Assembly: GCA_947497145.1 (NCBI GenBank)
Contig: CANMFQ010000016.1
Location: forward strand, 1 to 64,000
Origin: an uncultured Flavobacteriaceae bacterium
GTDB taxonomy: Bacteria; Bacteroidota; Bacteroidia; Flavobacteriales; Flavobacteriaceae
DNA length: 64,000 nucleotides
Reading direction: 5' to 3'
Part shown: one piece after another, positions 1 to 64,000 of the stretch
Layout of the letters: each line of letters begins with the position of its first letter
Position numbering within the stretch: position 1 is the first letter of the stretch
The notes under the pieces: model-generated
What the model was told of the DNA's origin: nothing
Databases searched by the model: none
What the model saw: the letters and a program-made list of their open reading frames with translations, nothing else
Made by a program: the position numbers and the translations under genes

Positions 1-61
1 GAATATTCAAAAACTGGATCAACTGCTACCCAACTCTTTTAAAGAAAATGCCAGCACGTAG
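1..61 (+). CDS. 3' end of an upstream gene (partial)
   Basis: The window opens inside what looks like the end of a plus-strand coding region. Reading from base 2 gives a helical, Lys/Gln-rich tail that ends at a TAG at 59-61, with ordinary codon use. The frame starting at base 3 is also open and ends at a TGA (117-119) overlapping the next ATG, but it has an unusually GC-rich third position and more Cys than expected, so it is the weaker choice. No family can be named from about 19 residues. Confidence 0.35.
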   Translation, partial: NIQKLDQLLPNSFKENAST

Positions 62-115
62 TTGCTCGGACGGATACCTCAAACCAGTGGTATACGATAA
101 ACTAATGAGTAAACA

Positions 116-541
116 ATGAAAAGTAGTATAAGCCTGTACCTCCTTCTATTCATGTGTTTCACCATGTATTCACAACAATTTACGACGAGTAAAAAACAAA
201 AATTGAAGCAAAAAATTTTGCAAAGCTCAGAACTAAAGGCATGGCAAAAAGCTATGATTACTTTTCAAAAAAGTCATTTTGAATTATGTTCTTTGACTCA
301 TGTGCAAAAAAAAAAGCTATCGTTATCTCACACCTTTAGCAATCAAAATAAACAAAAAGACTACACCTTGAAACTTTTCAGAATTATGCGAATTACTGAT
401 GACCTAAAAGACAGTGTAACTATAAAAGAGAAAAAACTACGCAAAAAATTCCCAGAAATAGCGATACATTTTATTGCTGATGAGTTATTTGCTGCAATAT
501 ACGCCCCTATTATAAAAGCACGTGAAGCACGTTCCCGTTAG
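116..541 (+). CDS. secreted basic protein of unknown function
   Basis: A 141-residue protein that I do not recognise. Residues 1-19 form a signal peptide (a basic start, a Leu/Phe-rich core, then a Ser-Gln cleavage region typical of Flavobacteriia), so it is probably periplasmic or surface exposed. The mature part is very Lys-rich and mostly helical. It lacks cysteine pairs and recognisable catalytic motifs. It ends 6 bp from the convergent stop of the TPM-domain gene, which leaves no room for a separate terminator. The signal peptide and normal codon use support a real gene. The function is unknown. Confidence 0.6.
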   Translation: MKSSISLYLLLFMCFTMYSQQFTTSKKQKLKQKILQSSELKAWQKAMITFQKSHFELCSLTHVQKKKLSLSHTFSNQNKQKDYTLKLFRIMRITDDLKDSVTIKEKKLRKKFPEIAIHFIADELFAAIYAPIIKAREARSR

Positions 542-547
542 GTCCTA

Positions 548-1945
548 TTACCAACTTACACCAGCACCCCCGCCACCAGAACTTCCGCCTCCAAAACTTG
601 AAGAACTACTACTTGAAGAATACGAACCAGAGCCCGACGAAGAAGAACTACTGTGTCTTATTTTCTGTGGAATAACCCTAGTTTTATCTTCTTGAAAATT
701 ACAATTACGACATTCGTAATGGTCTATGCGTTCGCCATCATCATCATAGGTAGCTGCTTTAATTATTGTTGAACTTTTCTTTCCAAAAGTTTTATAGCTA
801 CATTTTTTGCAAGCGTCATATTTTCGTCCATTTGGCCCTTCATATTCCAAAATCATCAAGTCACTTTCATCATCAGTAACCCAAACATCATAGCGTACCG
901 AATTGAGCTTTTCTTCGAGAATTTGTGCCGTTTCTAAAAACTCATTTTCTGCCCACTCATCCTTTAGTTTTAAAAGCTTACCATTCTTTTTACTATACCT
1001 GGGTGCATACCGATATTTTTTTAATCGACTCCTTACCATCATTGAAAAAAATAGCATAGGCAAGGGAAATAACACCTGCAAACATCCAAACTTCAATTTT
1101 TCAAGGCGATGGTATTTATCATAGTAATCATCTTTTGAAAGCTGAATATCAAATGCTTGACCAAAATACCAAAACCCAAAAATAAGGGCGATCACTCCAT
1201 AAATAAGGAAAAAATAATGATACCATTGCCATGTAAATGCACTTGTATGCTCCACGCCATAACCATAAATTTCGTTAATAACAGCAGGATTCTCTAAAAA
1301 TTCCTTTATGCGCAATACAGCGTTTTCTAAACCCTTACCAAAATCACCTTGTTTAAAATGAGGTACCAGCTCATTAACACCAATGCGATAACAAAGCGCA
1401 TCGGTTAAAATAGGTTCAAGCCCATAGCCTACTTCAAATTCTGTTCGGCGTTGATCCATCACCGTTAAAATTAGCAAGCCATTATCGGTTGTTGTCTTGC
1501 CTATGCCCCATGCTTCAAAAAGGGCAGTCGCAAAATGTTTAGGCACCTGTTCACCAATACTCGGCACCAAAACTATGACTATCTCAGCCGATGATTTTTG
1601 CTCCAACTCATACAAGAGTTCGTTTAAACGCTGTTCTTCAGTAGTAGTAAGATAATGTTCGGGGTCTGAAATATACCCAAAAATGGCATTACCCCTGGGG
1701 CTAGGAACCTCATCAACAGCATAAACATCTTTAGCACTATCATACTCAGGAGCAATAAAAACAGGGTATACTAGTGGTTTTTCTTTTTCTGCGGCTTGAC
1801 GAGCTAACATTCTTTCGTGTGAAGCCTCTGTTAGCGAATCCATATTATGCAAAGGAGATAGCTTCTGAGCTGTAATACTGGGTAGTGAAAAAAAAACTAA
1901 AAATACGTACGTAATGAAGTGGTAATAAGCAAGTGTTTTTAACAT
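548..1945 (-). CDS. TPM-domain membrane protein with zinc ribbon and Ser/Gly-rich tail
   Basis: A 465-residue protein of the TPM (YgcG/DUF477) superfamily. Visible in order are a signal peptide (about 1-26), a TPM domain at about 88-225, two hydrophobic helices near 242-262 and 285-304, and a cytoplasmic-looking part with a CKKC/CRNC pair that probably binds one zinc. The C-terminus is a long Ser run followed by Gly, ending in GVSW. The Gly-rich, Trp-ending tail is typical of YgcG-like proteins. TPM proteins are linked to membrane-protein quality control and, in plants, to photosystem repair, but the bacterial role is poorly defined. The zinc-ribbon insert and the length make this a large member of the family. 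Confidence 0.85.
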   Translation of the reverse strand: MLKTLAYYHFITYVFLVFFSLPSITAQKLSPLHNMDSLTEASHERMLARQAAEKEKPLVYPVFIAPEYDSAKDVYAVDEVPSPRGNAIFGYISDPEHYLTTTEEQRLNELLYELEQKSSAEIVIVLVPSIGEQVPKHFATALFEAWGIGKTTTDNGLLILTVMDQRRTEFEVGYGLEPILTDALCYRIGVNELVPHFKQGDFGKGLENAVLRIKEFLENPAVINEIYGYGVEHTSAFTWQWYHYFFLIYGVIALIFGFWYFGQAFDIQLSKDDYYDKYHRLEKLKFGCLQVLFPLPMLFFSMMVRSRLKKYRYAPRYSKKNGKLLKLKDEWAENEFLETAQILEEKLNSVRYDVWVTDDESDLMILEYEGPNGRKYDACKKCSYKTFGKKSSTIIKAATYDDDGERIDHYECRNCNFQEDKTRVIPQKIRHSSSSSSGSGSYSSSSSSSSFGGGSSGGGGAGVSW

Positions 1946-2100
1946 CCTTTTAAACGCTATAAATTAACTATGGTAAGCTATAAAATAATCCTTCATAGGT
2001 ATGCTAACCAATATGATGAACCGGCGCAAACTAAAATTGACAACAAAGCTATTAAAGCACTGTAATGGCAAAGAAACAAGCAATCAACCCTTAGTAGATA

Positions 2101-3141
2101 CTACTTCGTTTTTTTCAAAATAGCCTTATTTATTTTTTTTACTAAAGCTGGTCCTTGATAAACAAAACCTGTATACAACTGCACCAAATCGGCTCCGGCT
2201 GCTAATTTTTCAAGCGCATCTTCTGCTGAGTGAATACCACCAACACCAATAATAGGAAAAGCTTTACCACTTTTTTCAGCCAAAAATTTAATCACTTGTG
2301 TACTTTTTTGCATCAAAGGCTTTCCGCTTAGTCCGCCTTGCTCTTCGGTAAAAACCATGTCAGCTTTCAAATTTTTTCTTTCAATGGTCGTATTTGTTGC
2401 AATAACACCGTCAATTTTTGTCCCCTTAACAATATCAATAATATCGATTAATTGGCTTTCTGTTAAATCTGGAGCAATTTTTAAAAGGATGGGCTTCTCT
2501 TTGGTATCATTGGCTAATGCGTACTTTACATTTTGCCTTTTCAACTCTTTTAACAAAGCCATTAACGGCTCTTTGTCTTGCAATTCTCTAAGACCTGGCG
2601 TATTGGGCGAACTCACATTGATTGCAAAATAATCGACATGAGGAAAAAGTGCTTCAAAACAGATTAAATAATCTTTTATAGCTTGGTCATTTGGGGTAAC
2701 CTTATTTTTACCAATATTACCTCCAATAAGTACTTTGTGGTCTTTTTTTAACCGTTCAATCGCATCAAAAACGCCTTGATTGTTAAAACCCATTCGGTTT
2801 ATGATTGCTTGGTCAGAGATTAAACGAAATAATCGCTTTTTAGGGTTTCCTTCTTGCGCCTTTGGGGTAAGGGTACCTATTTCAACAAATCCGAAACCGA
2901 AATTAGAAAGTTCATTATACAGCTTAGCATCTTTATCAAAACCAGCTGCTAAACCCACAGGATTTTTGAATTTAAGACCAAAAACCTCACGCTCCAATCG
3001 TTTATCTTCTATTTGATATAGGGTTCTAAAAAGACCCGAGAATCCTATTTTAGTTAAAAAACGAACTAATGAAAATGTAAAGTAATGCGCTTTCTCAGCA
3101 TCCAGTAAAAACAATAAAGGACGAACTAGAATTTTGTACAT
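2101..3141 (-). CDS. pyrD: dihydroorotate dehydrogenase (quinone), class 2
   Basis: At 346 residues this matches class 2 DHODH, which oxidises dihydroorotate to orotate with FMN and passes electrons to membrane quinone in pyrimidine synthesis. The N-terminal 40 residues form the amphipathic helices that dock on the inner membrane and receive quinone. Typical motifs follow: AAGFDK (65-70), MGFNNQG, GGNIGKN, then [11 protein letters not shown], which carries the catalytic serine of class 2 enzymes. Further on are [13 protein letters not shown] and the FMN-phosphate loop GVGGI...[12 protein letters not shown]. It is monocistronic-looking, with about 150 bp to the TPM gene downstream. Confidence 0.97.
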
Positions 3142-3221
3142 GTGGTAAATACCTAAGTTTTACCAAAAATACAAACTCGGTTGCAGTTTTCATCCTATAA
3201 AAAATGATTTTATCAACATTC

Positions 3222-3665
3222 TTATTCAGGACTTGTAATACTATCTTTTAACACAAGAGGTACAACACGAATAGGTCTTCTGAGTACTTCATTACAAAGT
3301 GACAAATACCGTTCATATTGCTTTTCATAAAAAGTACCCAACAACTTCTTATCTAGCGCTTTTGAAGCCTTTATCATTTTTTGCTGTAAAGCCTTATATT
3401 TATCTGCCAATTCACTTAATTCCTTTGCCGTACTTTGTGGATGAGTATTAAAAAGTTGCTTAATATCATCTTCTATAACTTTAGCTTCAATGGCGAATTC
3501 AGCTTTCCAAATTTCCAACTGCTTAGTTTGTTTATCATTTAACTGAAAAACTTTAATCAAAACAGCTGTATTATCGCCACCAGCATTTAAAGTACAGTCT
3601 TGAGCTCTTCCTAAAAAGGAGAACATCAAAAAAAACAAACATATTTTTAAAGACTTTAAAAGCAT
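3222..3665 (-). CDS. secreted helical protein, unknown (Spy/CpxP-like shape)
   Basis: A 147-residue protein with a clear signal peptide (about 1-21, ending near GRAQ), so it is periplasmic. The mature part is almost entirely charged alpha-helix with two cysteines (one just after cleavage, one near the C-terminus) and no catalytic motif. The size and long amphipathic helices resemble Spy/CpxP-type periplasmic chaperones, but I see no LTxxQ motif, so this is only a comparison of shape. It lies between pyrD and the divergent pepT. Confidence 0.6.
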   Translation of the reverse strand: MLLKSLKICLFFLMFSFLGRAQDCTLNAGGDNTAVLIKVFQLNDKQTKQLEIWKAEFAIEAKVIEDDIKQLFNTHPQSTAKELSELADKYKALQQKMIKASKALDKKLLGTFYEKQYERYLSLCNEVLRRPIRVVPLVLKDSITSPE

Positions 3666-3737
3666 AATTTTAGTTTCTAATTTGGATGATTATAATTGCT
3701 AATTTATAAACAGTATTTTTGATTAAAAATTATATCC

Positions 3738-4964
3738 ATGCAACATATAATCGACCGTTTTCTTAGCTATGTACGTATAGACACGCAAAGTAACCCCAAT
3801 TCAAAAACTACACCAAGCACCGAAAAACAATGGCACTTGGCAAATGAGCTTGTTTTAGAGCTAAAACAAATAGGGATGACCGATGTAAGTATTGACAATA
3901 ACGCCTACATAATGGCTACTTTACCCAGTACTATTGATAAGCCCTTACCCACCATAGGGTTTATTGCACATTTTGACACTACACCAGATTTTACGGGTAC
4001 CAACATAAAACCGCAAATTATTAAAAATTATGATGGTGGTGATATTATGTTGAATGCCGAAAAAAATATTGTTTTATCGCCTTCTTATTTTGATGATTTA
4101 CTACAATACAAAGGACAAACCTTGATTACAACCGATGGCACAACCCTCTTAGGAGCTGATGACAAGGCTGGTATTACCGAAATTGTCACCGCTATGGAAT
4201 ACCTGATTAATCACCCCGAAATTCCTCATGGTGAAATACGCATTGGTTTCACACCTGATGAAGAAATTGGTAGAGGAGCTCATAAATTTGATGTAGAAAA
4301 ATTTGGTGCGCAATGGGCATATACCATGGATGGAAGCCAAATAGGAGAGCTTGAATATGAAAATTTCAATGCCGCTGCAGCCAAAATTACGATCGTTGGT
4401 AAAAGCGTGCACCCTGGGTACGCCAAAGGAAAAATGATTAATGCCATTAGTATTGCTAATGAATTTATATCAATTCTTCCTCCTGAAGAGACCCCGCAAT
4501 ATACCTCAGGTCGTGAAGGTTTTTTTCATGTGCATCATTTTAATGGCGAAATTGAAAAAGCGACATTTGAACTTATCATCCGCGATCATGATACTGAACA
4601 ATTTGAAAAACGCAAGCAATTATTACGCGACATTACTGCTAAGCTAAATGGTGTTTTTGGAGATTGTATTACCATGGAGTTAGAGGACCAATATTACAAT
4701 ATGCGTGATAAGGTAGCACCTGTATTTCATATAGTAGAACTGGCCAAAGAAGCAATGGAAGCGGTTAATGTTACCCCCATTATAAAACCTATAAGAGGAG
4801 GTACTGACGGCTCACAACTAAGTTTTATGGGGCTTCCCTGCCCTAATATATTTGCAGGAGGGCATAATTTTCATGGTAAATATGAATATGTACCCGTAGA
4901 AAGCATGATAAAAGCTACTGAAGTTATTATAAAAATTTGCGAACTTACGGCTCGTAAATATTGA
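3738..4964 (+). CDS. pepT: peptidase T (tripeptide aminopeptidase)
   Basis: At 408 residues this has the usual length of PepT, an M20B di-zinc aminopeptidase that removes the N-terminal residue from tripeptides in the cytoplasm. The metal and catalytic motifs are all visible: [10 protein letters not shown] (His ligand and catalytic Asp), LLGADDKAG (bridging Asp), [10 protein letters not shown] (general-base Glu plus ligand Glu), [18 protein letters not shown], and [10 protein letters not shown] near the end with the last His ligand. The RGGTDGS segment binds the substrate C-terminus. It is divergent from the secreted helical protein and appears to be a single-gene unit. Confidence 0.96.
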
Positions 4965-5043
4965 TGTAATCAGCTTTATGCATTAAAACTGGGCAATCTG
5001 CTCTTAAGCATATAAAAGCAGATTGCTCAAAATAAGAGCACAA

Positions 5044-5640
5044 ATGCATATTTTAGAAAAAGTAACAGCGTACTATACCGAACCACATCATTTTAAAGCT
5101 GGTATTGAAACGCTTAGAAAATTAGCCCTACAAACAGGGCTAGCGGAAACATATAAATGGAATTTTCCCACCTATACCCTGGCAGGTAAAAACGTATTGG
5201 CGATATGTAAATTTAAGAAACACTTTGGCATCTGGTTTTTTAACGGTGTTTTTTTAGAGGACAAAAACACTGTTTTAGAAAATGCCCAAGAAGGGAAAAC
5301 ACAAGCCATGCGCCATTGGAGGTTTTACAACAATGAAGACATTGATGTAAAATTTGTGTTGGCATATATGAATGAAGCAGTAGAAAACCAAAAAAATGGA
5401 AAAGTTTTCAAACCGAACAAAAACCAAGAAAAACAAATAGTCGTATCTCAACTATTACTTGAAGCTCTTGAACAACAGAGCCTAATAAAAAGTGCTTTTG
5501 ATAAACTTTCTTCAAGTAAACAAAGTGCTTATGCAGCCTATATTGAAGATGCCAAACAAGAAAGCACCAAACAAAGGCGTTTAAAAAAAATTCTTCCTAT
5601 GATAGCTAATGGGCTGGGGCTTAACGATAAATATAGATAA
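5044..5640 (+). CDS. YdeI/OmdA-family protein (DUF1801 plus C-terminal helical domain)
   Basis: A 198-residue protein starting at the ATG at 5044. An upstream in-frame TTG at 5023 adds seven residues not expected for the family. The N-terminal half has the DUF1801 fold (YKWNFPTYTLAGKNVLAICKF region). The C-terminal half is the helical OmdA/YdeI domain with a basic KQRRLKKIL motif (bacteriocin-protection YdeI/OmpD-associated group). Members are small cytosolic proteins of unclear biochemistry. It ends near a bidirectional terminator shared with the convergent yajC operon. Confidence 0.8.
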   Translation: MHILEKVTAYYTEPHHFKAGIETLRKLALQTGLAETYKWNFPTYTLAGKNVLAICKFKKHFGIWFFNGVFLEDKNTVLENAQEGKTQAMRHWRFYNNEDIDVKFVLAYMNEAVENQKNGKVFKPNKNQEKQIVVSQLLLEALEQQSLIKSAFDKLSSSKQSAYAAYIEDAKQESTKQRRLKKILPMIANGLGLNDKYR

Positions 5641-5716
5641 CACCCTAGCCTAAAACACCACAAGACCACATTTATTTCTTTTTCATCAAGCAATACCAGT
5701 ATAAACGAGGTACAAA

Positions 5717-5746
5717 AAAAGCCCCGATAAATTTATCGAGGCTTTT
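5717..5746. terminator. bidirectional terminator between the YdeI-like gene and yajC
   Basis: A near-perfect inverted repeat, AAAAGCC-c-CGATAAA / TTTATCG-a-GGCTTTT, with A-rich and T-rich flanks so that it can work in both directions. It lies between two convergent genes. Confidence 0.85.
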
Positions 5747-5767
5747 GTAACTATTATTTACAGCGCA

Positions 5768-6055
5768 CTATTTTGTAGCTGTAGTATTAAGTTTTTTACT
5801 CATTTCTAAGGATAACGCTGAACGATCAAACTTCAGCTTTCCTGCCATAGTTTCAATAACACAAGAATTATCTTTGTCATTTAACTCAAAAATTTTACCA
5901 TGCAGTCCGCTTTTTGTAATTACTTTATCGCCTCTTTTTAATCCTTCAAGAAACTTTTTTTCTTCCTTTTGCCTTTTTCTTTGTGGCAAAATCATAAATA
6001 CAAAAAACACAACAAAAATGGCAATCATAAACGGCCATTGACCCAATCCTTCCAT
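5768..6055 (-). CDS. yajC: preprotein translocase subunit YajC
   Basis: A 95-residue single-pass membrane protein. The helix at about 8-24 ends in LPQRKRQKEEKK, followed by the soluble GDKVITKSGLHGKI segment that identifies YajC. YajC associates with SecDF and SecYEG at the inner membrane. It is the last gene of the nusB-DUF1573-yajC operon (27 bp after DUF1573). secDF itself lies elsewhere in the window at 49-52 kb. Confidence 0.93.
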   Translation of the reverse strand: MEGLGQWPFMIAIFVVFFVFMILPQRKRQKEEKKFLEGLKRGDKVITKSGLHGKIFELNDKDNSCVIETMAGKLKFDRSALSLEMSKKLNTTATK

Positions 6056-6082
6056 ATGAAACTAGTATAAACTTATATTAAA

Positions 6083-6556
6083 TTATTTTGTTGGTCCAAC
6101 TGGCGCAGCGGCCTTAGGATTTACAAAAGCTTTTATTCTTAACAACTCAGAGCCTTTCTCTGTATTTGCTTTAACTGTAATTGTTTTGGTTACTTGGTTT
6201 TGACCAGAACCATTAAATTTCACAACCAACTCACCTGATTCACCAGGGGCAACAGGCGTGTTTTTTGGATATTCTGGTACCGTACATCCACAACTACTAG
6301 TAGCGTCAGTAATAATTAGTGGTCCATCACCAGTATTGGTAAATTTAAATACTGTTTCTTGTGGTGTACCTTGCTCAATAGTTCCAAAATCGTGTTCGGC
6401 TTTCTCAAAGGTCATTACTGGAATCTGCTTTGCAGCTTCATCTCTTTCTGCAGCAACAGCTACATTGTCTGCCTTAATTTTGCTTTTCGCATCTTCTTTA
6501 CAAGAAAAGAAAGTCAAAAAACCTACAAGTCCTAAAGTTAAAATTGCTCTATTCAT
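6083..6556 (-). CDS. DUF1573 lipoprotein
   Basis: A 157-residue DUF1573 protein. It has a lipoprotein-type signal (a hydrophobic stretch ending FFSC near residue 19) and one Ig-like domain with the family's hallmark TFEKAEHDFGTI and SSCGCTVPEYPK segments. DUF1573 domains are related to ASPM/SPD-2/Hydin-type beta sandwiches and are common in Bacteroidota envelopes. The function is not established. It sits between nusB (38 bp) and yajC (27 bp) in an arrangement seen repeatedly in flavobacteria, so it is probably co-transcribed with them. Confidence 0.88.
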   Translation of the reverse strand: MNRAILTLGLVGFLTFFSCKEDAKSKIKADNVAVAAERDEAAKQIPVMTFEKAEHDFGTIEQGTPQETVFKFTNTGDGPLIITDATSSCGCTVPEYPKNTPVAPGESGELVVKFNGSGQNQVTKTITVKANTEKGSELLRIKAFVNPKAAAPVGPTK

Positions 6557-6593
6557 TTTATTTTGTTTTTAGTGGGACAAAATTATAAAAAAT

Positions 6594-7541
6594 TTACAAC
6601 AAACCACGTCCCATTTTTTTTAGTCTGCCGTTATTTCTATATTCTCTAACGAGTTTATCTAGAATTCCGTTTATAAAGATGCTACTTTTTGGTGTAGAAT
6701 ATTCTTTTGCTATTTCTAAAAACTCGTTAATCGTAACCTTTTCGGGGATTGACGAGAAATTTAATAATTCACAAATTGCCATCTTTAAAAGGATAGCATC
6801 TATATCGGCAATACGATCTTTGTCCCAATTTGGCGTTTTTCCTTCAATTTCCTTCTCTAATTCGGCATCATTGAGCAAGGTTTTTGACAATAATTGACGT
6901 GCATATTGCATATCAGCATCATCTTTTAATAGTTTTGGCAAGAAAAACGAAGGGTGTTTATCCTCCTTTACCTTCTTTAATTGTTTTAAAATGAAGGTAT
7001 TTACTATAGGAATATCATCAACCCAAGTTAATTTATCATCTTCAAAATAATCATAAATTTTTTCGTTTGGTGCTATAATATTCTCAAAGAGGTGTTGTAC
7101 CAGCTCTCTATCCTCTTCATAAGAGCTAGTTGGTTTTTCCATATAAGTAATATAGGCTTCACTCTCAATGATTTCTTTGTAAAGTAACTTTACATATTCT
7201 TCATTCAAATACCAATTTTCTAACTTACGATACATTAACTCATCTTTAAGTAAGCTATTGTTGGCTATTTGTAACAACAAACGGTTTTTTATAAATTTCT
7301 CTTTATTAGGGTAGCTATCGGTAACATCTGAAAGGTACTTTTTTGAAGAAAGTGATACTTGACTATGAGCAAATGCACGTATCTCACTTAAAAGACTCAA
7401 CTTTAACAAGTATAAGGTATACATATTATCTATACTCTCTGATAAAAATTTTTCTTGTCTTTGTAGCGAATCATCTTTTGATTGTATCAGTGCATAGATA
7501 CATTGCATCACTTTTACTCTGATATGCCTTCTTGTTAACAT
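6594..7541 (-). CDS. nusB: transcription antitermination factor NusB, long Bacteroidota form
   Basis: The start was moved to the ATG at 7541 (MLTRRHIRVKVMQ), the usual NusB beginning. The longer reading adds 18 unlikely residues. The product is 315 residues, about twice E. coli NusB, as is normal in Bacteroidota: an N-terminal RRHIRVKVMQCIYA helix, a long helical insert, and the conserved C-terminal NusB core (RIADIDAILLKMAICELL, VTINEFLEIAKEYS, FINGILDKL). NusB binds boxA RNA with S10/NusE for rRNA antitermination. It is first in the operon with DUF1573 and yajC and divergent from the ABC exporter. Confidence 0.93.
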   Translation of the reverse strand: MLTRRHIRVKVMQCIYALIQSKDDSLQRQEKFLSESIDNMYTLYLLKLSLLSEIRAFAHSQVSLSSKKYLSDVTDSYPNKEKFIKNRLLLQIANNSLLKDELMYRKLENWYLNEEYVKLLYKEIIESEAYITYMEKPTSSYEEDRELVQHLFENIIAPNEKIYDYFEDDKLTWVDDIPIVNTFILKQLKKVKEDKHPSFFLPKLLKDDADMQYARQLLSKTLLNDAELEKEIEGKTPNWDKDRIADIDAILLKMAICELLNFSSIPEKVTINEFLEIAKEYSTPKSSIFINGILDKLVREYRNNGRLKKMGRGLL

Positions 7542-7670
7542 TTTAAAGAACTTTAAATGGAATTGGGTTACATTTTTCAGCTGCAAAAATACCATCTATT
7601 TTTAAATCGCTTGTTACGCTAACGATATTATCTTATAAATTTTATAACATTTTATTTTCTACTAAACCCC

Positions 7671-7678
7671 TATCTTTG
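7671..7678 (+). promoter_or_regulatory. Bacteroidota -7 box before the ABC exporter
   Basis: TATCTTTG matches the TAnnTTTG -7 element and lies 45 bp upstream of the ATG at 7723. No clear TTG -33 box is visible at the usual distance, so the assignment rests on the -7 element and position. Confidence 0.5.
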
Positions 7679-7722
7679 ACGAATTGAACAAATCTATCAC
7701 TGAGCCAAAGGCTTATTTATAA

Positions 7723-9474
7723 ATGAAGGAGCTAAAACACCTCAATAAATACTTTAAAAAATATTGGCTCAAGCTCCTTGTGGGGATTGTAATTACCATA
7801 ATTGCCCGTCTTTTCCAGCTTGTATTACCAACCTTCGTAAACAAATCTATCTCCTCTGTTGATGAGTTTTTAAAGGGTACTATTGACAAATCTGAAGCGC
7901 AAAGCATACTATTTGAGTATATTTTAATTATTGTTGGCGCCGCCTTACTTTCTGGTTTTTTCACCTTTTTAATGCGGCAAACCATCATCAATGTTTCTCG
8001 GTATATTGAATATGATTTAAAAAATGAGGTTTTTGATCACTACCAATATCTAAGTCTTAGTTTTTATAAAAAAAATAGAACTGGCGACCTTATGAATCGT
8101 ATTAGTGAGGATATTAACCAAGTACGTATGTACGCTGGGCCTGCGATCATGTACGGCATTCAAACCCTAACACTGTTTGCCTGTTTAATTCCTTTGATGT
8201 TTATAAAAGCACCAAAACTGGCATTGTACAGCTTGTTGCCATTACCTATTTTATCTGTTTTAATTTACCAAATAAGTAAAATAATACATAAGCGTAGTAC
8301 GATTGTGCAAGAATATTTGAGCGAATTATCAACATTTACTCAAGAAGTTTTTTCGGGTGTCACTGTCATAAAAGCATATGCATTAGAACCGCTTATTAAT
8401 GAAGAATTACAGACTATTGCAGCGCAAGGAAAAGATAAAAGTATGCGTTTGGCTAAGGTAAACGCATGGTTTTTTCCGTTAATGATTTTACTTATTGGCA
8501 TCAGTAATATTTTTGTTATTTACATGGGTGGCAAGCAGTATATAAATGGTGAAATTGGCGCTGGGCTAATTGCGGAGTTTATTCTGTATGTAAATATGCT
8601 TACGTGGCCGGTAGCCATTGTAGGTTGGCTTACCACCATAGTGCAACGCGCTGAGGCTTCACAAAAGCGAATTAATGAATTTTTAAAACAAGAGCCAGAA
8701 ATAAAGAACGAAGTTGCCACGCAAACACCAATACGTGGTAAAATTGAATTCAAAAATGTATCCTTCACCTACTCAGATACAGAAATAACGGCCTTAAAAA
8801 ACATTTCCTTTGTAATTAATGAAGGAGAAACTACGGCTATTTTGGGTAAAACTGGCTCAGGAAAATCGACGATCTTAGATTTGATTGCTCGTTTGTATGA
8901 TGTGACATCAGGTGAAATATTAATTGATGACGTTCCTATTCAAAAGCTAAACCTTACTGACTTAAGAGCTGCCATAGGCGCTGTACCTCAAGATGCCTTT
9001 CTTTTTTCTGATTCTATAAAAAATAATATTAAATTTGGTAAACATAATGCAACAGAAGAAGAAGTCATTGAAGTGGCAAAAAATGCTGTTGTTCATGATA
9101 ATATCATCGATTTTTCAAAACAATATGAAACTGTTTTAGGCGAACGAGGCATTACACTTAGCGGAGGTCAAAAACAACGGGTATCTATTGCAAGAGCCCT
9201 TTTAAAAGACCCTCAAATTTATGCTTTTGATGATTGTTTATCTGCGGTAGATACGGAAACAGAAGAAGAAATTTTGAACAACTTAAAAAAAGCATCGCAG
9301 CATAAAACAACACTTATTGTAAGTCATCGGGTTTCATCAGCAAAAAATGCTAATAAAATTCTAGTGTTAGAAGATGGTAAATTATTGCAAGAAGGCACCC
9401 ATGATATTCTCAATGAAACTGAAGGATATTATAAAGAATTATACAAGAATCAATTATCAGAGAAAGAAAGTTAA
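7723..9474 (+). CDS. ABC exporter, fused permease and ATPase (MsbA-like)
   Basis: A 583-residue half-transporter. It has six membrane helices in the first 320 residues, then an ATPase with Walker A GKTGSGKST (375-383), Q-loop VPQDAF, signature LSGGQKQR (about 479) and H-loop VSHR. The Walker B segment reads IYAFDDCLSAVD, so the usual catalytic Glu is replaced by Asp, as in degenerate sites of heterodimeric exporters. No partner half-transporter is adjacent. Similar proteins export lipids or drugs. The substrate cannot be told from the sequence. It is divergent from nusB. Confidence 0.92.
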   Translation: MKELKHLNKYFKKYWLKLLVGIVITIIARLFQLVLPTFVNKSISSVDEFLKGTIDKSEAQSILFEYILIIVGAALLSGFFTFLMRQTIINVSRYIEYDLKNEVFDHYQYLSLSFYKKNRTGDLMNRISEDINQVRMYAGPAIMYGIQTLTLFACLIPLMFIKAPKLALYSLLPLPILSVLIYQISKIIHKRSTIVQEYLSELSTFTQEVFSGVTVIKAYALEPLINEELQTIAAQGKDKSMRLAKVNAWFFPLMILLIGISNIFVIYMGGKQYINGEIGAGLIAEFILYVNMLTWPVAIVGWLTTIVQRAEASQKRINEFLKQEPEIKNEVATQTPIRGKIEFKNVSFTYSDTEITALKNISFVINEGETTAILGKTGSGKSTILDLIARLYDVTSGEILIDDVPIQKLNLTDLRAAIGAVPQDAFLFSDSIKNNIKFGKHNATEEEVIEVAKNAVVHDNIIDFSKQYETVLGERGITLSGGQKQRVSIARALLKDPQIYAFDDCLSAVDTETEEEILNNLKKASQHKTTLIVSHRVSSAKNANKILVLEDGKLLQEGTHDILNETEGYYKELYKNQLSEKES

Positions 9475-9552
9475 GTAAATGTTGCTGCTTTACTATTTTT
9501 TTTTCATTTTTGATAAGATGTTAACTATTCGATAATTAGATACCAAAAAAAG

Positions 9553-9933
9553 ATGAGCGAAAGAGATTCAATAGATCAGGAAGAAATTCATTCAAAAGTA
9601 TTAAGAGCAGGAAGAAGGACTTATTTTTTTGACGTTAGAAGTACAAAAGCCAACGATTACTACCTAACCATAACTGAAAGTAAAAAATTCACACATGACG
9701 ACGGCTCATTTCACTACAAGAAGCATAAAATTTACCTTTACAAAGAAGATTTTGATGCTTTTAAGGAAAATGTAATTGAAATGATGGACTTTATAGTGAA
9801 TGAAAAAGGTCATGAAGTTATTTCTGAAAGACATCAAAAAGACTTTAAAAAAGAAGAAAACACGTCACAGGCTCAAAATACAGAAACACCATCTACCGAG
9901 CGCTTTACAAATATTGATTTTGACGATATATAA
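9553..9933 (+). CDS. DUF3276/PUR-like nucleic-acid-binding protein
   Basis: A 126-residue protein of the DUF3276 family, which has the PUR repeat fold (bacterial Pur-alpha-like). The SKVLRAGRRTYFFDV start of the domain, the central YYLTITESKKF strand and the HKIYLYKEDFDAF helix are typical. Family members bind single-stranded nucleic acid. The C-terminal 35 residues are a charged, disordered tail ending in an acidic motif. It stands alone 78 bp after the ABC exporter. The fold is well supported; its cellular role is an inference from the family. Confidence 0.85.
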   Translation: MSERDSIDQEEIHSKVLRAGRRTYFFDVRSTKANDYYLTITESKKFTHDDGSFHYKKHKIYLYKEDFDAFKENVIEMMDFIVNEKGHEVISERHQKDFKKEENTSQAQNTETPSTERFTNIDFDDI

Positions 9934-10349
9934 CAGGCGGTAACAACAAATACGAAAAACACACCACGTATTGATTGCTTTCAAAAACAAGCCTAATGAA
10001 CATGAAAGGTAATTAAAAAACATACAAAACGACCTCTCTTAAGAAAGGTCGTTTTACCTAACATTTCCTTTAATGTAATTTGTTTTTTTAGCAAAAAAAA
10101 GTGCCTATACTGCCGTTTAGCCCAATATTTTATTTGGAATTGCTATTAAACAATAACCCCTGGGGCTATCGTATGATAAAAACGAACGCTACCTCGTGTT
10201 TTATTTAAATTACGAAGACATCGCATCATATGTGTTATGAATACCAAATAATAAAGTAAAATAGCACATTCTCGGCCTGATGACTTTATTTTTTTAATAC
10301 ATCCCTGCACGAACCCTTAAATTCACCATTGAACCAAACCAATTAAAAA
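9934..10349. other. gene-free stretch with one terminator
   Basis: This stretch of 416 bp holds no convincing gene on either strand. It contains the terminator at 10026-10055. The rest is unannotated sequence including a CCCCTGGGG palindrome near 10158, and presumably the promoter of the M14 peptidase. Confidence 0.6.
10026..10055 (+). terminator. intrinsic terminator after the DUF3276 gene
   Basis: A perfect 10-bp stem, AAAACGACCT / AGGTCGTTTT, around a 10-base loop, ending in a T run. Confidence 0.85.
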
Positions 10350-12875
10350 ATGAAAAAAACATTCTTCTTTATAGTTGCATTTACCATCCTTCAGAACGTT
10401 GTATCGCAAGAAGCTGTCGATTTGAATTATTACCTACCGCAGGATATCACCTATGACAAATCAATACCTACACCCAAAGAAATTATTGGACACGAAGTAG
10501 GTGAATGGCATGTAACACATGACAAACTTATGTTTTATATGCAGACTTTAGCTAAAGCTTCTAATCGCATTAGTATAGAAAATAGAGGGGTAACTTTTGA
10601 AGGAAGACCCATACTACTACTCACCATAACTTCACCAAAAAATCATCAGAATTTAGAACAGATACGTGAAAACCATATAGCATTGACTGAAAACGCAGCT
10701 AGTGACACAACGGTTGATAAAATGCCCATTGTCGTATACCAAGGTTTTTCAATTCATGGTAATGAGCCCAGTGGTTCAAATGCCGGCCTTGCCTATGCCT
10801 ATTATTTAGCTGCTGCACAAGGTGATGAAATTGAAAACTTACTTGATAATATGGTCATTTTAATGGATCCTTCTTTTAATCCTGATGGTTTACAACGCTT
10901 TGCATATTGGGCAAATACCAATAAAAATAATAATTTGGTTGCCGATAGCAATGACCGTGAATATCATGAAGTATGGCCCGGTGGACGAACCAATCATTAT
11001 TGGTTTGACATGAACCGCGATTGGTTACCTGTTCAACTACCCGAGAGCCGTGCACGTATTGCTAGTTTTCATAAGTGGCTACCAAATATATTGACCGATC
11101 ATCATGAAATGGGCAGCAACTCTACCTTCTTCTTTCAACCAGGAGAACCCAGCAGAGTACACCCGTTAACACCAAAAATGAATCAAGAGCTTACCGCTGA
11201 AATAGCCACCTATCATACGAAAGCATTAGATAAAATAGGTTCATTGTATTATTCAGAAGAAGACTATGATGATTATTTTTACGGAAAAGGATCTACATTC
11301 CCCGATGTAAATGGCAGCATAGGCATACTTTTTGAGCAAGGCAGCTCTAGAGGACATATTCAAGAAACAGAAAACGGACTACTCACCTTTCCTTTTACAA
11401 TAAGAAATCAGTTTACTACCGCACTGTCGACCATTGAAGCGGCAAAAAACATGCGTACTAAAATCTTAACGTATCAAAAAAACTTTTATGTAAACGCTCG
11501 TAATGCTGCTGCTAAAAGTAAAACTAAAGCCATTGTTTTTGGGGATCATAAAGACGCCGCAAAAACATGGCATTTGGCTGAAATTCTGAATAGACATCAA
11601 ATAAAATTTCATGAATTAGCCAATGATGCCACCATAGCAGGAAAAAAATACACCAAAAAAAATAGCTATGTGGTGCCTATGAATCAGAAAAACCACCGTC
11701 TAATTAAGGCCATGTTTGAAAAACGAACCACCTTTACCGACAGCATTTTTTATGATATTTCTGCATGGACCTTCCCCCTAGCCTTTAATGTAGATTATGC
11801 AGAAGTGACCACGCTAAACAACGCAGGACCAGAAATCACAAATTTTGAACCTTTAACAGGTAGCGTTAGCGGCAAAACCAACTACGCCTATCTTTTTGAA
11901 TGGAATGAATATTACACACCTAAAGCCTTAAACAAAATTCTTGAAAAAGGTTTGCGAGCAAAGGTTGCCAAATCACCATTCACCATAGAGAACAAATCAT
12001 ATGACTATGGCACCATTATGATTCCTGTTCAAAATCAACTATTAAACACCGATGAACTTCATGAGTTTTTAGTTGCTGTAGCAAAAGAAAGTAAACTTCA
12101 AATTACTGCTTTAGCAACAGGGCTAACTAAAGGTATTGATTTAGGAAGTAATGAATTTGACCCCATAAAAAAACAAAAAATCGCCATTTTAGTTGGCAAT
12201 GGCATACGCCCCTATGACGCTGGTGAAATATGGCACTTACTTGATACGCGCTATGATATAGAAGTAACCAAAATAGATATGGGTTATTTTAATTCTGTAG
12301 ACTTAAGCGCATATACTGACATCATAGTAACTACACCAGCTAAAAGCATTCAAAACAATAAAAACGCCGACAAACTCAAAACTTGGGTTAAAAACGGAGG
12401 CACTTTAATTGGGTATAAAACTGCTGCTACATGGTTTGACAAAAGTGAACTTATGAAACTCACGTTTAGAAAAGACTCTTTAGTAGCGAAAAATATCGCT
12501 TTTGATAAAAAAGAGAAATTTTTAGGAGCACAGGTTACTGGCGGAGCCATATTTGAAGCAAACGTAGATCGTTCTCACCCTATAAATTATGGGTACAAAA
12601 ACAATAATATAGCCCTTTTTCGTAATTCAAACATTTATATTGAGGCTGACAAAAACAGTTATAACAACCCCATCCAGTACACAAAAAACCCTCTTTTAAG
12701 TGGTTATATTTCTAAAAGAAACAGTGCTTTAATAAAAAACACGGTTCCATTTAAAGTAAATCGTTTAGGAAAGGGTAAAGTCATGATATTTACCGATAAT
12801 ACTAATTTTAGAGCTTTTTGGTATGGCACTAACAAATTACTCATGAATGCTATTTTCTTTGGGGATATGATGTAA
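10350..12875 (+). CDS. secreted M14-family zinc carboxypeptidase
   Basis: An 841-residue protein with a signal peptide (1-19, cleaved after VVSQ). The peptidase M14 domain occupies about residues 40-380. Zinc ligands are visible as His136 and Glu139 in the HGNEPSG motif and a His in LTDHHEMG. FDMNRDW carries the Asn-Arg that binds the substrate carboxylate, and GILFEQGSSRG supplies the catalytic Glu. The remaining 450 residues form a C-terminal region containing a ThuA/glutamine-amidotransferase-like stretch (IAILVGNGIRPYDAGEIWHLL). Such large M14 proteins are common in marine flavobacteria and probably digest extracellular peptides. It has its own terminator. Confidence 0.9.
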   Translation: MKKTFFFIVAFTILQNVVSQEAVDLNYYLPQDITYDKSIPTPKEIIGHEVGEWHVTHDKLMFYMQTLAKASNRISIENRGVTFEGRPILLLTITSPKNHQNLEQIRENHIALTENAASDTTVDKMPIVVYQGFSIHGNEPSGSNAGLAYAYYLAAAQGDEIENLLDNMVILMDPSFNPDGLQRFAYWANTNKNNNLVADSNDREYHEVWPGGRTNHYWFDMNRDWLPVQLPESRARIASFHKWLPNILTDHHEMGSNSTFFFQPGEPSRVHPLTPKMNQELTAEIATYHTKALDKIGSLYYSEEDYDDYFYGKGSTFPDVNGSIGILFEQGSSRGHIQETENGLLTFPFTIRNQFTTALSTIEAAKNMRTKILTYQKNFYVNARNAAAKSKTKAIVFGDHKDAAKTWHLAEILNRHQIKFHELANDATIAGKKYTKKNSYVVPMNQKNHRLIKAMFEKRTTFTDSIFYDISAWTFPLAFNVDYAEVTTLNNAGPEITNFEPLTGSVSGKTNYAYLFEWNEYYTPKALNKILEKGLRAKVAKSPFTIENKSYDYGTIMIPVQNQLLNTDELHEFLVAVAKESKLQITALATGLTKGIDLGSNEFDPIKKQKIAILVGNGIRPYDAGEIWHLLDTRYDIEVTKIDMGYFNSVDLSAYTDIIVTTPAKSIQNNKNADKLKTWVKNGGTLIGYKTAATWFDKSELMKLTFRKDSLVAKNIAFDKKEKFLGAQVTGGAIFEANVDRSHPINYGYKNNNIALFRNSNIYIEADKNSYNNPIQYTKNPLLSGYISKRNSALIKNTVPFKVNRLGKGKVMIFTDNTNFRAFWYGTNKLLMNAIFFGDMM

Positions 12876-12961
12876 AACAAAAATGCATTGTTTGATTATC
12901 CGTACAATTGATGGTGACCTAAACCCCCAGTATATAACAAACAATAAACGCATAAAACAAC

Positions 12962-13000
12962 AAAAAACCGCCTTAATAGCTCAAAAGCTGGCGGTTTTTT
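12962..13000 (+). terminator. intrinsic terminator after the M14 peptidase
   Basis: An 11-bp stem, AAAAAACCGCC / GGCGGTTTTTT, with an inner AGC/GCT pairing and a T run. It also presents an A/T flank to the convergent carbonic anhydrase gene. Confidence 0.87.
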
Positions 13001-13095
13001 TATTTACAAATATTCCTGTCCTAAATAATTTTTAAAAATTCCTTTAAAACGCTTAGGACGCTATTAATTTACAAACCTATTTTAGGTAGTAAGCA

Positions 13096-13911
13096 TTAGT
13101 TTACCACACTAACTACCCTACCATTTAAAGGTTGTTCATTTCTATAATTATCAATAGGCATCAAATTGCGCAATTGCTTAACCTGTTGCTCTGCTAATGT
13201 TATAGGTTCTTTAAAAATAACCCAGTTCACACCCTCAGTACAAGGTGGTGTAGTAAGTGAACCTGTATAGGTAAAATACCCTTTATTTTGAGGTATATTA
13301 AGATTTAGGTTAAATGGTTTATCAATAATTTTTGTTTCACCCTTTTGCACCGGTAAATAATTTTCTAAAAAATTAAAAGGAGCACTAGCCTTACCTTCTT
13401 TAACCATTACAGCCAATACTGCATATTTACCTTCACTATTTACATGAACCATATGTATCACCATTGGGTATCTAATACCATCTATCGTATGTTCTGAAGA
13501 TTCATGAAAGTGAATCTGCTTTAAATCATACCTTGCTCCATTAAAATTAATATAATCACCCTCAGCAAAATTATACTGAATAGAATGTCCATTATTATGC
13601 ACATCATGAATTTTGGTACTTGATGCATATTGAATATCAAGTGGCAGCAATTTCTCATTCAATACGGCATCGTCGCTCAAAATATTTATTGGCGATTGAA
13701 ATTCACCGCCACAAGATGAGTTTTTTACAATATCAGCCCAATGTTCTGGTCCCGTTTCCCCTTCATAACTCCAATGTTCTTCGGCTTTAATTGCTACCGA
13801 TGAATCGCTTTTTTTTCTACCATTTTTACTTTCAGTTTTATTATTACTTAGACATGATGTCAACAAGACACCAAAAAGTACTAGTGCTAGTATATGTTTA
13901 GTATTTCTCAT
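13096..13911 (-). CDS. alpha-carbonic anhydrase lipoprotein
   Basis: A 271-residue protein interconverting CO2 and bicarbonate with a zinc centre. A lipobox (GVLLTSC, Cys20) indicates a membrane-anchored, periplasmic or surface enzyme. The alpha-class domain begins near EHWADIV, has the intramolecular-disulfide Cys in SSCGGEFQSPINI, zinc ligands in the QIHFHESSEH segment and a third His in MVIHMVH. The substrate-pocket motif LTTPPCTEGVNW comes near the end with the second disulfide Cys. It lies 6 bp downstream of the DUF2490 gene, so the two are very probably co-transcribed. Confidence 0.94.
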   Translation of the reverse strand: MRNTKHILALVLFGVLLTSCLSNNKTESKNGRKKSDSSVAIKAEEHWSYEGETGPEHWADIVKNSSCGGEFQSPINILSDDAVLNEKLLPLDIQYASSTKIHDVHNNGHSIQYNFAEGDYINFNGARYDLKQIHFHESSEHTIDGIRYPMVIHMVHVNSEGKYAVLAVMVKEGKASAPFNFLENYLPVQKGETKIIDKPFNLNLNIPQNKGYFTYTGSLTTPPCTEGVNWVIFKEPITLAEQQVKQLRNLMPIDNYRNEQPLNGRVVSVVN

Positions 13912-13917
13912 TTCCTT

Positions 13918-14628
13918 TTATTTTATGTGATATTTTAATGTTGTTTGTAAAATATGATTACTGTTAAAATTATCGGTGTGCACCGGCGCATAGGCACTCA
14001 TATAACCGATTCCTAGGTTGGTATTTTTGAAAATTTGATACGACAGCCCCAAGTAAAACCAGTTTTGATTTAGTGCTTTTGGCACAATCCCTTTGTCGGT
14101 ATGTAACCATATTTCATCAAAAGCTACTGCATTTAAAGATTTTGTATCGGCAATTTTAAACAAGGGAGCTTGCCAAGTAAACCGATACCGAAAACGCATA
14201 AAAAAATCAGTACCATCAGCAGAGAAATTAGCATTAGAAAGTTGCGTTATATGTTGAATAAACCGCTGCTCAAACCGAAATCTATGTTTAAATTTTGATG
14301 CACCAGACGCATGTGATAGTAACACTTGCTGCCAAACATTATTTTCATTAAAATTATATGCTTCCCTATAGCTTTTTATAAAGCTATAGCCCACCGAAAA
14401 ATCAACATTTTGAGTATACTTATAATGCAAAGAAGGCCGTATTAAAAACTGCTGCCAGTCTTTTAAAAAATTAGTTTTTCTAAAATGTGTTTCATTCTTT
14501 AGATAAAAATTATTGTTTATGGAATAATCTACTATTACAGCATTCCATGAACTATGACTTTCATCTGTACTATGTTGACTACATACTGCCATAGGAACTA
14601 TGAACAGTAGAATTAATATATGTTTCAC
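13918..14628 (-). CDS. DUF2490 outer-membrane-type protein
   Basis: The start was placed at the GTG at 14628, which begins a good signal peptide (VKHILILLF...MAVCSQ). The longer in-frame ATG at 14679 would put 17 non-signal residues in front. The product is 236 residues of amphipathic beta strands with aromatic ends, and the last residues form a terminal strand, so an outer-membrane beta barrel is likely. It matches the DUF2490 family (no known function), with the conserved HRFRFEQRF and FRYRFTWQ strands. The coupled carbonic anhydrase suggests a shared envelope role, but which one is unknown. Confidence 0.8.
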   Translation of the reverse strand: MKHILILLFIVPMAVCSQHSTDESHSSWNAVIVDYSINNNFYLKNETHFRKTNFLKDWQQFLIRPSLHYKYTQNVDFSVGYSFIKSYREAYNFNENNVWQQVLLSHASGASKFKHRFRFEQRFIQHITQLSNANFSADGTDFFMRFRYRFTWQAPLFKIADTKSLNAVAFDEIWLHTDKGIVPKALNQNWFYLGLSYQIFKNTNLGIGYMSAYAPVHTDNFNSNHILQTTLKYHIK

Positions 14629-14754
14629 TGTGTTGTTATTTAAATTGAATAGAAGATATAAAGATTGGCAGAACGCCAATCTAAATCAATTAGGTACTTG
14701 TACTATTTTAAAATTTAGTAAAAAAAGCAGAAGCATAATTGATAAATAATGCTC

Positions 14755-15120
14755 TTAACAGTGAATTTTTAGTTGACAGTACCAGATATAATACCGCTTT
14801 TTGTTCGAAGAAAACAAAATTGATGTAAGACTAGCATTTTTATGAAAAAAGCCTTTATCACTAAAGCTATTCCTACGTAAAAAAGCGGTCAAAAAATCAT
14901 CCTCAAAATCTTCCTGTTCAGCTTCAAACTCATCAAAATTCACATCCCCAATAAGCAGAAAAGTTGAAGAATTAGCTGCATTCAAAAGATGTGCTGAAGT
15001 GGTATTTACATCACTATATTTTTGCTTAAAACTTGCGCTTGATTGATTATTAAAAACAAGTGCAAGTACTAAAGTAAGTAATAGCTTTAAGGAATAATAT
15101 TTATGGGTGTGGTGTTTCAC
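14755..15120 (-). CDS. small secreted or membrane protein, unknown
   Basis: I do not recognise this product. The best start is the GTG at 15120 (VKHHTHKYYS), giving 121 residues with one hydrophobic stretch (LKLLLTLVLALVF) that looks like a signal peptide. The open frame continues upstream to 15285 but that part has no coding character. The mature part contains an acidic cluster (FDEFEAEQEDFEDDF) and a basic, aromatic C-terminus with two Cys. It precedes the DUF2490 and carbonic anhydrase genes on the same strand, with 126 bp between, and may belong to the same unit. Confidence 0.45.
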   Translation of the reverse strand: MKHHTHKYYSLKLLLTLVLALVFNNQSSASFKQKYSDVNTTSAHLLNAANSSTFLLIGDVNFDEFEAEQEDFEDDFLTAFLRRNSFSDKGFFHKNASLTSILFSSNKKRYYIWYCQLKIHC

Positions 15121-15613
15121 TTTGGTCTCAAAATCTAAACAAAAGTAGTTCAATGTAGTATTGGCTTTAAATTGCTTGACATTTTTAACACCAATTTTAA
15201 CAAACATATTTATTTTTTCATTTACACCTGCTTTTTGACGAAATTTTATGCCTTTTAAAAACCTTTCTGTTCTTAAATAGTTCATCCAGTAAAAAATCCT
15301 TGTTGCATAAACCTATTCGCAAAGCCTTAGCAAAGCCAACTATAATGACACTGTGCTAAACACAAAAAAATAGCGTATGTTATTGTACTACAACTCCTAA
15401 TAATTAAGTTCAAATACCCAGAATAAATTTGAGGCTCCTAACAACTCCAAAAATTGTTATCTACAATTACCTTATTCATGCAGAAAAGTATAAGCGTTAC
15501 TAGTAAATTTAACCAAGAACCCCTAATTTTAGAATCATGTAATACAACGAATATACATAGTCTCAGGTATGATTTTTGTTGTATACTGTTTAATATTATG
15601 GTAATTTTAGTGT
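15121..15613. other. gene-free stretch upstream of rel
   Basis: About 490 bp between the divergent small secreted-protein gene and rel. Open frames here (for example 15454-15669 on the plus strand) overlap rel or lack coding character. It presumably holds both promoters, but I cannot place a convincing -33/-7 pair. Confidence 0.5.
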
Positions 15614-17821
15614 ATGATGACGGAAGCAGCGATAAAAGAAGAAAACAAAGAAATTGCCAAGCAGTATAAAGAACTGCTTCGCATTAGCTATCAAACCTTA
15701 ACGGATGAGGATAAGGTTTTGATACGTTCTGCTTTTGAAATTGCTGTTGATGCACATAAGGATCAGCGCCGAAAATCAGGAGAAGCTTATATTTTTCATC
15801 CTATAGCCGTTGCAAAAATAGTAGCTTCAGAGATTGGACTTGACGCTACCTCAATTGCCTCTGCCCTACTCCATGATGTGGTTGAAGACACCGACTATAC
15901 CTTAGATGATATTGAACGTATGTTTGGCGAAACGGTTGCTCGAATTGTAGACGGACTTACAAAAATATCGCACCTTAAAAAAGACATGAATATCTCGCAA
16001 CAAGCGGAAAATTTCCGAAAAATGTTGCTTACCCTTCATGATGATGTTCGGGTTATTATCATCAAAATTGCTGATCGGTACCACAATATGCTCACCATGG
16101 ATGCTATGCCTGAGTATAAGCAAGTAAAAATAGCGTCGGAAACCTTATATATTTATGCGCCTTTAGCTCACCGTATTGGTTTATATAACATTAAAACAGA
16201 ATTAGAAGACCTTAGTCTTAAATATACAGAGCCTGAGGTTTACAAAGATATCTATGAAAAAATTGAAGATTCTAAAGAAGATCAGCAAAACTATATAGAT
16301 ACTTTTGCAGGAATCATTGATAAAGCGCTTACCAAGGAAAATATGAATTATACCATCAAAGGTAGAATGAAATCCATTTTCTCCATTCGTAAGAAAATGA
16401 AAGTGCAAAATGTCACTTTTGATGAAATATATGACAAATTTGCTATTCGCATTATCTATAAATCTGACCCAAAAAACGAAAAATTCTTAGCTTGGAAAAT
16501 CTATTCTATAGTTACCGATTATTTCACTCCTAACCCCGTTCGCTTACGTGATTGGATTTCTTCACCGAAATCAACAGGATACGAAGCCTTACACATCACC
16601 GTAATGGGACCAAAAGGCAGGTGGGTTGAAGTACAGATTCGTAGTGAACGTATGCATGAAATTGCCGAAAAAGGATATGCTGCTCATTTTAAATACAAAC
16701 ATGGCGATCAAAAAGAACAAGGCATTGAAATTTGGTTAAACAAACTGCAAGAAGCATTAGAAAACTCAACCGCTAATGCTGTAGATTTTGTTGAGGAATT
16801 TAAACTGAACCTATATTCAAAAGAAATATTTGTTTTCACCCCAAAAGGTGAATTAAAATCTTTACCAAAAGGCGCTACGCCTTTAGACTTTGCTTTTAGC
16901 ATTCATACCGAAGTAGGTATGCGTACCAGAGGAGCTAAAGTGAATGGCAAACTCGTACCCTTAAACACTACTTTAAAAAGTGGCGATCAATTAGAAATAA
17001 TAACTTCAGACCAAGCCAAACCCAATCAAAACTGGCTTGACTATGCTACTACTGCCAAAGCTAGATCTAAAATTAAATCTTCGTTACGAGAAGAAAAGAA
17101 AGCGGTTGCCCTTGATGGCAAAGAAGTGCTGCGACGAAAATTAAAATCGCAAAAAATAAATCTCAACGAAGACACCATAAACAAAATGGTTAGTTTCTTT
17201 AAACTAAAAACCAGTTTAGATTTATTTTACCGAGTTGGTATCGGCGCAATCGACAATCAACTCATTAAAGATTTCGCTTCTTCGTACAACAATGCTTTCA
17301 TTAGCTTCTTCAAAAACAAGATTAGGCGAAATCCTGCACCTGAAGAGATTAATAAAGAGGAGATTACCTCCAAATATGACGTCTTAGTTTTTGGCAAAGA
17401 AGAAGAAAAACTTAATTACAAACTATCTCCCTGCTGTAATCCCATACCTGGCGATGAAGTTTTTGGCTTTGTTAGCGTAAGTGAGGGCATAAAAGTGCAT
17501 AAAAAAAACTGTCCCAATGCTATTCAATTACAATCCAATTACGCCTATCGCATTATAAATGCCAAATGGATAGATTCTTCGCAAGAAGAATTTAAATCAG
17601 AAATAAAACTTACTGGTATTGACAACTTAGGTCTTATAAATGAAATTACCGAAATGATCTCAGGTAATATGCACGTAAACATTCGTAATATTAACTTTAG
17701 CACAGATGGTGGAACGTTTATAGGTAGCATTACAGTTGTGGTCAAAAATAACTCAATTCTCAACCAACTAATTACCCGCTTAAAAAAAATAAATGGTATT
17801 GATAAAGTAACCAGAATATAA
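15614..17821 (+). CDS. bifunctional (p)ppGpp synthetase/hydrolase, Rel/SpoT
   Basis: A 735-residue long RelA-SpoT homolog controlling the stringent response. The HD hydrolase domain is intact (HDVVED, 87-92). The synthetase domain has GRMKSIFSIRKKM, the YDKFAIRII strand with its Asp, and GYEALH plus VEVQIRS, so it looks active as well. It is followed by a TGS domain (IFVFTPKGELKSLPKGAT), a zinc-binding region with the LSPCCNPIPGD motif near residue 610, and a C-terminal ACT domain. As the only long Rel in the window it is likely the bifunctional enzyme typical of Bacteroidota. It is followed by a Fur-family gene and purA. Confidence 0.97.
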   Translation: MMTEAAIKEENKEIAKQYKELLRISYQTLTDEDKVLIRSAFEIAVDAHKDQRRKSGEAYIFHPIAVAKIVASEIGLDATSIASALLHDVVEDTDYTLDDIERMFGETVARIVDGLTKISHLKKDMNISQQAENFRKMLLTLHDDVRVIIIKIADRYHNMLTMDAMPEYKQVKIASETLYIYAPLAHRIGLYNIKTELEDLSLKYTEPEVYKDIYEKIEDSKEDQQNYIDTFAGIIDKALTKENMNYTIKGRMKSIFSIRKKMKVQNVTFDEIYDKFAIRIIYKSDPKNEKFLAWKIYSIVTDYFTPNPVRLRDWISSPKSTGYEALHITVMGPKGRWVEVQIRSERMHEIAEKGYAAHFKYKHGDQKEQGIEIWLNKLQEALENSTANAVDFVEEFKLNLYSKEIFVFTPKGELKSLPKGATPLDFAFSIHTEVGMRTRGAKVNGKLVPLNTTLKSGDQLEIITSDQAKPNQNWLDYATTAKARSKIKSSLREEKKAVALDGKEVLRRKLKSQKINLNEDTINKMVSFFKLKTSLDLFYRVGIGAIDNQLIKDFASSYNNAFISFFKNKIRRNPAPEEINKEEITSKYDVLVFGKEEEKLNYKLSPCCNPIPGDEVFGFVSVSEGIKVHKKNCPNAIQLQSNYAYRIINAKWIDSSQEEFKSEIKLTGIDNLGLINEITEMISGNMHVNIRNINFSTDGGTFIGSITVVVKNNSILNQLITRLKKINGIDKVTRI

Positions 17822-18210
17822 TTTTTTTTAAACTGAACTATAGCCCATAAAAAGAAAGCTATACTTTGAACTTGTGGTGACCTTTGTTTAAAACCGACAA
17901 TTTCGGACTCTTATACCATAATGAAGTTATTTTTTTGTTACATAGCCATAGCTCCCGAACGCAACGATGATAAATTAAAGTGAAAAAGGCATAATTTGCG
18001 AGTAAAAAAGTTGTTCATTTTTTTAACCGCTCAAAAGTATCTTTCTTCAAATTATATCAACACGCAGCCGCACTTTAGCAAGCTTCTAGGCTACCTTGGC
18101 ATAGCCTAATACGCTAATAAGGTTAAAATGTTCATTATAATGTTGATAAAACAGGTTTCAAATACACATAATTTAGCATTACATTTGTAAATTGACTAGC
18201 AAATTCCGTT
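17822..18210. other. 389-bp upstream region of the fur-purA unit
   Basis: No gene is seen. A TACATTTG at 18180-18187 matches the TAnnTTTG -7 consensus and lies 23 bp before the Fur-family ATG, making it the likely promoter core. No clean TTG lies at the expected spacing. No strong terminator hairpin for rel is visible. Confidence 0.5.
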
Positions 18211-18666
18211 ATGGGTACAAATAAAAATCAAGAGATTGTAAAAAACGTTTTCACTGCTTTCTTAGAAGAAAACGGACATCGAAAAACACCTGAACGCTAC
18301 GCGATACTCCAAGAAATTTACGAGAGTGACGACCATTTTGATATAGAATCACTTTATATCAATATGAAAAACAAAAATTATCGCGTAAGTAGAGCTACCC
18401 TATACAATACCATAGAGCTTCTTATGGATTGTAAATTAGTACGTAAGCATCAGTTTGGCAAGAACCAAGCACAATATGAGAAGTCTTATTTTGACCGTCA
18501 GCATGACCACGTTATTTTAACCGATACAGGTGAAGTAATGGAGTTTTGTGACCCTCGTATACAATCGATAAAAAAAACAATTGAAGAGGTATTTGATATA
18601 AAAATCAGCAACCATTCTCTTTATTTTTATGGTACCAAAAACAAAAAAGAAAACACAAACAACTAA
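18211..18666 (+). CDS. Fur-family transcriptional regulator
   Basis: A 151-residue Fur-superfamily repressor. The N-terminal winged helix is clear ([16 protein letters not shown], then the recognition helix [19 protein letters not shown]). The dimerisation domain retains [17 protein letters not shown], giving the His-rich metal site, but where classical Fur has a CxxC zinc knuckle this protein has LTDTG and only one Cys nearby, so the structural zinc site is absent or different. It could be Fur, Zur or PerR-like; I cannot choose. It lies 12 bp upstream of purA, implying co-transcription. Confidence 0.9.
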
Positions 18667-18678
18667 GCAAAAATATTA

Positions 18679-19950
18679 ATGGCAGTAGATTTATTGTTAG
18701 GCCTACAATGGGGCGACGAAGGAAAAGGGAAAATAGTTGACGTACTGAGCAAAGATTACGATATCATCGCTAGATTTCAAGGTGGGCCAAACGCAGGTCA
18801 TACACTAGAATTTGACGGGATAAAACATGTACTACATACCATTCCATCAGGAATTTTCAGAAAAAACGCCATGAATGTGGTTGGTAATGGAGTTGTTATA
18901 GACCCTGTAATTTTCAAAAAAGAACTAGATGCCCTAAAAGCATTTGATTTGGATATCAAATCTGTTTTATTAATTTCGAGAAAAGCCCATTTAATTCTTC
19001 CTACCCATCGCTTGCTAGATGCTGCATCAGAAACGGCAAAAGGAAAAGCCAAAATAGGTTCTACACTAAAAGGTATTGGCCCAACGTATATGGACAAAAC
19101 TGGTAGAAACGGTATGCGTATTGGAGACTTAGAACTTGATAATTGGAAAGAAAAATACAGAACGCTTGCCAATAAGCATGAAACAATGATTGATTTCTAC
19201 GACGTAGATATTCAATATGACCTTAATGAATTAGAGTCTCAATTCTTTGCTGCTGTTGAAGAGCTCAAAGCGCTAACGTTTATTGACAGTGAAGAATATC
19301 TTTACCAAGCCCAAAAACAAGGAAAAAAAATATTAGCCGAAGGCGCACAAGGGTCGCTACTTGATATTGATTTTGGCACCTACCCCTTCGTAACCTCATC
19401 AAATACTACGGCTGCTGGTGCCTGTACAGGTTTAGGGGTTGCCCCAAACCAAATTGGTGATGTAATAGGAATTTTTAAAGCCTACACCACCCGTGTAGGT
19501 AGTGGTCCTTTTCCTACCGAACTTTTTGATGAAGACGGAGAAACTATGGGGCGTGTAGGTCATGAATTTGGTGCAACCACAGGTCGCCCAAGAAGATGTG
19601 GATGGCTCGATTTAGTAGCTTTAAAATACGCTGTTCAAGTAAACGGAGTTACCGAATTAAATATGATGAAAGGTGATGTTTTAAGCGGATTCAAAAGACT
19701 TAAAGTATGTACCGCATACAATTACAAAGGAAAAACTATTACACACCTTCCTTATAATATAGAGGCAGAAAATGTAACGCCCATTTATACAGAGTTAAAA
19801 GGATGGTCGCAAGACTTAACAAAAATGACTTCTCCTGACCAGTTTCCAGCAGAGCTAAATGCATATATCGACTTCTTAGAAAAAGAACTTGAAGTGCCGA
19901 TCAAAGTGGTATCTGTTGGCCCTGACCGCACACAAACGATACATCGTTAG
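18679..19950 (+). CDS. purA: adenylosuccinate synthetase
   Basis: A full-length 423-residue PurA, which makes adenylosuccinate from IMP, aspartate and GTP, the first committed step to AMP. Motifs include the GTP P-loop-like GDEGKGKIVD (12-21), GGPNAGHT, IGSTLKGIGPTY, the IMP loop EGAQGSLLDIDFGTYPFVT, and TTGRPRRCGWLD. The C-terminal GPDRTQTI is the guanine-binding segment. It starts 12 bp after the Fur-family gene and is followed by a strong terminator. Confidence 0.98.
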   Translation: MAVDLLLGLQWGDEGKGKIVDVLSKDYDIIARFQGGPNAGHTLEFDGIKHVLHTIPSGIFRKNAMNVVGNGVVIDPVIFKKELDALKAFDLDIKSVLLISRKAHLILPTHRLLDAASETAKGKAKIGSTLKGIGPTYMDKTGRNGMRIGDLELDNWKEKYRTLANKHETMIDFYDVDIQYDLNELESQFFAAVEELKALTFIDSEEYLYQAQKQGKKILAEGAQGSLLDIDFGTYPFVTSSNTTAAGACTGLGVAPNQIGDVIGIFKAYTTRVGSGPFPTELFDEDGETMGRVGHEFGATTGRPRRCGWLDLVALKYAVQVNGVTELNMMKGDVLSGFKRLKVCTAYNYKGKTITHLPYNIEAENVTPIYTELKGWSQDLTKMTSPDQFPAELNAYIDFLEKELEVPIKVVSVGPDRTQTIHR

Positions 19951-19971
19951 TAGTTTACTAGCATTCAAATA

Positions 19972-20003
19972 AAAAAAATCCGTTAGCAGTAACGGATTTT
20001 TTT
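19972..20003 (+). terminator. intrinsic terminator after purA
   Basis: A 14-bp perfect stem, AAAAAAATCCGTTA / TAACGGATTTTTTT, with a GCAG tetraloop. Confidence 0.9.
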
Positions 20004-20066
20004 GTGTTTATACTTGCCATCATACTTCGCAAAAAATCAATATCTTGTAGTTATAAAAATAACATC

Positions 20067-20525
20067 ATGAGTTGGAAAAATCTATTTGAAGAAAAAGAAA
20101 CGCAAGAAACCATTGATCGCATTCATCAACTACAAGCCAATACCCAACCCAAATGGGGAAAAATGAATGTTGCGCAAATGTTAGCCCATTGTAATGTAGC
20201 CTATGAATTGATATATACCGATAAGCATCCAAAAACCACAGGGTTTAAAAAATTGATGTTTAAACTGTTTGTAAAACCCATTGTGGTTGGCCCCAAACCC
20301 TATAAAAAGAACAACAAAACTGCACCAATGTTCTTAATTACTGATCAACGTGATTTTGAGCAAGAAAAAGCCAGACTAACTGAGCACCTAAAAAAAACGC
20401 AACAATTGGGTGCAACACATTTTAATGGCAAAGAATCACATGCCTTTGGTGCGCTTTCTGAAAAGGAATGGAATACCATGTTTTCAAAACATTTAGACCA
20501 TCATTTGCAACAATTTGGCGTATAA
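20067..20525 (+). CDS. DUF1569 (DinB-like helical bundle) protein
   Basis: A 152-residue protein. The start at 20067 (MSWKNLFEEKE) was chosen because the in-frame extension to 20004 runs into the purA terminator. The sequence fits DUF1569, a DinB-superfamily four-helix bundle: the GKMNVAQMLAHCNVAYE segment with its His corresponds to the metal-ligand region, and the C-terminal KHLDHHLQQFG adds the His pair. Related proteins are metal-dependent thiol-transferase-like enzymes. The substrate is unknown. Confidence 0.8.
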   Translation: MSWKNLFEEKETQETIDRIHQLQANTQPKWGKMNVAQMLAHCNVAYELIYTDKHPKTTGFKKLMFKLFVKPIVVGPKPYKKNNKTAPMFLITDQRDFEQEKARLTEHLKKTQQLGATHFNGKESHAFGALSEKEWNTMFSKHLDHHLQQFGV

Positions 20526-20575
20526 TACCAAACCCACAGTAACTTTTTCTATTTTCCATAAAAATTGAACAACCA

Positions 20576-21991
20576 ATGAAAAAAATACCATTTCCCATCA
20601 TTTACAGTCTCATCATTTGCTTTCTTTTTACGGCCTGTACACCATCTGCTAAAAAAGAACTCCAGTTAAATCCGCTTTTCTCCAACCACATGGTATTACA
20701 GCAAAAAGACAACGTTTCTTTCTGGGGTACCTACAATGGTACTGACAACATTGTAATAACAACAAGTTGGGGCGAAAAAGCACATGCTCAAGCAGATAAT
20801 ATGGGCAATTGGAAACTTAAACTAAAAACCCCCAAAGCTGGTGGCCCATATGACATCAACATTACGACCAAAGACAGTACTATTGTACTTACCGATGTTT
20901 TAATTGGTGAGGTTTGGTTAGCATCAGGGCAATCAAACATGGAGATGCCCCTTGAAGGTTTTTTACCCAAAGAACCCGTCAACAATCACCTAGAAGAAAT
21001 TGCTGCTGCCAACTACCCTACTATTCGGTTTTTTGATGTTGCTAGAGCTATTGAACCTACGCCAACCACGAATTTCACAGGTGAATGGAAAATAACCCGC
21101 CCTGAAGATGCGAATAAATTTAGTGCCACCGCCTATTTTTTTGCTCGCAAATTACATAAAAAACTAGGCATACCAATTGGCATTGTTTCAAGTAGCTGGG
21201 GAGGTACTCCCGTAGAATCTTGGATGTCTAAAGAAAAACTAACATCTTTAAATGAGTTTAAAAAAGAGGTAGCTCAACTGACTACCAACACGAACCGTGA
21301 TAGCTTAAACTCTCATACACCAAGTGTTTTATACAACGGAATGATTAATCCTTTAATACCCTACACCCTTAAAGGTGCCATTTGGTATCAAGGAGAAAGT
21401 AATGTTGGTAGGGCACAGCAATATTTAAAACTCTTCCCCGGAATGATTGAAGATTGGCGAGAAAGATGGCAAAATGATTTCCCTTTCTACTTTGTGCAAA
21501 TTGCCCCCTATACCTATGGCAATGAAAAATCTCCTGCCCTACGTGATGCTCAAAGAAAAAGCTTAAAAACGCCAAAAACAGGTATGGCTATTACGATGGA
21601 TATTGGCCTAGAAAAAAGCATTCATCCAGGTAACAAACAAGATGTAGGCGATCGCTTAGCTCGTTTGGCTTTGGCCAATGATTATAAAAAAGACATTGTA
21701 CCCTCCGGTCCTTTATACAAATCACATGGTATTGTTGACAACAAAATATATATTGAATTTGACCATATAGGTAGTGGTTTAATGGCAAAGAACACCCTGT
21801 CAGGATTTGAAATTGCAGGAGCAGACAAACAATTTGTTAAGGCGACGGCAACCATAGTAAACAACAGTATTGAGGTGTCATCAAAAAAAATTTCTGACCC
21901 AAAATATGTAAGATATGGATGGAAAGATTATATTGTAGGCTCGTTGTATAATAAAGAAGGATTGCCCGCTTCCTCCTTCATAACTGAATAA
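20576..21991 (+). CDS. sialate O-acetylesterase-like SGNH esterase (lipoprotein)
   Basis: A 471-residue SGNH-fold esterase. Residues 1-21 form a lipoprotein signal with the lipobox Cys in LFTACTPS. The nucleophile Ser lies in LASGQSNMEMP. The oxyanion and Asn region is AIWYQGESN. The catalytic His is in the SIHPGNKQDVGDRLA block. This pattern matches sialate 9-O-acetylesterases and relatives acting on acetylated glycans. The next gene, a GH109-like enzyme, is only 10 bp away, suggesting a small operon attacking acetylated or N-acetylated sugars outside the cytoplasm. The exact substrate is inference. Confidence 0.88.
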   Translation: MKKIPFPIIYSLIICFLFTACTPSAKKELQLNPLFSNHMVLQQKDNVSFWGTYNGTDNIVITTSWGEKAHAQADNMGNWKLKLKTPKAGGPYDINITTKDSTIVLTDVLIGEVWLASGQSNMEMPLEGFLPKEPVNNHLEEIAAANYPTIRFFDVARAIEPTPTTNFTGEWKITRPEDANKFSATAYFFARKLHKKLGIPIGIVSSSWGGTPVESWMSKEKLTSLNEFKKEVAQLTTNTNRDSLNSHTPSVLYNGMINPLIPYTLKGAIWYQGESNVGRAQQYLKLFPGMIEDWRERWQNDFPFYFVQIAPYTYGNEKSPALRDAQRKSLKTPKTGMAITMDIGLEKSIHPGNKQDVGDRLARLALANDYKKDIVPSGPLYKSHGIVDNKIYIEFDHIGSGLMAKNTLSGFEIAGADKQFVKATATIVNNSIEVSSKKISDPKYVRYGWKDYIVGSLYNKEGLPASSFITE

Positions 21992-22001
21992 GAATAACAT
22001 T

Positions 22002-23396
22002 ATGAAAAACATTAACAGAAGAAATTTTATTAAAAAAACCTCATTAGCGAGTGCAGCTATAAGCATGACTCCGATGATGGCTCAAAATACTGCGTATACT
22101 GAGCGACCATTGGCACACCAATATATGGGTGGTTTTGCTGCGCCCAAAATAGAAAAAATTCGTGCAGCATTTATCGGTGTTGGAGCACGTGGACCAGGGC
22201 ATCTTAAATTCTTTTCAAGCTTACCAGGCACTGAGGTTGTTGCTGTATGTGATTTATACGATGATTATGCAAAAAAATGGGCTGCAGAATCAAAAAAAAT
22301 TGGCGGTGGAAAACAACATAAAAACATCGCTGTTTATTCTGGAGAGGAGAATAAATGGAGAACCATGCTTAAAGAGGTTAAACCTGATGTAGTATTCATT
22401 GCTACCAATTGGAAAAACCACGCACCCATGGCTATTGAAGCTATGAAAAGTGGTGCTCATGCTTTTTGCGAAGTACCCTTAGCATTATCGCTTGAAGAAA
22501 TGTGGAATATTGTTGACACTTCTGAAGCTACGGGCAAGCACTGTATGATGATGGAAAATGTGAACTATGCCCGAGAAGAGTTAATGTACCTTAATATGGT
22601 TCGTCTTGGTGTAATAGGTGAGCCTTTACATGCAGAGGCTGCCTATATTCACGAACTGCGTTTTCAAATGGAAGAGCAAGAACGGGGTACAGGTTCATGG
22701 CGAACACCGCATTATGCTCATAGAAATGGTAACCTATACCCTACACATGGCTTAGGTCCTGTAGCGCAATACATGAATTTAGCTAGAACTGAAGATAATT
22801 TTTCTTCTTTGGTATCTTTTTCTACCCCAGCTCGTGGCAGAAAATTATACGCAGAAAAGAACTATCCTGCAGATCACAAATGGAATCAGCTCGATTATAA
22901 AGGTGGTGATTTAAACACCTCCATTGTTAAAACACATTTAGGCAGAACCATTATGGTACAATGGGACGAAACTAGCCCACGCCCCTATTCGCGTCATAAT
23001 TTAATACAAGGAACAAAAGGTATACTAGCAGGTTTCCCAACACGTATTGCCCTAGAAGGTGGCGTAGAAGGAGCTACAAAAAACCATCACCAGTGGGCGC
23101 AAGGCGAACAACTGGCGAAGATTTATGAAAAATACGATCACCCACTATATAAGAGACTAAATCAGGTAGCCAAAGATAGTGGCCATGGTGGTATGGATGG
23201 TCTTATGATGTATCGTATTGTAGAATGTTTACATAAAGGACTTCCACTAGATCAAAATGTTTACGAAGGATGCTATTGGAGTGCCGTTGGCGTATTGAGT
23301 GAACATTCGGTTGCTCAAGGCGGCATGCCACAACAATTTCCAGATTTCACACGAGGCAACTGGAAAACAACACCTCCTTTAGAAATTATATCATAA
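22002..23396 (+). CDS. Gfo/Idh/MocA-fold protein resembling GH109 glycosidases
   Basis: A 464-residue protein with a Tat-type signal (NRRNFIKKTSLASAAIS), exported folded with its cofactor. The NAD-binding Rossmann core follows (FIGVGARGPGHLKFF, VVAVCDLYDDY, CEVPLALSLEEMW). The GNLYPTHGLGPVAQY segment, the HRNG region and the overall layout match GH109, an NAD-dependent retaining glycosidase family best known for alpha-N-acetylgalactosaminidase. Ordinary sugar dehydrogenase activity cannot be excluded. It follows the SGNH esterase by 10 bp and ends at a terminator. Confidence 0.88.
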   Translation: MKNINRRNFIKKTSLASAAISMTPMMAQNTAYTERPLAHQYMGGFAAPKIEKIRAAFIGVGARGPGHLKFFSSLPGTEVVAVCDLYDDYAKKWAAESKKIGGGKQHKNIAVYSGEENKWRTMLKEVKPDVVFIATNWKNHAPMAIEAMKSGAHAFCEVPLALSLEEMWNIVDTSEATGKHCMMMENVNYAREELMYLNMVRLGVIGEPLHAEAAYIHELRFQMEEQERGTGSWRTPHYAHRNGNLYPTHGLGPVAQYMNLARTEDNFSSLVSFSTPARGRKLYAEKNYPADHKWNQLDYKGGDLNTSIVKTHLGRTIMVQWDETSPRPYSRHNLIQGTKGILAGFPTRIALEGGVEGATKNHHQWAQGEQLAKIYEKYDHPLYKRLNQVAKDSGHGGMDGLMMYRIVECLHKGLPLDQNVYEGCYWSAVGVLSEHSVAQGGMPQQFPDFTRGNWKTTPPLEIIS

Positions 23397-23432
23397 AGCG
23401 TGTATAATCTCTTTGTGCATTCTTATTTTAAA

Positions 23433-23459
23433 CAAAGCCACCCCAAAAAGGTGGCTTTG
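23433..23459 (+). terminator. intrinsic terminator after the GH109-like gene
   Basis: A 10-bp stem, CAAAGCCACC / GGTGGCTTTG, around a short A-rich loop. The trailing T tract is weak. Confidence 0.75.
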
Positions 23460-23692
23460 CTTAGTTTGTAACCCATGGTAAATACACAATTTATGCATAT
23501 ATGATTCAGCACAAAATTTTAAACTCGCTTTACACATGTTTCACCCTATTTTTGTATTTTTTTAGTTTCCTAGTTATGATCATGCAAAAAAATGACTGCA
23601 TTACAAGACAAAAGGCATAATTCACGGTTCCAAACAAAAAGCCAAGACGAGTTCAATTAAAAAATCCTATTTTTGGACAAAATTCAATACCA

Positions 23693-25441
23693 TTGAAAAA
23701 AACACTTTTATTGGTCGCATTTCTTTTTTGCACCGCCTTAGCAGTCGCTCAGACTGCGGCAAAGGAAACAGAAAAAGATACCACTGTAGTTAAACAAATC
23801 AACATTGTTTATGGTGGCGACTTAACCAAAGACGAAATACAATATCCTGGCGCTTTTATTTTTACTAAAGACGAAACGCAACAGGTACAATTTGAACATC
23901 AGGGTGCCGATTTGTGGTGTGATGTAGCGATCTTTTATCTCAATGAAAACCGATTAAAAGCCATTGGTAATATTAGACTACAACAAGGTGATTCTATAGA
24001 AATGACTAGCGGAAAAATTGATTATGATGGTAATTCAAAACTCGCTAAAGCCTACGAAAATGTAATTCTTGATAGTCAAACCTCAGAAGCAGGCAGCGTA
24101 CAATTAACAACAGATACCCTACGTTTTGATCGTGAAAATCAACAAGCCTATTATCAAGATTTTGGTACCGTTATAGATTCAGCCAATACATTGACGAGTG
24201 AAATTGGTCGGTATTTTATGGAAATAAAAAAATACCAATTTTTAGATAGTGTACATATTGACAACCCTCAATACATTTTAGACTCTGAGCAATTAGATTA
24301 TTACACCACCTCAAAAAATGCCTACATGTACGGGCCCTCCACCATAACAGGTGAAGCCTACAAAATTTATTGCGAACGTGGTTTTTATGACACCAAAATA
24401 GAAAGTGGCTATGGCATAAAAAATACCCGTATTGATTATAACAATCGCATAATTGAAGGGGATAGTGTTTATTTCAATAAAGCGAAAGAATTTGCTTCGG
24501 CAACCAATAACATTACGGTTACTGACACCATTAACAAAGCCATCATACGTGCTCATTATGCAGAGGTTTTTAAGGCTAAAGATTCTGTTTTTGCAACAAA
24601 AAGAGCGGTTACCATTAGCCTAGTAGAAAAAGACTCCTTGTATATTCATGGTGACACCTTAATGATTACAGGCAAACCCAAAGAACGTGTCTTGCGTGCT
24701 TTTAGAAATGCTAAAATTTTCAAAACCGACCTGAGTGGCAAATGCGACTCTATTCACTCCGAAGAAAAAACAGGTGTTACACAACTTATAAAGAGACCCA
24801 TACTGTGGAACGGTGTAAACCAAATGACGGGCGATAGTATTCATATCATCTCTAATTTAAAAACTGAAAAGCTTGATTCACTAAAAGTACTCAACAATGC
24901 TTTTATAATCTCGTTAGACAGTATTAGCAAAACAGGATATAATCAAGCCAAAGGCATCAACCTATACGGGCAATTTAAAGACAACGACCTCAGAATTATA
25001 GATTTAGACAAAAACACCGAAGTACTTTACTATATGTACAACAGTGATGATGAACTCATCGGTATTAACAAAACAATTAGCAGTGCTATACGCATTACTT
25101 TGGCTAACAATGAGATTGAAAATCTAACCTTTATTAAAGACCCTGATGGTGATATTTTTCCAGAAGCAGAACTGCCTTTAGAAAGTAGAAAATTAAAAGG
25201 TTTTATTTGGCGTGGTGATGAACGTATTGCAACAAAAGAGGATATTTTTGACGCGGATGACAACAGTATTATATTACCCGTAATTAGGGGTATTGACCAC
25301 CCTATTGATATTGATGCAGAAGAGGAAGAACGGAGTAAAAATCCGAACGACCCAGTAAATAAAATTCCGCCTTCAACAAACACGCAGACTACAACGCCCA
25401 AAGAACGGCCAAAGGTGAAGAAAGTAAAAACAAACCAATAA
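23693..25441 (+). CDS. OstA/LptA-like periplasmic protein
   Basis: A 582-residue protein starting with TTG at 23693, immediately followed by a good signal peptide (KKTLLLVAFLFCTALAVAQ). The mature protein consists of repeated short beta strands (NENRLKAIGNIRL, GDSIEMTSGKIDYDG, AKAYENVIL and similar) of the OstA/LptA beta-jellyroll type, which carries lipopolysaccharide across the periplasm. The C-terminus is a Pro/Lys-rich tail. It probably takes part in LPS transport or assembly, but it is longer than LptA and without the LptD barrel, so the exact place in the pathway is inferred. The aminotransferase gene follows by 23 bp. Confidence 0.85.
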   Translation: MKKTLLLVAFLFCTALAVAQTAAKETEKDTTVVKQINIVYGGDLTKDEIQYPGAFIFTKDETQQVQFEHQGADLWCDVAIFYLNENRLKAIGNIRLQQGDSIEMTSGKIDYDGNSKLAKAYENVILDSQTSEAGSVQLTTDTLRFDRENQQAYYQDFGTVIDSANTLTSEIGRYFMEIKKYQFLDSVHIDNPQYILDSEQLDYYTTSKNAYMYGPSTITGEAYKIYCERGFYDTKIESGYGIKNTRIDYNNRIIEGDSVYFNKAKEFASATNNITVTDTINKAIIRAHYAEVFKAKDSVFATKRAVTISLVEKDSLYIHGDTLMITGKPKERVLRAFRNAKIFKTDLSGKCDSIHSEEKTGVTQLIKRPILWNGVNQMTGDSIHIISNLKTEKLDSLKVLNNAFIISLDSISKTGYNQAKGINLYGQFKDNDLRIIDLDKNTEVLYYMYNSDDELIGINKTISSAIRITLANNEIENLTFIKDPDGDIFPEAELPLESRKLKGFIWRGDERIATKEDIFDADDNSIILPVIRGIDHPIDIDAEEEERSKNPNDPVNKIPPSTNTQTTTPKERPKVKKVKTNQ

Positions 25442-25464
25442 AGACAAGTCTTAGTACATTTCAT

Positions 25465-26646
25465 ATGAAAAAAGACTTTTTACACTATCAGACACAAACA
25501 ACACCGCATCCCCTAGCGATGGAAGTATCTCATGCCAAGGGAAGTTACATTTACGATACGGCAGGTAAAGCCCATTTAGATTTTGTTGCGGGAGTATCAG
25601 CCTGTAGCTTAGGCCATTGTCATCCAAAAGTTGTAGCAGCAATCCGCAAACAAACGGAGCAATATATGCATGTGATGGTGTATGGCGAGTATGTACAAAA
25701 ACCAGCAGTAGACTACGCAAAATTATTAGCAAGCCTACTCCCTGCTCCATTAGAAACCACCTATTTGGTAAACTCAGGTACCGAAGCTATTGAAGGTGCC
25801 ATGAAACTAGCCAGGCGTTTTACCCACCGCTCAGAAATTATAGCAGCCCATCATGCATATCACGGTAATACAATGGGAAGCCTAAGTATTATGGGGTTTG
25901 AAGAACGAAAGGCTGCTTTTAGACCACTGATACCTGATGTGTCGTTTATTCAATTTAATGCCCTACCCGATTTGCAAAAAATAACCACAAAAACCGCTGC
26001 GGTGGTGCTTGAAACTATTCAAGGTGGTGCCGGGTTTATACTTCCTCAAAATGACTATTTACAACAGCTTAGAAAACGATGTACTGAGGTTGGTGCACTG
26101 CTCATTTTAGATGAAATTCAACCTGGTTTTGGTCGAACGGGCAAGCTATTTGCTTTTGAACATTACCAGTGTATTCCTGATATTTTGGTCATGGGTAAAG
26201 GCATGGCTTCTGGGCTTCCGGTAGGTGCTTTTACAGCATCAAAAACTATGATGAATTGCCTGCAAGACAACCCAAAACTAGGACATATCACTACTTTTGG
26301 TGGTAACCCTGTAATTGCTGCTGCCTCTTTAGCTACCCTAAAAGAGCTAACGACAACAACCCTAATTGCTGAAACCCTCGAAAAAGAAATTTTATTTAGA
26401 AAACTACTGCAACATCCTTTAATAACAGAAATAAGAGGAAAAGGGCTAATGCTTGCCCTTATTATGAAAGATGAAGCTATTACCAATGCCCTTATCTTGA
26501 AATGCGCTGAACGCCAATTGATATTATTTTGGCTTTTATTTGAGCCCAAAGCAGTACGTATATCCCCTCCGCTAACCATTTCAACTGCCGAAATAACAAG
26601 TGGTTGCGAGCTCATTATTGAAATTCTTGACAGTTTGCCACAATAA
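25465..26646 (+). CDS. class III aminotransferase (acetylornithine/ornithine type)
   Basis: A 393-residue PLP enzyme. Motifs: VNSGTEAIEGAMKLAR (PLP phosphate), HAYHGNTMGSLS, ILDEIQPGFGRTGKLFAFEH (PLP-ring Asp), LVMGKGMASGLPVGAF with the Schiff-base Lys, and TTFGGNPVIAAASLA. The family includes acetylornithine, ornithine and 4-aminobutyrate aminotransferases. No arginine-biosynthesis genes are nearby, so the substrate is not settled and no gene symbol is given. Linkage to the OstA-like gene recurs in flavobacteria as far as I recall. Confidence 0.88.
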   Translation: MKKDFLHYQTQTTPHPLAMEVSHAKGSYIYDTAGKAHLDFVAGVSACSLGHCHPKVVAAIRKQTEQYMHVMVYGEYVQKPAVDYAKLLASLLPAPLETTYLVNSGTEAIEGAMKLARRFTHRSEIIAAHHAYHGNTMGSLSIMGFEERKAAFRPLIPDVSFIQFNALPDLQKITTKTAAVVLETIQGGAGFILPQNDYLQQLRKRCTEVGALLILDEIQPGFGRTGKLFAFEHYQCIPDILVMGKGMASGLPVGAFTASKTMMNCLQDNPKLGHITTFGGNPVIAAASLATLKELTTTTLIAETLEKEILFRKLLQHPLITEIRGKGLMLALIMKDEAITNALILKCAERQLILFWLLFEPKAVRISPPLTISTAEITSGCELIIEILDSLPQ

Positions 26647-26743
26647 GTTGTTAACTAATTTGTTAATAATATTGCCCCAGCTTAGAAATAAAAGTGATCG
26701 CAAAAGACTACTTTTAAATCCATAGTTAAACTAAATCGTTCCT

Positions 26744-28144
26744 ATGGCATTAGAATCAAACGAAAGACCTAGCAGACCAATATCCAAGTTTGAATCCATG
26801 CTCAAGACAGATGATATCTACTTTTTTGACGCGGAGGATTTTGAAGATATTATTCACCATTATTTAAATAATGGCAAAATTGCTTTAGCAAAAAAGGCGA
26901 TTAAAATTGGTCTGCAACAACACCCCGATGCTATTGAGATCAAACTCCTAAACATTGAAGTACTCGTTTTTGAAAACAGGCTTGATACAGCTGAGAAGTT
27001 GCTTGACAAACTACAACTCTTAAATAGTAGCAACGAAGAAATTTACATTCAGCGAGCAAATATTTATTCTAAAAAAGACAACCACCATGCGGCGATTAAG
27101 CTTTTAAACAAAGCGTTAGAACTTACTGATGATGCTTACGACATCTACGCTCTATTAGGCATGGAGTATTTATTTATTGACGATTTTAAACTCGCCAAAG
27201 ATAATTTTATAAAATGCGTGCATTATGACGAGCAAGATTACTCTGCCTTGTACAATGTGATTTATTGCTTTGAATTTTTAGAAGATTTTGATGGCGCAAT
27301 AAGTTATTTAAATGAGTATTTAGAAAATAACCCGTATTGCGAAGTTGCTTGGCATCAGCTAGGAAAACAATATTTAGAAAAAAAAATGTACCCAGAGGCA
27401 CTTACTGCCTTTGATTTTGCCATTATAGCCGACGACACTTTTATTGGGGCTTATTTTGAAAAAGGCAACGTTTTAGAAAAAATGGGAAGATACCTCGATG
27501 CCATTGAAAATTATGAAACCACCATTAAACTAGAAGACCCTACGGCACATGCATTTTTACGTATTGGAAAATGCCATGAGCATTTAAAAAATAATGAACT
27601 AGCCAAGTTTTATTATTACCAAACCGTGCATGAAGACCCAATGTTAGACAAAGGTTGGCTTGCTATCACCAATTTTTATTTTAACACCCACAACTACCAA
27701 AAAGCACTTTATTATATCAATAAAGCACTTAATATTGATGGAGAAAATCCACAATATTGGAAAAAATGCGCAAAAATAAATACCGCTTTAAAGCAATATG
27801 ACCAAGCGTATTATGCGTTTAAGCAAGCTGTTGATTTAGGCAACTACGAATTAGATACATGGTTGATGTGGGCTGATGTTGCGCATAAAAACGAAGATAC
27901 GAACGCTGCTATTCAAATATTATCTCAAGGCAAACAGTTCTATCCTGAAAATGCCGAAATACGGTATAAAATCGCCGGTTTACAGCTATCTATTGGGGAC
28001 AAAATAAATGCCCGTATTGCCCTTATTGATGCCCTAAAAAACAATATGGATAAACTTTTTATATTTAAAGAAGCATTTCCTCAATATGCAGATTTACCCT
28101 GGACTTTAGATATCATTACCGGAATTAAAAAGTCTTCCAGATAA
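26744..28144 (+). CDS. TPR-repeat protein
   Basis: A 466-residue cytosolic protein built almost entirely of tetratricopeptide repeats, about ten, with the usual G/A-Y-A-P spacing (for example AIKLLNKALELTDDAYDIYALLG and repeated AIxxYExxIKL elements). No signal peptide or membrane segment. TPR superhelices act as protein-binding scaffolds. The partner is unknown. The start at 26744 gives a short disordered N-terminus (ERPSRPISKFESML). It sits upstream of the DUF368 pair (27 bp), so an operon of three to four genes running into aroE is likely. Confidence 0.88.
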   Translation: MALESNERPSRPISKFESMLKTDDIYFFDAEDFEDIIHHYLNNGKIALAKKAIKIGLQQHPDAIEIKLLNIEVLVFENRLDTAEKLLDKLQLLNSSNEEIYIQRANIYSKKDNHHAAIKLLNKALELTDDAYDIYALLGMEYLFIDDFKLAKDNFIKCVHYDEQDYSALYNVIYCFEFLEDFDGAISYLNEYLENNPYCEVAWHQLGKQYLEKKMYPEALTAFDFAIIADDTFIGAYFEKGNVLEKMGRYLDAIENYETTIKLEDPTAHAFLRIGKCHEHLKNNELAKFYYYQTVHEDPMLDKGWLAITNFYFNTHNYQKALYYINKALNIDGENPQYWKKCAKINTALKQYDQAYYAFKQAVDLGNYELDTWLMWADVAHKNEDTNAAIQILSQGKQFYPENAEIRYKIAGLQLSIGDKINARIALIDALKNNMDKLFIFKEAFPQYADLPWTLDIITGIKKSSR

Positions 28145-28171
28145 AAGAACTATTTTTGCTTTCTTTAATCT

Positions 28172-29089
28172 ATGGAAAATCGAAGTCTTATTCAGTACGT
28201 ATTCATTACTCTTAAAGGAATAGCCATGGGAGCTGCCGATGTGGTCCCTGGCGTATCAGGAGGTACAATTGCATTTATTTCGGGTATATATGAAGAACTA
28301 ATTTCTTCAATAAACAATGTTAATCTTGCCACTTTTAAAACCTGGAAACAGGAAGGTTTTAAAGCCTTTTGGAACCAATTGAATGGCAACTTTTTACTAG
28401 CACTATTTATTGGTATTTTTATCAGTCTTTTTTCTCTAGCCACTTTGGTAAGTTGGCTGCTAGAAAACCAGCCCATTTTACTTTGGTCGTTCTTTTTTGG
28501 TTTGGTAGCAGCTAGTATCTATTTTGTGGGCAAAGCCATTGAAAAATGGAACTATGCTACGGTTATTATGTTAGTGATTGGAGCAGCAATAGCGTATTTC
28601 ATTACCACCTTGCCGCCAAATGAAAATAGTGACAGTCTACCCTATCTTTTTTTATCAGGAGCTCTTGCCGTTTGCGCAATGATTTTACCGGGTATTTCTG
28701 GTGCCTTTATTTTGGTATTACTAGGCTCGTACAAAACCATATTAGATGCTGTTCATGAAAAAGACATAAAAATTATTATTACCGTTGGCCTTGGTGCTAT
28801 TTTTGGTCTTTTGAGTTTTGCTCGTTTATTAAAATGGATGTTCAAAAACTACAAAAATGCTACTCTTGCCGTTCTTACAGGCTTTATATTAGGTTCTTTA
28901 CCAAAAATTTGGCCTTGGAAAGAAATACTTGAAACAAAAACTATTGGTAAAAAAATCATTACAATTGATGAAATGAATGTTTCTCCCTTACATTTTGCAG
29001 GAGACAATCAACTTGTATTAGCCATCATTCTTGCCATCATTGGTTTTTCTCTTATTTTTATACTGGAAAAAATAGCCACAAAAAAATAA
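28172..29089 (+). CDS. DUF368 polytopic membrane protein (first of tandem pair)
   Basis: A 305-residue inner-membrane protein with about eight to nine helices. The signature near the N-terminus, KGIAMGAADVVPGVSGGT, and its inverted-repeat partner ILPGISGAFILVLLGSY in the second half identify DUF368. Members of this family have been linked to flipping of undecaprenyl phosphate (PopT), but whether this copy does so is inference. The second copy follows by 12 bp. Confidence 0.9.
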   Translation: MENRSLIQYVFITLKGIAMGAADVVPGVSGGTIAFISGIYEELISSINNVNLATFKTWKQEGFKAFWNQLNGNFLLALFIGIFISLFSLATLVSWLLENQPILLWSFFFGLVAASIYFVGKAIEKWNYATVIMLVIGAAIAYFITTLPPNENSDSLPYLFLSGALAVCAMILPGISGAFILVLLGSYKTILDAVHEKDIKIIITVGLGAIFGLLSFARLLKWMFKNYKNATLAVLTGFILGSLPKIWPWKEILETKTIGKKIITIDEMNVSPLHFAGDNQLVLAIILAIIGFSLIFILEKIATKK

Positions 29090-29101
29090 GCAAACACATA
29101 T

Positions 29102-30118
29102 ATGAACGATATAAGGTCGCTATCGGATAAATTTTTTCTGGTTATTAAAGGTCTTTGCATGGGCGCTGCAAATAAAGTGCCCGGTGTGTCGGGCGGTATT
29201 GTTGCCTATGTAGGTGGGTTTTATGAAGAGTTCATTTATTCGCTTCAAAAAATTAATAAAAAAGCCTTTAAATTATTATTCACAGGTAGATTTAAGAGTT
29301 TTTATCGCTATATCAATGGGTCGTTTTTAACGCTACTCATTTTTGGTATGTTGGTAAGCTATTTCAGCGTATCTAAAATACTTGACTACTTTTTACAAAC
29401 GAAAGAACTATACGTATGGGCAGCTTTCTTTGGAATGATTTTAGGTTCTATATACTACGTATCGAAAGATTTTAAACACTGGAACAAAAAAACCATCATT
29501 GCGGGTATTATTGGCCTTATAGTTGGTATCTCAATAAGTTTCCTCAACCCTGCCAAAGAAAACGACAACCTCCTATTCATATTTCTATGCGGAATGATAA
29601 GTGTTTCAGGCATGACATTACCCGGGTTGTCAGGCTCTTTTATTTTAATTTTACTAGGCAATTACGTCCTTTTGTTGGTTGATTCGGTAAACGCTCTTTA
29701 CGATACCCTTGCCGAGGTCATTAAAGGTGATTTTAGTTTCACATCCAACGAAAAACGATTAAATACGCTTGTTATATTAGGAGTTTTCACAGCAGGCTCA
29801 ACAGTTGGTTTGGTAAGCCTATCACACATTTTGAGTTATGTACTAAAAAAATTCAAACATATAACCACAGCTGTAATTATAGGGTTTATAACAGGCTCTT
29901 TGGGCGTCGTTTGGCCATGGAAAAAAACCATTTTCAAAACCGACGAAGCAGGTAGTATTTTAGTAGATTCTAACGGAAAAAAAATTATTAGTAACTATGA
30001 ACGATTTTTTCCGGATTTCACCCAAGTAGAGACTTGGTGGGGCATATTCTTTGTTATTTTCGGAATTAGTATTTTATTGGGCTTAGATTGGTATGGAAAA
30101 AGAAAAGAAAAAATGTAG
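29102..30118 (+). CDS. DUF368 polytopic membrane protein (second of tandem pair)
   Basis: A 338-residue paralog of the preceding gene with the same motifs (KGLCMGAANKVPGVSGG and TLPGLSGSFILILLGNY). It differs by an extra loop near residues 275-300 (TDEAGSILVDSNGKKIISNYE) and a variant first motif with ANK in place of ADV. Its last 26 bases overlap the start of aroE, implying translational coupling. The divergence between copies suggests an old duplication with different substrates or regulation. Confidence 0.9.
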   Translation: MNDIRSLSDKFFLVIKGLCMGAANKVPGVSGGIVAYVGGFYEEFIYSLQKINKKAFKLLFTGRFKSFYRYINGSFLTLLIFGMLVSYFSVSKILDYFLQTKELYVWAAFFGMILGSIYYVSKDFKHWNKKTIIAGIIGLIVGISISFLNPAKENDNLLFIFLCGMISVSGMTLPGLSGSFILILLGNYVLLLVDSVNALYDTLAEVIKGDFSFTSNEKRLNTLVILGVFTAGSTVGLVSLSHILSYVLKKFKHITTAVIIGFITGSLGVVWPWKKTIFKTDEAGSILVDSNGKKIISNYERFFPDFTQVETWWGIFFVIFGISILLGLDWYGKRKEKM

Positions 30119-30842
30119 GTTTGGTTTAATAGGAAAAAACATTTCCTACTCATTTTCAAGAGGCTATTTTACCAAAAAATTCGCTGGTTTGTCTCTTGAT
30201 AACTATTCATATGAAAATTTTGACCTTCAGCATATTGCCGAATTAGAAACCATTTTAAGCGAAAATAACGACATAAAAGGCTTGAATGTCACCATTCCCT
30301 ACAAACAAGACGTTATACCCTTCATGACCGAATTGGATATTGAAGCTGAAAAAATTGGTGCTGTAAATACCATCAAGTTCACAAAAACCGGATTGAAAGG
30401 ATACAATACCGATGCATACGGTTTTCAACAGTCTATCGCCCATTTTTTACAAAAACACCACACAAAAGCCCTTATTTTAGGTACTGGGGGCGCATCAAAA
30501 GCTGTTGCGTATGTTTTTGAAACCTTAGGTATTGCCCACAAATTAGTATCTCGAAGCCCTGACAAAAATCAATTATCGTATAAAAATATTGATAATGAGG
30601 TGCTCTCAGAATATCTAATTTTAGTAAATTGCACACCCTTAGGCACCTACCCCAATATAGAACAGAAGCCAGCAATACCCTACCAACATATCACCGAAAA
30701 ACATTTGCTTTTTGACCTAATTTACAACCCAGAAAAAACAGCCTTTTTACAAGAAGGAGAAACTCAAGGAGCAGCAATATGTAACGGACACAGAATGTTA
30801 GAATTACAAGCAGAAAAAGCATGGAGCATATGGAATATTTGA
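30093..30842 (+). CDS. aroE: shikimate dehydrogenase
   Basis: A 249-residue AroE, reducing 3-dehydroshikimate with NADPH in aromatic amino acid synthesis. Visible are the substrate-binding SYSFSRGYF, the catalytic Lys in LNVTIPYKQDVIP, the Asn and Asp in NTIKF...GYNTDAYGF, the NADP loop LGTGGASKAVAYV, NCTPLGTYP and the terminal CNGHRMLELQAEKAW with the conserved Gln. It starts inside the preceding DUF368 gene (26-bp overlap). It is slightly shorter than the usual 270-280 residues but complete. Confidence 0.96.
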   Translation: MEKEKKKCRFGLIGKNISYSFSRGYFTKKFAGLSLDNYSYENFDLQHIAELETILSENNDIKGLNVTIPYKQDVIPFMTELDIEAEKIGAVNTIKFTKTGLKGYNTDAYGFQQSIAHFLQKHHTKALILGTGGASKAVAYVFETLGIAHKLVSRSPDKNQLSYKNIDNEVLSEYLILVNCTPLGTYPNIEQKPAIPYQHITEKHLLFDLIYNPEKTAFLQEGETQGAAICNGHRMLELQAEKAWSIWNI

Positions 30843-31001
30843 CGACACTAATTAAATTACGCACAGAAAAAAACATATGTGTTCGATAACACCTAAGTTC
30901 AATAAAAGTCTTAACAAAGAAATCGGCTATAATTTTTGCCATTAAAAAGGTTGTTACTATCTTAACATTAGCAATTTCATTGCAAAATCAATAAACAAGG
31001 C

Positions 31002-33323
31002 ATGTCAGAGGAGAAAGAAAACAAACTAAACGAAGATTTAGTAACGAATGAAAACAACGAAAACGCTAGTTCAGAACCACGTACTGAAATAACGAATGAA
31101 GCGGTACAGGGTGCTATCACTTCTGAAGCAACTGATGAAGCTCAAACCGTACCGTCTGAAGCAGCAGCGACCAGCGAAAATACAATAGCCGAAACAACTG
31201 CAGATATCGAAAGTGAAATTGAAGTAGCAACACCTGAAACTGTTGAGACATCAGCAACTGAAGCATCAATAGAAACTACTACTCATGAAATTACGGAAGT
31301 AGTTGAAGAAACGGTAAATATTCCAGCGGAAGAAACCAGTGAAGAAGTAACACAGGAATCGCCAGTTGCACCCAAAAATAATGCTGAGGCTAGCGAAGAA
31401 GCTCCTGAAGTTGTAGTTGCTGAAAGCACGGCAACTTCTAAAAAAGAAGAGGAAAGTACCGATGACAGTGATACCGAAGTACTCGACGAAATTGACGAAA
31501 ACAATGCCGAGGACGCCGAAGACACCGATAATGAGGACCGACATATAATCCCTATTTTGGATTACCATTCCATGTCAATAGAAAATTTGACAGGTGAACT
31601 ACAGAAGCTGGTTAAGAATGAAAAAGTACAAGCCATCAAAAAGCATGTTGAAGGCATTAAATATGAGTTTGATTTAAAATTTCAGGAGTTTATAGAGCAT
31701 AAAAAAGAAGAATTCATTGCAAATGGTGGCAACGAAATAGATTTTAAATACAACTCTGTAACAAAACGACAGTTTAATGAGGTTTATAATGAATATCGTG
31801 ATAAACGAAATGCATATCACAAAAGCTTAGAAAAAAGTTTAAAGGAAAACCTTGCCAGTCGCCTAGAAATTATTGAAGAATTAAAGTCTTTGGTGAATGT
31901 TGAAGAAGATATAAACACCACCTATAAAAATTTCAAAGACCTACAAGAACGTTGGCGAAACACAGGGCCTATACCCCGTACTAACTACAATGATGTTTGG
32001 AAAACGTACCAGCATCATATTGAAATTTTTTATGATTTTCTACATTTGAACCGTGAGTTGCGTGATTTAGATTTCAAACACAATCTTGAAGAAAAACAAA
32101 AACTAGTTGTAAAAGCGCAAGCCTTAGCCAATGAACCCGATTTAAACAAGGCTTTTCGTGAATTGCAAACCTTGCACAAAATTTGGAAAGAAGATATTGG
32201 TCCGGTTGGCAAAGAGCATCGTGAGCAAATTTGGGAACTTTTTAGTAATGCTACCAAGGTACTGCACCAACGAAGACAAGATTATTACAAAGAGCAAGAT
32301 TTAGTATACGAGCAAAATTTGCAAAAGAAGCAAGAAATTATTGCCCGTATAAAAGAAATAGGATCACATATAGCTAGTAACCACAGGGCACTTCAACAAC
32401 AAATAAAACAAATTGAAGAACAGCGTGATGCCTTTTTTAAAGCAGGAAAAGTACCTCAAAAGGTAAATGAAAAAACATGGGCAGCTTTTAAAGAAGCGGT
32501 GCGCGAATTCAATCGCAATAAAAATGCCTTTTACAAGAACCTCAAAAAAGAACAACAAGACAATCTTGATAAAAAACGCGCCTTGCTTGATTTAGCCATC
32601 TCTTTAAAAGATAGTGAAGAATGGGACTATGCTACCCAAGAAATGAAACGCATACAAAACGAGTGGAAAACAATTGGTCACGTACCACGTAAATACTCAG
32701 ACAAAATATGGAAAGAGTTTAAAAGCGCTTGCAACCATTATTTTGACCGTTTGCATGCCCTTAAAAATGAAGCCCGAAAAGAAGAAGTAGAAAATTTACA
32801 AAAAAAAGAAGCTTGTTTAGAAGAATTGAGAGCCTTTGAGCTTTCTGGCGACAAAACCAAAGATATTGCAACCATTAAAACCTTTGTTAAAACGTGGAAA
32901 ACAATTGGTCAGGTACCGTTTAACAAAAAGAATATCAATCAAAAGTTCAATAAAATTTTAGATGCTATCTTTAAAAAACTTGACGTTAACCGTCAAGAAT
33001 CAGAATTATTAAAGTATGGTAACAAAATTCAAGAACTTGCCAAAGAAGATAACGAAAGAGCCATTTCTAACGAAAGAACGTTTATTAGAAGAAAAATTGA
33101 AGAAAGTAAGAATGAGATACGTCAGTTAGAAAACAACTTGCAATTCTTTTCTAATGCTTCTGAAGACAATCCGTTAGTGAAAGATGTGATAAAGCGCGTT
33201 GAAAATCACAAGCAGTCGTTAGAAACATGGAAAGAAAAATTAAAAAAGTTGAATATCATGGAAAACAACTTGCATAAAGAAATGGAAGCTGTTGATGAAA
33301 ATACTGAAAACCAAGAAGAATAG
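31002..33323 (+). CDS. DUF349-repeat protein with acidic N-terminal tail
   Basis: A 773-residue cytosolic protein. Residues 1-175 are an acidic, Glu/Thr/Ala-rich low-complexity tail. The rest holds several DUF349 helical repeats (LQERWRNTGPIPR, LHKIWKEDIGPVG, WKTIGHVPRKYSD, WKTIGQVPFNKKN), followed by a coiled coil at about 670-760 ending in LKKLNIMENNLHKEME. DUF349 proteins are common in Bacteroidota and poorly characterised. The disordered acidic tail and repeats suggest a scaffold or nucleic-acid-associated role, which is inference. Confidence 0.88.
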   Translation: MSEEKENKLNEDLVTNENNENASSEPRTEITNEAVQGAITSEATDEAQTVPSEAAATSENTIAETTADIESEIEVATPETVETSATEASIETTTHEITEVVEETVNIPAEETSEEVTQESPVAPKNNAEASEEAPEVVVAESTATSKKEEESTDDSDTEVLDEIDENNAEDAEDTDNEDRHIIPILDYHSMSIENLTGELQKLVKNEKVQAIKKHVEGIKYEFDLKFQEFIEHKKEEFIANGGNEIDFKYNSVTKRQFNEVYNEYRDKRNAYHKSLEKSLKENLASRLEIIEELKSLVNVEEDINTTYKNFKDLQERWRNTGPIPRTNYNDVWKTYQHHIEIFYDFLHLNRELRDLDFKHNLEEKQKLVVKAQALANEPDLNKAFRELQTLHKIWKEDIGPVGKEHREQIWELFSNATKVLHQRRQDYYKEQDLVYEQNLQKKQEIIARIKEIGSHIASNHRALQQQIKQIEEQRDAFFKAGKVPQKVNEKTWAAFKEAVREFNRNKNAFYKNLKKEQQDNLDKKRALLDLAISLKDSEEWDYATQEMKRIQNEWKTIGHVPRKYSDKIWKEFKSACNHYFDRLHALKNEARKEEVENLQKKEACLEELRAFELSGDKTKDIATIKTFVKTWKTIGQVPFNKKNINQKFNKILDAIFKKLDVNRQESELLKYGNKIQELAKEDNERAISNERTFIRRKIEESKNEIRQLENNLQFFSNASEDNPLVKDVIKRVENHKQSLETWKEKLKKLNIMENNLHKEMEAVDENTENQEE

Positions 33324-33372
33324 GTGGCATTACCCCCCCTACAAAGGGAATTTAAGCCCCATAAAATTGTAA

Positions 33373-33419
33373 AAAAGCGTTGATATGGTAGGTATTAGTA
33401 CATGCCTATCAGCGCTTTT
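33373..33419 (+). terminator. hairpin after the DUF349 gene
   Basis: A 13-bp stem, AAAAGCGTTGATA / TATCAGCGCTTTT, with one G-T pair and a 21-base loop. The T run is short. Confidence 0.65.
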
Positions 33420-33486
33420 GCAATACAAAGCAATACTCGCTTCTTCTTTGCTTTTTTCCTTGAGTTGATTTAAAAGCCAAAATTAA

Positions 33487-33816
33487 ATGAAAATCATACT
33501 CATTACCGCACTATCTATACTAGCTAGTTTTCATATTGATACTAGTAAAACATCGTTATACCTATTACAAAAAAACATACCTCAAGAAACCATAAAAACA
33601 AGTGCATACAATACCTTAACTAGAAAGTGTACTATTTGCCATGCCAGAAAAAAACGGCTACATAATTTCACCTTAGAAAATATGGATTCACTGGCACCGT
33701 TAATACAACAACAAGTTTTTATAAAAAAGAAAATGCCAAAAGGAAGAAAAATAAAACTCACCGATGCAGAATATCAAAGTTTAAAAGACTGGCTGGCGCT
33801 TGTACTAAAAGAATAA
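33487..33816 (+). CDS. small c-type cytochrome-like protein
   Basis: A 109-residue exported protein. The N-terminus is hydrophobic (IILITALSILASFHI), and a single haem-binding CTICH motif near residue 42 is followed by a KKMPKG segment whose Met could be the distal haem ligand. The size fits a monohaem cytochrome c domain. No oxidase or other respiratory genes are nearby, so the electron partner is unknown. It marks the left edge of the accessory block and is followed by a membrane protein on the same strand. Confidence 0.65.
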   Translation: MKIILITALSILASFHIDTSKTSLYLLQKNIPQETIKTSAYNTLTRKCTICHARKKRLHNFTLENMDSLAPLIQQQVFIKKKMPKGRKIKLTDAEYQSLKDWLALVLKE

Positions 33817-33923
33817 GGTTTAATCATTCGTTGTGTAGTTTTTAAGCTTCTTTTTTCTTTGGGTGGTTAAAGTGCGTCGAATGGTGTTAGCTGCTCCCGT
33901 AATCACTAAAAACTATTAGTTAC

Positions 33924-34571
33924 ATGTTCAAAAGATCTTTAAAATATCTGTCTATCATTCTTATCAACCTATTAGTGCTGACGATTATGCTAATGATTTG
34001 GACAGATGAATTAGAATTAAAATTCAATGCCCTGATAGTACCTACGGAGGTTTTAAAACTGATAGGAATTTCAATTCTTGGTATAATTATTTTAGGGAAT
34101 GCAGTATTAGTATTTAGAAAGTTTGAAATTAACACGTTTAAAAAGCGAATCTGGATTTCTACAATGCTTGTATTATTAACTAGCACTTACTTCTACGTTG
34201 ACTATGCTAAGAAAATTTACATCAACAGAATTGTAAATGGATCACTACGCGATGGCATAATAAAAAAATTAAGCCCTGTAACCGATGGATTGGGATTAGG
34301 AACAAAAGCCGAAAATTTGTCCAGTAAAGAATATGCCGAAATAACAGAGATTAGTTGGTTTCCAAAACTACCAAAAAATGCGGAGAACATTAATTATAAA
34401 TACGATTACGAGGCTTTTTTAGATGATTATTCATTTTCCTTAAGCTACGATTTACCAAAAACCAGTAAAGTTGACACCTTAAATTACAAGGATGGTTCCT
34501 TTACTAAAAAACGAAGTTTCAAAGTCATTGGAGAAAAAATAAGAGTTACATATTACGAACTGCAACTTTAA
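33924..34571 (+). CDS. membrane protein of unknown function
   Basis: I do not recognise this 215-residue protein. It has three hydrophobic helices near residues 8-24, 45-67 and 77-93, then a C-terminal soluble domain of about 120 residues rich in Lys, Asp and Tyr (SWFPKLPKNAENINYKYDYE). No catalytic motif is seen. The membrane helices suggest an inner-membrane anchor with a periplasmic or cytosolic C-terminal domain. It is the last plus-strand gene before the block of minus-strand cassette-like genes. Confidence 0.6.
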   Translation: MFKRSLKYLSIILINLLVLTIMLMIWTDELELKFNALIVPTEVLKLIGISILGIIILGNAVLVFRKFEINTFKKRIWISTMLVLLTSTYFYVDYAKKIYINRIVNGSLRDGIIKKLSPVTDGLGLGTKAENLSSKEYAEITEISWFPKLPKNAENINYKYDYEAFLDDYSFSLSYDLPKTSKVDTLNYKDGSFTKKRSFKVIGEKIRVTYYELQL

Positions 34572-34667
34572 TAACAACTCAAAATTTTGAATACAACGCT
34601 CAGGTTCGCTGTTCAAATATACTTAACACTAGATAGCAAACCCCTAGGAATAAAATAAAAAGAGACA

Positions 34668-34744
34668 GTATAACATATCGGCAACGCATTAAGTCAACAG
34701 CGCCTTTAGGTGGGTTCGTACCAACCGTGTCAAGGCTTAGTTAT
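34668..34744 (-). repeat. attC-like repeat, type 2, at the 3' end of the Fic gene
   Basis: Bounded by GTATAAC (34668-34674) and GTTAT (34740-34744), so TAAC/GTTA boxes face each other. The Fic stop codon (TAA on the minus strand, 34737-34739) lies inside it. The inside shares a long conserved core with 37446-37519: TATCGGCAA, GTCAACAGC, CTTTAGGT and CTTAGTTAT at matching positions. No strong inner stem is visible. Confidence 0.55.
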
Positions 34745-35849
34745 GAGCATCAGGCTGTTTTATCATCTCATAATTAGTACTTCTTCCTCCAGATGTTTCC
34801 TGTTTTAAAATTCCTTTTGAAATTAAATCTTTAATATCTCTAAGAGCAGTATCAGTTGAGCATTTTGTGATTTTAGCCCATTTCGAACTTTTTAATTTTC
34901 CTTCAAATCCATCTAAGAGTTTGTTTAGCATTTTTCTTTGTCTGCTATTTAGTTCAGTTTCTTTATGATATTCCCAAAAATCGGCTTTGTTAAACACTTT
35001 TTCTAGTGTAGATTCAGTAGCTTGTAATGAGTGATATAAACAGTTTAAAAACCATTCTAACCACTCTGTAATATCCCCTGTGCTGTGCTGAACTTTTTGC
35101 AAAATAGAATAATACGTTTTCTTCTCAGTTAAAATTTGATTGGATAAGCTATAAAATCGAAGAGAACTTTGTTCAGATTTAGCCAATAATAAATCGGTTA
35201 AGGCTCTTGCTATTCGACCATTTCCATCATCAAACGGATGTATTATTATAAACCAAAAGTGAGCTATTGCAGATTTAAGAACTAGGTCAATATCCTTTTC
35301 CTTATTTATCCAATGAAGCAATGCATTCATTTCTTTTTGCACCTTTTCGTGATGAGGCGCTTCAAAGTGAATTTTTTCTTTCCCCATAGCTCCAGATACT
35401 ACTTGCATTTCTCCTTTTCTATAAGACCCTGTTTCAATTTTATGCATTCCACTATAGCCAGAAGGAAACAACGATGCGTGCCAACCAAATAATCTTTCAT
35501 TAGTTAGATTTTTGTCATAATTTCTAGTTGCATCTAACATCATTTCTACAACACCTTCCACATCTCTACCAGCGTGAACCATTCCTGAAGTTTCTATACC
35601 TAATTTTTGAGCTATAGAAGAACGAACTTGTTCATAGTTTAAAAATTCTCCTTCAATTTCTGATGATTTTAAAACATCAAGGGTCAATGTTGACAAATAA
35701 GTTTCTTCTTTAAGCGTGAACCCGATACTACTCATTTGCCCAAATATTTTACCCTGCAGGTGTCTCACTTTTCCTAGAATGTTTCCAATTTTCTTTTCAT
35801 TCCAAATAAAGTTAGGCCATTGTGTATATTGATAGATGTATTTTGGCAT
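34737..35849 (-). CDS. Fic-family protein (DUF4172 plus Fic domain), self-inhibited type
   Basis: A 370-residue Fic protein, a family that usually transfers AMP from ATP to target hydroxyls. It has an N-terminal DUF4172 region (KYIYQYTQWPNFIW), an inhibitory helix motif SSEIEG (62-67, matching [S/T]xxxE[G/N]) that blocks ATP in class II Fic proteins, then the active site HPFDDGNGR (204-212). A substrate-clamp hairpin precedes it (VSGAMGKEKIHF). The C-terminal winged helix (about 300-370) could bind DNA. No antitoxin gene is adjacent, fitting self-inhibition. It sits inside the repeat-flanked minus-strand array. Confidence 0.93.
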   Translation of the reverse strand: MPKYIYQYTQWPNFIWNEKKIGNILGKVRHLQGKIFGQMSSIGFTLKEETYLSTLTLDVLKSSEIEGEFLNYEQVRSSIAQKLGIETSGMVHAGRDVEGVVEMMLDATRNYDKNLTNERLFGWHASLFPSGYSGMHKIETGSYRKGEMQVVSGAMGKEKIHFEAPHHEKVQKEMNALLHWINKEKDIDLVLKSAIAHFWFIIIHPFDDGNGRIARALTDLLLAKSEQSSLRFYSLSNQILTEKKTYYSILQKVQHSTGDITEWLEWFLNCLYHSLQATESTLEKVFNKADFWEYHKETELNSRQRKMLNKLLDGFEGKLKSSKWAKITKCSTDTALRDIKDLISKGILKQETSGGRSTNYEMIKQPDAHN

Positions 35850-35927
35850 ATGCGGTAAATAGCAAACTTATTCGCAGCAAATATAAGGAGAATAATCGAT
35901 CTAATTACCGCAAAGCTGTTTATCTAC

Positions 35928-36081
35928 TTCTGACTAACGTAAAATTAAGTTATTGAAAATCAACATTTTAAAAATAGTCAAGTTTTTTATTTTTTATTCA
36001 AATTTCTTACCACAAGTTACTCATTTTTACGTTAGCCAACGTACTGAAGTTTTTGAGGTCTATGAGAGATTGCCACTAACG
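35928..36081 (-). repeat. 154-bp direct repeat, copy 1, containing an attC-like inverted repeat
   Basis: By hand alignment this is about 85% identical, without gaps, to 37046-37199. It runs from TTCTGACTAACG to CTAACG. Its ends carry an inverted repeat, CTAACGTAAAA (35934 on) and TTTTACGTTAG (about 36026-36036), and it finishes exactly at the CTAACG (36076-36081) that also ends the hairpin next to it. Confidence 0.75.
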
Positions 36082-36141
36082 TTCAGTATAACAAGCGTTG
36101 CCTGCCGATAGGCGGCAATGATTTGTTATACATTGTTATGC
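36076..36141 (-). repeat. attC-like hairpin at the 3' end of the 178-aa gene
   Basis: Nested boxes: outer TAAC (36077-36080) / GTTA (36135-36138), inner GTATAACAA (36086-36094) / TTGTTATAC (36123-36131), then TTGCC (98-102) / GGCAA (114-118) with an unpaired base at 36103, GCC/GGC and a GATA loop. Asymmetric spacers (5 and 3 nt) separate the boxes. On the minus strand it begins GCATAAC, containing the stop TAA of the 178-aa ORF, and ends in GTTAG. This is the layout of integron attC sites. Confidence 0.65.
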
Positions 36142-36672
36142 TCTTTTATTATTATTCAAATTCTCTTGTTTCCACTTTTCAAAATTCCGTTTAGAATCTT
36201 CCAATTCAGACCTGATAGTTGGCCAATCAGATTTATTACAAATTCCGATTTTTATAGAATCATAGAAGTCAATTGGTAATTTGTCAAACAGTTCAGGGAT
36301 ATTTGGCTCACATTCAACAAAAACTTCACAATGGTGTCCCAATGGAAATTGACTTAAATAATTATTTCTTAGATATAAAATGTGCGAAACGGTTAAGTCA
36401 CAATTCTCAGTCTGATTAAGGTTCTCATAGTCAAATACTAAATTGAATTTTACAGGAGTGTATTCTTCTATTGGAGTATGCACAGATACAAGCCTTATTA
36501 CATTGTTATTTATAAGGTCTTTTTCTAACTGTTCAATTTTTTTAGATTCTTCAATAGTTAATTCATTTCTTTCGGAAATTTTGTTCTTTAGAACTTTTGA
36601 AAGCCTACTTCCACTTTTGATTAAAGCGTCTTTGGAAAGAATTCTATCTATTGCTAAGTATCTCAATTTCAT
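36136..36672 (-). CDS. hypothetical protein (cassette-like gene)
   Basis: An unrecognised 178-residue, soluble, acidic protein without signal peptide or membrane segments. The first 60 residues are helical and charged; the rest has mixed strands (IRLVSVHTPIEEYTPVKFNLVFDYENL) and a helical C-terminus with several Trp and Asn. Its stop codon lies inside the attC-like hairpin. It follows the 110-aa ORF by 23 bp on the same strand, and both lie between the two 154-bp repeats. Confidence 0.6.
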   Translation of the reverse strand: MKLRYLAIDRILSKDALIKSGSRLSKVLKNKISERNELTIEESKKIEQLEKDLINNNVIRLVSVHTPIEEYTPVKFNLVFDYENLNQTENCDLTVSHILYLRNNYLSQFPLGHHCEVFVECEPNIPELFDKLPIDFYDSIKIGICNKSDWPTIRSELEDSKRNFEKWKQENLNNNKRA

Positions 36673-36695
36673 GTGTTATTAGAACTGGCTATTTT

Positions 36696-37028
36696 CTATT
36701 TAAGCATCCAAACCATAATATTTTCAAGATGGAACATTGGAGCAAGTATTTTATGTTTTTTGTCAATATTGTCAACTATGAACCACTCATCAGAGTTAAT
36801 TAAGTGAGTGAATTTTATTTCTACATTGTCAACATGGTATTGCATTGCTTCTTCATCATTTTTGTCAACTAAAATCGAGTAATCTATAGATGACTGTATA
36901 TAGTCAATCAGTTCACTTCTTAATTCTTTGTGAATCTCATAAATTGAATCCGACCTAGGCCATTCAATCTGAGATTCACTTAGAAATGCAACTAGCTCAT
37001 TTTGAAAAAATAATTTTTTAGGTATCAT
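36696..37028 (-). CDS. hypothetical protein (first gene of cassette-like unit)
   Basis: An unrecognised 110-residue acidic protein. It is soluble, with helices and a Trp/Asp-rich C-terminal half (SDEWFIVDNIDKKHKILAPM). There are no signal or membrane segments. It starts 18 bp after the upstream 154-bp repeat copy on the minus strand, the position expected for the first ORF of a cassette, and it is 23 bp upstream of the 178-aa ORF. Co-expression is likely. The function is unknown. Confidence 0.58.
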   Translation of the reverse strand: MIPKKLFFQNELVAFLSESQIEWPRSDSIYEIHKELRSELIDYIQSSIDYSILVDKNDEEAMQYHVDNVEIKFTHLINSDEWFIVDNIDKKHKILAPMFHLENIMVWMLK

Positions 37029-37045
37029 CTATCTGTTGCTTTCAA

Positions 37046-37199
37046 TTCTGACTAACGTACAATTAAGTTGCTAAAAATTAGCATTTTAAAAATAGTTAAA
37101 TTTCTCATTTTTTATTCAAATTTCTTACCACAAGTTACTCAATTTTACGTTAGCCTACTTACTAAAGTTTCCGAGATCTATGGGGGATTGGTGCTAACG
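37046..37199 (-). repeat. 154-bp direct repeat, copy 2
   Basis: The partner of 35928-36081. It shows the same end pattern: TTCTGACTAACG at one end and GTGCTAACG at the other, and an inner CTAACGTACAATTAAGT / ACTCAATTTTACGTTAG inverted repeat (15 of 17 matching). Beyond the terminal CTAACG the two copies have unrelated flanks. Confidence 0.75.
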
Positions 37200-37431
37200 A
37201 CTCCGTTATCGAGTAAAAAAAGGGGATTTCACCACAGTGGACGTAAGTGATAGTACCTATCTTAAGGCTCTTTTTGTACAAATCTATACGACAACATTGA
37301 TTTGATAAAATCACCAATAACAGAACAAATAGGGAAATTAGCGGGGTGACCTATTCTAACCTAAGAAAATATTCATTACTAAAACTTGCCCTCAAGGTAA
37401 TCACGGTTCCTAAAAAACAACACAAACGTAT
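37200..37431. other. gene-free stretch between repeats
   Basis: With the two repeats beside it, this makes a 483-bp region (37029-37511) without a gene. I see no ORF, tRNA or terminator here. It could be decayed cassette sequence or the upstream part of the cassette unit. Confidence 0.5.
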
Positions 37432-37520
37432 AATAACCCTAGTAGTATCGGCAAAGTAGCCAGTTCAGTCAACAGCATCTTTAGGTTGATTCATGCCGAC
37501 CACTCGAACGCTTAGTTATT
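37432..37520 (-). repeat. attC-like repeat, type 2, at the 3' end of the 257-aa gene
   Basis: AATAAC (37432-37437) faces GTTATT (37515-37520). The stop TAA of the 257-aa lipoprotein (37512-37514) is inside. The core TATCGGCAA...GTCAACAGC...CTTTAGGT...CTTAGTTAT is shared with 34676-34744. Confidence 0.55.
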
Positions 37521-38285
37521 GGTTGTAGTTTTTATGGACTTCCCTCTGAGATTTCCAATATTTTGCAACTCGATTGATTCGTATATGCGATAGCCTTTTT
37601 CTATTCCAGTATTGTTTGCTTTTTGTATGAAGTTGGCCACTTGTTGATCACATATTGATTTGTCCGCAAAAATTCTAAAATGTATTTCGTCTTTTAGTTT
37701 GTCCATATTGAATTGATCCGTTTGGTCAAACTTATTAGCAAATTCTCTCAGATCAAAAATTAAAGAGTCCAAAGAATTTCCATGCTCCGTAAGTCCAATG
37801 AGCCTGTTTTTGTCCTTTTTAATATAAATTTTGAATCCATAATCAGAAGCCAAATCAATATGCCTGACTTTTAAATCAATGGGAAGATTAAGCTTGATTC
37901 TATTTTTTTTGCTCAAAAAATCAATATAACTATCGGCTCTAAGAAAGGTGAAATTATTTACTCCAATCGAGACAGGAACCTCACAAAAAAGCGTATCTTT
38001 TTCTTTAGACAATACATAGTGTGAAATTATTTTTCTCGTTTTGTTTACAGTAAATGGGTGTTTATAGGTGAAATCGAATTCAAAAATGGAGTCGTTTGCT
38101 TTCCAATCAACATTTTGAGCATATACTTCCCTAAATATTAAACTATCAGGGTAAAATTCTATTCTAGTATAACCATCGTTCTCAATGCAGTACCACTTTC
38201 CTAGTAGGTTCTTTTCATGGTTATTTTGTGCGCAAGAGCAGAGCATTAAAAAACAAATCAAATATGGTAGAAATTTTATCTTCAA
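37512..38285 (-). CDS. lipoprotein of unknown function
   Basis: A 257-residue lipoprotein: the signal ends at the lipobox LMLCSC (Cys18), giving a membrane-anchored protein. The first third resembles small lipocalin-like domains (LLGKWYCIENDGYTRIEFYPDSL). The C-terminal half shows mixed alpha/beta sequence without catalytic motifs. The last four residues before the stop are within the repeat at 37432-37520. It is not recognised. It is the most upstream ORF (on the minus strand) of the cassette-like array. Confidence 0.6.
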   Translation of the reverse strand: MKIKFLPYLICFLMLCSCAQNNHEKNLLGKWYCIENDGYTRIEFYPDSLIFREVYAQNVDWKANDSIFEFDFTYKHPFTVNKTRKIISHYVLSKEKDTLFCEVPVSIGVNNFTFLRADSYIDFLSKKNRIKLNLPIDLKVRHIDLASDYGFKIYIKKDKNRLIGLTEHGNSLDSLIFDLREFANKFDQTDQFNMDKLKDEIHFRIFADKSICDQQVANFIQKANNTGIEKGYRIYESIELQNIGNLRGKSIKTTTNN

Positions 38286-38452
38286 AAGTATTACTAACTA
38301 TTATATCTCCATACTCAAGCACATATATTCCTTATTTAGCATTACTAATCTAAGGAATTTCTACTGCTTTTAAAAGTGTTTATTGCTATATGGAGCTGAA
38401 TTTTATGTGCGCTAAAGTTTTCAACTTAGCAGCCATACGTATTGACTACAAA

Positions 38453-39121
38453 TTACCCTTCCTTTTTTGTAGCCCGCAACATTTCGCGCTTTCCTGGTGG
38501 GCCGGGCAAACGCTCCACTACAAAACCTACAGCCTGCATGGCTCGCCGCACACTACCTTTTGCTGCATAGGTAACTAGTACTCCGTTATTTTTAAGGGCT
38601 TTGTACATTTTAGCAAAAACAACTTCGGTCCATAATTCGGGTTGTACCCGAGCACCAAAAGCATCAAAATAGATAAGGTTAAAGGCAGCAACATCATCAA
38701 TTTTCATAAAATCTTTTTGCTGTTTGCATAATGAAAAACGAGTTGTAATTGCCGTGTGTTGCTCCCAAGGCGACTGATGCATTTGTAAAAACTGCTCTTG
38801 AAAATCTGTTGCCTGTAATTCAGCAATATAGTTAAGCTGTTGCAATTCTACTTCCGTGATTGGGTATGCCTCGACACCTCGATAGGTAATATTTAACGCT
38901 CGCTTTTCTGCCTCTAAAAGGGTAATTAATGCATTGAGGCCAGTACCAAAACCTATTTCAAGAATAGCAACATCGCTACCAGAGAACAAGGCCAACCCCG
39001 ATTTTATAAACACATGATACGCTTCTTGAATAGCACCGTGCTTGGAATGATACTGCTCATCCCAATCAACAATATGGATGGTTTTTGAACCATCAGAAGT
39101 AGTAATTATTTTTCGTTCCAA
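38453..39121 (-). CDS. mnmD: tRNA mnm5s2U methyltransferase, single-domain MnmD
   Basis: A 222-residue SAM-dependent methyltransferase equivalent to the N-terminal half of E. coli MnmC. It adds the methyl of mnm5s2U34 to tRNAs. Motifs: the SAM loop ILEIGFGTGLNAL, VEAYPITEVEL, FNLIYFDAFG (the family's DAFxP-like motif), the NGVLVTYAAKGSVRRAMQAVGF strand and a C-terminal LPGPPGKREMLRA. It lacks the FAD domain of MnmC, typical of Bacteroidota. It starts 1 bp after the DUF4920 gene ends, so the two are a unit. Confidence 0.93.
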   Translation of the reverse strand: MERKIITTSDGSKTIHIVDWDEQYHSKHGAIQEAYHVFIKSGLALFSGSDVAILEIGFGTGLNALITLLEAEKRALNITYRGVEAYPITEVELQQLNYIAELQATDFQEQFLQMHQSPWEQHTAITTRFSLCKQQKDFMKIDDVAAFNLIYFDAFGARVQPELWTEVVFAKMYKALKNNGVLVTYAAKGSVRRAMQAVGFVVERLPGPPGKREMLRATKKEG

Positions 39122-39122
39122 A

Positions 39123-39626
39123 CTATTTTTTTAAAAGCACTCCATCTGCCTCAAAACCAAAAGATTTTTTTACCGCTTTTATTTTAGCTATTTCAGTTGC
39201 CGATTTACCGCCATCTTTGGCATAATGCTTCTGGTCTGCAACAGACATTTCTTCTACAAATGCCAATCCATTAACAACAACTTCCTTTCCTTTAATATCC
39301 TTGGGCATAAAAAAACCATAATCTTTAAAACGTACCATGGTTTCTTGCCCATCTTCTAACTGCAATTTCATCCAACACCCTTTCGCCTGGCAAACATCAG
39401 TTACCGTTGCCGTAAACTTTGTTTTTAACGTATCTGCCACCGCCATATTTGCATATTTTGCCGTCATTTCTTTGACATCTAGCGCTCCTTTACTGCTAAT
39501 TTGTTCCCCAAAAGAGGGCATATTTTCAGCAACCAAAGGTTTTTCTGATTTTTCCGTTTGCGAATTTTGAGCAGAAATTTGCATTATCACAAAGAAAACC
39601 GCAAGTAAAATGTTAATTCGTTTCAT
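39123..39626 (-). CDS. DUF4920 exported protein
   Basis: A 167-residue exported protein (signal peptide about 1-19, MQISAQ). The DUF4920 core shows FTATVTDVCQAKGCWMKLQLEDGQETMVRFKDYGFFMPKD, with the CQAKGCW motif whose two cysteines may form a disulfide or bind metal. A cofactor or metal-handling role is a guess. It is the upstream partner of mnmD and is divergent from ilvE across 108 bp. Confidence 0.85.
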   Translation of the reverse strand: MKRINILLAVFFVIMQISAQNSQTEKSEKPLVAENMPSFGEQISSKGALDVKEMTAKYANMAVADTLKTKFTATVTDVCQAKGCWMKLQLEDGQETMVRFKDYGFFMPKDIKGKEVVVNGLAFVEEMSVADQKHYAKDGGKSATEIAKIKAVKKSFGFEADGVLLKK

Positions 39627-39734
39627 AATAATAGGCGTTTAAAAGAGTTCTACAAAATTGATCATTTTCAACGAAAAAAGAAGGCTAAATAGGAGATATT
39701 TAATTAATTTTATTCTTTTTAAATCATATTTCAA

Positions 39735-40802
39735 ATGGAAAATCTTTTACAGACACCTATTCGTATAGAAGAAACGAAAACTTCTAAAATTGATCAGATT
39801 GATTTTAACAATTTAGCTTTCGGAAGCGTATTCTCCGATCACATGCTAGTATGCGATTACAAAAACGGCGTCTGGGAAAATCCAACCATTGTGCCTTATG
39901 GCCCTTTAAGTTTGGAGCCATCTGCAAAGATTTTTCATTACGGGCAATCTATTTTTGAAGGAATGAAAGCCTATAAAGATGAAAATAATGACATCTTTCT
40001 TTTTAGACCTACCGACAATCACAAACGCTTAAACATATCTGCAAAAAGGATGGCGATCCCTGAAATTCCTGAAGAATTTTTCATGGAAGGACTTAAAACG
40101 CTTTTAAAGTTAGACGAAAAATGGATTCCACAAACAGAAGGAAGCGCCATGTACATTCGCCCCTTTATTTTTGCTTCAGGCAAAGGGTTTCACGCCTCTC
40201 CTGCAGATGAATACAAGTTTTTGATTTGTTTAGCACCGTCTGGTCCTTACTTTTCAGGAAAAGTAAAGGTACTTATTGAAGAAACCTATTCACGTTCTGC
40301 CAATGGTGGTGTGGGCTATGCCAAAGCTGGAGGAAACTATGCAGGGCAATTCTACCCAACACAATTGGCCGTAAAAAAGGGCTACAATCAAGTTATTTGG
40401 ACAGACGATAACAAGCACGAAAATATTGAAGAGGCAGGCGCCATGAACATCTTTGTTCGTATTGGTGACACCTTAATAACGGCCCCAACAAGTGATCGTA
40501 TTTTGGATGGTATTACACGTAAAAGCGTGCTTAAAATTGCCGCATCTGAGGGTATTGCTACCGAAGTACGTGCCATTACGGTAACCGAGGTGATTGCTGC
40601 TGCAAAAGACGGAAGCCTTAAAGAAATGTTTGGCGCTGGCACAGCTGCGGTTATTTCGCCTATTGCTGCTTTTGGTTTTAGAGATACCGATTACGATTTG
40701 CCCGAGCTAGAAAACAGCTATGCCAGTATGATAAAAAAACGCATTACTGACATTCAATACAACCGAGCAGAAGATCCTTATGGATGGCGAGTAAAACTAT
40801 AA
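39735..40802 (+). CDS. ilvE: branched-chain amino acid aminotransferase
   Basis: A 355-residue fold-type IV PLP enzyme that transaminates leucine, isoleucine and valine. Motifs: FHYGQSIFEGMKAY, RPTDNHKRLNISAKRM, MYIRPFIFASGKG, NGGVGYAKAGGNYAGQ with the catalytic Lys, EEAGAMNIFV with the PLP-pyridine Glu, ITRKSVLKIA, and GTAAVISPI. The length and motifs match the BCAT clade used in Bacteroidota. It is monocistronic, ending before a hairpin at 40861. Confidence 0.95.
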   Translation: MENLLQTPIRIEETKTSKIDQIDFNNLAFGSVFSDHMLVCDYKNGVWENPTIVPYGPLSLEPSAKIFHYGQSIFEGMKAYKDENNDIFLFRPTDNHKRLNISAKRMAIPEIPEEFFMEGLKTLLKLDEKWIPQTEGSAMYIRPFIFASGKGFHASPADEYKFLICLAPSGPYFSGKVKVLIEETYSRSANGGVGYAKAGGNYAGQFYPTQLAVKKGYNQVIWTDDNKHENIEEAGAMNIFVRIGDTLITAPTSDRILDGITRKSVLKIAASEGIATEVRAITVTEVIAAAKDGSLKEMFGAGTAAVISPIAAFGFRDTDYDLPELENSYASMIKKRITDIQYNRAEDPYGWRVKL

Positions 40803-40860
40803 AACGTAATAGATCCGTTTTTTGCGAAGTTACTTAGGCGGTATTTGTACGGTTACATCA

Positions 40861-40904
40861 TGTAGCATTGTTTGTTTTGCGTACTGTAAAAAAACAATGC
40901 TACA
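40861..40904 (+). terminator. hairpin after ilvE
   Basis: A 13-bp perfect stem, TGTAGCATTGTTT / AAACAATGCTACA, with an 18-base loop. The T run after it is poor, so its role as a terminator is probable but not certain. Confidence 0.6.
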
Positions 40905-41053
40905 TTAGAAAATAAGTGTAAACAAAAAAGGCTATCTAATTGATATTCCAGAAGTTTGCTATTTTTACGTATCGTGGATAAAAATATAGTGCAAATAGTG
41001 AAATTTTAAGCACTTATATGCAGTAAAACATTTTCGTTTATCAGATACTAATT

Positions 41054-41779
41054 ATGAGATATACGACCTATAAAACAGCACTGCAAGAAAATGGATATGC
41101 CATTGTTCCTGAGATTTATACAGACCAAGAAATAAGTGCTATTCAAAAATGTATACAAAATGCGGATATAGCCCATCCTTCAACAAAAATTAAAACAGTT
41201 TTTGCCATTCGTCAATTACTGAAAGAAATTCCTGAACTCGCTCCCCTTTTATTTACTAAAAATGTAAAGGAATTAATTCACAGCCTTTCAGATGCTAACT
41301 ATTTTGTTACCAAAGCACTTTATTTTGATAAACCCAGTGATTCAAACTGGTTTGTTGGCTATCATCAAGATTTAAGTATCACGGTCGATCAAAAGGTTGA
41401 TGTAGAAAATTACCGCCATTGGACTTTTAAAAAAGGGCAGTATGGTGTTCAGCCCCCTGTTGAAATTCTAAATGATACCATTACACTTAGAATACATTTA
41501 GATGACACCAATAAAAACAATGGCGCGTTAAAAGTACTACCAAAATCGCATCTAAATGGTATTATTTCAGCTAACGCTAACCCTTACAGCATCAACAAAG
41601 AACATATTTGCGAAGTTAAAAAAGGTGGTGTAATGCTAATGAAACCACTTACCTTTCACGCATCAAACAGAACAACCAATGGCAAACAAAGGCGGGTTAT
41701 ACATATAGAGCTTAACAAGCATCCATTAAAAGCTCCTTTGCAATGGCTAGAAAAGCAACAAATACGTAACAACTCCTAA
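41054..41779 (+). CDS. phytanoyl-CoA dioxygenase (PhyH) family protein
   Basis: A 241-residue Fe(II)/2-oxoglutarate oxygenase. The PhyH-type HxD motif lies in GYHQDLSI, with the distal His in LTFHASN and the 2OG Arg in RRVIHIEL. Such enzymes hydroxylate small acids, lipids or antibiotics. The substrate is unknown. The N-terminal YTDQEISAI segment fits the family. A DUF1059 gene follows by 11 bp. Confidence 0.9.
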   Translation: MRYTTYKTALQENGYAIVPEIYTDQEISAIQKCIQNADIAHPSTKIKTVFAIRQLLKEIPELAPLLFTKNVKELIHSLSDANYFVTKALYFDKPSDSNWFVGYHQDLSITVDQKVDVENYRHWTFKKGQYGVQPPVEILNDTITLRIHLDDTNKNNGALKVLPKSHLNGIISANANPYSINKEHICEVKKGGVMLMKPLTFHASNRTTNGKQRRVIHIELNKHPLKAPLQWLEKQQIRNNS

Positions 41780-41790
41780 AAACAATACAC

Positions 41791-42030
41791 ATGAAAACAA
41801 TGACTTGCAAACAATTAGGTGGTAGCTGCGATATAGAATTTCATGCCGAAACTTTTGAAGAAATGGCAGCACTTAGCAAAAATCACGGTATGGAGATGCT
41901 AAAAAAAGGAGATTCCCAACACATAGAAGCCATGAATAGAATGCAAGCGTTGATGCAAAAGCCCAATGCTATGAACGCATGGTTTGAAGCCAAACGAAAA
42001 GAATTTAAAATGATCCTGTATAACATATAA
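41791..42030 (+). CDS. DUF1059 small protein
   Basis: A 79-residue soluble protein. It begins TMTCKQLGGSCDIEFHAETFEEM, with two cysteines in a CKxxGGxCD pattern, followed by a KNHGMEMLKKGDSQH helix and a MNAWFEAKRKEF C-terminus. This matches the small DUF1059 group. The function is unknown. It lies 11 bp after the PhyH gene, so co-transcription is probable. Confidence 0.75.
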   Translation: MKTMTCKQLGGSCDIEFHAETFEEMAALSKNHGMEMLKKGDSQHIEAMNRMQALMQKPNAMNAWFEAKRKEFKMILYNI

Positions 42031-42265
42031 AATGTGTAATAAATAGTCTCTCGTCAGAAACACCCAAAAAACAAATTTGCTTCTTTTAGCTACTAGACAC
42101 TAAGTAATACTAATGGAGCAAACCAACTTTATTATAAACGGAATAATCAACAACCCCAACCCAAGGGCACGAGGTATACTTTGAAAAAACTTTTCTAATC
42201 GCCAGATAAGCCTAGGGAGATTAAACCCTTGGCTATCGCCCTGCAATTAAATGCCATTTTATACA

Positions 42266-42273
42266 TATCTTTG
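42266..42273 (+). promoter_or_regulatory. -7 box before folE
   Basis: TATCTTTG fits TAnnTTTG and lies 24 bp upstream of the folE ATG. The 266-bp gap before it has no gene. Confidence 0.5.
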
Positions 42274-42296
42274 TAGCTTGACAAAGTCATAATTGA

Positions 42297-42977
42297 ATGA
42301 AAATCGACGACACATTGAAAGAGCATTTTGAAGAGATGGGAAACGATCATGTTTCTGCTGCTGAAGATACTCCTTTGCGTGCTGATGCTTTTGTATTGAG
42401 CGATGAGGAGAAAATAGAAAGAATAAAAGAAAATGTACGAGCAATACTGCTCACATTAGGGCTTGACCTTGATGACGACAGTTTAAAAGGCACGCCAGAT
42501 CGCGTTTCTAAAATGTTTGTAAAAGAAATTTTTGGTGGGTTACACCCTGACCGAAAACCAAAAGCTTCTACATTTGACAATAAATACCAATACGGCGAAA
42601 TGCTGGTAGAGAAGAATATCACCCTCTACTCTACTTGTGAACATCATTTATTACCTATTGTTGGGCGGGCTCATGTAGCGTACATTTCTAACGGCACAGT
42701 GGTGGGCCTATCAAAAATGAATCGTATTGTAGATTATTACGCCAAACGCCCACAGGTACAAGAACGTTTAAACATTCAAATAGTAAAAGAACTACAAAAA
42801 GTTTTAGGTACTGATGATGTTGCCTGCGTTATTGATGCCAAACACCTATGTGTAAACTCAAGAGGTATTAGAGATATTGAAAGTAGCACCGTTACGGCAG
42901 AATACGGTGGTAAATTCAAAGAAGAATCTGTACGCCGTGAGTTTTTAGACTATATAAATTTAGATACTAATTTCTAA
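42297..42977 (+). CDS. folE: GTP cyclohydrolase I
   Basis: A 226-residue FolE converting GTP to dihydroneopterin triphosphate, first in folate or pterin synthesis. Zinc and catalytic motifs: STCEHHLLPIVGRAHVAYIS (Cys and His), GLSKMNRIVDYYAKRPQVQERL, and the distal Cys in KHLCVNSRGI. The C-terminal IESSTVTAEYGG fits. The N-terminal 35 residues are an unconserved acidic extension. cysS follows by 15 bp. Confidence 0.97.
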   Translation: MKIDDTLKEHFEEMGNDHVSAAEDTPLRADAFVLSDEEKIERIKENVRAILLTLGLDLDDDSLKGTPDRVSKMFVKEIFGGLHPDRKPKASTFDNKYQYGEMLVEKNITLYSTCEHHLLPIVGRAHVAYISNGTVVGLSKMNRIVDYYAKRPQVQERLNIQIVKELQKVLGTDDVACVIDAKHLCVNSRGIRDIESSTVTAEYGGKFKEESVRREFLDYINLDTNF

Positions 42978-42992
42978 TCATTTTCGCTTAAA

Positions 42993-44474
42993 ATGCAATT
43001 GTACCAAAATCAGCATCTCAAAGTTTATAATTCCCTAAGTGGTAAAAAAGAAGCTTTTAAACCCATAAATGAAGGGCATATTGGCATGTATGTATGCGGG
43101 CCAACCGTTTATAGCAATGTGCATTTAGGCAATTGCCGCACCTTCATGTCTTTTGATATGATTTTTCGTTATTTCAAGCATTTGGGATACAAGGTACGCT
43201 ATGTTAGAAATATTACTGATGCTGGACATTTGGTTGATGATGCTGAAGATGGAGAAGACAAAATAGCAAAAAAAGCACGCTTAGAACAACTGGAACCAAT
43301 GGAAGTTGTACAGCGGTATACAGTTGACTTTCATACCATTCTACAGAAATTTAATTTTCTACCGCCAAGTATTGAACCTACAGCTACAGGGCATATTATA
43401 GAGCAAATAGAAATTATAAAAGATATTTTTGAAAAAGGATTTGCCTACGAAGCCAACGGCTCGGTATACTTTGATGTTGCCAAATTCAACAAAACTCATG
43501 AGTACGGCAAATTGAGTGGTCGTAAATTGGAAGACATGATTGCCAATACCCGTGAGCTTGCCGCCCAAGACGAGAAAAAAAATCCGCAAGATTTTGCCCT
43601 TTGGAAAAAAGCAGAACCGCAGCATATTATGCGATGGCCTTCACCTTGGGGTGATGGTTTCCCTGGTTGGCATCTAGAATGCACCGCCATGAGCACCAAA
43701 TACTTAGGTGAAACCTTTGATATACACGGTGGCGGCATGGATCTTAAATTTCCACATCATGAGTGTGAAATAGCACAAGCCGAAGCCAGCAATGGTCATT
43801 CTCCTGTTAATTATTGGTTACATGCCAATATGCTCACCATGAATGGAAAGAAAATGGCAAAATCTACCGGAAATAATATTCTCCCTGGAGAAATATTTAC
43901 GGGTGACAATAAAATTCTCAGCAAAGCCTTTTCCCCTTCGGTTGTTCGCTTTTTTATGATGCAAGCCCACTATACCAGCATTTTAGATTTAAGCAATGAT
44001 GCCCTTTTAGCTTCTGAAAAAGGATACTTTAGGTTAATGGATGCACTTGATACCTTAAAGGGTATTGATACTGGAAAAACATCTGATTTTAAGGTTGCTG
44101 ATTGGCGTCAAGAATGCTATGACGCCATGAATGACGACTTCAACACACCCATTTTAATTGCCAAATTATTTGATGCCGTAAAACACATCAATCTCATTAA
44201 AGAAGGGAAAGAACAACTTACTGCGGCAGATAAAGAAACCCTTGAAGCTACATTACATGCCTTTATATATGATGTTTTAGGCCTAGAAGGTAAGACTGAT
44301 ACTGGTGCAGGCACCAACAAATTATCAGAGGTGGTAACGCTATTGATTGAGCTTCGTAAAGATGCGCGAGACAATAAAGATTTTGCTACATCTGATAAAA
44401 TAAGAGATCAATTAGCAGCTATAGGCATCCAATTAAAAGACGGCAAAGAAGGTACAACCTTCAGCGTTTCTTAA
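42993..44474 (+). CDS. cysS: cysteinyl-tRNA synthetase
   Basis: A 493-residue class I synthetase. The HIGH-type signature is HLGN in [16 protein letters not shown]. The zinc site includes CGPT and WHLECTAMS with [12 protein letters not shown], and KKMAKSTGN is the KMSKS loop. The C-terminal anticodon-binding helices end the protein. It is in the folE-cysS-yidD run with short gaps. Confidence 0.97.
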
Positions 44475-44484
44475 AAACGATATT

Positions 44485-44706
44485 TTGAAAAAAATACTCA
44501 TAGCGCCTTTTGTTTTTTTAATTCGCTTCTATCAACAAGCAATTTCACCGTATACCCCAGCAGCTTGTCGTTATGCACCAACCTGCTCACAATACAGTCT
44601 AGAGGCATTAAAAAAACACGGCCTTCTTAAAGGTGGATGGTTGGCTATAAAGCGAATTATCAGCTGTAATCCATGGGGCGGAAAAGGCTACGACCCAGTG
44701 CCTTAA
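44485..44706 (+). CDS. yidD: membrane protein insertion efficiency factor YidD
   Basis: A 73-residue YidD starting with TTG at 44485 ([16 protein letters not shown]), 10 bp after cysS. The family core [18 protein letters not shown] and GGWLAIKRI...[12 protein letters not shown] is present. YidD sits at the inner membrane and helps YidC-dependent insertion. The TTG start is supported by the alignment of the first residues with the family and by lack of any ATG nearby. Confidence 0.93.
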
Positions 44707-44793
44707 TTTTATGATTTTTATACAGGAAAAACTAACTTTCATTGAGAAGAACTTTCTTTGAAATACGTATCTTAGCCTTTAAAATACAGTCCT

Positions 44794-45753
44794 ATGCAAT
44801 TTTTAAGTATCACTTGGAACCCAAACGAAACTCTTTTTTCACTAGGGCCATTACAAATAAAGTATTACAACCTTCTCTGGATTACTGCATTTGCTTTGGG
44901 ATGGTTTATTATGAAACGTATTTTTACAAATGAGAAAAAATCAGTTGAGCAACTCGATTCACTTTTCATTCATACGGTTTTAGCCACCATGCTAGGCGCA
45001 CGATTAGGCCATGTATTTTTCTATGATTGGGAGCATTACAAAAACAACCTACTTGAAATATTACTTCCCATTAGAGCCAGCCCCCAAGGCACACTTTTGG
45101 GTTTTATTGAAGGATGGCAATTTACAGGATTTACAGGTTTAGCTAGTCATGGCGCCGCTATCGGCATCATCATTGGTATGTTTTTATATGTACGTAAATA
45201 CCCTGAATTTAAAGTGCTTTGGATACTTGACCGTATTGTAATACCCGTAGCAATAGGTGCTTTTTGCGTACGATTAGGTAATTTTTTCAATTCTGAAATT
45301 GTAGGTAAAGAAACTAAGGAGTCTTTTATTTTTGCTACCCGTTTTGTTCGAGACAAAATAGGTGCTGCCGAAGCCGTATCTAAAACAGGCGAAAAAACAG
45401 TGAATGCAGCTTATGACGCTATCGTAAACAAACCTGAGTTTTCTGAATACCTGAGTAAGGTTCCCTACAAACACCCAGCGCAATTGTATGAAGGCGTAGC
45501 CTATATCTTTGTCTTTTTAATTTTGTACTATTTCTACTGGAAAACGAACAAAAAAGACAAACCAGGCTTCTTATTTGGTACTTTTCTTGTATTACTATGG
45601 GGTATTCGCTTTTTTGTAGAATTTGTAAAAGAAACACAAAACGCCTTAGATCAATCGATGCTTGCTTCTAGCGGTTTAACTATTGGTCAGTTACTAAGTA
45701 TTCCGTTTGTTCTTATTGGTTTGTACTTTATGTTTAGACCTCAAAGAAGCTAA
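44794..45753 (+). CDS. lgt: prolipoprotein diacylglyceryl transferase
   Basis: A 319-residue membrane enzyme that attaches diacylglycerol to the lipobox Cys of prelipoproteins, consistent with the many lipoproteins in this window. It has about seven helices, the HxxG-like SHGAAIGIIIGMF motif, the RLGNFFNSEIVGKET signature with the catalytic Arg and Asn, and the YKHPAQLYEG segment. A loop of about 50 residues (FATRFVRDKIGAA...) after the signature is longer than in E. coli and common in Bacteroidota. Confidence 0.95.
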   Translation: MQFLSITWNPNETLFSLGPLQIKYYNLLWITAFALGWFIMKRIFTNEKKSVEQLDSLFIHTVLATMLGARLGHVFFYDWEHYKNNLLEILLPIRASPQGTLLGFIEGWQFTGFTGLASHGAAIGIIIGMFLYVRKYPEFKVLWILDRIVIPVAIGAFCVRLGNFFNSEIVGKETKESFIFATRFVRDKIGAAEAVSKTGEKTVNAAYDAIVNKPEFSEYLSKVPYKHPAQLYEGVAYIFVFLILYYFYWKTNKKDKPGFLFGTFLVLLWGIRFFVEFVKETQNALDQSMLASSGLTIGQLLSIPFVLIGLYFMFRPQRS

Positions 45754-45840
45754 GGACAGTATGTCTTTGCCCCAACTAATAAGCATTTTAATACCGTTTT
45801 TTAGTTGTGGTACTAGCTGCTTTTTCATGATTTAATTATA

Positions 45841-46338
45841 ATGAGCATGAATTTAAAAAAAATTATTGGCTATTTGATTATAGCTTGCATTACTTTCAAT
45901 AGCTGTAAAGAAGCCCCTAAAACAGTGGTAAAAACGACACCCATTGTCTTTACAAAGGAAGGAGAACTTAGCATCAAAAAACAAAAAACAGACACCCTTA
46001 TTACTACTTTAGATATTGAGTTTGCCCAATCGGAATATGAAACGCAAACTGGCTTAATGTATCGCAAGGGAATGAAAGATAATGAGGGAATGCTTTTTAT
46101 TTTTGACGATGAGCGCATGCATTCATTCTATATGAAAAACACCGAATTTCCACTGGATATCATCTATATAAAAGCAGATTCAACCATTGCTAGTTTTCAA
46201 GAAAATGCCCAACCATTTGATGAAACAGGGCTCTCATCAAAGGTACCCATCAAATACGTTCTTGAAATTAATGGTGGTCTGGCAGAAAAATGGCATCTAG
46301 AAGTGGGTGACAAAATTGAATTCAGTAAAAACAATTGA
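45841..46338 (+). CDS. DUF192 lipoprotein
   Basis: A 165-residue exported protein. The lipobox Cys lies in ITFNSCKE. The DUF192 domain has its hallmark EYETQTGLMYRKGMKDNEGMLFIFDDE, followed by SFYMKNTEFPLDIIYI and VLEINGGLAEKW. The function of DUF192 is unknown; the domain is often a stand-alone secreted module. It ends 6 bp before the hydrolase gene. Confidence 0.87.
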   Translation: MSMNLKKIIGYLIIACITFNSCKEAPKTVVKTTPIVFTKEGELSIKKQKTDTLITTLDIEFAQSEYETQTGLMYRKGMKDNEGMLFIFDDERMHSFYMKNTEFPLDIIYIKADSTIASFQENAQPFDETGLSSKVPIKYVLEINGGLAEKWHLEVGDKIEFSKNN

Positions 46339-46344
46339 TGATTC

Positions 46345-47214
46345 GTGGTTACATCAACAGCACTAGAAATTAAAACTGCCAAGGAGCATACAGTTGCGGC
46401 GGTTAAATTTTCGGCTTCAAATTTCACCAACCAACTCATTGTTATATCTTCTGCCACAGGTGTACTCCAAAAATACTATGCCAATTTTGCCAAATTCTTT
46501 GCCGAAAAAGGTTTTATCGTATACACTTTTGATTATTATGGTATTGGACAATCATCAGCCACCACAAGCGCATTAAAAAAGAATACCTGTAATTTAAAAA
46601 GTTGGGGGCAGAATGACCAAGCTGCGGTAGTTGCTTTTGCAAAAACAGCACATCCTAACGCTTCACTTACCCTAATAACACATAGTATTGGCGGCCAATT
46701 AGTAGGCTTTAACCCCAATTATAAGCTAATTGACAAAGTTATCATGGTAGCCTCACAAACGGGCTATTGGCAGTCATTTCATGGGTTTAATAAGCTAAAA
46801 ATGTGGTGCTTTTGGTTTGTATTAATTCCGCTACTCACTCCTTTGTTTGGCTATTTTCCTGCTAAAAAATTCGGTCTTTTTGAAAACCTACCCAAACACA
46901 TGGCATATGAGTGGGCTTCTTGGGGTAGAAAAAAGAACTATATGATGCATTTTCACACTCCAAACGACTATTTTTTTGAGGCATTACATATTCCCTTTTT
47001 GGTATTGAGTTTTTCTAATGATGCTTATGCTCCTAAAAACACGGTAGACTGGTTAGCCAAGCAATACAAAAATGCCACAATAAACCGCGTACATCATACC
47101 CCAAAAGAGGGTGAAAAACAGCCAAAACATTTTGGTTTTTTTAAAGCTCGTTTTAAAAATCTATTTTGGCATCAAACCCTAAGTTACATTCTTAACAGCA
47201 CGTATAATGGGTGA
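46345..47214 (+). CDS. alpha/beta hydrolase
   Basis: A 289-residue alpha/beta hydrolase (serine aminopeptidase S33-like) starting with GTG at 46345. The nucleophile elbow is LITHSIGGQ (Ser), with an upstream YTFDYYGIGQSS loop. The acid is probably the Asp in SFSNDAYAP and the catalytic His is in the C-terminal third (PKHFGFF). Substrate unknown. It overlaps the next gene by 8 bp, part of a coupled three-gene set up to 48960. Confidence 0.87.
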   Translation: MVTSTALEIKTAKEHTVAAVKFSASNFTNQLIVISSATGVLQKYYANFAKFFAEKGFIVYTFDYYGIGQSSATTSALKKNTCNLKSWGQNDQAAVVAFAKTAHPNASLTLITHSIGGQLVGFNPNYKLIDKVIMVASQTGYWQSFHGFNKLKMWCFWFVLIPLLTPLFGYFPAKKFGLFENLPKHMAYEWASWGRKKNYMMHFHTPNDYFFEALHIPFLVLSFSNDAYAPKNTVDWLAKQYKNATINRVHHTPKEGEKQPKHFGFFKARFKNLFWHQTLSYILNSTYNG

Positions 47215-47728
47215 ATTACTTTTGCACGGCCAAGAAACAGAACGCCTCTATTTTAGAAAGCTAAGCCAGTCTGATTTTGACCATTGGCTTCCCTTTCATG
47301 AAGATAAACGTACGGCTGCATTTTGGCAAGGCTTACCCCAAGACCCTAAAACTGCTTGCAAACAAGATATAGATAGAACACTATACCGCTATGCCAACAA
47401 CCTAGGAGGAAAACAAGCATTGCTACTAAAAGAGAATCACAAATTAATTGGATTAGCTGGGCTATTAGTTCAAGAGGTAGATGGACAACGGGAACTAGAA
47501 ATTGCCTATTCTTTACTACCAGCTTATTGGGGTAAGGGATATGCTACCGAAGCGGCGAAACAATGTAAAACCTACGCCACATCAAAAAAACTAGCCAAAT
47601 CCTTAATATCAATTATCCATATTGATAATATTCCATCACAAAAAGTAGCTCTTAATAATGATATGAAAGCAGATACCCTTACAACTTACCACGGCAATCC
47701 GGTTCAACTATATAGAATACACTTATGA
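47207..47728 (+). CDS. GNAT-family acetyltransferase (RimJ/RimL type)
   Basis: A 173-residue GNAT N-acetyltransferase. The ETERLYFRKLSQSDFD opening, the LLPAYWGKGYATEAAKQC acetyl-CoA loop (variant of Q/RxxGxG/A) and the IDNIPSQKVALNNDM motif identify the RimJ/RimL branch. Target unknown. The genes on both sides overlap it (8 bp and 4 bp), so its translation is coupled. Confidence 0.87.
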   Translation: MGELLLHGQETERLYFRKLSQSDFDHWLPFHEDKRTAAFWQGLPQDPKTACKQDIDRTLYRYANNLGGKQALLLKENHKLIGLAGLLVQEVDGQRELEIAYSLLPAYWGKGYATEAAKQCKTYATSKKLAKSLISIIHIDNIPSQKVALNNDMKADTLTTYHGNPVQLYRIHL

Positions 47729-48960
47729 ATACCTCACATTTAGTCATATTCACGGACAATAACTCTAATAAAGAAAAACTAATACAGCAGTTTTTAAAAG
47801 GTCGATTTCCTGAAGAATTATCCTTTTTAAACCATCTTAAAGGCGTCTTATTTTCTAAACTGGCTTTAGAAAAAATAATGGATGAAGAAGACCGCCACGG
47901 TATTCGCATAATAGCTAAAGAACGCTCACAGCCCCTAAGAACCCTTTCTAGTGGTGAACAAAAAAAGGCATTATTATCACACTTACTTCAAGAAAACCCC
48001 GATTTCATACTACTAGACAATCCGTTTGACAATTTAGACACGAGCTCTCAGGCGTCGTTAACTACAACTTTACAAGAGCGCTCAAAGCAAACGTTATTTA
48101 TTCAAATTATAAGTCGTAAAACTGATGCATTACCTTTTATAAAGCATTTCGCGTATTTAAATAACGATACACTATCATTTGCTACCGATATAGCAAAACT
48201 ATTTCCCGCTTCCGACACAGCATTGTTTAAAGGAACCATTCCTCCTCCCCTTAACACCATAGCGTTTGACCAAGACACCCTTATTCATTTCAATGATGTA
48301 AGCGTGAGTTTTGGCGACAAAACCGTTATCAAGCACCTGCAATGGAAAATAAAAAAAGGAGCATTCTGGCAGCTCATAGGCAAAAACGGCAGTGGTAAAA
48401 CAACGATCTTATCGATGATTACTGGTGACAACCCTAAAGGTTATGGGCAAGAGTTCTATCTTTTTGGTAAAAAGAAAGGTAGCGGTGAAAGTATATGGGA
48501 CATCAAGAAAAAAATTGGTTACTATACCCCTTCAATGACCGACAAGTTTACCGGCTATCACACGGTAGAAAATATGCTAATTTCTGGTTTAAACGATTCT
48601 ATTGGACTGTATACCAAACCTACAGAAACCCAGTTGCGCTATGTAAAATCATGGTTGCTACTGCTTGATTTTTGGGATATTAAAGACAGACTATTTCATG
48701 ATTTAACCATTGGTCAACAACGCCTAATAATGACCACCAGAGCAATGATTAAACACCCACTGCTATTAATTTTAGATGAACCTACGGCTGGTCTTGATGA
48801 TGCATCCGCACAGCTTCTGGTGACTTTAGTAAATAAAATTGCTAAAGAAAGTAAAACTGCTACCGTTTTTGTATCGCACAGAAAAGAACCCGGTTTGAAT
48901 CCTGATAACATCTATGAACTAGAAGTAACACCAGATGGTTCTATAGGGTATGTACGGTAA
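47725..48960 (+). CDS. tandem ABC ATPase without permease (ModF-like)
   Basis: A 411-residue protein with two ABC ATPase domains in one chain. The first (about 1-180) has a signature LSSGEQKKA and Walker B FILLDNPFDNLD but no recognisable Walker A, so it probably cannot bind ATP normally. The second is complete: GKNGSGKTTI, signature LTIGQQRL (a variant with Ile-Gly-Gln), and LLILDEPTAGLD. There are no membrane helices, and no permease is adjacent, so it is more like ModF/PhnL-type or regulatory soluble ABC proteins. Confidence 0.85.
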   Translation: MNTSHLVIFTDNNSNKEKLIQQFLKGRFPEELSFLNHLKGVLFSKLALEKIMDEEDRHGIRIIAKERSQPLRTLSSGEQKKALLSHLLQENPDFILLDNPFDNLDTSSQASLTTTLQERSKQTLFIQIISRKTDALPFIKHFAYLNNDTLSFATDIAKLFPASDTALFKGTIPPPLNTIAFDQDTLIHFNDVSVSFGDKTVIKHLQWKIKKGAFWQLIGKNGSGKTTILSMITGDNPKGYGQEFYLFGKKKGSGESIWDIKKKIGYYTPSMTDKFTGYHTVENMLISGLNDSIGLYTKPTETQLRYVKSWLLLLDFWDIKDRLFHDLTIGQQRLIMTTRAMIKHPLLLILDEPTAGLDDASAQLLVTLVNKIAKESKTATVFVSHRKEPGLNPDNIYELEVTPDGSIGYVR

Positions 48961-49016
48961 CAGAAGATTAATTCAAAAAAATCAACCTATAACTCTCCAC
49001 CAAATAACTTAAAAAA

Positions 49017-49044
49017 AGAGAGCCATTCTTGTGAATGGCTCTCT
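49017..49044 (-). terminator. terminator after secDF (minus strand)
   Basis: A 12-bp perfect stem, AGAGAGCCATTC / GAATGGCTCTCT, with a 4-base loop. On the minus strand it is followed by seven Ts, so it serves secDF. On the plus strand the tail is weak. Confidence 0.88.
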
Positions 49045-49070
49045 TCATATAGGAGTTTTAGTTGTAATTT

Positions 49071-52055
49071 CTATTCCTCTTTTTTATCGCCCTGTACACT
49101 TTTCTTTAAAAAGTCGAACATAACAGGTGTAGCAATAAATAATGATGAGTAGGTACCTACAATAATACCAATAATCATAGCAAACATAAATCCTCTTAGT
49201 GATTCACCACCAAAAACAAAAATAGCTAAAAGCACTACCAATGTGGTTAACGAGGTATTTAAGGTTCTACTTAATGTACTGTTTAAGGCAAGATTTACAT
49301 TCTCACCGCCTCGCCAGCCTTTCTCACCAATAATCTCACGAATACGGTCAAAAACTACCACGGTATCATTCAATGAATACCCAATAACGGTAAGGATGGC
49401 TGCAATAAATGCTTGGTCTATTTCCATATTGAACGGCATGATTGTTCCAAAGATAGAGAAGATACCCAATACAATTAAAACATCATGGAATACCGCAGCT
49501 ACAGCACCCAAAGAGAACTGCCATTTACGGAAACGTAATAGAATATATAAGAATACTACTGCTAATGAACCAATAATAGCTAAAAAGGCGTTCTTTTTAA
49601 TATCATCTGCAATGGTAGGACCAACTTTTACAGACTGCATAATACCTATAGCTTTATCACCGCTACCTACAATAAAATCATCTTTACTGGTTCCTGCTGG
49701 CAAATATTTTAGCAATGCATCATACAATTTATCTTGAATTTCAGTATCAACTTCTATACCTTCAACATCCACTTTGTATGGTGTAGTAATTTTAATTTGA
49801 TTAGACTCTCCAAAGGTCTTTACCTGTGTTCCGTTACCAAAAACAGCCGCATCATTTAATTCAGAAGCAATTTCAGAAGGATTAACAGCCTTTTCAAAAC
49901 GTACCTGATATGATCTACCTCCAATGAAATCAACACCCTGTTGTAAACCTGTTGTCAATAAAGAAAATAAACCAACAGCTACTAACACTAAGGATATGAT
50001 ATATGCGATCTTTCTTTTTCCTAAGAAATTAATATTAATGTTCTGGAACAAATTTTTCGTTAAGCTTGTTGTGAAATCTAATCTTCTATTTTTTCCTTCT
50101 AAATACCAATCTACTAATAATCGTGTGATAAAAATAGCCGTAAATAATGAGGTAAGAATACCAATTAATAAGGTAGTTGCAAAACCTTTAATAGGTCCTG
50201 AACCAAAGACAAATAATATCAAAGCAGTAAGACCCGTTGTTACGTTGGCATCTAAAATAGATGAAAGCGCATTACTAAATCCGTCTGCAATAGCCTTGCT
50301 TTTACCTTTACCCTTCTTTAATTCTTCTTTAATACGTTCAAAAATAAGTACGTTCGCATCAACCGACATACCTATTGTTAAAACAATACCGGCAATACCA
50401 GGAAGCGTTAAAACGGCATCGATACTAGTCAGTACGCCAAAGATTAAGAGAATGTTTAACAACAATGCAATATCTGCAAACAAACCAGCTTTACCATAGT
50501 AAAACACCATCCATACCAATACGATCAACATCGCAATAACAAATGACATTAAACCACTATCAATAGCTTCTTGCCCTAATGAAGGCCCCACTATTTCTGA
50601 TTGAATAATTTCAGCTCTTGCAGGTAATTTACCAGCACGTAGTACATTGGCAATATCCTTAGTTTCATTAATGGTAAAGGTACCTGTAATTTCGGTTCCG
50701 CCGCCTGAAATACCACCTACTACAGAACAACCTGGAGCGGTGTATACCTTGTTATCAAGAACAACAGCAATACCTGTGTTATTTAAATTAGCATCGCTTG
50801 TTAATTTTTGCCATTCTTTTGAACCTTTTGAGTTCATACTCATGGTGATTGCTGGCTTACCAAACTGATCAAAAGTATCTCTCGCATCACTAACCACATC
50901 ACCACTCATTCTTGGCTTGCCATCTCTATTTGATTTCAACGCATACAAATCTACAAGCTCTACATCTTCAGTAGCAGGGCGCTCCCATACAAATTTCACG
51001 AACTGAATATCAGCGGGCAACAAACGTCTAATTTCTGGCATTCTCAAATACTTGCCAATAATAGCCGTATCCTTAACAGCTGCTCTAAACATGGCATAAC
51101 TACCAGGGTTTGGAGGTAATAATTTTTCGTATAACGGATTTACCTGATTTTCAAGATCTAAAGAATCGGCAGCTACATCAGATAGTAATGAATCTAATTC
51201 TGATTCTTCTTTTACTGGCTTCTCCGCCTTTTCAGGCATATCAATCAAGGTTTTTAACTTCTCATTCGCTTGAATCAAAAAGGTACTAAAACTAGGATTG
51301 TTTTGCTCATAGGTTTCCCAGAACTCCAGTTGTGCTGTTTGTGATACCAATTCTAAAGCTCGCTTAACGTCTTTTGCTCCTGGCAACTCAATAAGTACAC
51401 GACCAGAATCACCTAAACGCTGAATATTTGGCTGAGTAACACCAAAGCCATCAATACGTTCACGTAATACTTCAAAAGCAGATACGATAGCATCATCAAT
51501 TTTTCTTCTGATAATAGGCTTAACCACATCATCACTAGCATTCAAATCTTTGATATCCTCGCTTAAAGTTTTTGTAAAAAATACATCAGGAGAAGCTAAG
51601 CGCGTATCTCCTTTAATATTATCCCAAGCTTCAAAAAACAAATCGATATAGGTATCGTCACTACTCTTAGAAAGCTCATCAGCATCAGCCAAAGCCTTAT
51701 TAAAAACAGGATTTTTAGTATTATCTGCTAATCCTTTTAAAATATCTTTAATAGAAATTTGAAGGGTTACGTTGATACCACCTTCAAGGTCAAGCCCCTT
51801 GTTTAGCTGCTTTTTCTTGGCATCATTGTAGGTTGTGTAGCCAAATTGTTTTTGCTTGCCAATTGAATCTAAATAGATGGCCGCTACTGAGTCTCGTTTA
51901 TCCGAAGCCTTTGGTTCTGAATCTGAAATTTTACTAACAGCATACTCTTCGGCAGCTTTTTCAACCTTGTTGGTAATAAAAGTAAAAGATAGTTGGTAAA
52001 TACTAACTAACCCAAACAAGAAAGCAAAAAGCTTTATTAGTCCTTTATTTTGCAT
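49071..52055 (-). CDS. secDF: SecDF fusion, protein export accessory protein
   Basis: A 994-residue fusion of SecD (about 1-640) and SecF (about 660-994), as in Bacteroidota. SecDF uses the proton-motive force to pull proteins across the inner membrane on the periplasmic side. The SecD part has GLDLEGGINVTLQ, the periplasmic P1 domain (ERIDGFGVTQPNIQRLG), and the GIVLTIGMSVDANVLIFERI helix. The SecF part has GVDFIGGRSYQVRF and TVIGYSLNDTVVVFDRIRE. A long insert at about 265-345 is rich in Glu/Asp/Leu. A clean promoter lies just upstream. Confidence 0.96.
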   Translation of the reverse strand: MQNKGLIKLFAFLFGLVSIYQLSFTFITNKVEKAAEEYAVSKISDSEPKASDKRDSVAAIYLDSIGKQKQFGYTTYNDAKKKQLNKGLDLEGGINVTLQISIKDILKGLADNTKNPVFNKALADADELSKSSDDTYIDLFFEAWDNIKGDTRLASPDVFFTKTLSEDIKDLNASDDVVKPIIRRKIDDAIVSAFEVLRERIDGFGVTQPNIQRLGDSGRVLIELPGAKDVKRALELVSQTAQLEFWETYEQNNPSFSTFLIQANEKLKTLIDMPEKAEKPVKEESELDSLLSDVAADSLDLENQVNPLYEKLLPPNPGSYAMFRAAVKDTAIIGKYLRMPEIRRLLPADIQFVKFVWERPATEDVELVDLYALKSNRDGKPRMSGDVVSDARDTFDQFGKPAITMSMNSKGSKEWQKLTSDANLNNTGIAVVLDNKVYTAPGCSVVGGISGGGTEITGTFTINETKDIANVLRAGKLPARAEIIQSEIVGPSLGQEAIDSGLMSFVIAMLIVLVWMVFYYGKAGLFADIALLLNILLIFGVLTSIDAVLTLPGIAGIVLTIGMSVDANVLIFERIKEELKKGKGKSKAIADGFSNALSSILDANVTTGLTALILFVFGSGPIKGFATTLLIGILTSLFTAIFITRLLVDWYLEGKNRRLDFTTSLTKNLFQNININFLGKRKIAYIISLVLVAVGLFSLLTTGLQQGVDFIGGRSYQVRFEKAVNPSEIASELNDAAVFGNGTQVKTFGESNQIKITTPYKVDVEGIEVDTEIQDKLYDALLKYLPAGTSKDDFIVGSGDKAIGIMQSVKVGPTIADDIKKNAFLAIIGSLAVVFLYILLRFRKWQFSLGAVAAVFHDVLIVLGIFSIFGTIMPFNMEIDQAFIAAILTVIGYSLNDTVVVFDRIREIIGEKGWRGGENVNLALNSTLSRTLNTSLTTLVVLLAIFVFGGESLRGFMFAMIIGIIVGTYSSLFIATPVMFDFLKKSVQGDKKEE

Positions 52056-52094
52056 CGATTATGTAATTTCTTTGATGATTTTTCTAACAGCCTG

Positions 52095-52126
52095 CAAATA
52101 TATGATTTTCCAGTAGGATTTAACAA
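52095..52126 (-). promoter_or_regulatory. promoter of secDF
   Basis: On the minus strand, TTG (52126-52124) - 21 nt - TATATTTG (52102-52095), matching the Bacteroidota TTG/TAnnTTTG pattern, 40 bp before the ATG. Confidence 0.7.
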
Positions 52127-52154
52127 TTATATTTATAGGAATTAAAAAAACAAG

Positions 52155-52179
52155 AACATCCCGCTTATAACGGGATGTT
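52155..52179. terminator. terminator after mdh
   Basis: A 9-bp stem, AACATCCCG / CGGGATGTT, with T runs on both sides. On the minus strand it follows mdh directly. Confidence 0.8.
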
Positions 52180-52202
52180 TTTTGGTTAATTTATTCGTTG
52201 TA

Positions 52203-53129
52203 TTACACTTCTAATAAGCCATTGGTTTTTGAAACCCCTTCTGCACTCTCTTGCATTTTGGCTTTTTCAGCATCACTTAACGGAATATCTACAATTTGTT
52301 CAATACCATTTTTCCCTAAAATCACAGGAACACCAATACAAATATCATTCAATCCATACTCTCCTTCTAATAGTGTTGAACATGGAAACATTTTTTTCTG
52401 ATCACAAGCAATTGCCTGTACCAAAGCAGAAACTGCGGCTCCAGGAGCATACCAAGCACTTGTACCAAGTAAACCTGTTAAGGTAGCACCACCCACTTTA
52501 GTATCTGCAGCAACCTGTTCTAGTCTTTCGGCAGATAAAAATTCTGAAACACGAATACTATTTCTAGTTGCATGTGATGTTAATGGCACCATACCTTTAT
52601 CACTATGACCGCCAATTACCATTCCATCAATATCAGAAATTGGTGCTTCCATAGCTTCTGCCAATCGGTATTTAAAACGGGCACTATCTAAAGCGCCACC
52701 CATACCTATTATTCTATTTTTAGGCAAACTTGTGGTTTTATGCACTAAATAGGTCATGGTATCCATAGGGTTACTCACCACTATTAAAATAACATTTGGC
52801 GAATGTTGAATAAGGTTTGATGAAACCGTTTTTACAATACCAGCATTGATACCAATCAATTCCTCACGCGTCATTCCTGGTTTTCTAGGAATACCAGAGG
52901 TAATCACCGCTATATCACTACCTGCAGTTTTTGAATAGTCGCCTGTACTTCCTGTAATTTTGGTGTCAAAACCGTTCAAAGAAGCGGTTTGCATTAAATC
53001 CATTGCTTTTCCTTCGGCATAGCCTTCTTTAATATCTACCAACACCACTTCTGATGCGAAATTTTTAATGGCAATGTACTCTGCACAGCTGGCACCAACT
53101 GCTCCTGCTCCTACTACAGTAACTTTCAT
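52203..53129 (-). CDS. mdh: malate dehydrogenase
   Basis: A 308-residue LDH-like malate dehydrogenase of the TCA cycle. The NAD loop VVGAGAVGASCAEY begins the protein. Arg residues in GIPRKPGMTREEL and in LDSARFKYRLAE bind malate, the Asp/His pair lies in VIGGHSDKGMVPL, and VSNPMDTMTYL is typical. It is single-gene, between its own terminator and a promoter at 53167. Confidence 0.95.
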   Translation of the reverse strand: MKVTVVGAGAVGASCAEYIAIKNFASEVVLVDIKEGYAEGKAMDLMQTASLNGFDTKITGSTGDYSKTAGSDIAVITSGIPRKPGMTREELIGINAGIVKTVSSNLIQHSPNVILIVVSNPMDTMTYLVHKTTSLPKNRIIGMGGALDSARFKYRLAEAMEAPISDIDGMVIGGHSDKGMVPLTSHATRNSIRVSEFLSAERLEQVAADTKVGGATLTGLLGTSAWYAPGAAVSALVQAIACDQKKMFPCSTLLEGEYGLNDICIGVPVILGKNGIEQIVDIPLSDAEKAKMQESAEGVSKTNGLLEV

Positions 53130-53538
53130 ATGTATATTTTTTTATTAGGTTGATTCATTCGTCCGCCAAAAATACAAATTCCTTAATGAAAAATATTGAT
53201 GATAGAAACTTAAACCTAAAATATTAAACAAGAAGTAACAATTTTCACTAAAAAAAATGATTTCAACACGATTTTAAACCTAATAAAACCTGTTTTTGGG
53301 CTCTATTTTATAGATAATCTAATTTTAAAAGGTATAAAAACCTCATTATGAATAGATAAAACCAAAAAATATAACAAAAATCAACATTTTCCTCACTCGA
53401 CGAAATGCAACACACACAAGCTAAACATGTATTTCATCGAAGAAAACGCTAACAAACGGTCGTTCATCGAATAGCAACAATAGTAGTTTTATCGTACACG
53501 TTATAGTATCAGTAATACCCCAAACAAAATACCTACTT
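53130..53538. other. 409-bp gene-free stretch with regulatory boxes
   Basis: No gene is seen. It contains the mdh promoter (53167-53174) and, nearer the lipoprotein gene, three ATTTCATCGAA-like boxes (TCATCG at 53434-53439 and 53464-53469, TTATCG at 53489-53494) plus one inverted copy, TCGACGAAATG, at 53397-53407. Confidence 0.5.
53167..53174 (-). promoter_or_regulatory. -7 box of mdh
   Basis: TATTTTTG on the minus strand (53174-53167), 38 bp before the ATG. Confidence 0.5.
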
Positions 53539-53898
53539 ATGAGAAAGTTTCTATCACTCCTAACCATTATGGGAATATTAGTGGTTAGTAATTGTACAAA
53601 AATCGAAGAAAACAATGACCCTGTTATTGGCATTTGGTCAAATGACATTCAAGAGTCGATCAGTGCTAAAACAGAATTCGTCAGAAACGAATGGATATTC
53701 AATGATGCTTACTTAGGTAGGTTTCATCAATACAGAAATCAAAAATTAGAAATCATATCTGATTTCAAATGGAGTAAAGAAGGTGATACATATATTATTT
53801 CGTATCCTGGATTAAAAGACAGAAATGTTGAAAATGCATTACTGGTTGGCGATGAGCTAAAGCTTATAGATGGTGAAATGCTCGCAACAAGAGAATAA
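53539..53898 (+). CDS. small lipoprotein, unknown
   Basis: A 119-residue lipoprotein (lipobox VVSNC, Cys19). The mature part has a GIWSN start and beta-rich sequence reminiscent of small lipocalin-like folds. No catalytic residues stand out, and I do not recognise it further. The region upstream carries the TCATCG/TTATCG boxes also found upstream of the 56-aa membrane protein at 54033-54203. Confidence 0.6.
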   Translation: MRKFLSLLTIMGILVVSNCTKIEENNDPVIGIWSNDIQESISAKTEFVRNEWIFNDAYLGRFHQYRNQKLEIISDFKWSKEGDTYIISYPGLKDRNVENALLVGDELKLIDGEMLATRE

Positions 53899-53992
53899 CT
53901 AGTTATTTAATCTACATTACATATTTAAGCGATTTACCATAGCTAAAAAAAGCTGCTGGTACTAACTTCCTACTTTGTATTTATATAATTAT

Positions 53993-54022
53993 AAAAGCGT
54001 CAAACCCCAATTTGACGCTTTT
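53993..54022. terminator. terminator between lipoprotein gene and small membrane-protein gene
   Basis: A 12-bp perfect stem, AAAAGCGTCAAA / TTTGACGCTTTT, with a 6-base loop and T runs in both directions. It lies between two convergent genes. Confidence 0.87.
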
Positions 54023-54032
54023 TAAGTATCCA

Positions 54033-54203
54033 CTATTGAAAAGCAAAACCTGTAGAAATTCTAAATAAGAAAGCATAAACCACAACTAGGTAGCAGGCTA
54101 TACAAAACCAAGAAAAGAATTTAAAATATGATTTCACATATTTGGTTCCTAAATTTTTAAAGGCTTCAAGGTAAATCTCTTTGATTAATAATACATTTTT
54201 CAT
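54033..54203 (-). CDS. 56-aa membrane protein (short ORF)
   Basis: A short gene on the minus strand: ATG at 54203-54201, stop TAG at 54035-54033. The product has a charged N-terminus (MKNVLLIKEIYLEAFKNLG), one hydrophobic helix of about 23 residues (SWFCIACYLVVVYAFLFR) and ends STGFAFQ. The end resembles a family of tiny flavobacterial membrane proteins that I recall being annotated DUF6747; this is not verified. It is flanked by the terminator at 53993-54022 and the box cluster at 54295-54380. Confidence 0.65.
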   Translation of the reverse strand: MKNVLLIKEIYLEAFKNLGTKYVKSYFKFFSWFCIACYLVVVYAFLFRISTGFAFQ

Positions 54204-54294
54204 GGCGATTTGGGTTTTGGTTGAACATTAAAATCGGAAGTACTTTAAGAAAGCGATACTACTCCAATTGATTTATAATGATACTAGAAAGCTA

Positions 54295-54380
54295 AATTCG
54301 ATGAAATATTGGGCAAATTCGATAAAATGTATCATAACGCCGATAAGATGCACAAATGGGCTAAAAAATCTCCGATAAAA
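54295..54380 (-). promoter_or_regulatory. phased CGATAARATG box cluster upstream of the 56-aa gene
   Basis: Four related boxes: TTCGATGAAAT (CGAT at 54299), TTCGATAAAATG (54320), GCCGATAAGATG (54341), TCCGATAAAAGG (54373). Spacing is 21, 21 and 32 bp, close to two and three turns of DNA. They start about 90 bp upstream of the 54203 ATG, and they read TTTTATCGAA on that gene's strand. A multi-site operator is likely; the regulator is unknown. Confidence 0.55.
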
Positions 54381-54477
54381 GGCCTATTTTTTCAGACAGA
54401 ATACATTTGTATTTTTAAATTTAGGCATAATTAACCCCTTTTTATCAGCATTACGAGTACAAAACAACTGCTGACCG

Positions 54478-55416
54478 CTATTGAATAGTTACTAAAATAA
54501 AAGCGATATAAATCGTAAGAAGCACTAAACCGTCGCGCCAGCCCAAACGTAACCCTTTAGGAATAAACACTAAGGGAAGAATTAAAAAAGAGATACCCAG
54601 CATCCAAAAAATATCATTACTAAGAAGTCCCTCATCTACTACATGTATAGGTGTAATTATTGATGTTATGCCCAATACGGCAAGTAAATTAAAAATATTT
54701 GACCCAATTAAATTACCCAAAGAAATAGCCTTTTCCTTCTTTACAACCGCAATAATAGAAGCCGCTAATTCTGGTATACTGGTTCCTATTGAGACCACCG
54801 TAATACCGATAACCCTATCTGTAACACCAAAAGTAGAAGCCATACCCACAGCACCGTTTATTAATAGTTCAGAACCAGCCCATAAGCCCAATCCGCCTAA
54901 AGCTAAAAACAAAACCGTTTTATACAACGGCAAGGACACCTCAGCCTCGGGCAACTCATCAATAACCGCTGTCTTTTGAAAGCGAAGTATGTATACTAGG
55001 AATGCAACCAAGGCTACCAACATAATAACTCCTTCATATTGTTGAATTTCGCCATCAAAAAAAATGAATCCAAAAAATAATACCGAAGCAAACATCATCA
55101 TAGGCCAATCTGTAGTATAAAAACTCTTGTTTACGTTAATACTACCTAACAACACTGTTACTCCAAGTACCAAACCTATGTTTGCTATATTAGACCCTAC
55201 AACGTTACCAAGTGCCAAATCAGGAAAACCATCTAATGCAGCTTTAATACTCACGATAAGTTCTGGTGCAGAAGTCGCAAAAGAGACCACCGTCATACCA
55301 ATTACAATTTTAGGAATCTCTAATTTGAGTGATAAAGCTACTGCCGCTTTTAAAAGCCAGCTACCACCAATAATTAAAAGAATAAGACCTATGAGTATAA
55401 AAAGGATATTTTGCAT
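54478..55416 (-). CDS. calcium/sodium antiporter (YrbG-like CaCA)
   Basis: A 312-residue inner-membrane protein with ten predicted helices. The CaCA signature occurs twice, as expected for the inverted-repeat fold: VVSFATSAPELIVSIKAA...GNVVGSNIANIGLVLG and VVSIGTSIPELAASIIAV...GNLIGSNIFNLLAVLG. These alpha-repeats bind the cations. The substrate (Ca2+ for Na+ or H+) is a family assignment. The -7 box TATATTTG (minus strand) is 14 bp before the ATG. Confidence 0.92.
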   Translation of the reverse strand: MQNILFILIGLILLIIGGSWLLKAAVALSLKLEIPKIVIGMTVVSFATSAPELIVSIKAALDGFPDLALGNVVGSNIANIGLVLGVTVLLGSINVNKSFYTTDWPMMMFASVLFFGFIFFDGEIQQYEGVIMLVALVAFLVYILRFQKTAVIDELPEAEVSLPLYKTVLFLALGGLGLWAGSELLINGAVGMASTFGVTDRVIGITVVSIGTSIPELAASIIAVVKKEKAISLGNLIGSNIFNLLAVLGITSIITPIHVVDEGLLSNDIFWMLGISFLILPLVFIPKGLRLGWRDGLVLLTIYIAFILVTIQ

Positions 55417-55806
55417 GAATAAATTTTCGCAAATATAGGGACATTTTAATTTGAAAAACCTCAGTACTATACAATCGAAAATTTCACAGCACTCACAAGA
55501 AAAAAAATGTAAATCGACAAAAATGAAGTTTTAGCTTCAAAAAATGCCTTGTGTTTTATATTACCTATAAAAAACAGCCTACAAATATTTCAATTTAAAA
55601 CAAAAATATACACTTTAAATTACATATTAGAACATATATTAAGACCAACAACAAAATAATAAAACATAAACCATCATTTTTATTTAAATAATATATGCAG
55701 TGATAATGATTTTAGGCTAAATAGTTGCAGGAAAGGCATTTAATTCTATATCTTATTCGAATAATCGATTAGTTACAAGTAAATATTAACTCTAAAACCC
55801 ACCATT
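55417..55806. other. gene-free, very AT-rich stretch
   Basis: About 390 bp between the antiporter gene and the 55807 mini-ORF. No gene is seen. It contains the antiporter promoter near 55430. Confidence 0.5.
55430..55437 (-). promoter_or_regulatory. -7 box of the antiporter gene
   Basis: TATATTTG on the minus strand (55437-55430), 14 bp before the ATG at 55416. Confidence 0.5.
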
Positions 55807-55869
55807 ATGATTACACTAGCTAAAGTTTTATTATTCCTATTATTATCCTTGATCACGGTAATATTTTAA
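55807..55869 (+). CDS. 20-aa hydrophobic peptide ORF (uncertain)
   Basis: ATG at 55807 to TAA at 55867-55869 encodes MITLAKVLLFLLLSLITVIF, a single membrane-spanning peptide. It is followed by a clear terminator (55899-55924), so a short transcript probably ends here. It may be chance; there is no other support. Confidence 0.3.
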   Translation: MITLAKVLLFLLLSLITVIF

Positions 55870-55898
55870 GTAGCATCATATAGGCCTATATACATTAC

Positions 55899-55924
55899 AA
55901 GAGGTCGCCACCCAGCGATCTCTT
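55899..55924 (+). terminator. hairpin after the 20-aa ORF
   Basis: A 10-bp stem, AAGAGGTCGC / GCGATCTCTT, with one G-T pair and a 6-base loop, followed by a T-rich tract. Confidence 0.75.
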
Positions 55925-55964
55925 TCTTTTTAAAGAACTACATATATTTGCATAAACCAACAGC

Positions 55965-56117
55965 ATGAAAAAGAAGTTTTTTTTATTTTTAGCTAAAGCA
56001 AATAAACGATTACTTCCGTCGTACACAAAAAAAAGATTAGATCTCTCTAAAGCGTCTAAATTACAATTGGCAATTATTGGTTGGCGTTATTATGTAACTA
56101 CAAAAGCCTTAAACTAA
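55965..56117 (+). CDS. small basic protein, 50 aa
   Basis: ATG at 55965, TAA at 56115-56117. The product is a 50-residue, very basic peptide (MKKKFFLFLAKANKRLLPSY...) ending in LAIIGWRYYVTTKALN. It resembles a short flavobacterial protein that I recall being labelled SsrA-binding protein, without similarity to true SmpB; this is from memory. Its stop codon overlaps the stop of the convergent apt gene by 3 bases. Confidence 0.7.
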   Translation: MKKKFFLFLAKANKRLLPSYTKKRLDLSKASKLQLAIIGWRYYVTTKALN

Positions 56118-56626
56118 TATTTCATGAGTGCTTGTACATCATAAGCTTTCAATTTATCACTTCCTTGCAAAAAATTTAGCTCTATTAAAAAATTACATTG
56201 CACAATCACACCACCCAATCGTTCTATAAGTTTACAAACAGCTGCAGCGGTACCTCCCGTGGCAAGCACATCATCGTGAATTAAAATTCGCTCTCCCCTT
56301 TTAATACTGTCTTTATGAATCTCTAGGGTATCTTCGCCGTATTCCAATGCATATACCTCACTCAAGGTTTCATAAGGTAGTTTGCCAGCCTTGCGAACTG
56401 GAACAAAACCTGCATTTAATTCTACAGCCAAAAGCGGCGCGAAGAAGAATCCCCTGCTTTCCATGCCAACAACTTTATCTATTTGTTGGGCTTTTGTTAA
56501 CTCTAAAAGCGCCTTTGTAGCTTTTTTTATAGCCTTAGCATCTTTTAAAAGCGGTGTAATATCCTTAAAAACAATGCCTTTTTTTGGAAAATCATCAATA
56601 TCTCGTATATAGCTCTTAAAATTCAT
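56114..56626 (-). CDS. apt: adenine phosphoribosyltransferase
   Basis: A 170-residue purine salvage enzyme, making AMP from adenine and PRPP. The PRPP loop ILIHDDVLATGGTAAAV is complete. MESRGFFFAPLLAVEL and the FPKKGIVFKDITPLLKD opening are typical of Apt. It is convergent with the small basic protein. Confidence 0.96.
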   Translation of the reverse strand: MNFKSYIRDIDDFPKKGIVFKDITPLLKDAKAIKKATKALLELTKAQQIDKVVGMESRGFFFAPLLAVELNAGFVPVRKAGKLPYETLSEVYALEYGEDTLEIHKDSIKRGERILIHDDVLATGGTAAAVCKLIERLGGVIVQCNFLIELNFLQGSDKLKAYDVQALMKY

Positions 56627-56646
56627 TTCTTTTATTGAAAGTTATT

Positions 56647-56676
56647 TTGCCCTAAAAGTAAAAAGAAATATATTTG
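56647..56676 (+). promoter_or_regulatory. tRNA-Arg promoter
   Basis: TTG (56647-56649) - 19 nt - TATATTTG (56669-56676): a perfect Bacteroidota promoter ending 24 bp before the mature tRNA 5' end. Confidence 0.85.
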
Positions 56677-56700
56677 CAGCCCGTTAAAGGGAAAAACAAT

Positions 56701-56774
56701 GGCCTCGTGGCGCAACTGAATAGCGCATCTGATTACGGCTCAGAAGGTTACAGGTTTGAATCCTGTCGAGGTCA
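56701..56774 (+). tRNA. tRNA-Arg (anticodon ACG)
   Basis: A 74-nt cloverleaf: acceptor GGCCTCG / CGAGGTC with one G-T pair and discriminator A. The anticodon loop is TTACGGC with a TCTGA/TCAGA stem, and the T arm is ACAGG-TTTGAAT-CCTGT. The CCA is not encoded. It is followed by its own terminator and then by a truncated integrase, suggesting that it served as an integration site. Confidence 0.97.
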
Positions 56775-56777
56775 CTA

Positions 56778-56811
56778 AAAACCCTGTAAGTAGAAATATT
56801 TACAGGGTTTT
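56778..56811 (+). terminator. terminator after tRNA-Arg
   Basis: A 12-bp stem, AAAACCCTGTAA / TTACAGGGTTTT, followed by CTTTTTCTTTT. Confidence 0.88.
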
Positions 56812-56835
56812 CTTTTTCTTTTAAAACGTAACTTC

Positions 56836-57816
56836 ATGGTCCAATTGAGATTTAAAAACCAATTGATTACAGCCCAATTAATAAAAGCAACATATTTAGG
56901 TTTTGATGGTGACTCTAAAACTCTTTTAGAACTTATAAAATACCATAACAATAAAATTTCAAACACCCTTGCTGTAGGTTCTATTCGAAATTTCAGCATT
57001 ACTGAAAACTATTTTATCAAGTTTATAGCTAAAGAAAAAAATACAAACAACATTTTTCTTAAAAAATTAGATTATAAATTCCTTTGCGATTTTGAATGTT
57101 ATTTAGCCAATTACTGGCCCAAAGGTCATCCAAAAGGTATGAGCCAAAATACGATTATGAAGCATATACAAAGGTTGAGGAAAATTGTAACCTTAGCATA
57201 TCACATGGAATGGATAGATAAAGACCCATTCGTTAGATAGAAACCTGTTTTTGAAAAAAGAGAAAGAGAATTTTTATCGGGATATGAATTACAGAATATG
57301 GAGTTTAAAGAGTTTGAGTTAAAACGGCTAGAACGTGTAAGAGATTTATTTATTTTCAGCTGATATACTGGCATCAGTTATATTGATGTTATGAATTTAA
57401 CGCAGGATAATATTTCTTCAGGAATTGATGGAAATAACTGGGTTTTCACTCATAGACAGAAAACACAAACAAAAGTGAAAATCTCACTTTTGCCTAAAGC
57501 TCAGAATCTTATCAATAAATACAAACTTCATCCGATGACAATGGATACTGGTACACTTTTCACAAAGATTACCAATGAAAAACTAAATACTTACCTAAAG
57601 GAGGTAGCCTATAGATGTGGCATTAAAAAGAACCTAACCTTTCATATGGCCAGACATACTTTTGCAACTACTATAACTTTAAGTAATGGTGTGCTTATTG
57701 AAACTGTTTCAAAACTTTTAGGACATACCAAAATTACAACTACTCAAATTTATGCAAGGGTATTAGAAAGAAAAGTTAGTAGTGATATGATGATGTTAAA
57801 AGAAAAACTTAAATAA
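56836..57816 (+). pseudogene. tyrosine recombinase (integrase) pseudogene
   Basis: One reading frame from 56836 to 57816 encodes most of a flavobacterial phage-type integrase, broken by TAG (57238-57240) and TGA (57361-57363, where the family usually has Cys in FxFSCYTG). The N-terminal SAM-like domain is present, but the first 90-100 residues of the usual 400 are missing. The catalytic part is well kept: HMARHTFAT (His and Arg), LLGHTKITTTQIYARV (His and the Tyr nucleophile). It lies directly after tRNA-Arg on the same strand. It is probably the remnant of an integrated element. Suppression is conceivable but unlikely. Confidence 0.9.
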
Positions 57817-58008
57817 GGTAAATCTATAATCCGCTATAATTAACAATTGTAGTGGATTTTGTCTAAAATCTATCAATAATATAAGAATTTTAATGTTAAA
57901 TATGCAAATTAATAAGATACCAAGCATACCCAAACCAAGTTACCAAACATCTTTATTAAAAAAAGCAGAGTAAAGTAAATAACCTTTACCTGCCTAAACC
58001 TACTTATA

Positions 58009-58340
58009 ATGATTTTGATAATTACAACAGGAGGCACTATTGAAGGCCTTGAGTACAGTAACGAGTTCGAAAATGAAGGAACTCTCGTCTCCATACAAAG
58101 TATACTTCAAAATGTAAATATTTCTCAGGAGTACCAAATAGAGAAAGCATTTTCAAAAGACAGCCGCCTTATCTCTAATGAAGATAGAAAAATACTACTG
58201 CAGAAAATAGTTCAAGTTAATAACAGTCTCATACTGATTACCCATGGAACAATTTCCATGGTAGAAACTGCTATTTATCTAGGTAAGCTTCATTTGGATA
58301 AGACAATAGTTTTAGTATGTTCATTTATTCTAGGCAATAT
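58009..58340 (+). pseudogene. asparaginase-like gene, 3' truncated
   Basis: The start and N-terminal half of a short asparaginase-domain protein: the GGT loop ITTGGTIEG near the N-terminus, and ILITHGTISMVETA, a variant of the catalytic THGTDT segment. The similarity runs to LDKTIVLVCSFILG at about 58335, then the frame continues with unrelated residues to a stop at 58381-58383. The remaining C-terminal half is missing. Confidence 0.7.
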
Positions 58341-58500
58341 CTTCGTGTGTTGTAGTGAACAACAATACCTTTCCATCTGCTAATTTGGAATTCGAAAGGT
58401 CCTTCAATAGTTTATAAGTATTTTTATTGAACTCGAAAGTTCCTTGAGCTACCACAGACCATTTGCTTACAAAAAAATGCATGCTAGAATGACGGTGGCT
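58330..58500 (-). pseudogene. 3' remnant of an unidentified gene
   Basis: On the minus strand an open frame from about 58500 (possible ATG at 58482) to the TAG at 58332-58330 encodes about 50 residues, SKWSVVAQGTFEFNKNTYK... ending in LFTTTHEDIA. It reads like the natural C-terminus of a protein but has no start region. It abuts the asparaginase fragment, so the two were joined by a deletion or insertion. Confidence 0.45.
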
Positions 58501-58600
58501 TTATATATTAACGGTGTTCTCATTTTCAATTTAATAATTAGTTAATGTTTTATTGGCTCATTTAAACCTATATGATATTTTATTATCTATTCTAAGCCTA

Positions 58601-61600
58601 TTACCAAATCACATTCAGTGTTACGAAGTCCATTGCAGGTATGATAATAGAATTATCTACTTTATCATTTACAGTGTTATCTTTTAAATTAAAAATGTGT
58701 ATTGATGATGGTTCATTTTTATGCCAATTTAATTTTATAATCTCATCCTTTTTAGAAATTGATTTAATTCTTAAGAGCGCAGATTTTCCATCCTTATTTG
58801 GCTTTAAAACACTAGCTGTAACAGAAGCATTTCCTTCGATACTAAGTAATTGGTGAGGTTGAAAGTCTTCATTAACGGCAGAAACCACTAGTGGTCTAAA
58901 TTGTTCTAGACCAAATCGATTACTTGAAGCCAGATTCCCCTTAGTGTTATACGGAAGAATAGCATATCTAAATACAATAGGACCTTCTTGACTTAATGGA
59001 AAATTGGTAAACCAATGATTGTTTAAGGCCCAAGAGTACAAGGTTCCGTTTGGCTCCAGACTTGATATCCATTGATCAGAATCACTTGCTGACCCAAGTA
59101 TATTTGCGGTGATATCATTTACTTCAAAAACTGGAGCATCTAATGATGACCAAGCAACACCAGCTTGGTCATTGGAAATATCTATCCAACGTTGGGTCCC
59201 TAACCAATTTTTATTAGCACCAAGAATTTGATCTTCTTCGATTTCCATTATACCCCATGGAATATCTGATACCATTGTTGGATTTTCAATATCAAAAGCA
59301 AAACCGAAGTGTACACCTTCCTTATCGGTAATGGCTATTTTATCAATTGTATTTTTTATTTCAATAACTGGCTGGTTCTTATACAATGTTACTTCGCGCA
59401 ATAAATTATTTGCACCCTCCGCTTCTGATTCTATGGCAATTTTTGCCATTAGGGGACCATTTTCCAAGATGCGGTACTTTACATTTGTCGTGCTAGACGC
59501 TTTTTCAGGGCTATCATCACCATGTAGGTATTTGTAGGTATTTACTCTACTATTACCTTTATTTTTAACAAATTCCTTTCCATCTCGAATTATACTCTGA
59601 ATATCTCCTGTAATTGTATCAATGCTAACTTTTACTATGCCATTATTTAAAACATTTTTATCGGCAAGCATTCCTTTAATACTTTCCTTTTTATGAGTTA
59701 GTGTATATCTATTTGATCCAAATGCTGGAATCTCATTTGCATAAAATATTAATCCTCCGTTAGATAATTTCTGTGAATTGACACTATTTCCTTGATCATC
59801 AAATACACTATTATAATCTTTAGCTTGCTCTTTAGAAATCTCAACAATGCCAGAACGATTCCAAGAAAGTGTATTAAACACCCCAAAGTTGGAACTTTGC
59901 GTATTCACTACTGTTTCTAAAGCTTTTTCTAAAGCATCATAACTCAATTTTTCCGCTGATATAAAATGATCAAGTTTAACTTGTAATATTTCATCAGAAA
60001 GTGGTTGTTCATTGGGCGCCATATAAGCCCATGTATGCTCTGTACCTAAAATCACGTTTCTCCAAGCTTCATTATAAATATCATGTGGTGCAGGTTTTCC
60101 AGGTTGTAACATAGACCATAAAGTTTCGGCTTGTACCAATCTTTCTTTAGTATTTCTGTTCATTCTTGTATATTTAGCTGCAGTACCAAGACCATCCGTC
60201 CAATACTCTGTAAAATCACCCTGCACAGTTGGAATTTCGTTACCATATTTCTCGTCAAGGGCCTTCATAAAATCTGTTGCACCTGCAATAATTAGACGTG
60301 GAAATGCATATTCTGAATTCCAACTTTTTACTGCTTCCGGTAGATCTGCGTCAATAGGTGTATTATCTGCCATAGCCCATGACATCGCAAATATGTCATA
60401 AGGGTAATCAATAGAATTTTCTAACTTTGGCAGTATCTTATTGATATAACCATCAATGAAATTTTTTCTGGGGTTATCAGTCTTTACAACTTGAAGTAAT
60501 TTTGATGGGTCTGTTTGTCCTGCCATGGTTGGCCAAAATTGATGGCCTTTAATTAATGCACCAGGATTATAACTACCTGCCTGATAAAAAAGTACTTTGT
60601 TCTTTCCACCTTCATCAGCCCACCAAAAAGGCTTGAAACTTTGCTTTGTAGATTGTCCTACTCTTCCTGTTCCATTGTTGAAGGAAAAAACATATTTAAT
60701 TCCTTTCTTTGCAGCTACAGGTACTATACCCCATGTCATACCAGGTACATCTACTTGAACAAGAGTTTCAATCGCTTTATCAGTAAGTTTCTCATAATTG
60801 GTCTTAAAACGAAAGAACTCTATTAACTCCTCGTCATTTGCGGCACTTGTATATATATTTGTATGTCCCGCATCTAATCGGAGATATCCTTTTTTAACTC
60901 CATTGATTATTTTTTCTTTTTCCTCAGGCGTGGCATTATCCATATACCTTTCAAGAGGCCAAAGAACTTCTGGATTCCATAAATAGCGAGCTCCTTCTGC
61001 ATAGTTTGCAGTTTTTTCTGCCAATTCTATTCCATTTAAAAGATTACGTGTATGAATTATTTCAACATTTTTTTGCGTATTCGTGTAGCCAATATCTACA
61101 TGGGAATGAGGATATAAATATATCGTCCACTGTCTTTTTTTAGGGATTGTTATTGTTCTTTTGACATTTATACCTAAACCTGATATGGACATATTTATTT
61201 CATCATCTTTATTTACCCCAATTCCTGCTGGTAATAAAAACTTGTATTCGGTAATATCCTCGACCAAATTCAATTTCAAACTTTTATTTTGATCTAACGT
61301 TTCCAATTTAATTTTAATCTTACCAGACTTAGCACTTTCTTTAAGCATTAGTTTAACTTCTCTACCCGCTTCACCGTTATCTAAATACCCATAATAAGGT
61401 TGTACAATTAATTTTAATGACCGGTTTAACTCAATTTCAAACCTACTATCATCTTGCATAGCTTCAAAATTGTTATAAATATCTCCTGTGAGATTATTTT
61501 CAACCTTGTCTATATCAATTTGAGATTGTATTAAATTCGATGATATAAGCACGATAATGACAACTACTATCTTACATATATTTGTTATTTTATTTCTTGT

Positions 61601-61606
61601 AATCAT
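58601..61606 (-). CDS. glycoside hydrolase family 38 alpha-mannosidase
   Basis: A 1001-residue exported GH38 enzyme (signal peptide about 1-29, LIQSQ). The zinc site appears as HSHVDIGYT (167-175, His and Asp). A probable catalytic Asp lies in RLDAGHTN (about 243-250). Further family segments are DVPGMTWGI and the FWPTMAGQT region. The long C-terminal half holds the beta-rich GH38 domains (FGVFNTLSWNRSG, FNGT-like FAFDIENP). It opens a minus-strand cluster that continues with an SDR, a cupin and a sugar porter, probably degrading alpha-mannosides. Linkage type is not predictable. Confidence 0.9.
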   Translation of the reverse strand: MITRNKITNICKIVVVIIVLISSNLIQSQIDIDKVENNLTGDIYNNFEAMQDDSRFEIELNRSLKLIVQPYYGYLDNGEAGREVKLMLKESAKSGKIKIKLETLDQNKSLKLNLVEDITEYKFLLPAGIGVNKDDEINMSISGLGINVKRTITIPKKRQWTIYLYPHSHVDIGYTNTQKNVEIIHTRNLLNGIELAEKTANYAEGARYLWNPEVLWPLERYMDNATPEEKEKIINGVKKGYLRLDAGHTNIYTSAANDEELIEFFRFKTNYEKLTDKAIETLVQVDVPGMTWGIVPVAAKKGIKYVFSFNNGTGRVGQSTKQSFKPFWWADEGGKNKVLFYQAGSYNPGALIKGHQFWPTMAGQTDPSKLLQVVKTDNPRKNFIDGYINKILPKLENSIDYPYDIFAMSWAMADNTPIDADLPEAVKSWNSEYAFPRLIIAGATDFMKALDEKYGNEIPTVQGDFTEYWTDGLGTAAKYTRMNRNTKERLVQAETLWSMLQPGKPAPHDIYNEAWRNVILGTEHTWAYMAPNEQPLSDEILQVKLDHFISAEKLSYDALEKALETVVNTQSSNFGVFNTLSWNRSGIVEISKEQAKDYNSVFDDQGNSVNSQKLSNGGLIFYANEIPAFGSNRYTLTHKKESIKGMLADKNVLNNGIVKVSIDTITGDIQSIIRDGKEFVKNKGNSRVNTYKYLHGDDSPEKASSTTNVKYRILENGPLMAKIAIESEAEGANNLLREVTLYKNQPVIEIKNTIDKIAITDKEGVHFGFAFDIENPTMVSDIPWGIMEIEEDQILGANKNWLGTQRWIDISNDQAGVAWSSLDAPVFEVNDITANILGSASDSDQWISSLEPNGTLYSWALNNHWFTNFPLSQEGPIVFRYAILPYNTKGNLASSNRFGLEQFRPLVVSAVNEDFQPHQLLSIEGNASVTASVLKPNKDGKSALLRIKSISKKDEIIKLNWHKNEPSSIHIFNLKDNTVNDKVDNSIIIPAMDFVTLNVIW

Positions 61607-61764
61607 AAAATCTATTTTTAAAAAAAATTTTTATTGTTAATCGTTTTCTAAATAATATTATTAGAAATTATTCTTTTTAAAAGGAGTGAACTCAATTTTC
61701 ATATTATAAACTTTATCCTTTCAATAAAACTCAAATATGTATCACCCTGTTTTAGCAAGATCTA

Positions 61765-62196
61765 TCAAGTAATGCAATTGCCGCCTTCATGATTTTCCAT
61801 TCTTAAACCTGCCTGCTTAGAGCATAAAAAAGGACCTTTAAGATTAATGTTCAAAACCCTATCCCATTCTGCCTCATCTAAATCCAATACATGCAAAATA
61901 CTTTCACTTCCTGCATTATTAATAAGCACATCTATACCTCCAAAAGCGTTATCCATACTATTGAATATCTCTGCAACTTGTTTAGAATCTGCAACATCAG
62001 CAAAACCACATGCTGTCTTAACTCCATACTCTTGCTTTAATTTTTCTGCTAATTCCTCAGCAATTTCCTTTTTACCGTAATAGTTAATAAAAATATCCGC
62101 ACCACAAATAGCAAGCTGTCTACAAATTTCTTCACCAATACCTACACTCCCTCCTGTTACCAGAGCCCTTTTCCCTTTTAAATTTATTATTTTCAT
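61765..62196 (-). pseudogene. short-chain dehydrogenase, C-terminally truncated
   Basis: About 143 residues from ATG 62196 (MKIINLKGKRALVTGG). The Rossmann motifs TGGSVGIGEE, NNAGS and NINLKGPF are present, but the frame stops at HEGGNCIT, before the SDR catalytic Ser and YxxxK that should follow about 15 residues later. The normal length is near 250. The gene is therefore truncated or frameshifted. No matching C-terminal part is seen in the 158 bp before the GH38 gene. Confidence 0.75.
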
Positions 62197-62200
62197 AGCC

Positions 62201-62629
62201 TTAATTTTCATCTTCAATCAACAGTTCTAACTGTGTTTTGACTAAATTATTTAACTCAATTCGTTTTGACTCACATAATACAAAGTGCTCAAAATCAGAA
62301 ATATGCGTATTTGCCTTTTCCGCAATAAAAATTTCACTACCATCTTCCATGGCTATATTGTGCCATAACCCTTTTGGTATATTATAAATATTGTTCAACA
62401 CTAATTTTTCTACTTCAAAATGCGGTTCATTATCTATAATATTAGCTGCGATTAAAACTGCTTTACCAGCAATTAGTATAAATAGTTCATCAGTTTCTAG
62501 ATGAACATCTAATTGCATAATATTATCAATGTGCTGTTCTACTGTATAATTAAGTTTTGCTAATTGCCACCCTTTTTTAATTAAAAAAGGATGATATCCT
62601 TTTTCCTTAATATTATATTTTTCAACCAT
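62201..62629 (-). CDS. cupin-fold protein
   Basis: A 142-residue single-domain cupin. The two cupin motifs are visible: HLETDELFILIAGKAVL and YNIPKGLWHNIAM with its His. Possible roles are a sugar isomerase or sensor in the neighbouring sugar pathway; the sequence does not decide. It is 4 bp upstream of the SDR start, so it belongs to the same operon. Confidence 0.82.
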   Translation of the reverse strand: MVEKYNIKEKGYHPFLIKKGWQLAKLNYTVEQHIDNIMQLDVHLETDELFILIAGKAVLIAANIIDNEPHFEVEKLVLNNIYNIPKGLWHNIAMEDGSEIFIAEKANTHISDFEHFVLCESKRIELNNLVKTQLELLIEDEN

Positions 62630-62689
62630 AAGCTCTGTAACCTAAACCCCTATTTAATTTTAAAAACTATAGGATTTCAATTCGTATTT

Positions 62690-64000
62690 CTAATTTTTGC
62701 TTTTAATTTTTCGCCAGTATAATTCTATTTCTTCCAATGTCTTTCCTTTAGTTTCAGGTACAAATTTCCAGATGAACCAAATTGCTGGTATTGTCAGTGA
62801 AGCATAAAGAAAAAATGTTCCTGAAACTTTAATCGTTTCAATTAAAATAGGATTAGTAAATGTGATAACAAACCCAGTAACCATTAAAGAAAAACTACCT
62901 AATGAAACTGCTAACCCACGAATTCTGGTTGGAAATATTTCGCTAATGATTACCCAAACTATAGGTCCAAAAGAGAATGCGAAACTTGCCACATACATTA
63001 ACAGCGGAATTATTACATATTGAGACCCAATAGCAAATAATACTCCCACTCCCATTAAAGATAAAAATGCTCCTACTACACCTACTAACAATAGTTTACG
63101 CCGTCCAAATCTTTCAATGTTTAGAATTGCCACAAAAGTAAAAGCACTATTCACCACACCAACTAAAACTGCACCGAGAAAAGAGCTTTCTACACTTTGA
63201 ACAGATTCATTAATAATATTTGGGGCGAAATACATGATTGCCGCTATGCCGCTCAAGTGAGAGAACATTGGAAGTAAAACGCCAATCATAAGTGGTACTC
63301 TTAAAAATGGTTTTAATAACTCCTTAAAACCTTTGCTTTCAACTTCAACTATTTTTTGTATTTCTGACATTTGAGCTTGTGCATATTCTTGACCATTGAT
63401 TTTAATCATTATCGCTTCTGCCTCTTTATACCGTTTTTTTGTTATCAACCATCTTGGTGTTTCTGGTACTAAGAAAAGTAATATTAAAAATAATAGCGCG
63501 ATAGGTATTTCAGTACCAAACATACCCCGCCATAGCTCATCTACAAACAACCAATTCCAAAAGCCGCCAGCTTCATTTGAAATTACACCGGCACTCTTTC
63601 CTGCGTTTGTTAAAACAACCCAATCTATCAAAAAAGCTAAAAGAATTCCTAGCGTTATGGAAAGTTGGTACATTGATACCATTCTTCCACGATTTTGAGG
63701 CAAAGAAAGCTCTGAAATATATATGGGTGCAACTACTGAAGTAACACCTACTCCTATACCTCCTATTATACGGACAATTATTAAAAAATTAAATGATGAA
63801 CCAGCATCTGCCGTAATCCAAAATGCATCATCTAAATTCCCTAAAAATTGCGGTGGCAACATTGAGCCAAATGCAGATATTGTTAAACAAATAGCAGCTA
63901 ATATCAATGCTTTTTTTCTACCTAATCTATCTGTGATTGATCCCGCAACAATACACCCTAAAATAGTACCTAATAATGCCGATGATACCAGCCACCCTAG
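62690..64000 (-). CDS. sugar-porter MFS transporter (5' end outside window)
   Basis: At least 436 residues are in the window; the frame runs off the right edge, so the N-terminus is missing. The family signatures are clear: the GSITDRLGRKKA loop, GGIGVGVTSVVAPIYISEL, PETPRWL in the central loop, and PETKGKTLEEIE near the C-terminus. This is a sugar-porter (XylE/GlcP-type) symporter of the MFS. It is 60 bp upstream of the cupin on the same strand. The transported sugar is unknown, with mannose-type hexoses a plausible guess from the GH38 neighbour. Confidence 0.93.
   Translation of the reverse strand, partial: LGWLVSSALLGTILGCIVAGSITDRLGRKKALILAAICLTISAFGSMLPPQFLGNLDDAFWITADAGSSFNFLIIVRIIGGIGVGVTSVVAPIYISELSLPQNRGRMVSMYQLSITLGILLAFLIDWVVLTNAGKSAGVISNEAGGFWNWLFVDELWRGMFGTEIPIALLFLILLFLVPETPRWLITKKRYKEAEAIMIKINGQEYAQAQMSEIQKIVEVESKGFKELLKPFLRVPLMIGVLLPMFSHLSGIAAIMYFAPNIINESVQSVESSFLGAVLVGVVNSAFTFVAILNIERFGRRKLLLVGVVGAFLSLMGVGVLFAIGSQYVIIPLLMYVASFAFSFGPIVWVIISEIFPTRIRGLAVSLGSFSLMVTGFVITFTNPILIETIKVSGTFFLYASLTIPAIWFIWKFVPETKGKTLEEIELYWRKIKSKN

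Follow-up and report, generated by a model that had tools for sequence, protein, structure and literature searches.

The gene cluster beside mnmD

The window analysed here is a stretch of 64,000 nucleotides from an uncultured Flavobacteriaceae bacterium (assembly GCA_947497145.1, contig CANMFQ010000016.1, positions 1 to 64,000), whose genome we refer to as the source genome. The features of interest are as follows.

34668..34744, minus strand: type-A repeat, divergent truncated copy; includes the stop codon of the Fic ORF and occupies the attC position
34737..35849, minus strand: cassette ORF, 370 aa, DUF4172 and Fic domain
35928..36081, minus strand: 154-bp cassette leader, copy 1, starting CG|TTAGTGGCA-A
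36076..36141, minus strand: attC site, short type (GCATAAC-AATG...TTATACTGAACG|TT); includes the stop codon of the 178-aa ORF
36136..36672, minus strand: cassette ORF, 178 aa, orphan
36696..37028, minus strand: cassette ORF, 110 aa, without family match (Pfam and NCBIfam negative)
37046..37199, minus strand: 154-bp cassette leader, copy 2, starting CG|TTAGCACCA-A
37202..37339, minus strand: degenerate group II intron 3' end at the attC position, immediately preceding the next cassette's G|TT
37414..37521, minus strand: type-A repeat; includes the stop codon of the 257-aa ORF
37512..38285, minus strand: cassette ORF, 257 aa, lipoprotein-like as read by eye
38296..38394, minus strand: 3' half of a type-A site, the right-hand border of the cluster
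38453..39121, minus strand: mnmD-like methyltransferase, conserved right flank (ilvE-DUF4920-mnmD)

The original prediction, made from the letters of the window, described four minus-strand ORFs alternating with four attC-like sites in an array without an integrase. The ORFs are present as described, at 370, 178, 110 and 257 aa. The last three have no Pfam match above cut-off, and at E 1e-10 the 178-aa ORF was matched in none of the 295 other family genomes among the 296. A plasmid search using the cluster returned Fic/DUF4172 genes exclusively. Rfam matched a single tRNA across the whole window, leaving the cluster empty even at E up to 1, and the attC model found no site in the window.

The proposed sites fared unevenly. 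Three of them were said to hold the stop codon of the ORF before them, which they do, and one, 36076-36141, is a convincing attC: its bottom strand folds at -15.1 kcal/mol compared with -12.9 for the top (z -4.5 against mononucleotide shuffles), and it has counterparts in G004, G007, G012 and G014. The other three lack such a fold. Two of these, 34668-34744 (z +0.6) and 37432-37520 (z -0.4), lie at the attC position without an attC-like fold and belong to a genome-specific repeat, here called type A. This repeat has 57 matches in the genome with at most three mismatches, compared with 2 for a backward control; the 37414-37521 copy is a zero-mismatch member of the set and is 76-85% identical to copies in 17 other genome stretches. 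The 34668-34744 copy is too divergent for the search pattern, at 73-76% identity to copies in 14 others, and the half site at 38296..38394, to which the cluster reaches (~38394), is 77-89% identical to 16 others. Type-A sites are common in the genome; the two window copies tested for a fold did not fold.

The remaining proposed site, a 154-bp block predicted to occur twice at about 85% identity, does occur at 35928-36081 and 37046-37199 (86%), and both copies start with CGTTAG on the coding strand, the junction that had been pointed out. As an attC the block was rejected: the fold z values are -0.6 and -1.0, both copies are more stable on the opposite strand, and the first bases vary with the cassette. 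It is the leader of a cassette, and its 12 copies in the genome exceed chance.

Two observations had been named that would count against cassette exchange: the same genes at fixed sites in all relatives, and a transposon setting. The order ilvE-DUF4920-mnmD is present in 13 of 13 genus relatives and none of the four ORFs turned up in the stretches retrieved beyond mnmD (about 1.3-8 kb), which does not refute cassette exchange. A clean empty site at mnmD was not found among these relatives because gene order past mnmD varies. The transposon setting is excluded only in part, since pieces of group II introns and of IS91-like elements occupy these sites in the genome.

Cassettes and hairpin sites in Bacteroidota arrays

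Elsewhere in the source genome and in other Bacteroidota, cassettes follow one another head to tail, their ends matched as G|TTN7-A ... C-N7AA, with long imperfect hairpins between them. The ends of a cassette pair over 9 bp, an A/C step and 3-4 bp more. In the source genome, a matching cassette start of its own lies upstream of each of 17 among 43 sites, compared with 27 of 1806 control pairs; allowing one or two extra A, the figures are 19 of 43 and 54 of 1806. Applying a strict criterion that requires the A/C step to 13 recombinase loci, we counted 60 cassettes on their array side, with at least one in 11 of the 13; reversed sequence gave 4 and the other strand 2. Across 80 GTDB loci, several of which share genomes with the 13, there were 134 (11 reversed, 6 other strand). 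Where the step was not required, position 10 was A/C in 117 of 135 cassettes; the pooled control for this count includes the same cassettes read from the opposite strand (GT, 114), and therefore only its other classes represent background.

The hairpins have the properties by which attC sites are recognized, namely an imperfect hairpin, R and L boxes and little sequence conservation. The bottom strand is the more stable in 73 of 75 hairpin sites. What is an A·C mismatch in the top strand is a G·T wobble in the bottom one, and two positions carry wobbles in 30 and 35 of the 36 modelled sequences; compensatory changes occur in 11 of 16 hairpin pairs (43 sequences kept, 42 aligned and 36 in the model, divergent or badly aligned ones being left out).

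The units between the hairpins resemble integron cassettes in carrying one ORF in a fixed orientation behind a short leader: among 236 cassettes, the sense ORF is the longer in 192, an ORF of at least 50 aa is present in 195, and the leader has a median of 25 nt. One ParD/ParE-like pair was noticed by eye. Duplicated cassettes end at G|TT; in one example, 100% identity extends 2 nt beyond on both sides. Sharing between loci is scarce, with five cassette matches at 60% cover, one having both ends at G|TT, in a search from which cassettes longer than 3500 nt were dropped and whose queries were the 116 of 236 cassettes with a defined 3' border.

The recombinase and its attI-like site

The arrays start at an attI-like site adjoining a gene for a tyrosine recombinase, which is divergent from the array or lies just upstream of it. 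By sequence, this site corresponds to the attI of integrons in lying next to the recombinase gene and receiving the cassettes. In 31 of the 80 loci, 132-184 nt separate the recombinase start from a first cassette with matched ends. Six Arenibacter loci, compared in 15 pairs, are on average 93% identical over the 60 nt before the junction and 52% over the 60 nt after it, and one pair is 100% identical before the junction compared with 62% after. Bases other than TT follow the attI-like site in L134 and in several of the 80 loci (e.g. L143 and L172). In a wider set of recombinases, co-directional downstream cassettes were found in 10 of 12 loci, chosen mostly for attC matches listed near the recombinase; in 6 of the 12 the first cassette lies 27-135 nt past the stop codon, and up to 19 cassettes occur in 20 kb.

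The array recombinase is, by its sequence features, a Xer-like tyrosine recombinase and not IntI. XerA, XerC and XerD are among its best sequence matches and share its catalytic core, whereas the array recombinases (close members) have about 80 extra N-terminal residues, are linked to arrays and form a separate clade. Between KGxDR and HxLRHS, 80 of 80 close members have 63 residues, where 12 of 12 IntI have 105; the additional domain specific to IntI is lacking, and residues 206-243 of VchIntIA (2a3v) are unmatched. One member scored 194.5 bits with TIGR02249, for which the cut-off is 265. In a tree that included 16 of the 80 close members, the array recombinases branch apart from IntI, and the source genome's own Xer-like proteins form another, long branch. 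The absence of intI, noted for the window, extends to the genome, which has no TIGR02249 match above cut-off; its best match to the IntI profile below cut-off led to the array recombinase. The sole match to this recombinase in the source genome at 1e-30 is truncated. A structure model (mean pLDDT 80.9, pTM 0.49) was given no weight in our conclusions.

Sites of the present attC kind occur in 259 of the 296 Flavobacteriaceae genomes searched. They co-occur with recombinase matches (183 genomes with both, 6 with the recombinase alone, 76 with attC matches and no recombinase match at 1e-30, 31 with neither; Fisher p 3e-10), an association of which genome size may drive part.

A proposed cassette system of the Bacteroidota and its probable remnant in the window

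The recombinase platform, junctions, matched ends, hairpin covariation, strand bias of the fold and G|TT-ended duplicates are all evident from the sequences compared. The Bacteroidota arrays appear to be run by a recombinase that usual searches for integron enzymes do not count. Within this setting the cluster is very probably a set of cassettes, now decayed and without a recombinase, from a Bacteroidota integron class of which we found no description in the literature. The predicted integrase-less array was right in kind, as an outlying, decayed part of a cassette system, and wrong in the detail of its sites. We call the cluster decayed because the starts of its cassettes fail to match their own ends, unlike those of better-kept cassettes in the same genome.

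In our reading, intact members encode the Xer-like recombinase, without the IntI-specific domain, beside the attI-like site. Cassettes, each one ORF with its hairpin site, would circularise and be inserted there at G|TT. The recombinase would presumably work on the bottom strand of attC in its folded form, a strand that G·T wobbles (A·C on the other strand) would make the preferred one. The cassettes of the window may be leftovers, or may have been set down away from the platform. A premature stop would have cost the source genome its one close recombinase, and group II introns and other elements would afterwards have invaded the sites in the window.

The IntI insertion has been described as essential to integron function (PMC8138268), and the IntegronFinder 2.0 paper (PMC9024848) names Salinibacter ruber as the Bacteroidetes genome with a complete integron. 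We consider it likely that Bacteroidia possess integrons of their own, in most Flavobacteriaceae, whose recombinase uses folded attC sites without this "essential" domain, and in which G·T wobbles replace extrahelical bases as the main strand cue. The two systems share a recombinase gene adjoining a conserved insertion site, single-ORF cassettes head to tail, a G|TT junction with GTTR, imperfect hairpins that fold better on the bottom strand, and an orphan ORF. They differ in that the Bacteroidota recombinase lacks the IntI-specific insertion and the stem is asymmetric along its length in A·C/G·T. Pairing of the end boxes spans 9 bp, with an A/C step and more pairs beyond. The attI-like site is found 130-190 nt upstream where the gene is divergent; in the wider family it instead follows a co-directional gene. 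If 259 of 296 Flavobacteriaceae carry such sites, they would hold a large uncounted pool of cassettes. The IntI insertion would then not be the sole route to using folded single-stranded sites, and strand choice and the origin of integron recombinases from Xer-like enzymes would become open to direct tests.

The cluster might instead be an ordinary CALIN of classical integrons, its attC sites moved in by an IntI elsewhere. GTTR-boxed hairpins, single-ORF cassettes and bottom-strand fold bias would all fit, and other classes of the phylum commonly carry IntI (105 of 395 genomes). However, the same search found IntI in 0 of 298 family genomes, the arrays start at an attI-like site adjoining a different recombinase, and the extended end pairing, with its A/C step, is also against such an origin, which we consider very unlikely. 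Like a CALIN, the window cluster has cassettes and no recombinase of the present kind. A CALIN is defined by at least two attC sites without an integrase; in the window, one folding attC and no attC-model match were found. Still less probable is that housekeeping XerC/XerD mobilise these units as Xer/dif-type modules. The similarity of the recombinase to XerA/XerC/XerD would favour this, but in the tree the genome's own Xer-like proteins sit apart on a long branch, and dif sites are short, unlike the long asymmetric hairpins found here beside a dedicated recombinase gene.

A further explanation, as improbable in our judgement as a classical CALIN, is a dispersed family of gene-side repeats that owes its spread to group II introns and IS91-like elements and involves no cassette exchange. 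The type-A copies tested in the source genome lack a fold, and many sites there are taken up by pieces of introns and of IS91-like elements, as this explanation would have it. It does not account for ends matched cassette by cassette, unbroken runs of as many as 19 units, duplications of whole units, or a genus with a nearly constant attI-like site and differing cassettes behind it.

In the integron reading that we favour, the introns are later arrivals. In 411 kb of the source genome, 9 of 13 intron 5'-end matches lie at the R'' side of attC arms, all nine with the 5' end at TGT|GTGTG on the bottom strand, opposite to the cassette (5 TTGT, 4 GTGT). IIC-attC introns are reported to insert at this side of attC, with a consensus TTGT/T (PMC7923331), and the source-genome introns are likened to them by this insertion site and strand. 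They differ from group IIC-attC introns in being mostly fragments and in that two lie in reverse orientation within type-A sites. The Rfam families they match are RF00029 and RF02001 only. The segment 37202-37339, itself unmatched in the Rfam search, is 76-83% identical to five other genome stretches, two of which overlap RF00029 intron 3' ends.

A probably decayed cassette cluster

The original prediction took four minus-strand ORFs (370, 178, 110 and 257 aa) and a duplicated 154-bp block, all of them present in the window, as an integrase-less cassette array with four attC-like sites. Our analysis retains part of this reading: the window appears to hold a decayed cassette cluster of a system found in Bacteroidota, with one good attC. 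That site, at 36076-36141, behaves as an attC; the stop codon lies within the left box, the hairpin is short, folding favours the bottom strand (z -4.5), and counterparts are present in four other genomes. The 154-bp block, in contrast, did not hold up as attC, and the two other proposed sites do not fold as one. The block was rejected as a recombination site because its hairpin is stronger on the coding strand, the opposite of attC. It has 12 copies in the 5.1-Mb draft genome, including a tandem pair on contig 27, and the sequence beyond it varies among copies. In 11 of the 12, GTT (GTC once) and a few variable bases precede the shared part, the exception being the contig 8 copy; we read the block as a probable leader common to several cassettes. 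The two remaining sites belong to a repeat, TAACTAAGC[CG]TTCG... (type A), with 57 matches in this genome versus 2 for the backward control; the 34668-34744 copy has diverged too far to count as one of the 57. Among 13 relatives in the genus, this repeat was matched with at most two mismatches in G001 and G003 only.

Better-kept arrays elsewhere in this genome have matched cassette ends: the nine bases just before a site are reverse-complementary to those that come after the initial G of that cassette, as in TTAGCGGTA ... TACCGCTAA. At least eight of nine bases matched at 17 of 43 sites versus 27 of 1806 pairings between unlike sites (binomial p 3e-20); allowing one or two extra A, the counts were 19 of 43 and 54 of 1806. 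Most matched ends, on inspection, pair further, with a step (A at the cassette start, C at its end) followed by three or four more pairs. The cassettes in the window do not show such matched ends, which we read as decay or hybrid cassettes, and an attC covariance model found no match within the window, though it found sites elsewhere in the genome. Searching the other 295 of the 296 family genomes gave no match to the 178-aa ORF (36136-36672), which has a weak match, under cut-off, to the end of Csx8.

Recombinase loci, cassettes and attC hairpins

The best integron-integrase match of this genome, far under the cut-off, led to contig 27, where a tyrosine recombinase gene (45162-46136, minus strand) lies divergent from an array opening at CATATATTTGTG|TTGTAGCC. 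This copy stops short of the catalytic tyrosine. Its upstream stretch recurs at two further places in the genome, with a different cassette at the same junction. Recombinase matches at E 1e-30 occur in 189 of 296 family genomes, and close ones (at least 59% identity, nearly the whole query matched) in 13, this genome included. Upstream of the recombinase, on the divergent side, each of the 13 close loci has an attI-like site; the next bases are TT in 12 and AT in L134. Eleven of the 13 have at least one strict cassette on that side, defined by G|TT, nine pairs, the A/C step and at least two of three further pairs. Sixty strict cassettes lie beside these 13 recombinases, versus 4 when the sequence is reversed and 2 on the opposite strand.

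A GTDB scan, from which 80 of 151 loci were kept, gave recombinase loci in Maribacter, Arenibacter, Winogradskyella, Zobellia, Tenacibaculum, Chryseobacterium, Epilithonimonas, Moheibacter, Flavobacterium, Balneicella, Proteiniphilum, and genomes of Chitinophagales and Cytophagales, among others. These loci hold 134 strict cassettes in 377 kb, versus 11 in reversed sequence, 6 on the other strand and 20 on the opposite flank of the gene, where both strands of 737 kb were counted. In 31 of the 80, the distance from the recombinase start to the first such cassette is 132-184 nt; many of the others lie on contigs that end early. At six Arenibacter loci the attI-like site is nearly constant and the sequence after it differs (mean identity over 60 nt, 93% versus 52%), and the loci L164 and L166 are 100% identical before the junction and 62% after.

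Twelve loci of more distant recombinases (34-54% identity), picked mostly because attC matches lay near, have cassettes 3' of the gene and co-directional with it in 10 cases (2 to 19 each, versus 7 in total across the 12 in reversed sequence). The others are L253, with cassettes on the divergent side, and L260, with two long matches only, possibly by chance. In 6 of the 12, the first cassette lies 27-135 nt past the stop codon.

Over 236 cassettes, the median core is 668 nt with one sense ORF (median 186 aa), a leader of 25 nt and a stop codon 15 nt ahead of the box end; A or G follows GTT in 227. Whole-cassette matches within arrays number 56, some stopping within 2-3 nt of G|TT at both sides and others extending into adjacent units or conserved attC ends. 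One array (L250, genome G283) repeats mini-cassettes of about 182 nt (5549-6332, 11157-11639, 18113-18294).

Between adjacent cassettes lie 76 distinct sites, 117-127 nt long in 55 and 179-188 nt in 16. Their arms covary, with double changes at 11 of 16 consensus-stem pairs; A·C mismatches on the top strand are G·T wobbles on the bottom strand, and the wobble is kept at two positions (30 and 35 of 36 sequences). Under DNA parameters, folding favours the bottom strand in 73 of 75 sites (mean difference 4.1 kcal/mol), versus 465 of 750 shuffled sequences (p 3e-13 against that rate); with RNA parameters the counts are 72 of 75 and 568 of 750. The covariance model, built from 36 sites, matched 259 of 296 family genomes at E 1e-3, and matches were absent from 6 of 189 genomes with a recombinase match versus 31 of 107 without.

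Relation of the enzyme to IntI and Xer

The stretch separating two catalytic motifs of the recombinase is 63 residues long in all 80 close members and 63-64 in 11 of 11 wider-family members, whereas 12 of 12 IntI have 105 and two Xer-like proteins of this genome have 69 and 71. Its profile aligns to VchIntIA (2a3v) as two pieces, skipping residues 206-243. In a tree, 16 close members form one group (100/99) and IntI a separate one (100/100). In this tree 11 of 12 IntI come from a single family, Xer branches are long and the wider members are not resolved as one group. IntI passed the cut-off in none of 298 family genomes and in 105 of 395 phylum genomes (one match is listed as from the same class, the rest as sharing the phylum only); the phylum search serves as the positive control, since the built-in controls of the family search gave no match. 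By the sequence tests run, the system appears to work like an integron, apart from an enzyme without the integrase's defining domain, which we therefore do not call IntI.

The consulted parts of PMC9024848 (IntegronFinder 2.0), PMC2426708 (a 2008 survey), the reviews PMC8618304 and PMC8946536, PMC9668308 (archaeal integrons), PMC8138268 (tyrosine-recombinase classification) and PMC7923331 do not describe this system, nor does any title or abstract among the matches listed from the open PMC literature, a scope outside which preprints and most subscription papers fall; it may already be in print elsewhere. According to the part consulted of PMC8138268, the insertion is not fully conserved inside the integron-like subgroup, so these recombinases may already sit there unnamed.

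At 56701-57816 in the window, a tRNA gene (56701-56774) adjoins two neighbouring ORFs (134 and 141 aa) that resemble a disrupted tyrosine recombinase from an integrated element, and TIGR02249 matches the second of them weakly.

Introns and other elements at the sites

Group IIC-attC introns insert at the R'' side on the attC bottom strand, at TTGT/T and opposite to the cassettes, as described in the part consulted of PMC7923331. Searching 411 kb of this genome for intron 5' ends gave 13 matches, nine of which abut attC arms of this kind in the reported orientation, preceded by TTGT in five cases and by GTGT in four. Of the other four, two lie within type-A sites, pointing the opposite way, and two are elsewhere. 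Introns are confirmed by RF00029 or RF02001 matches at 5 of 10 loci searched in this genome. Group II intron placement would be an independent witness for the attC sites.

Type-A repeats, at L046 and other loci of this genome, stand exactly at the expected attC start; their first 40-110 bases are constant, followed by several unrelated continuations, among them a group II intron in either direction and an IS91-like element. An IS91-like element, named by eye, was seen at L039 (around 6100) and on contigs C63, C14 and C8 of the same genome. Its end, GGAGTTGCTGCGCAGACTCC (one base varies), lies directly ahead of the cassettes' CG|TT, as if the element inserted beside cassette junctions.
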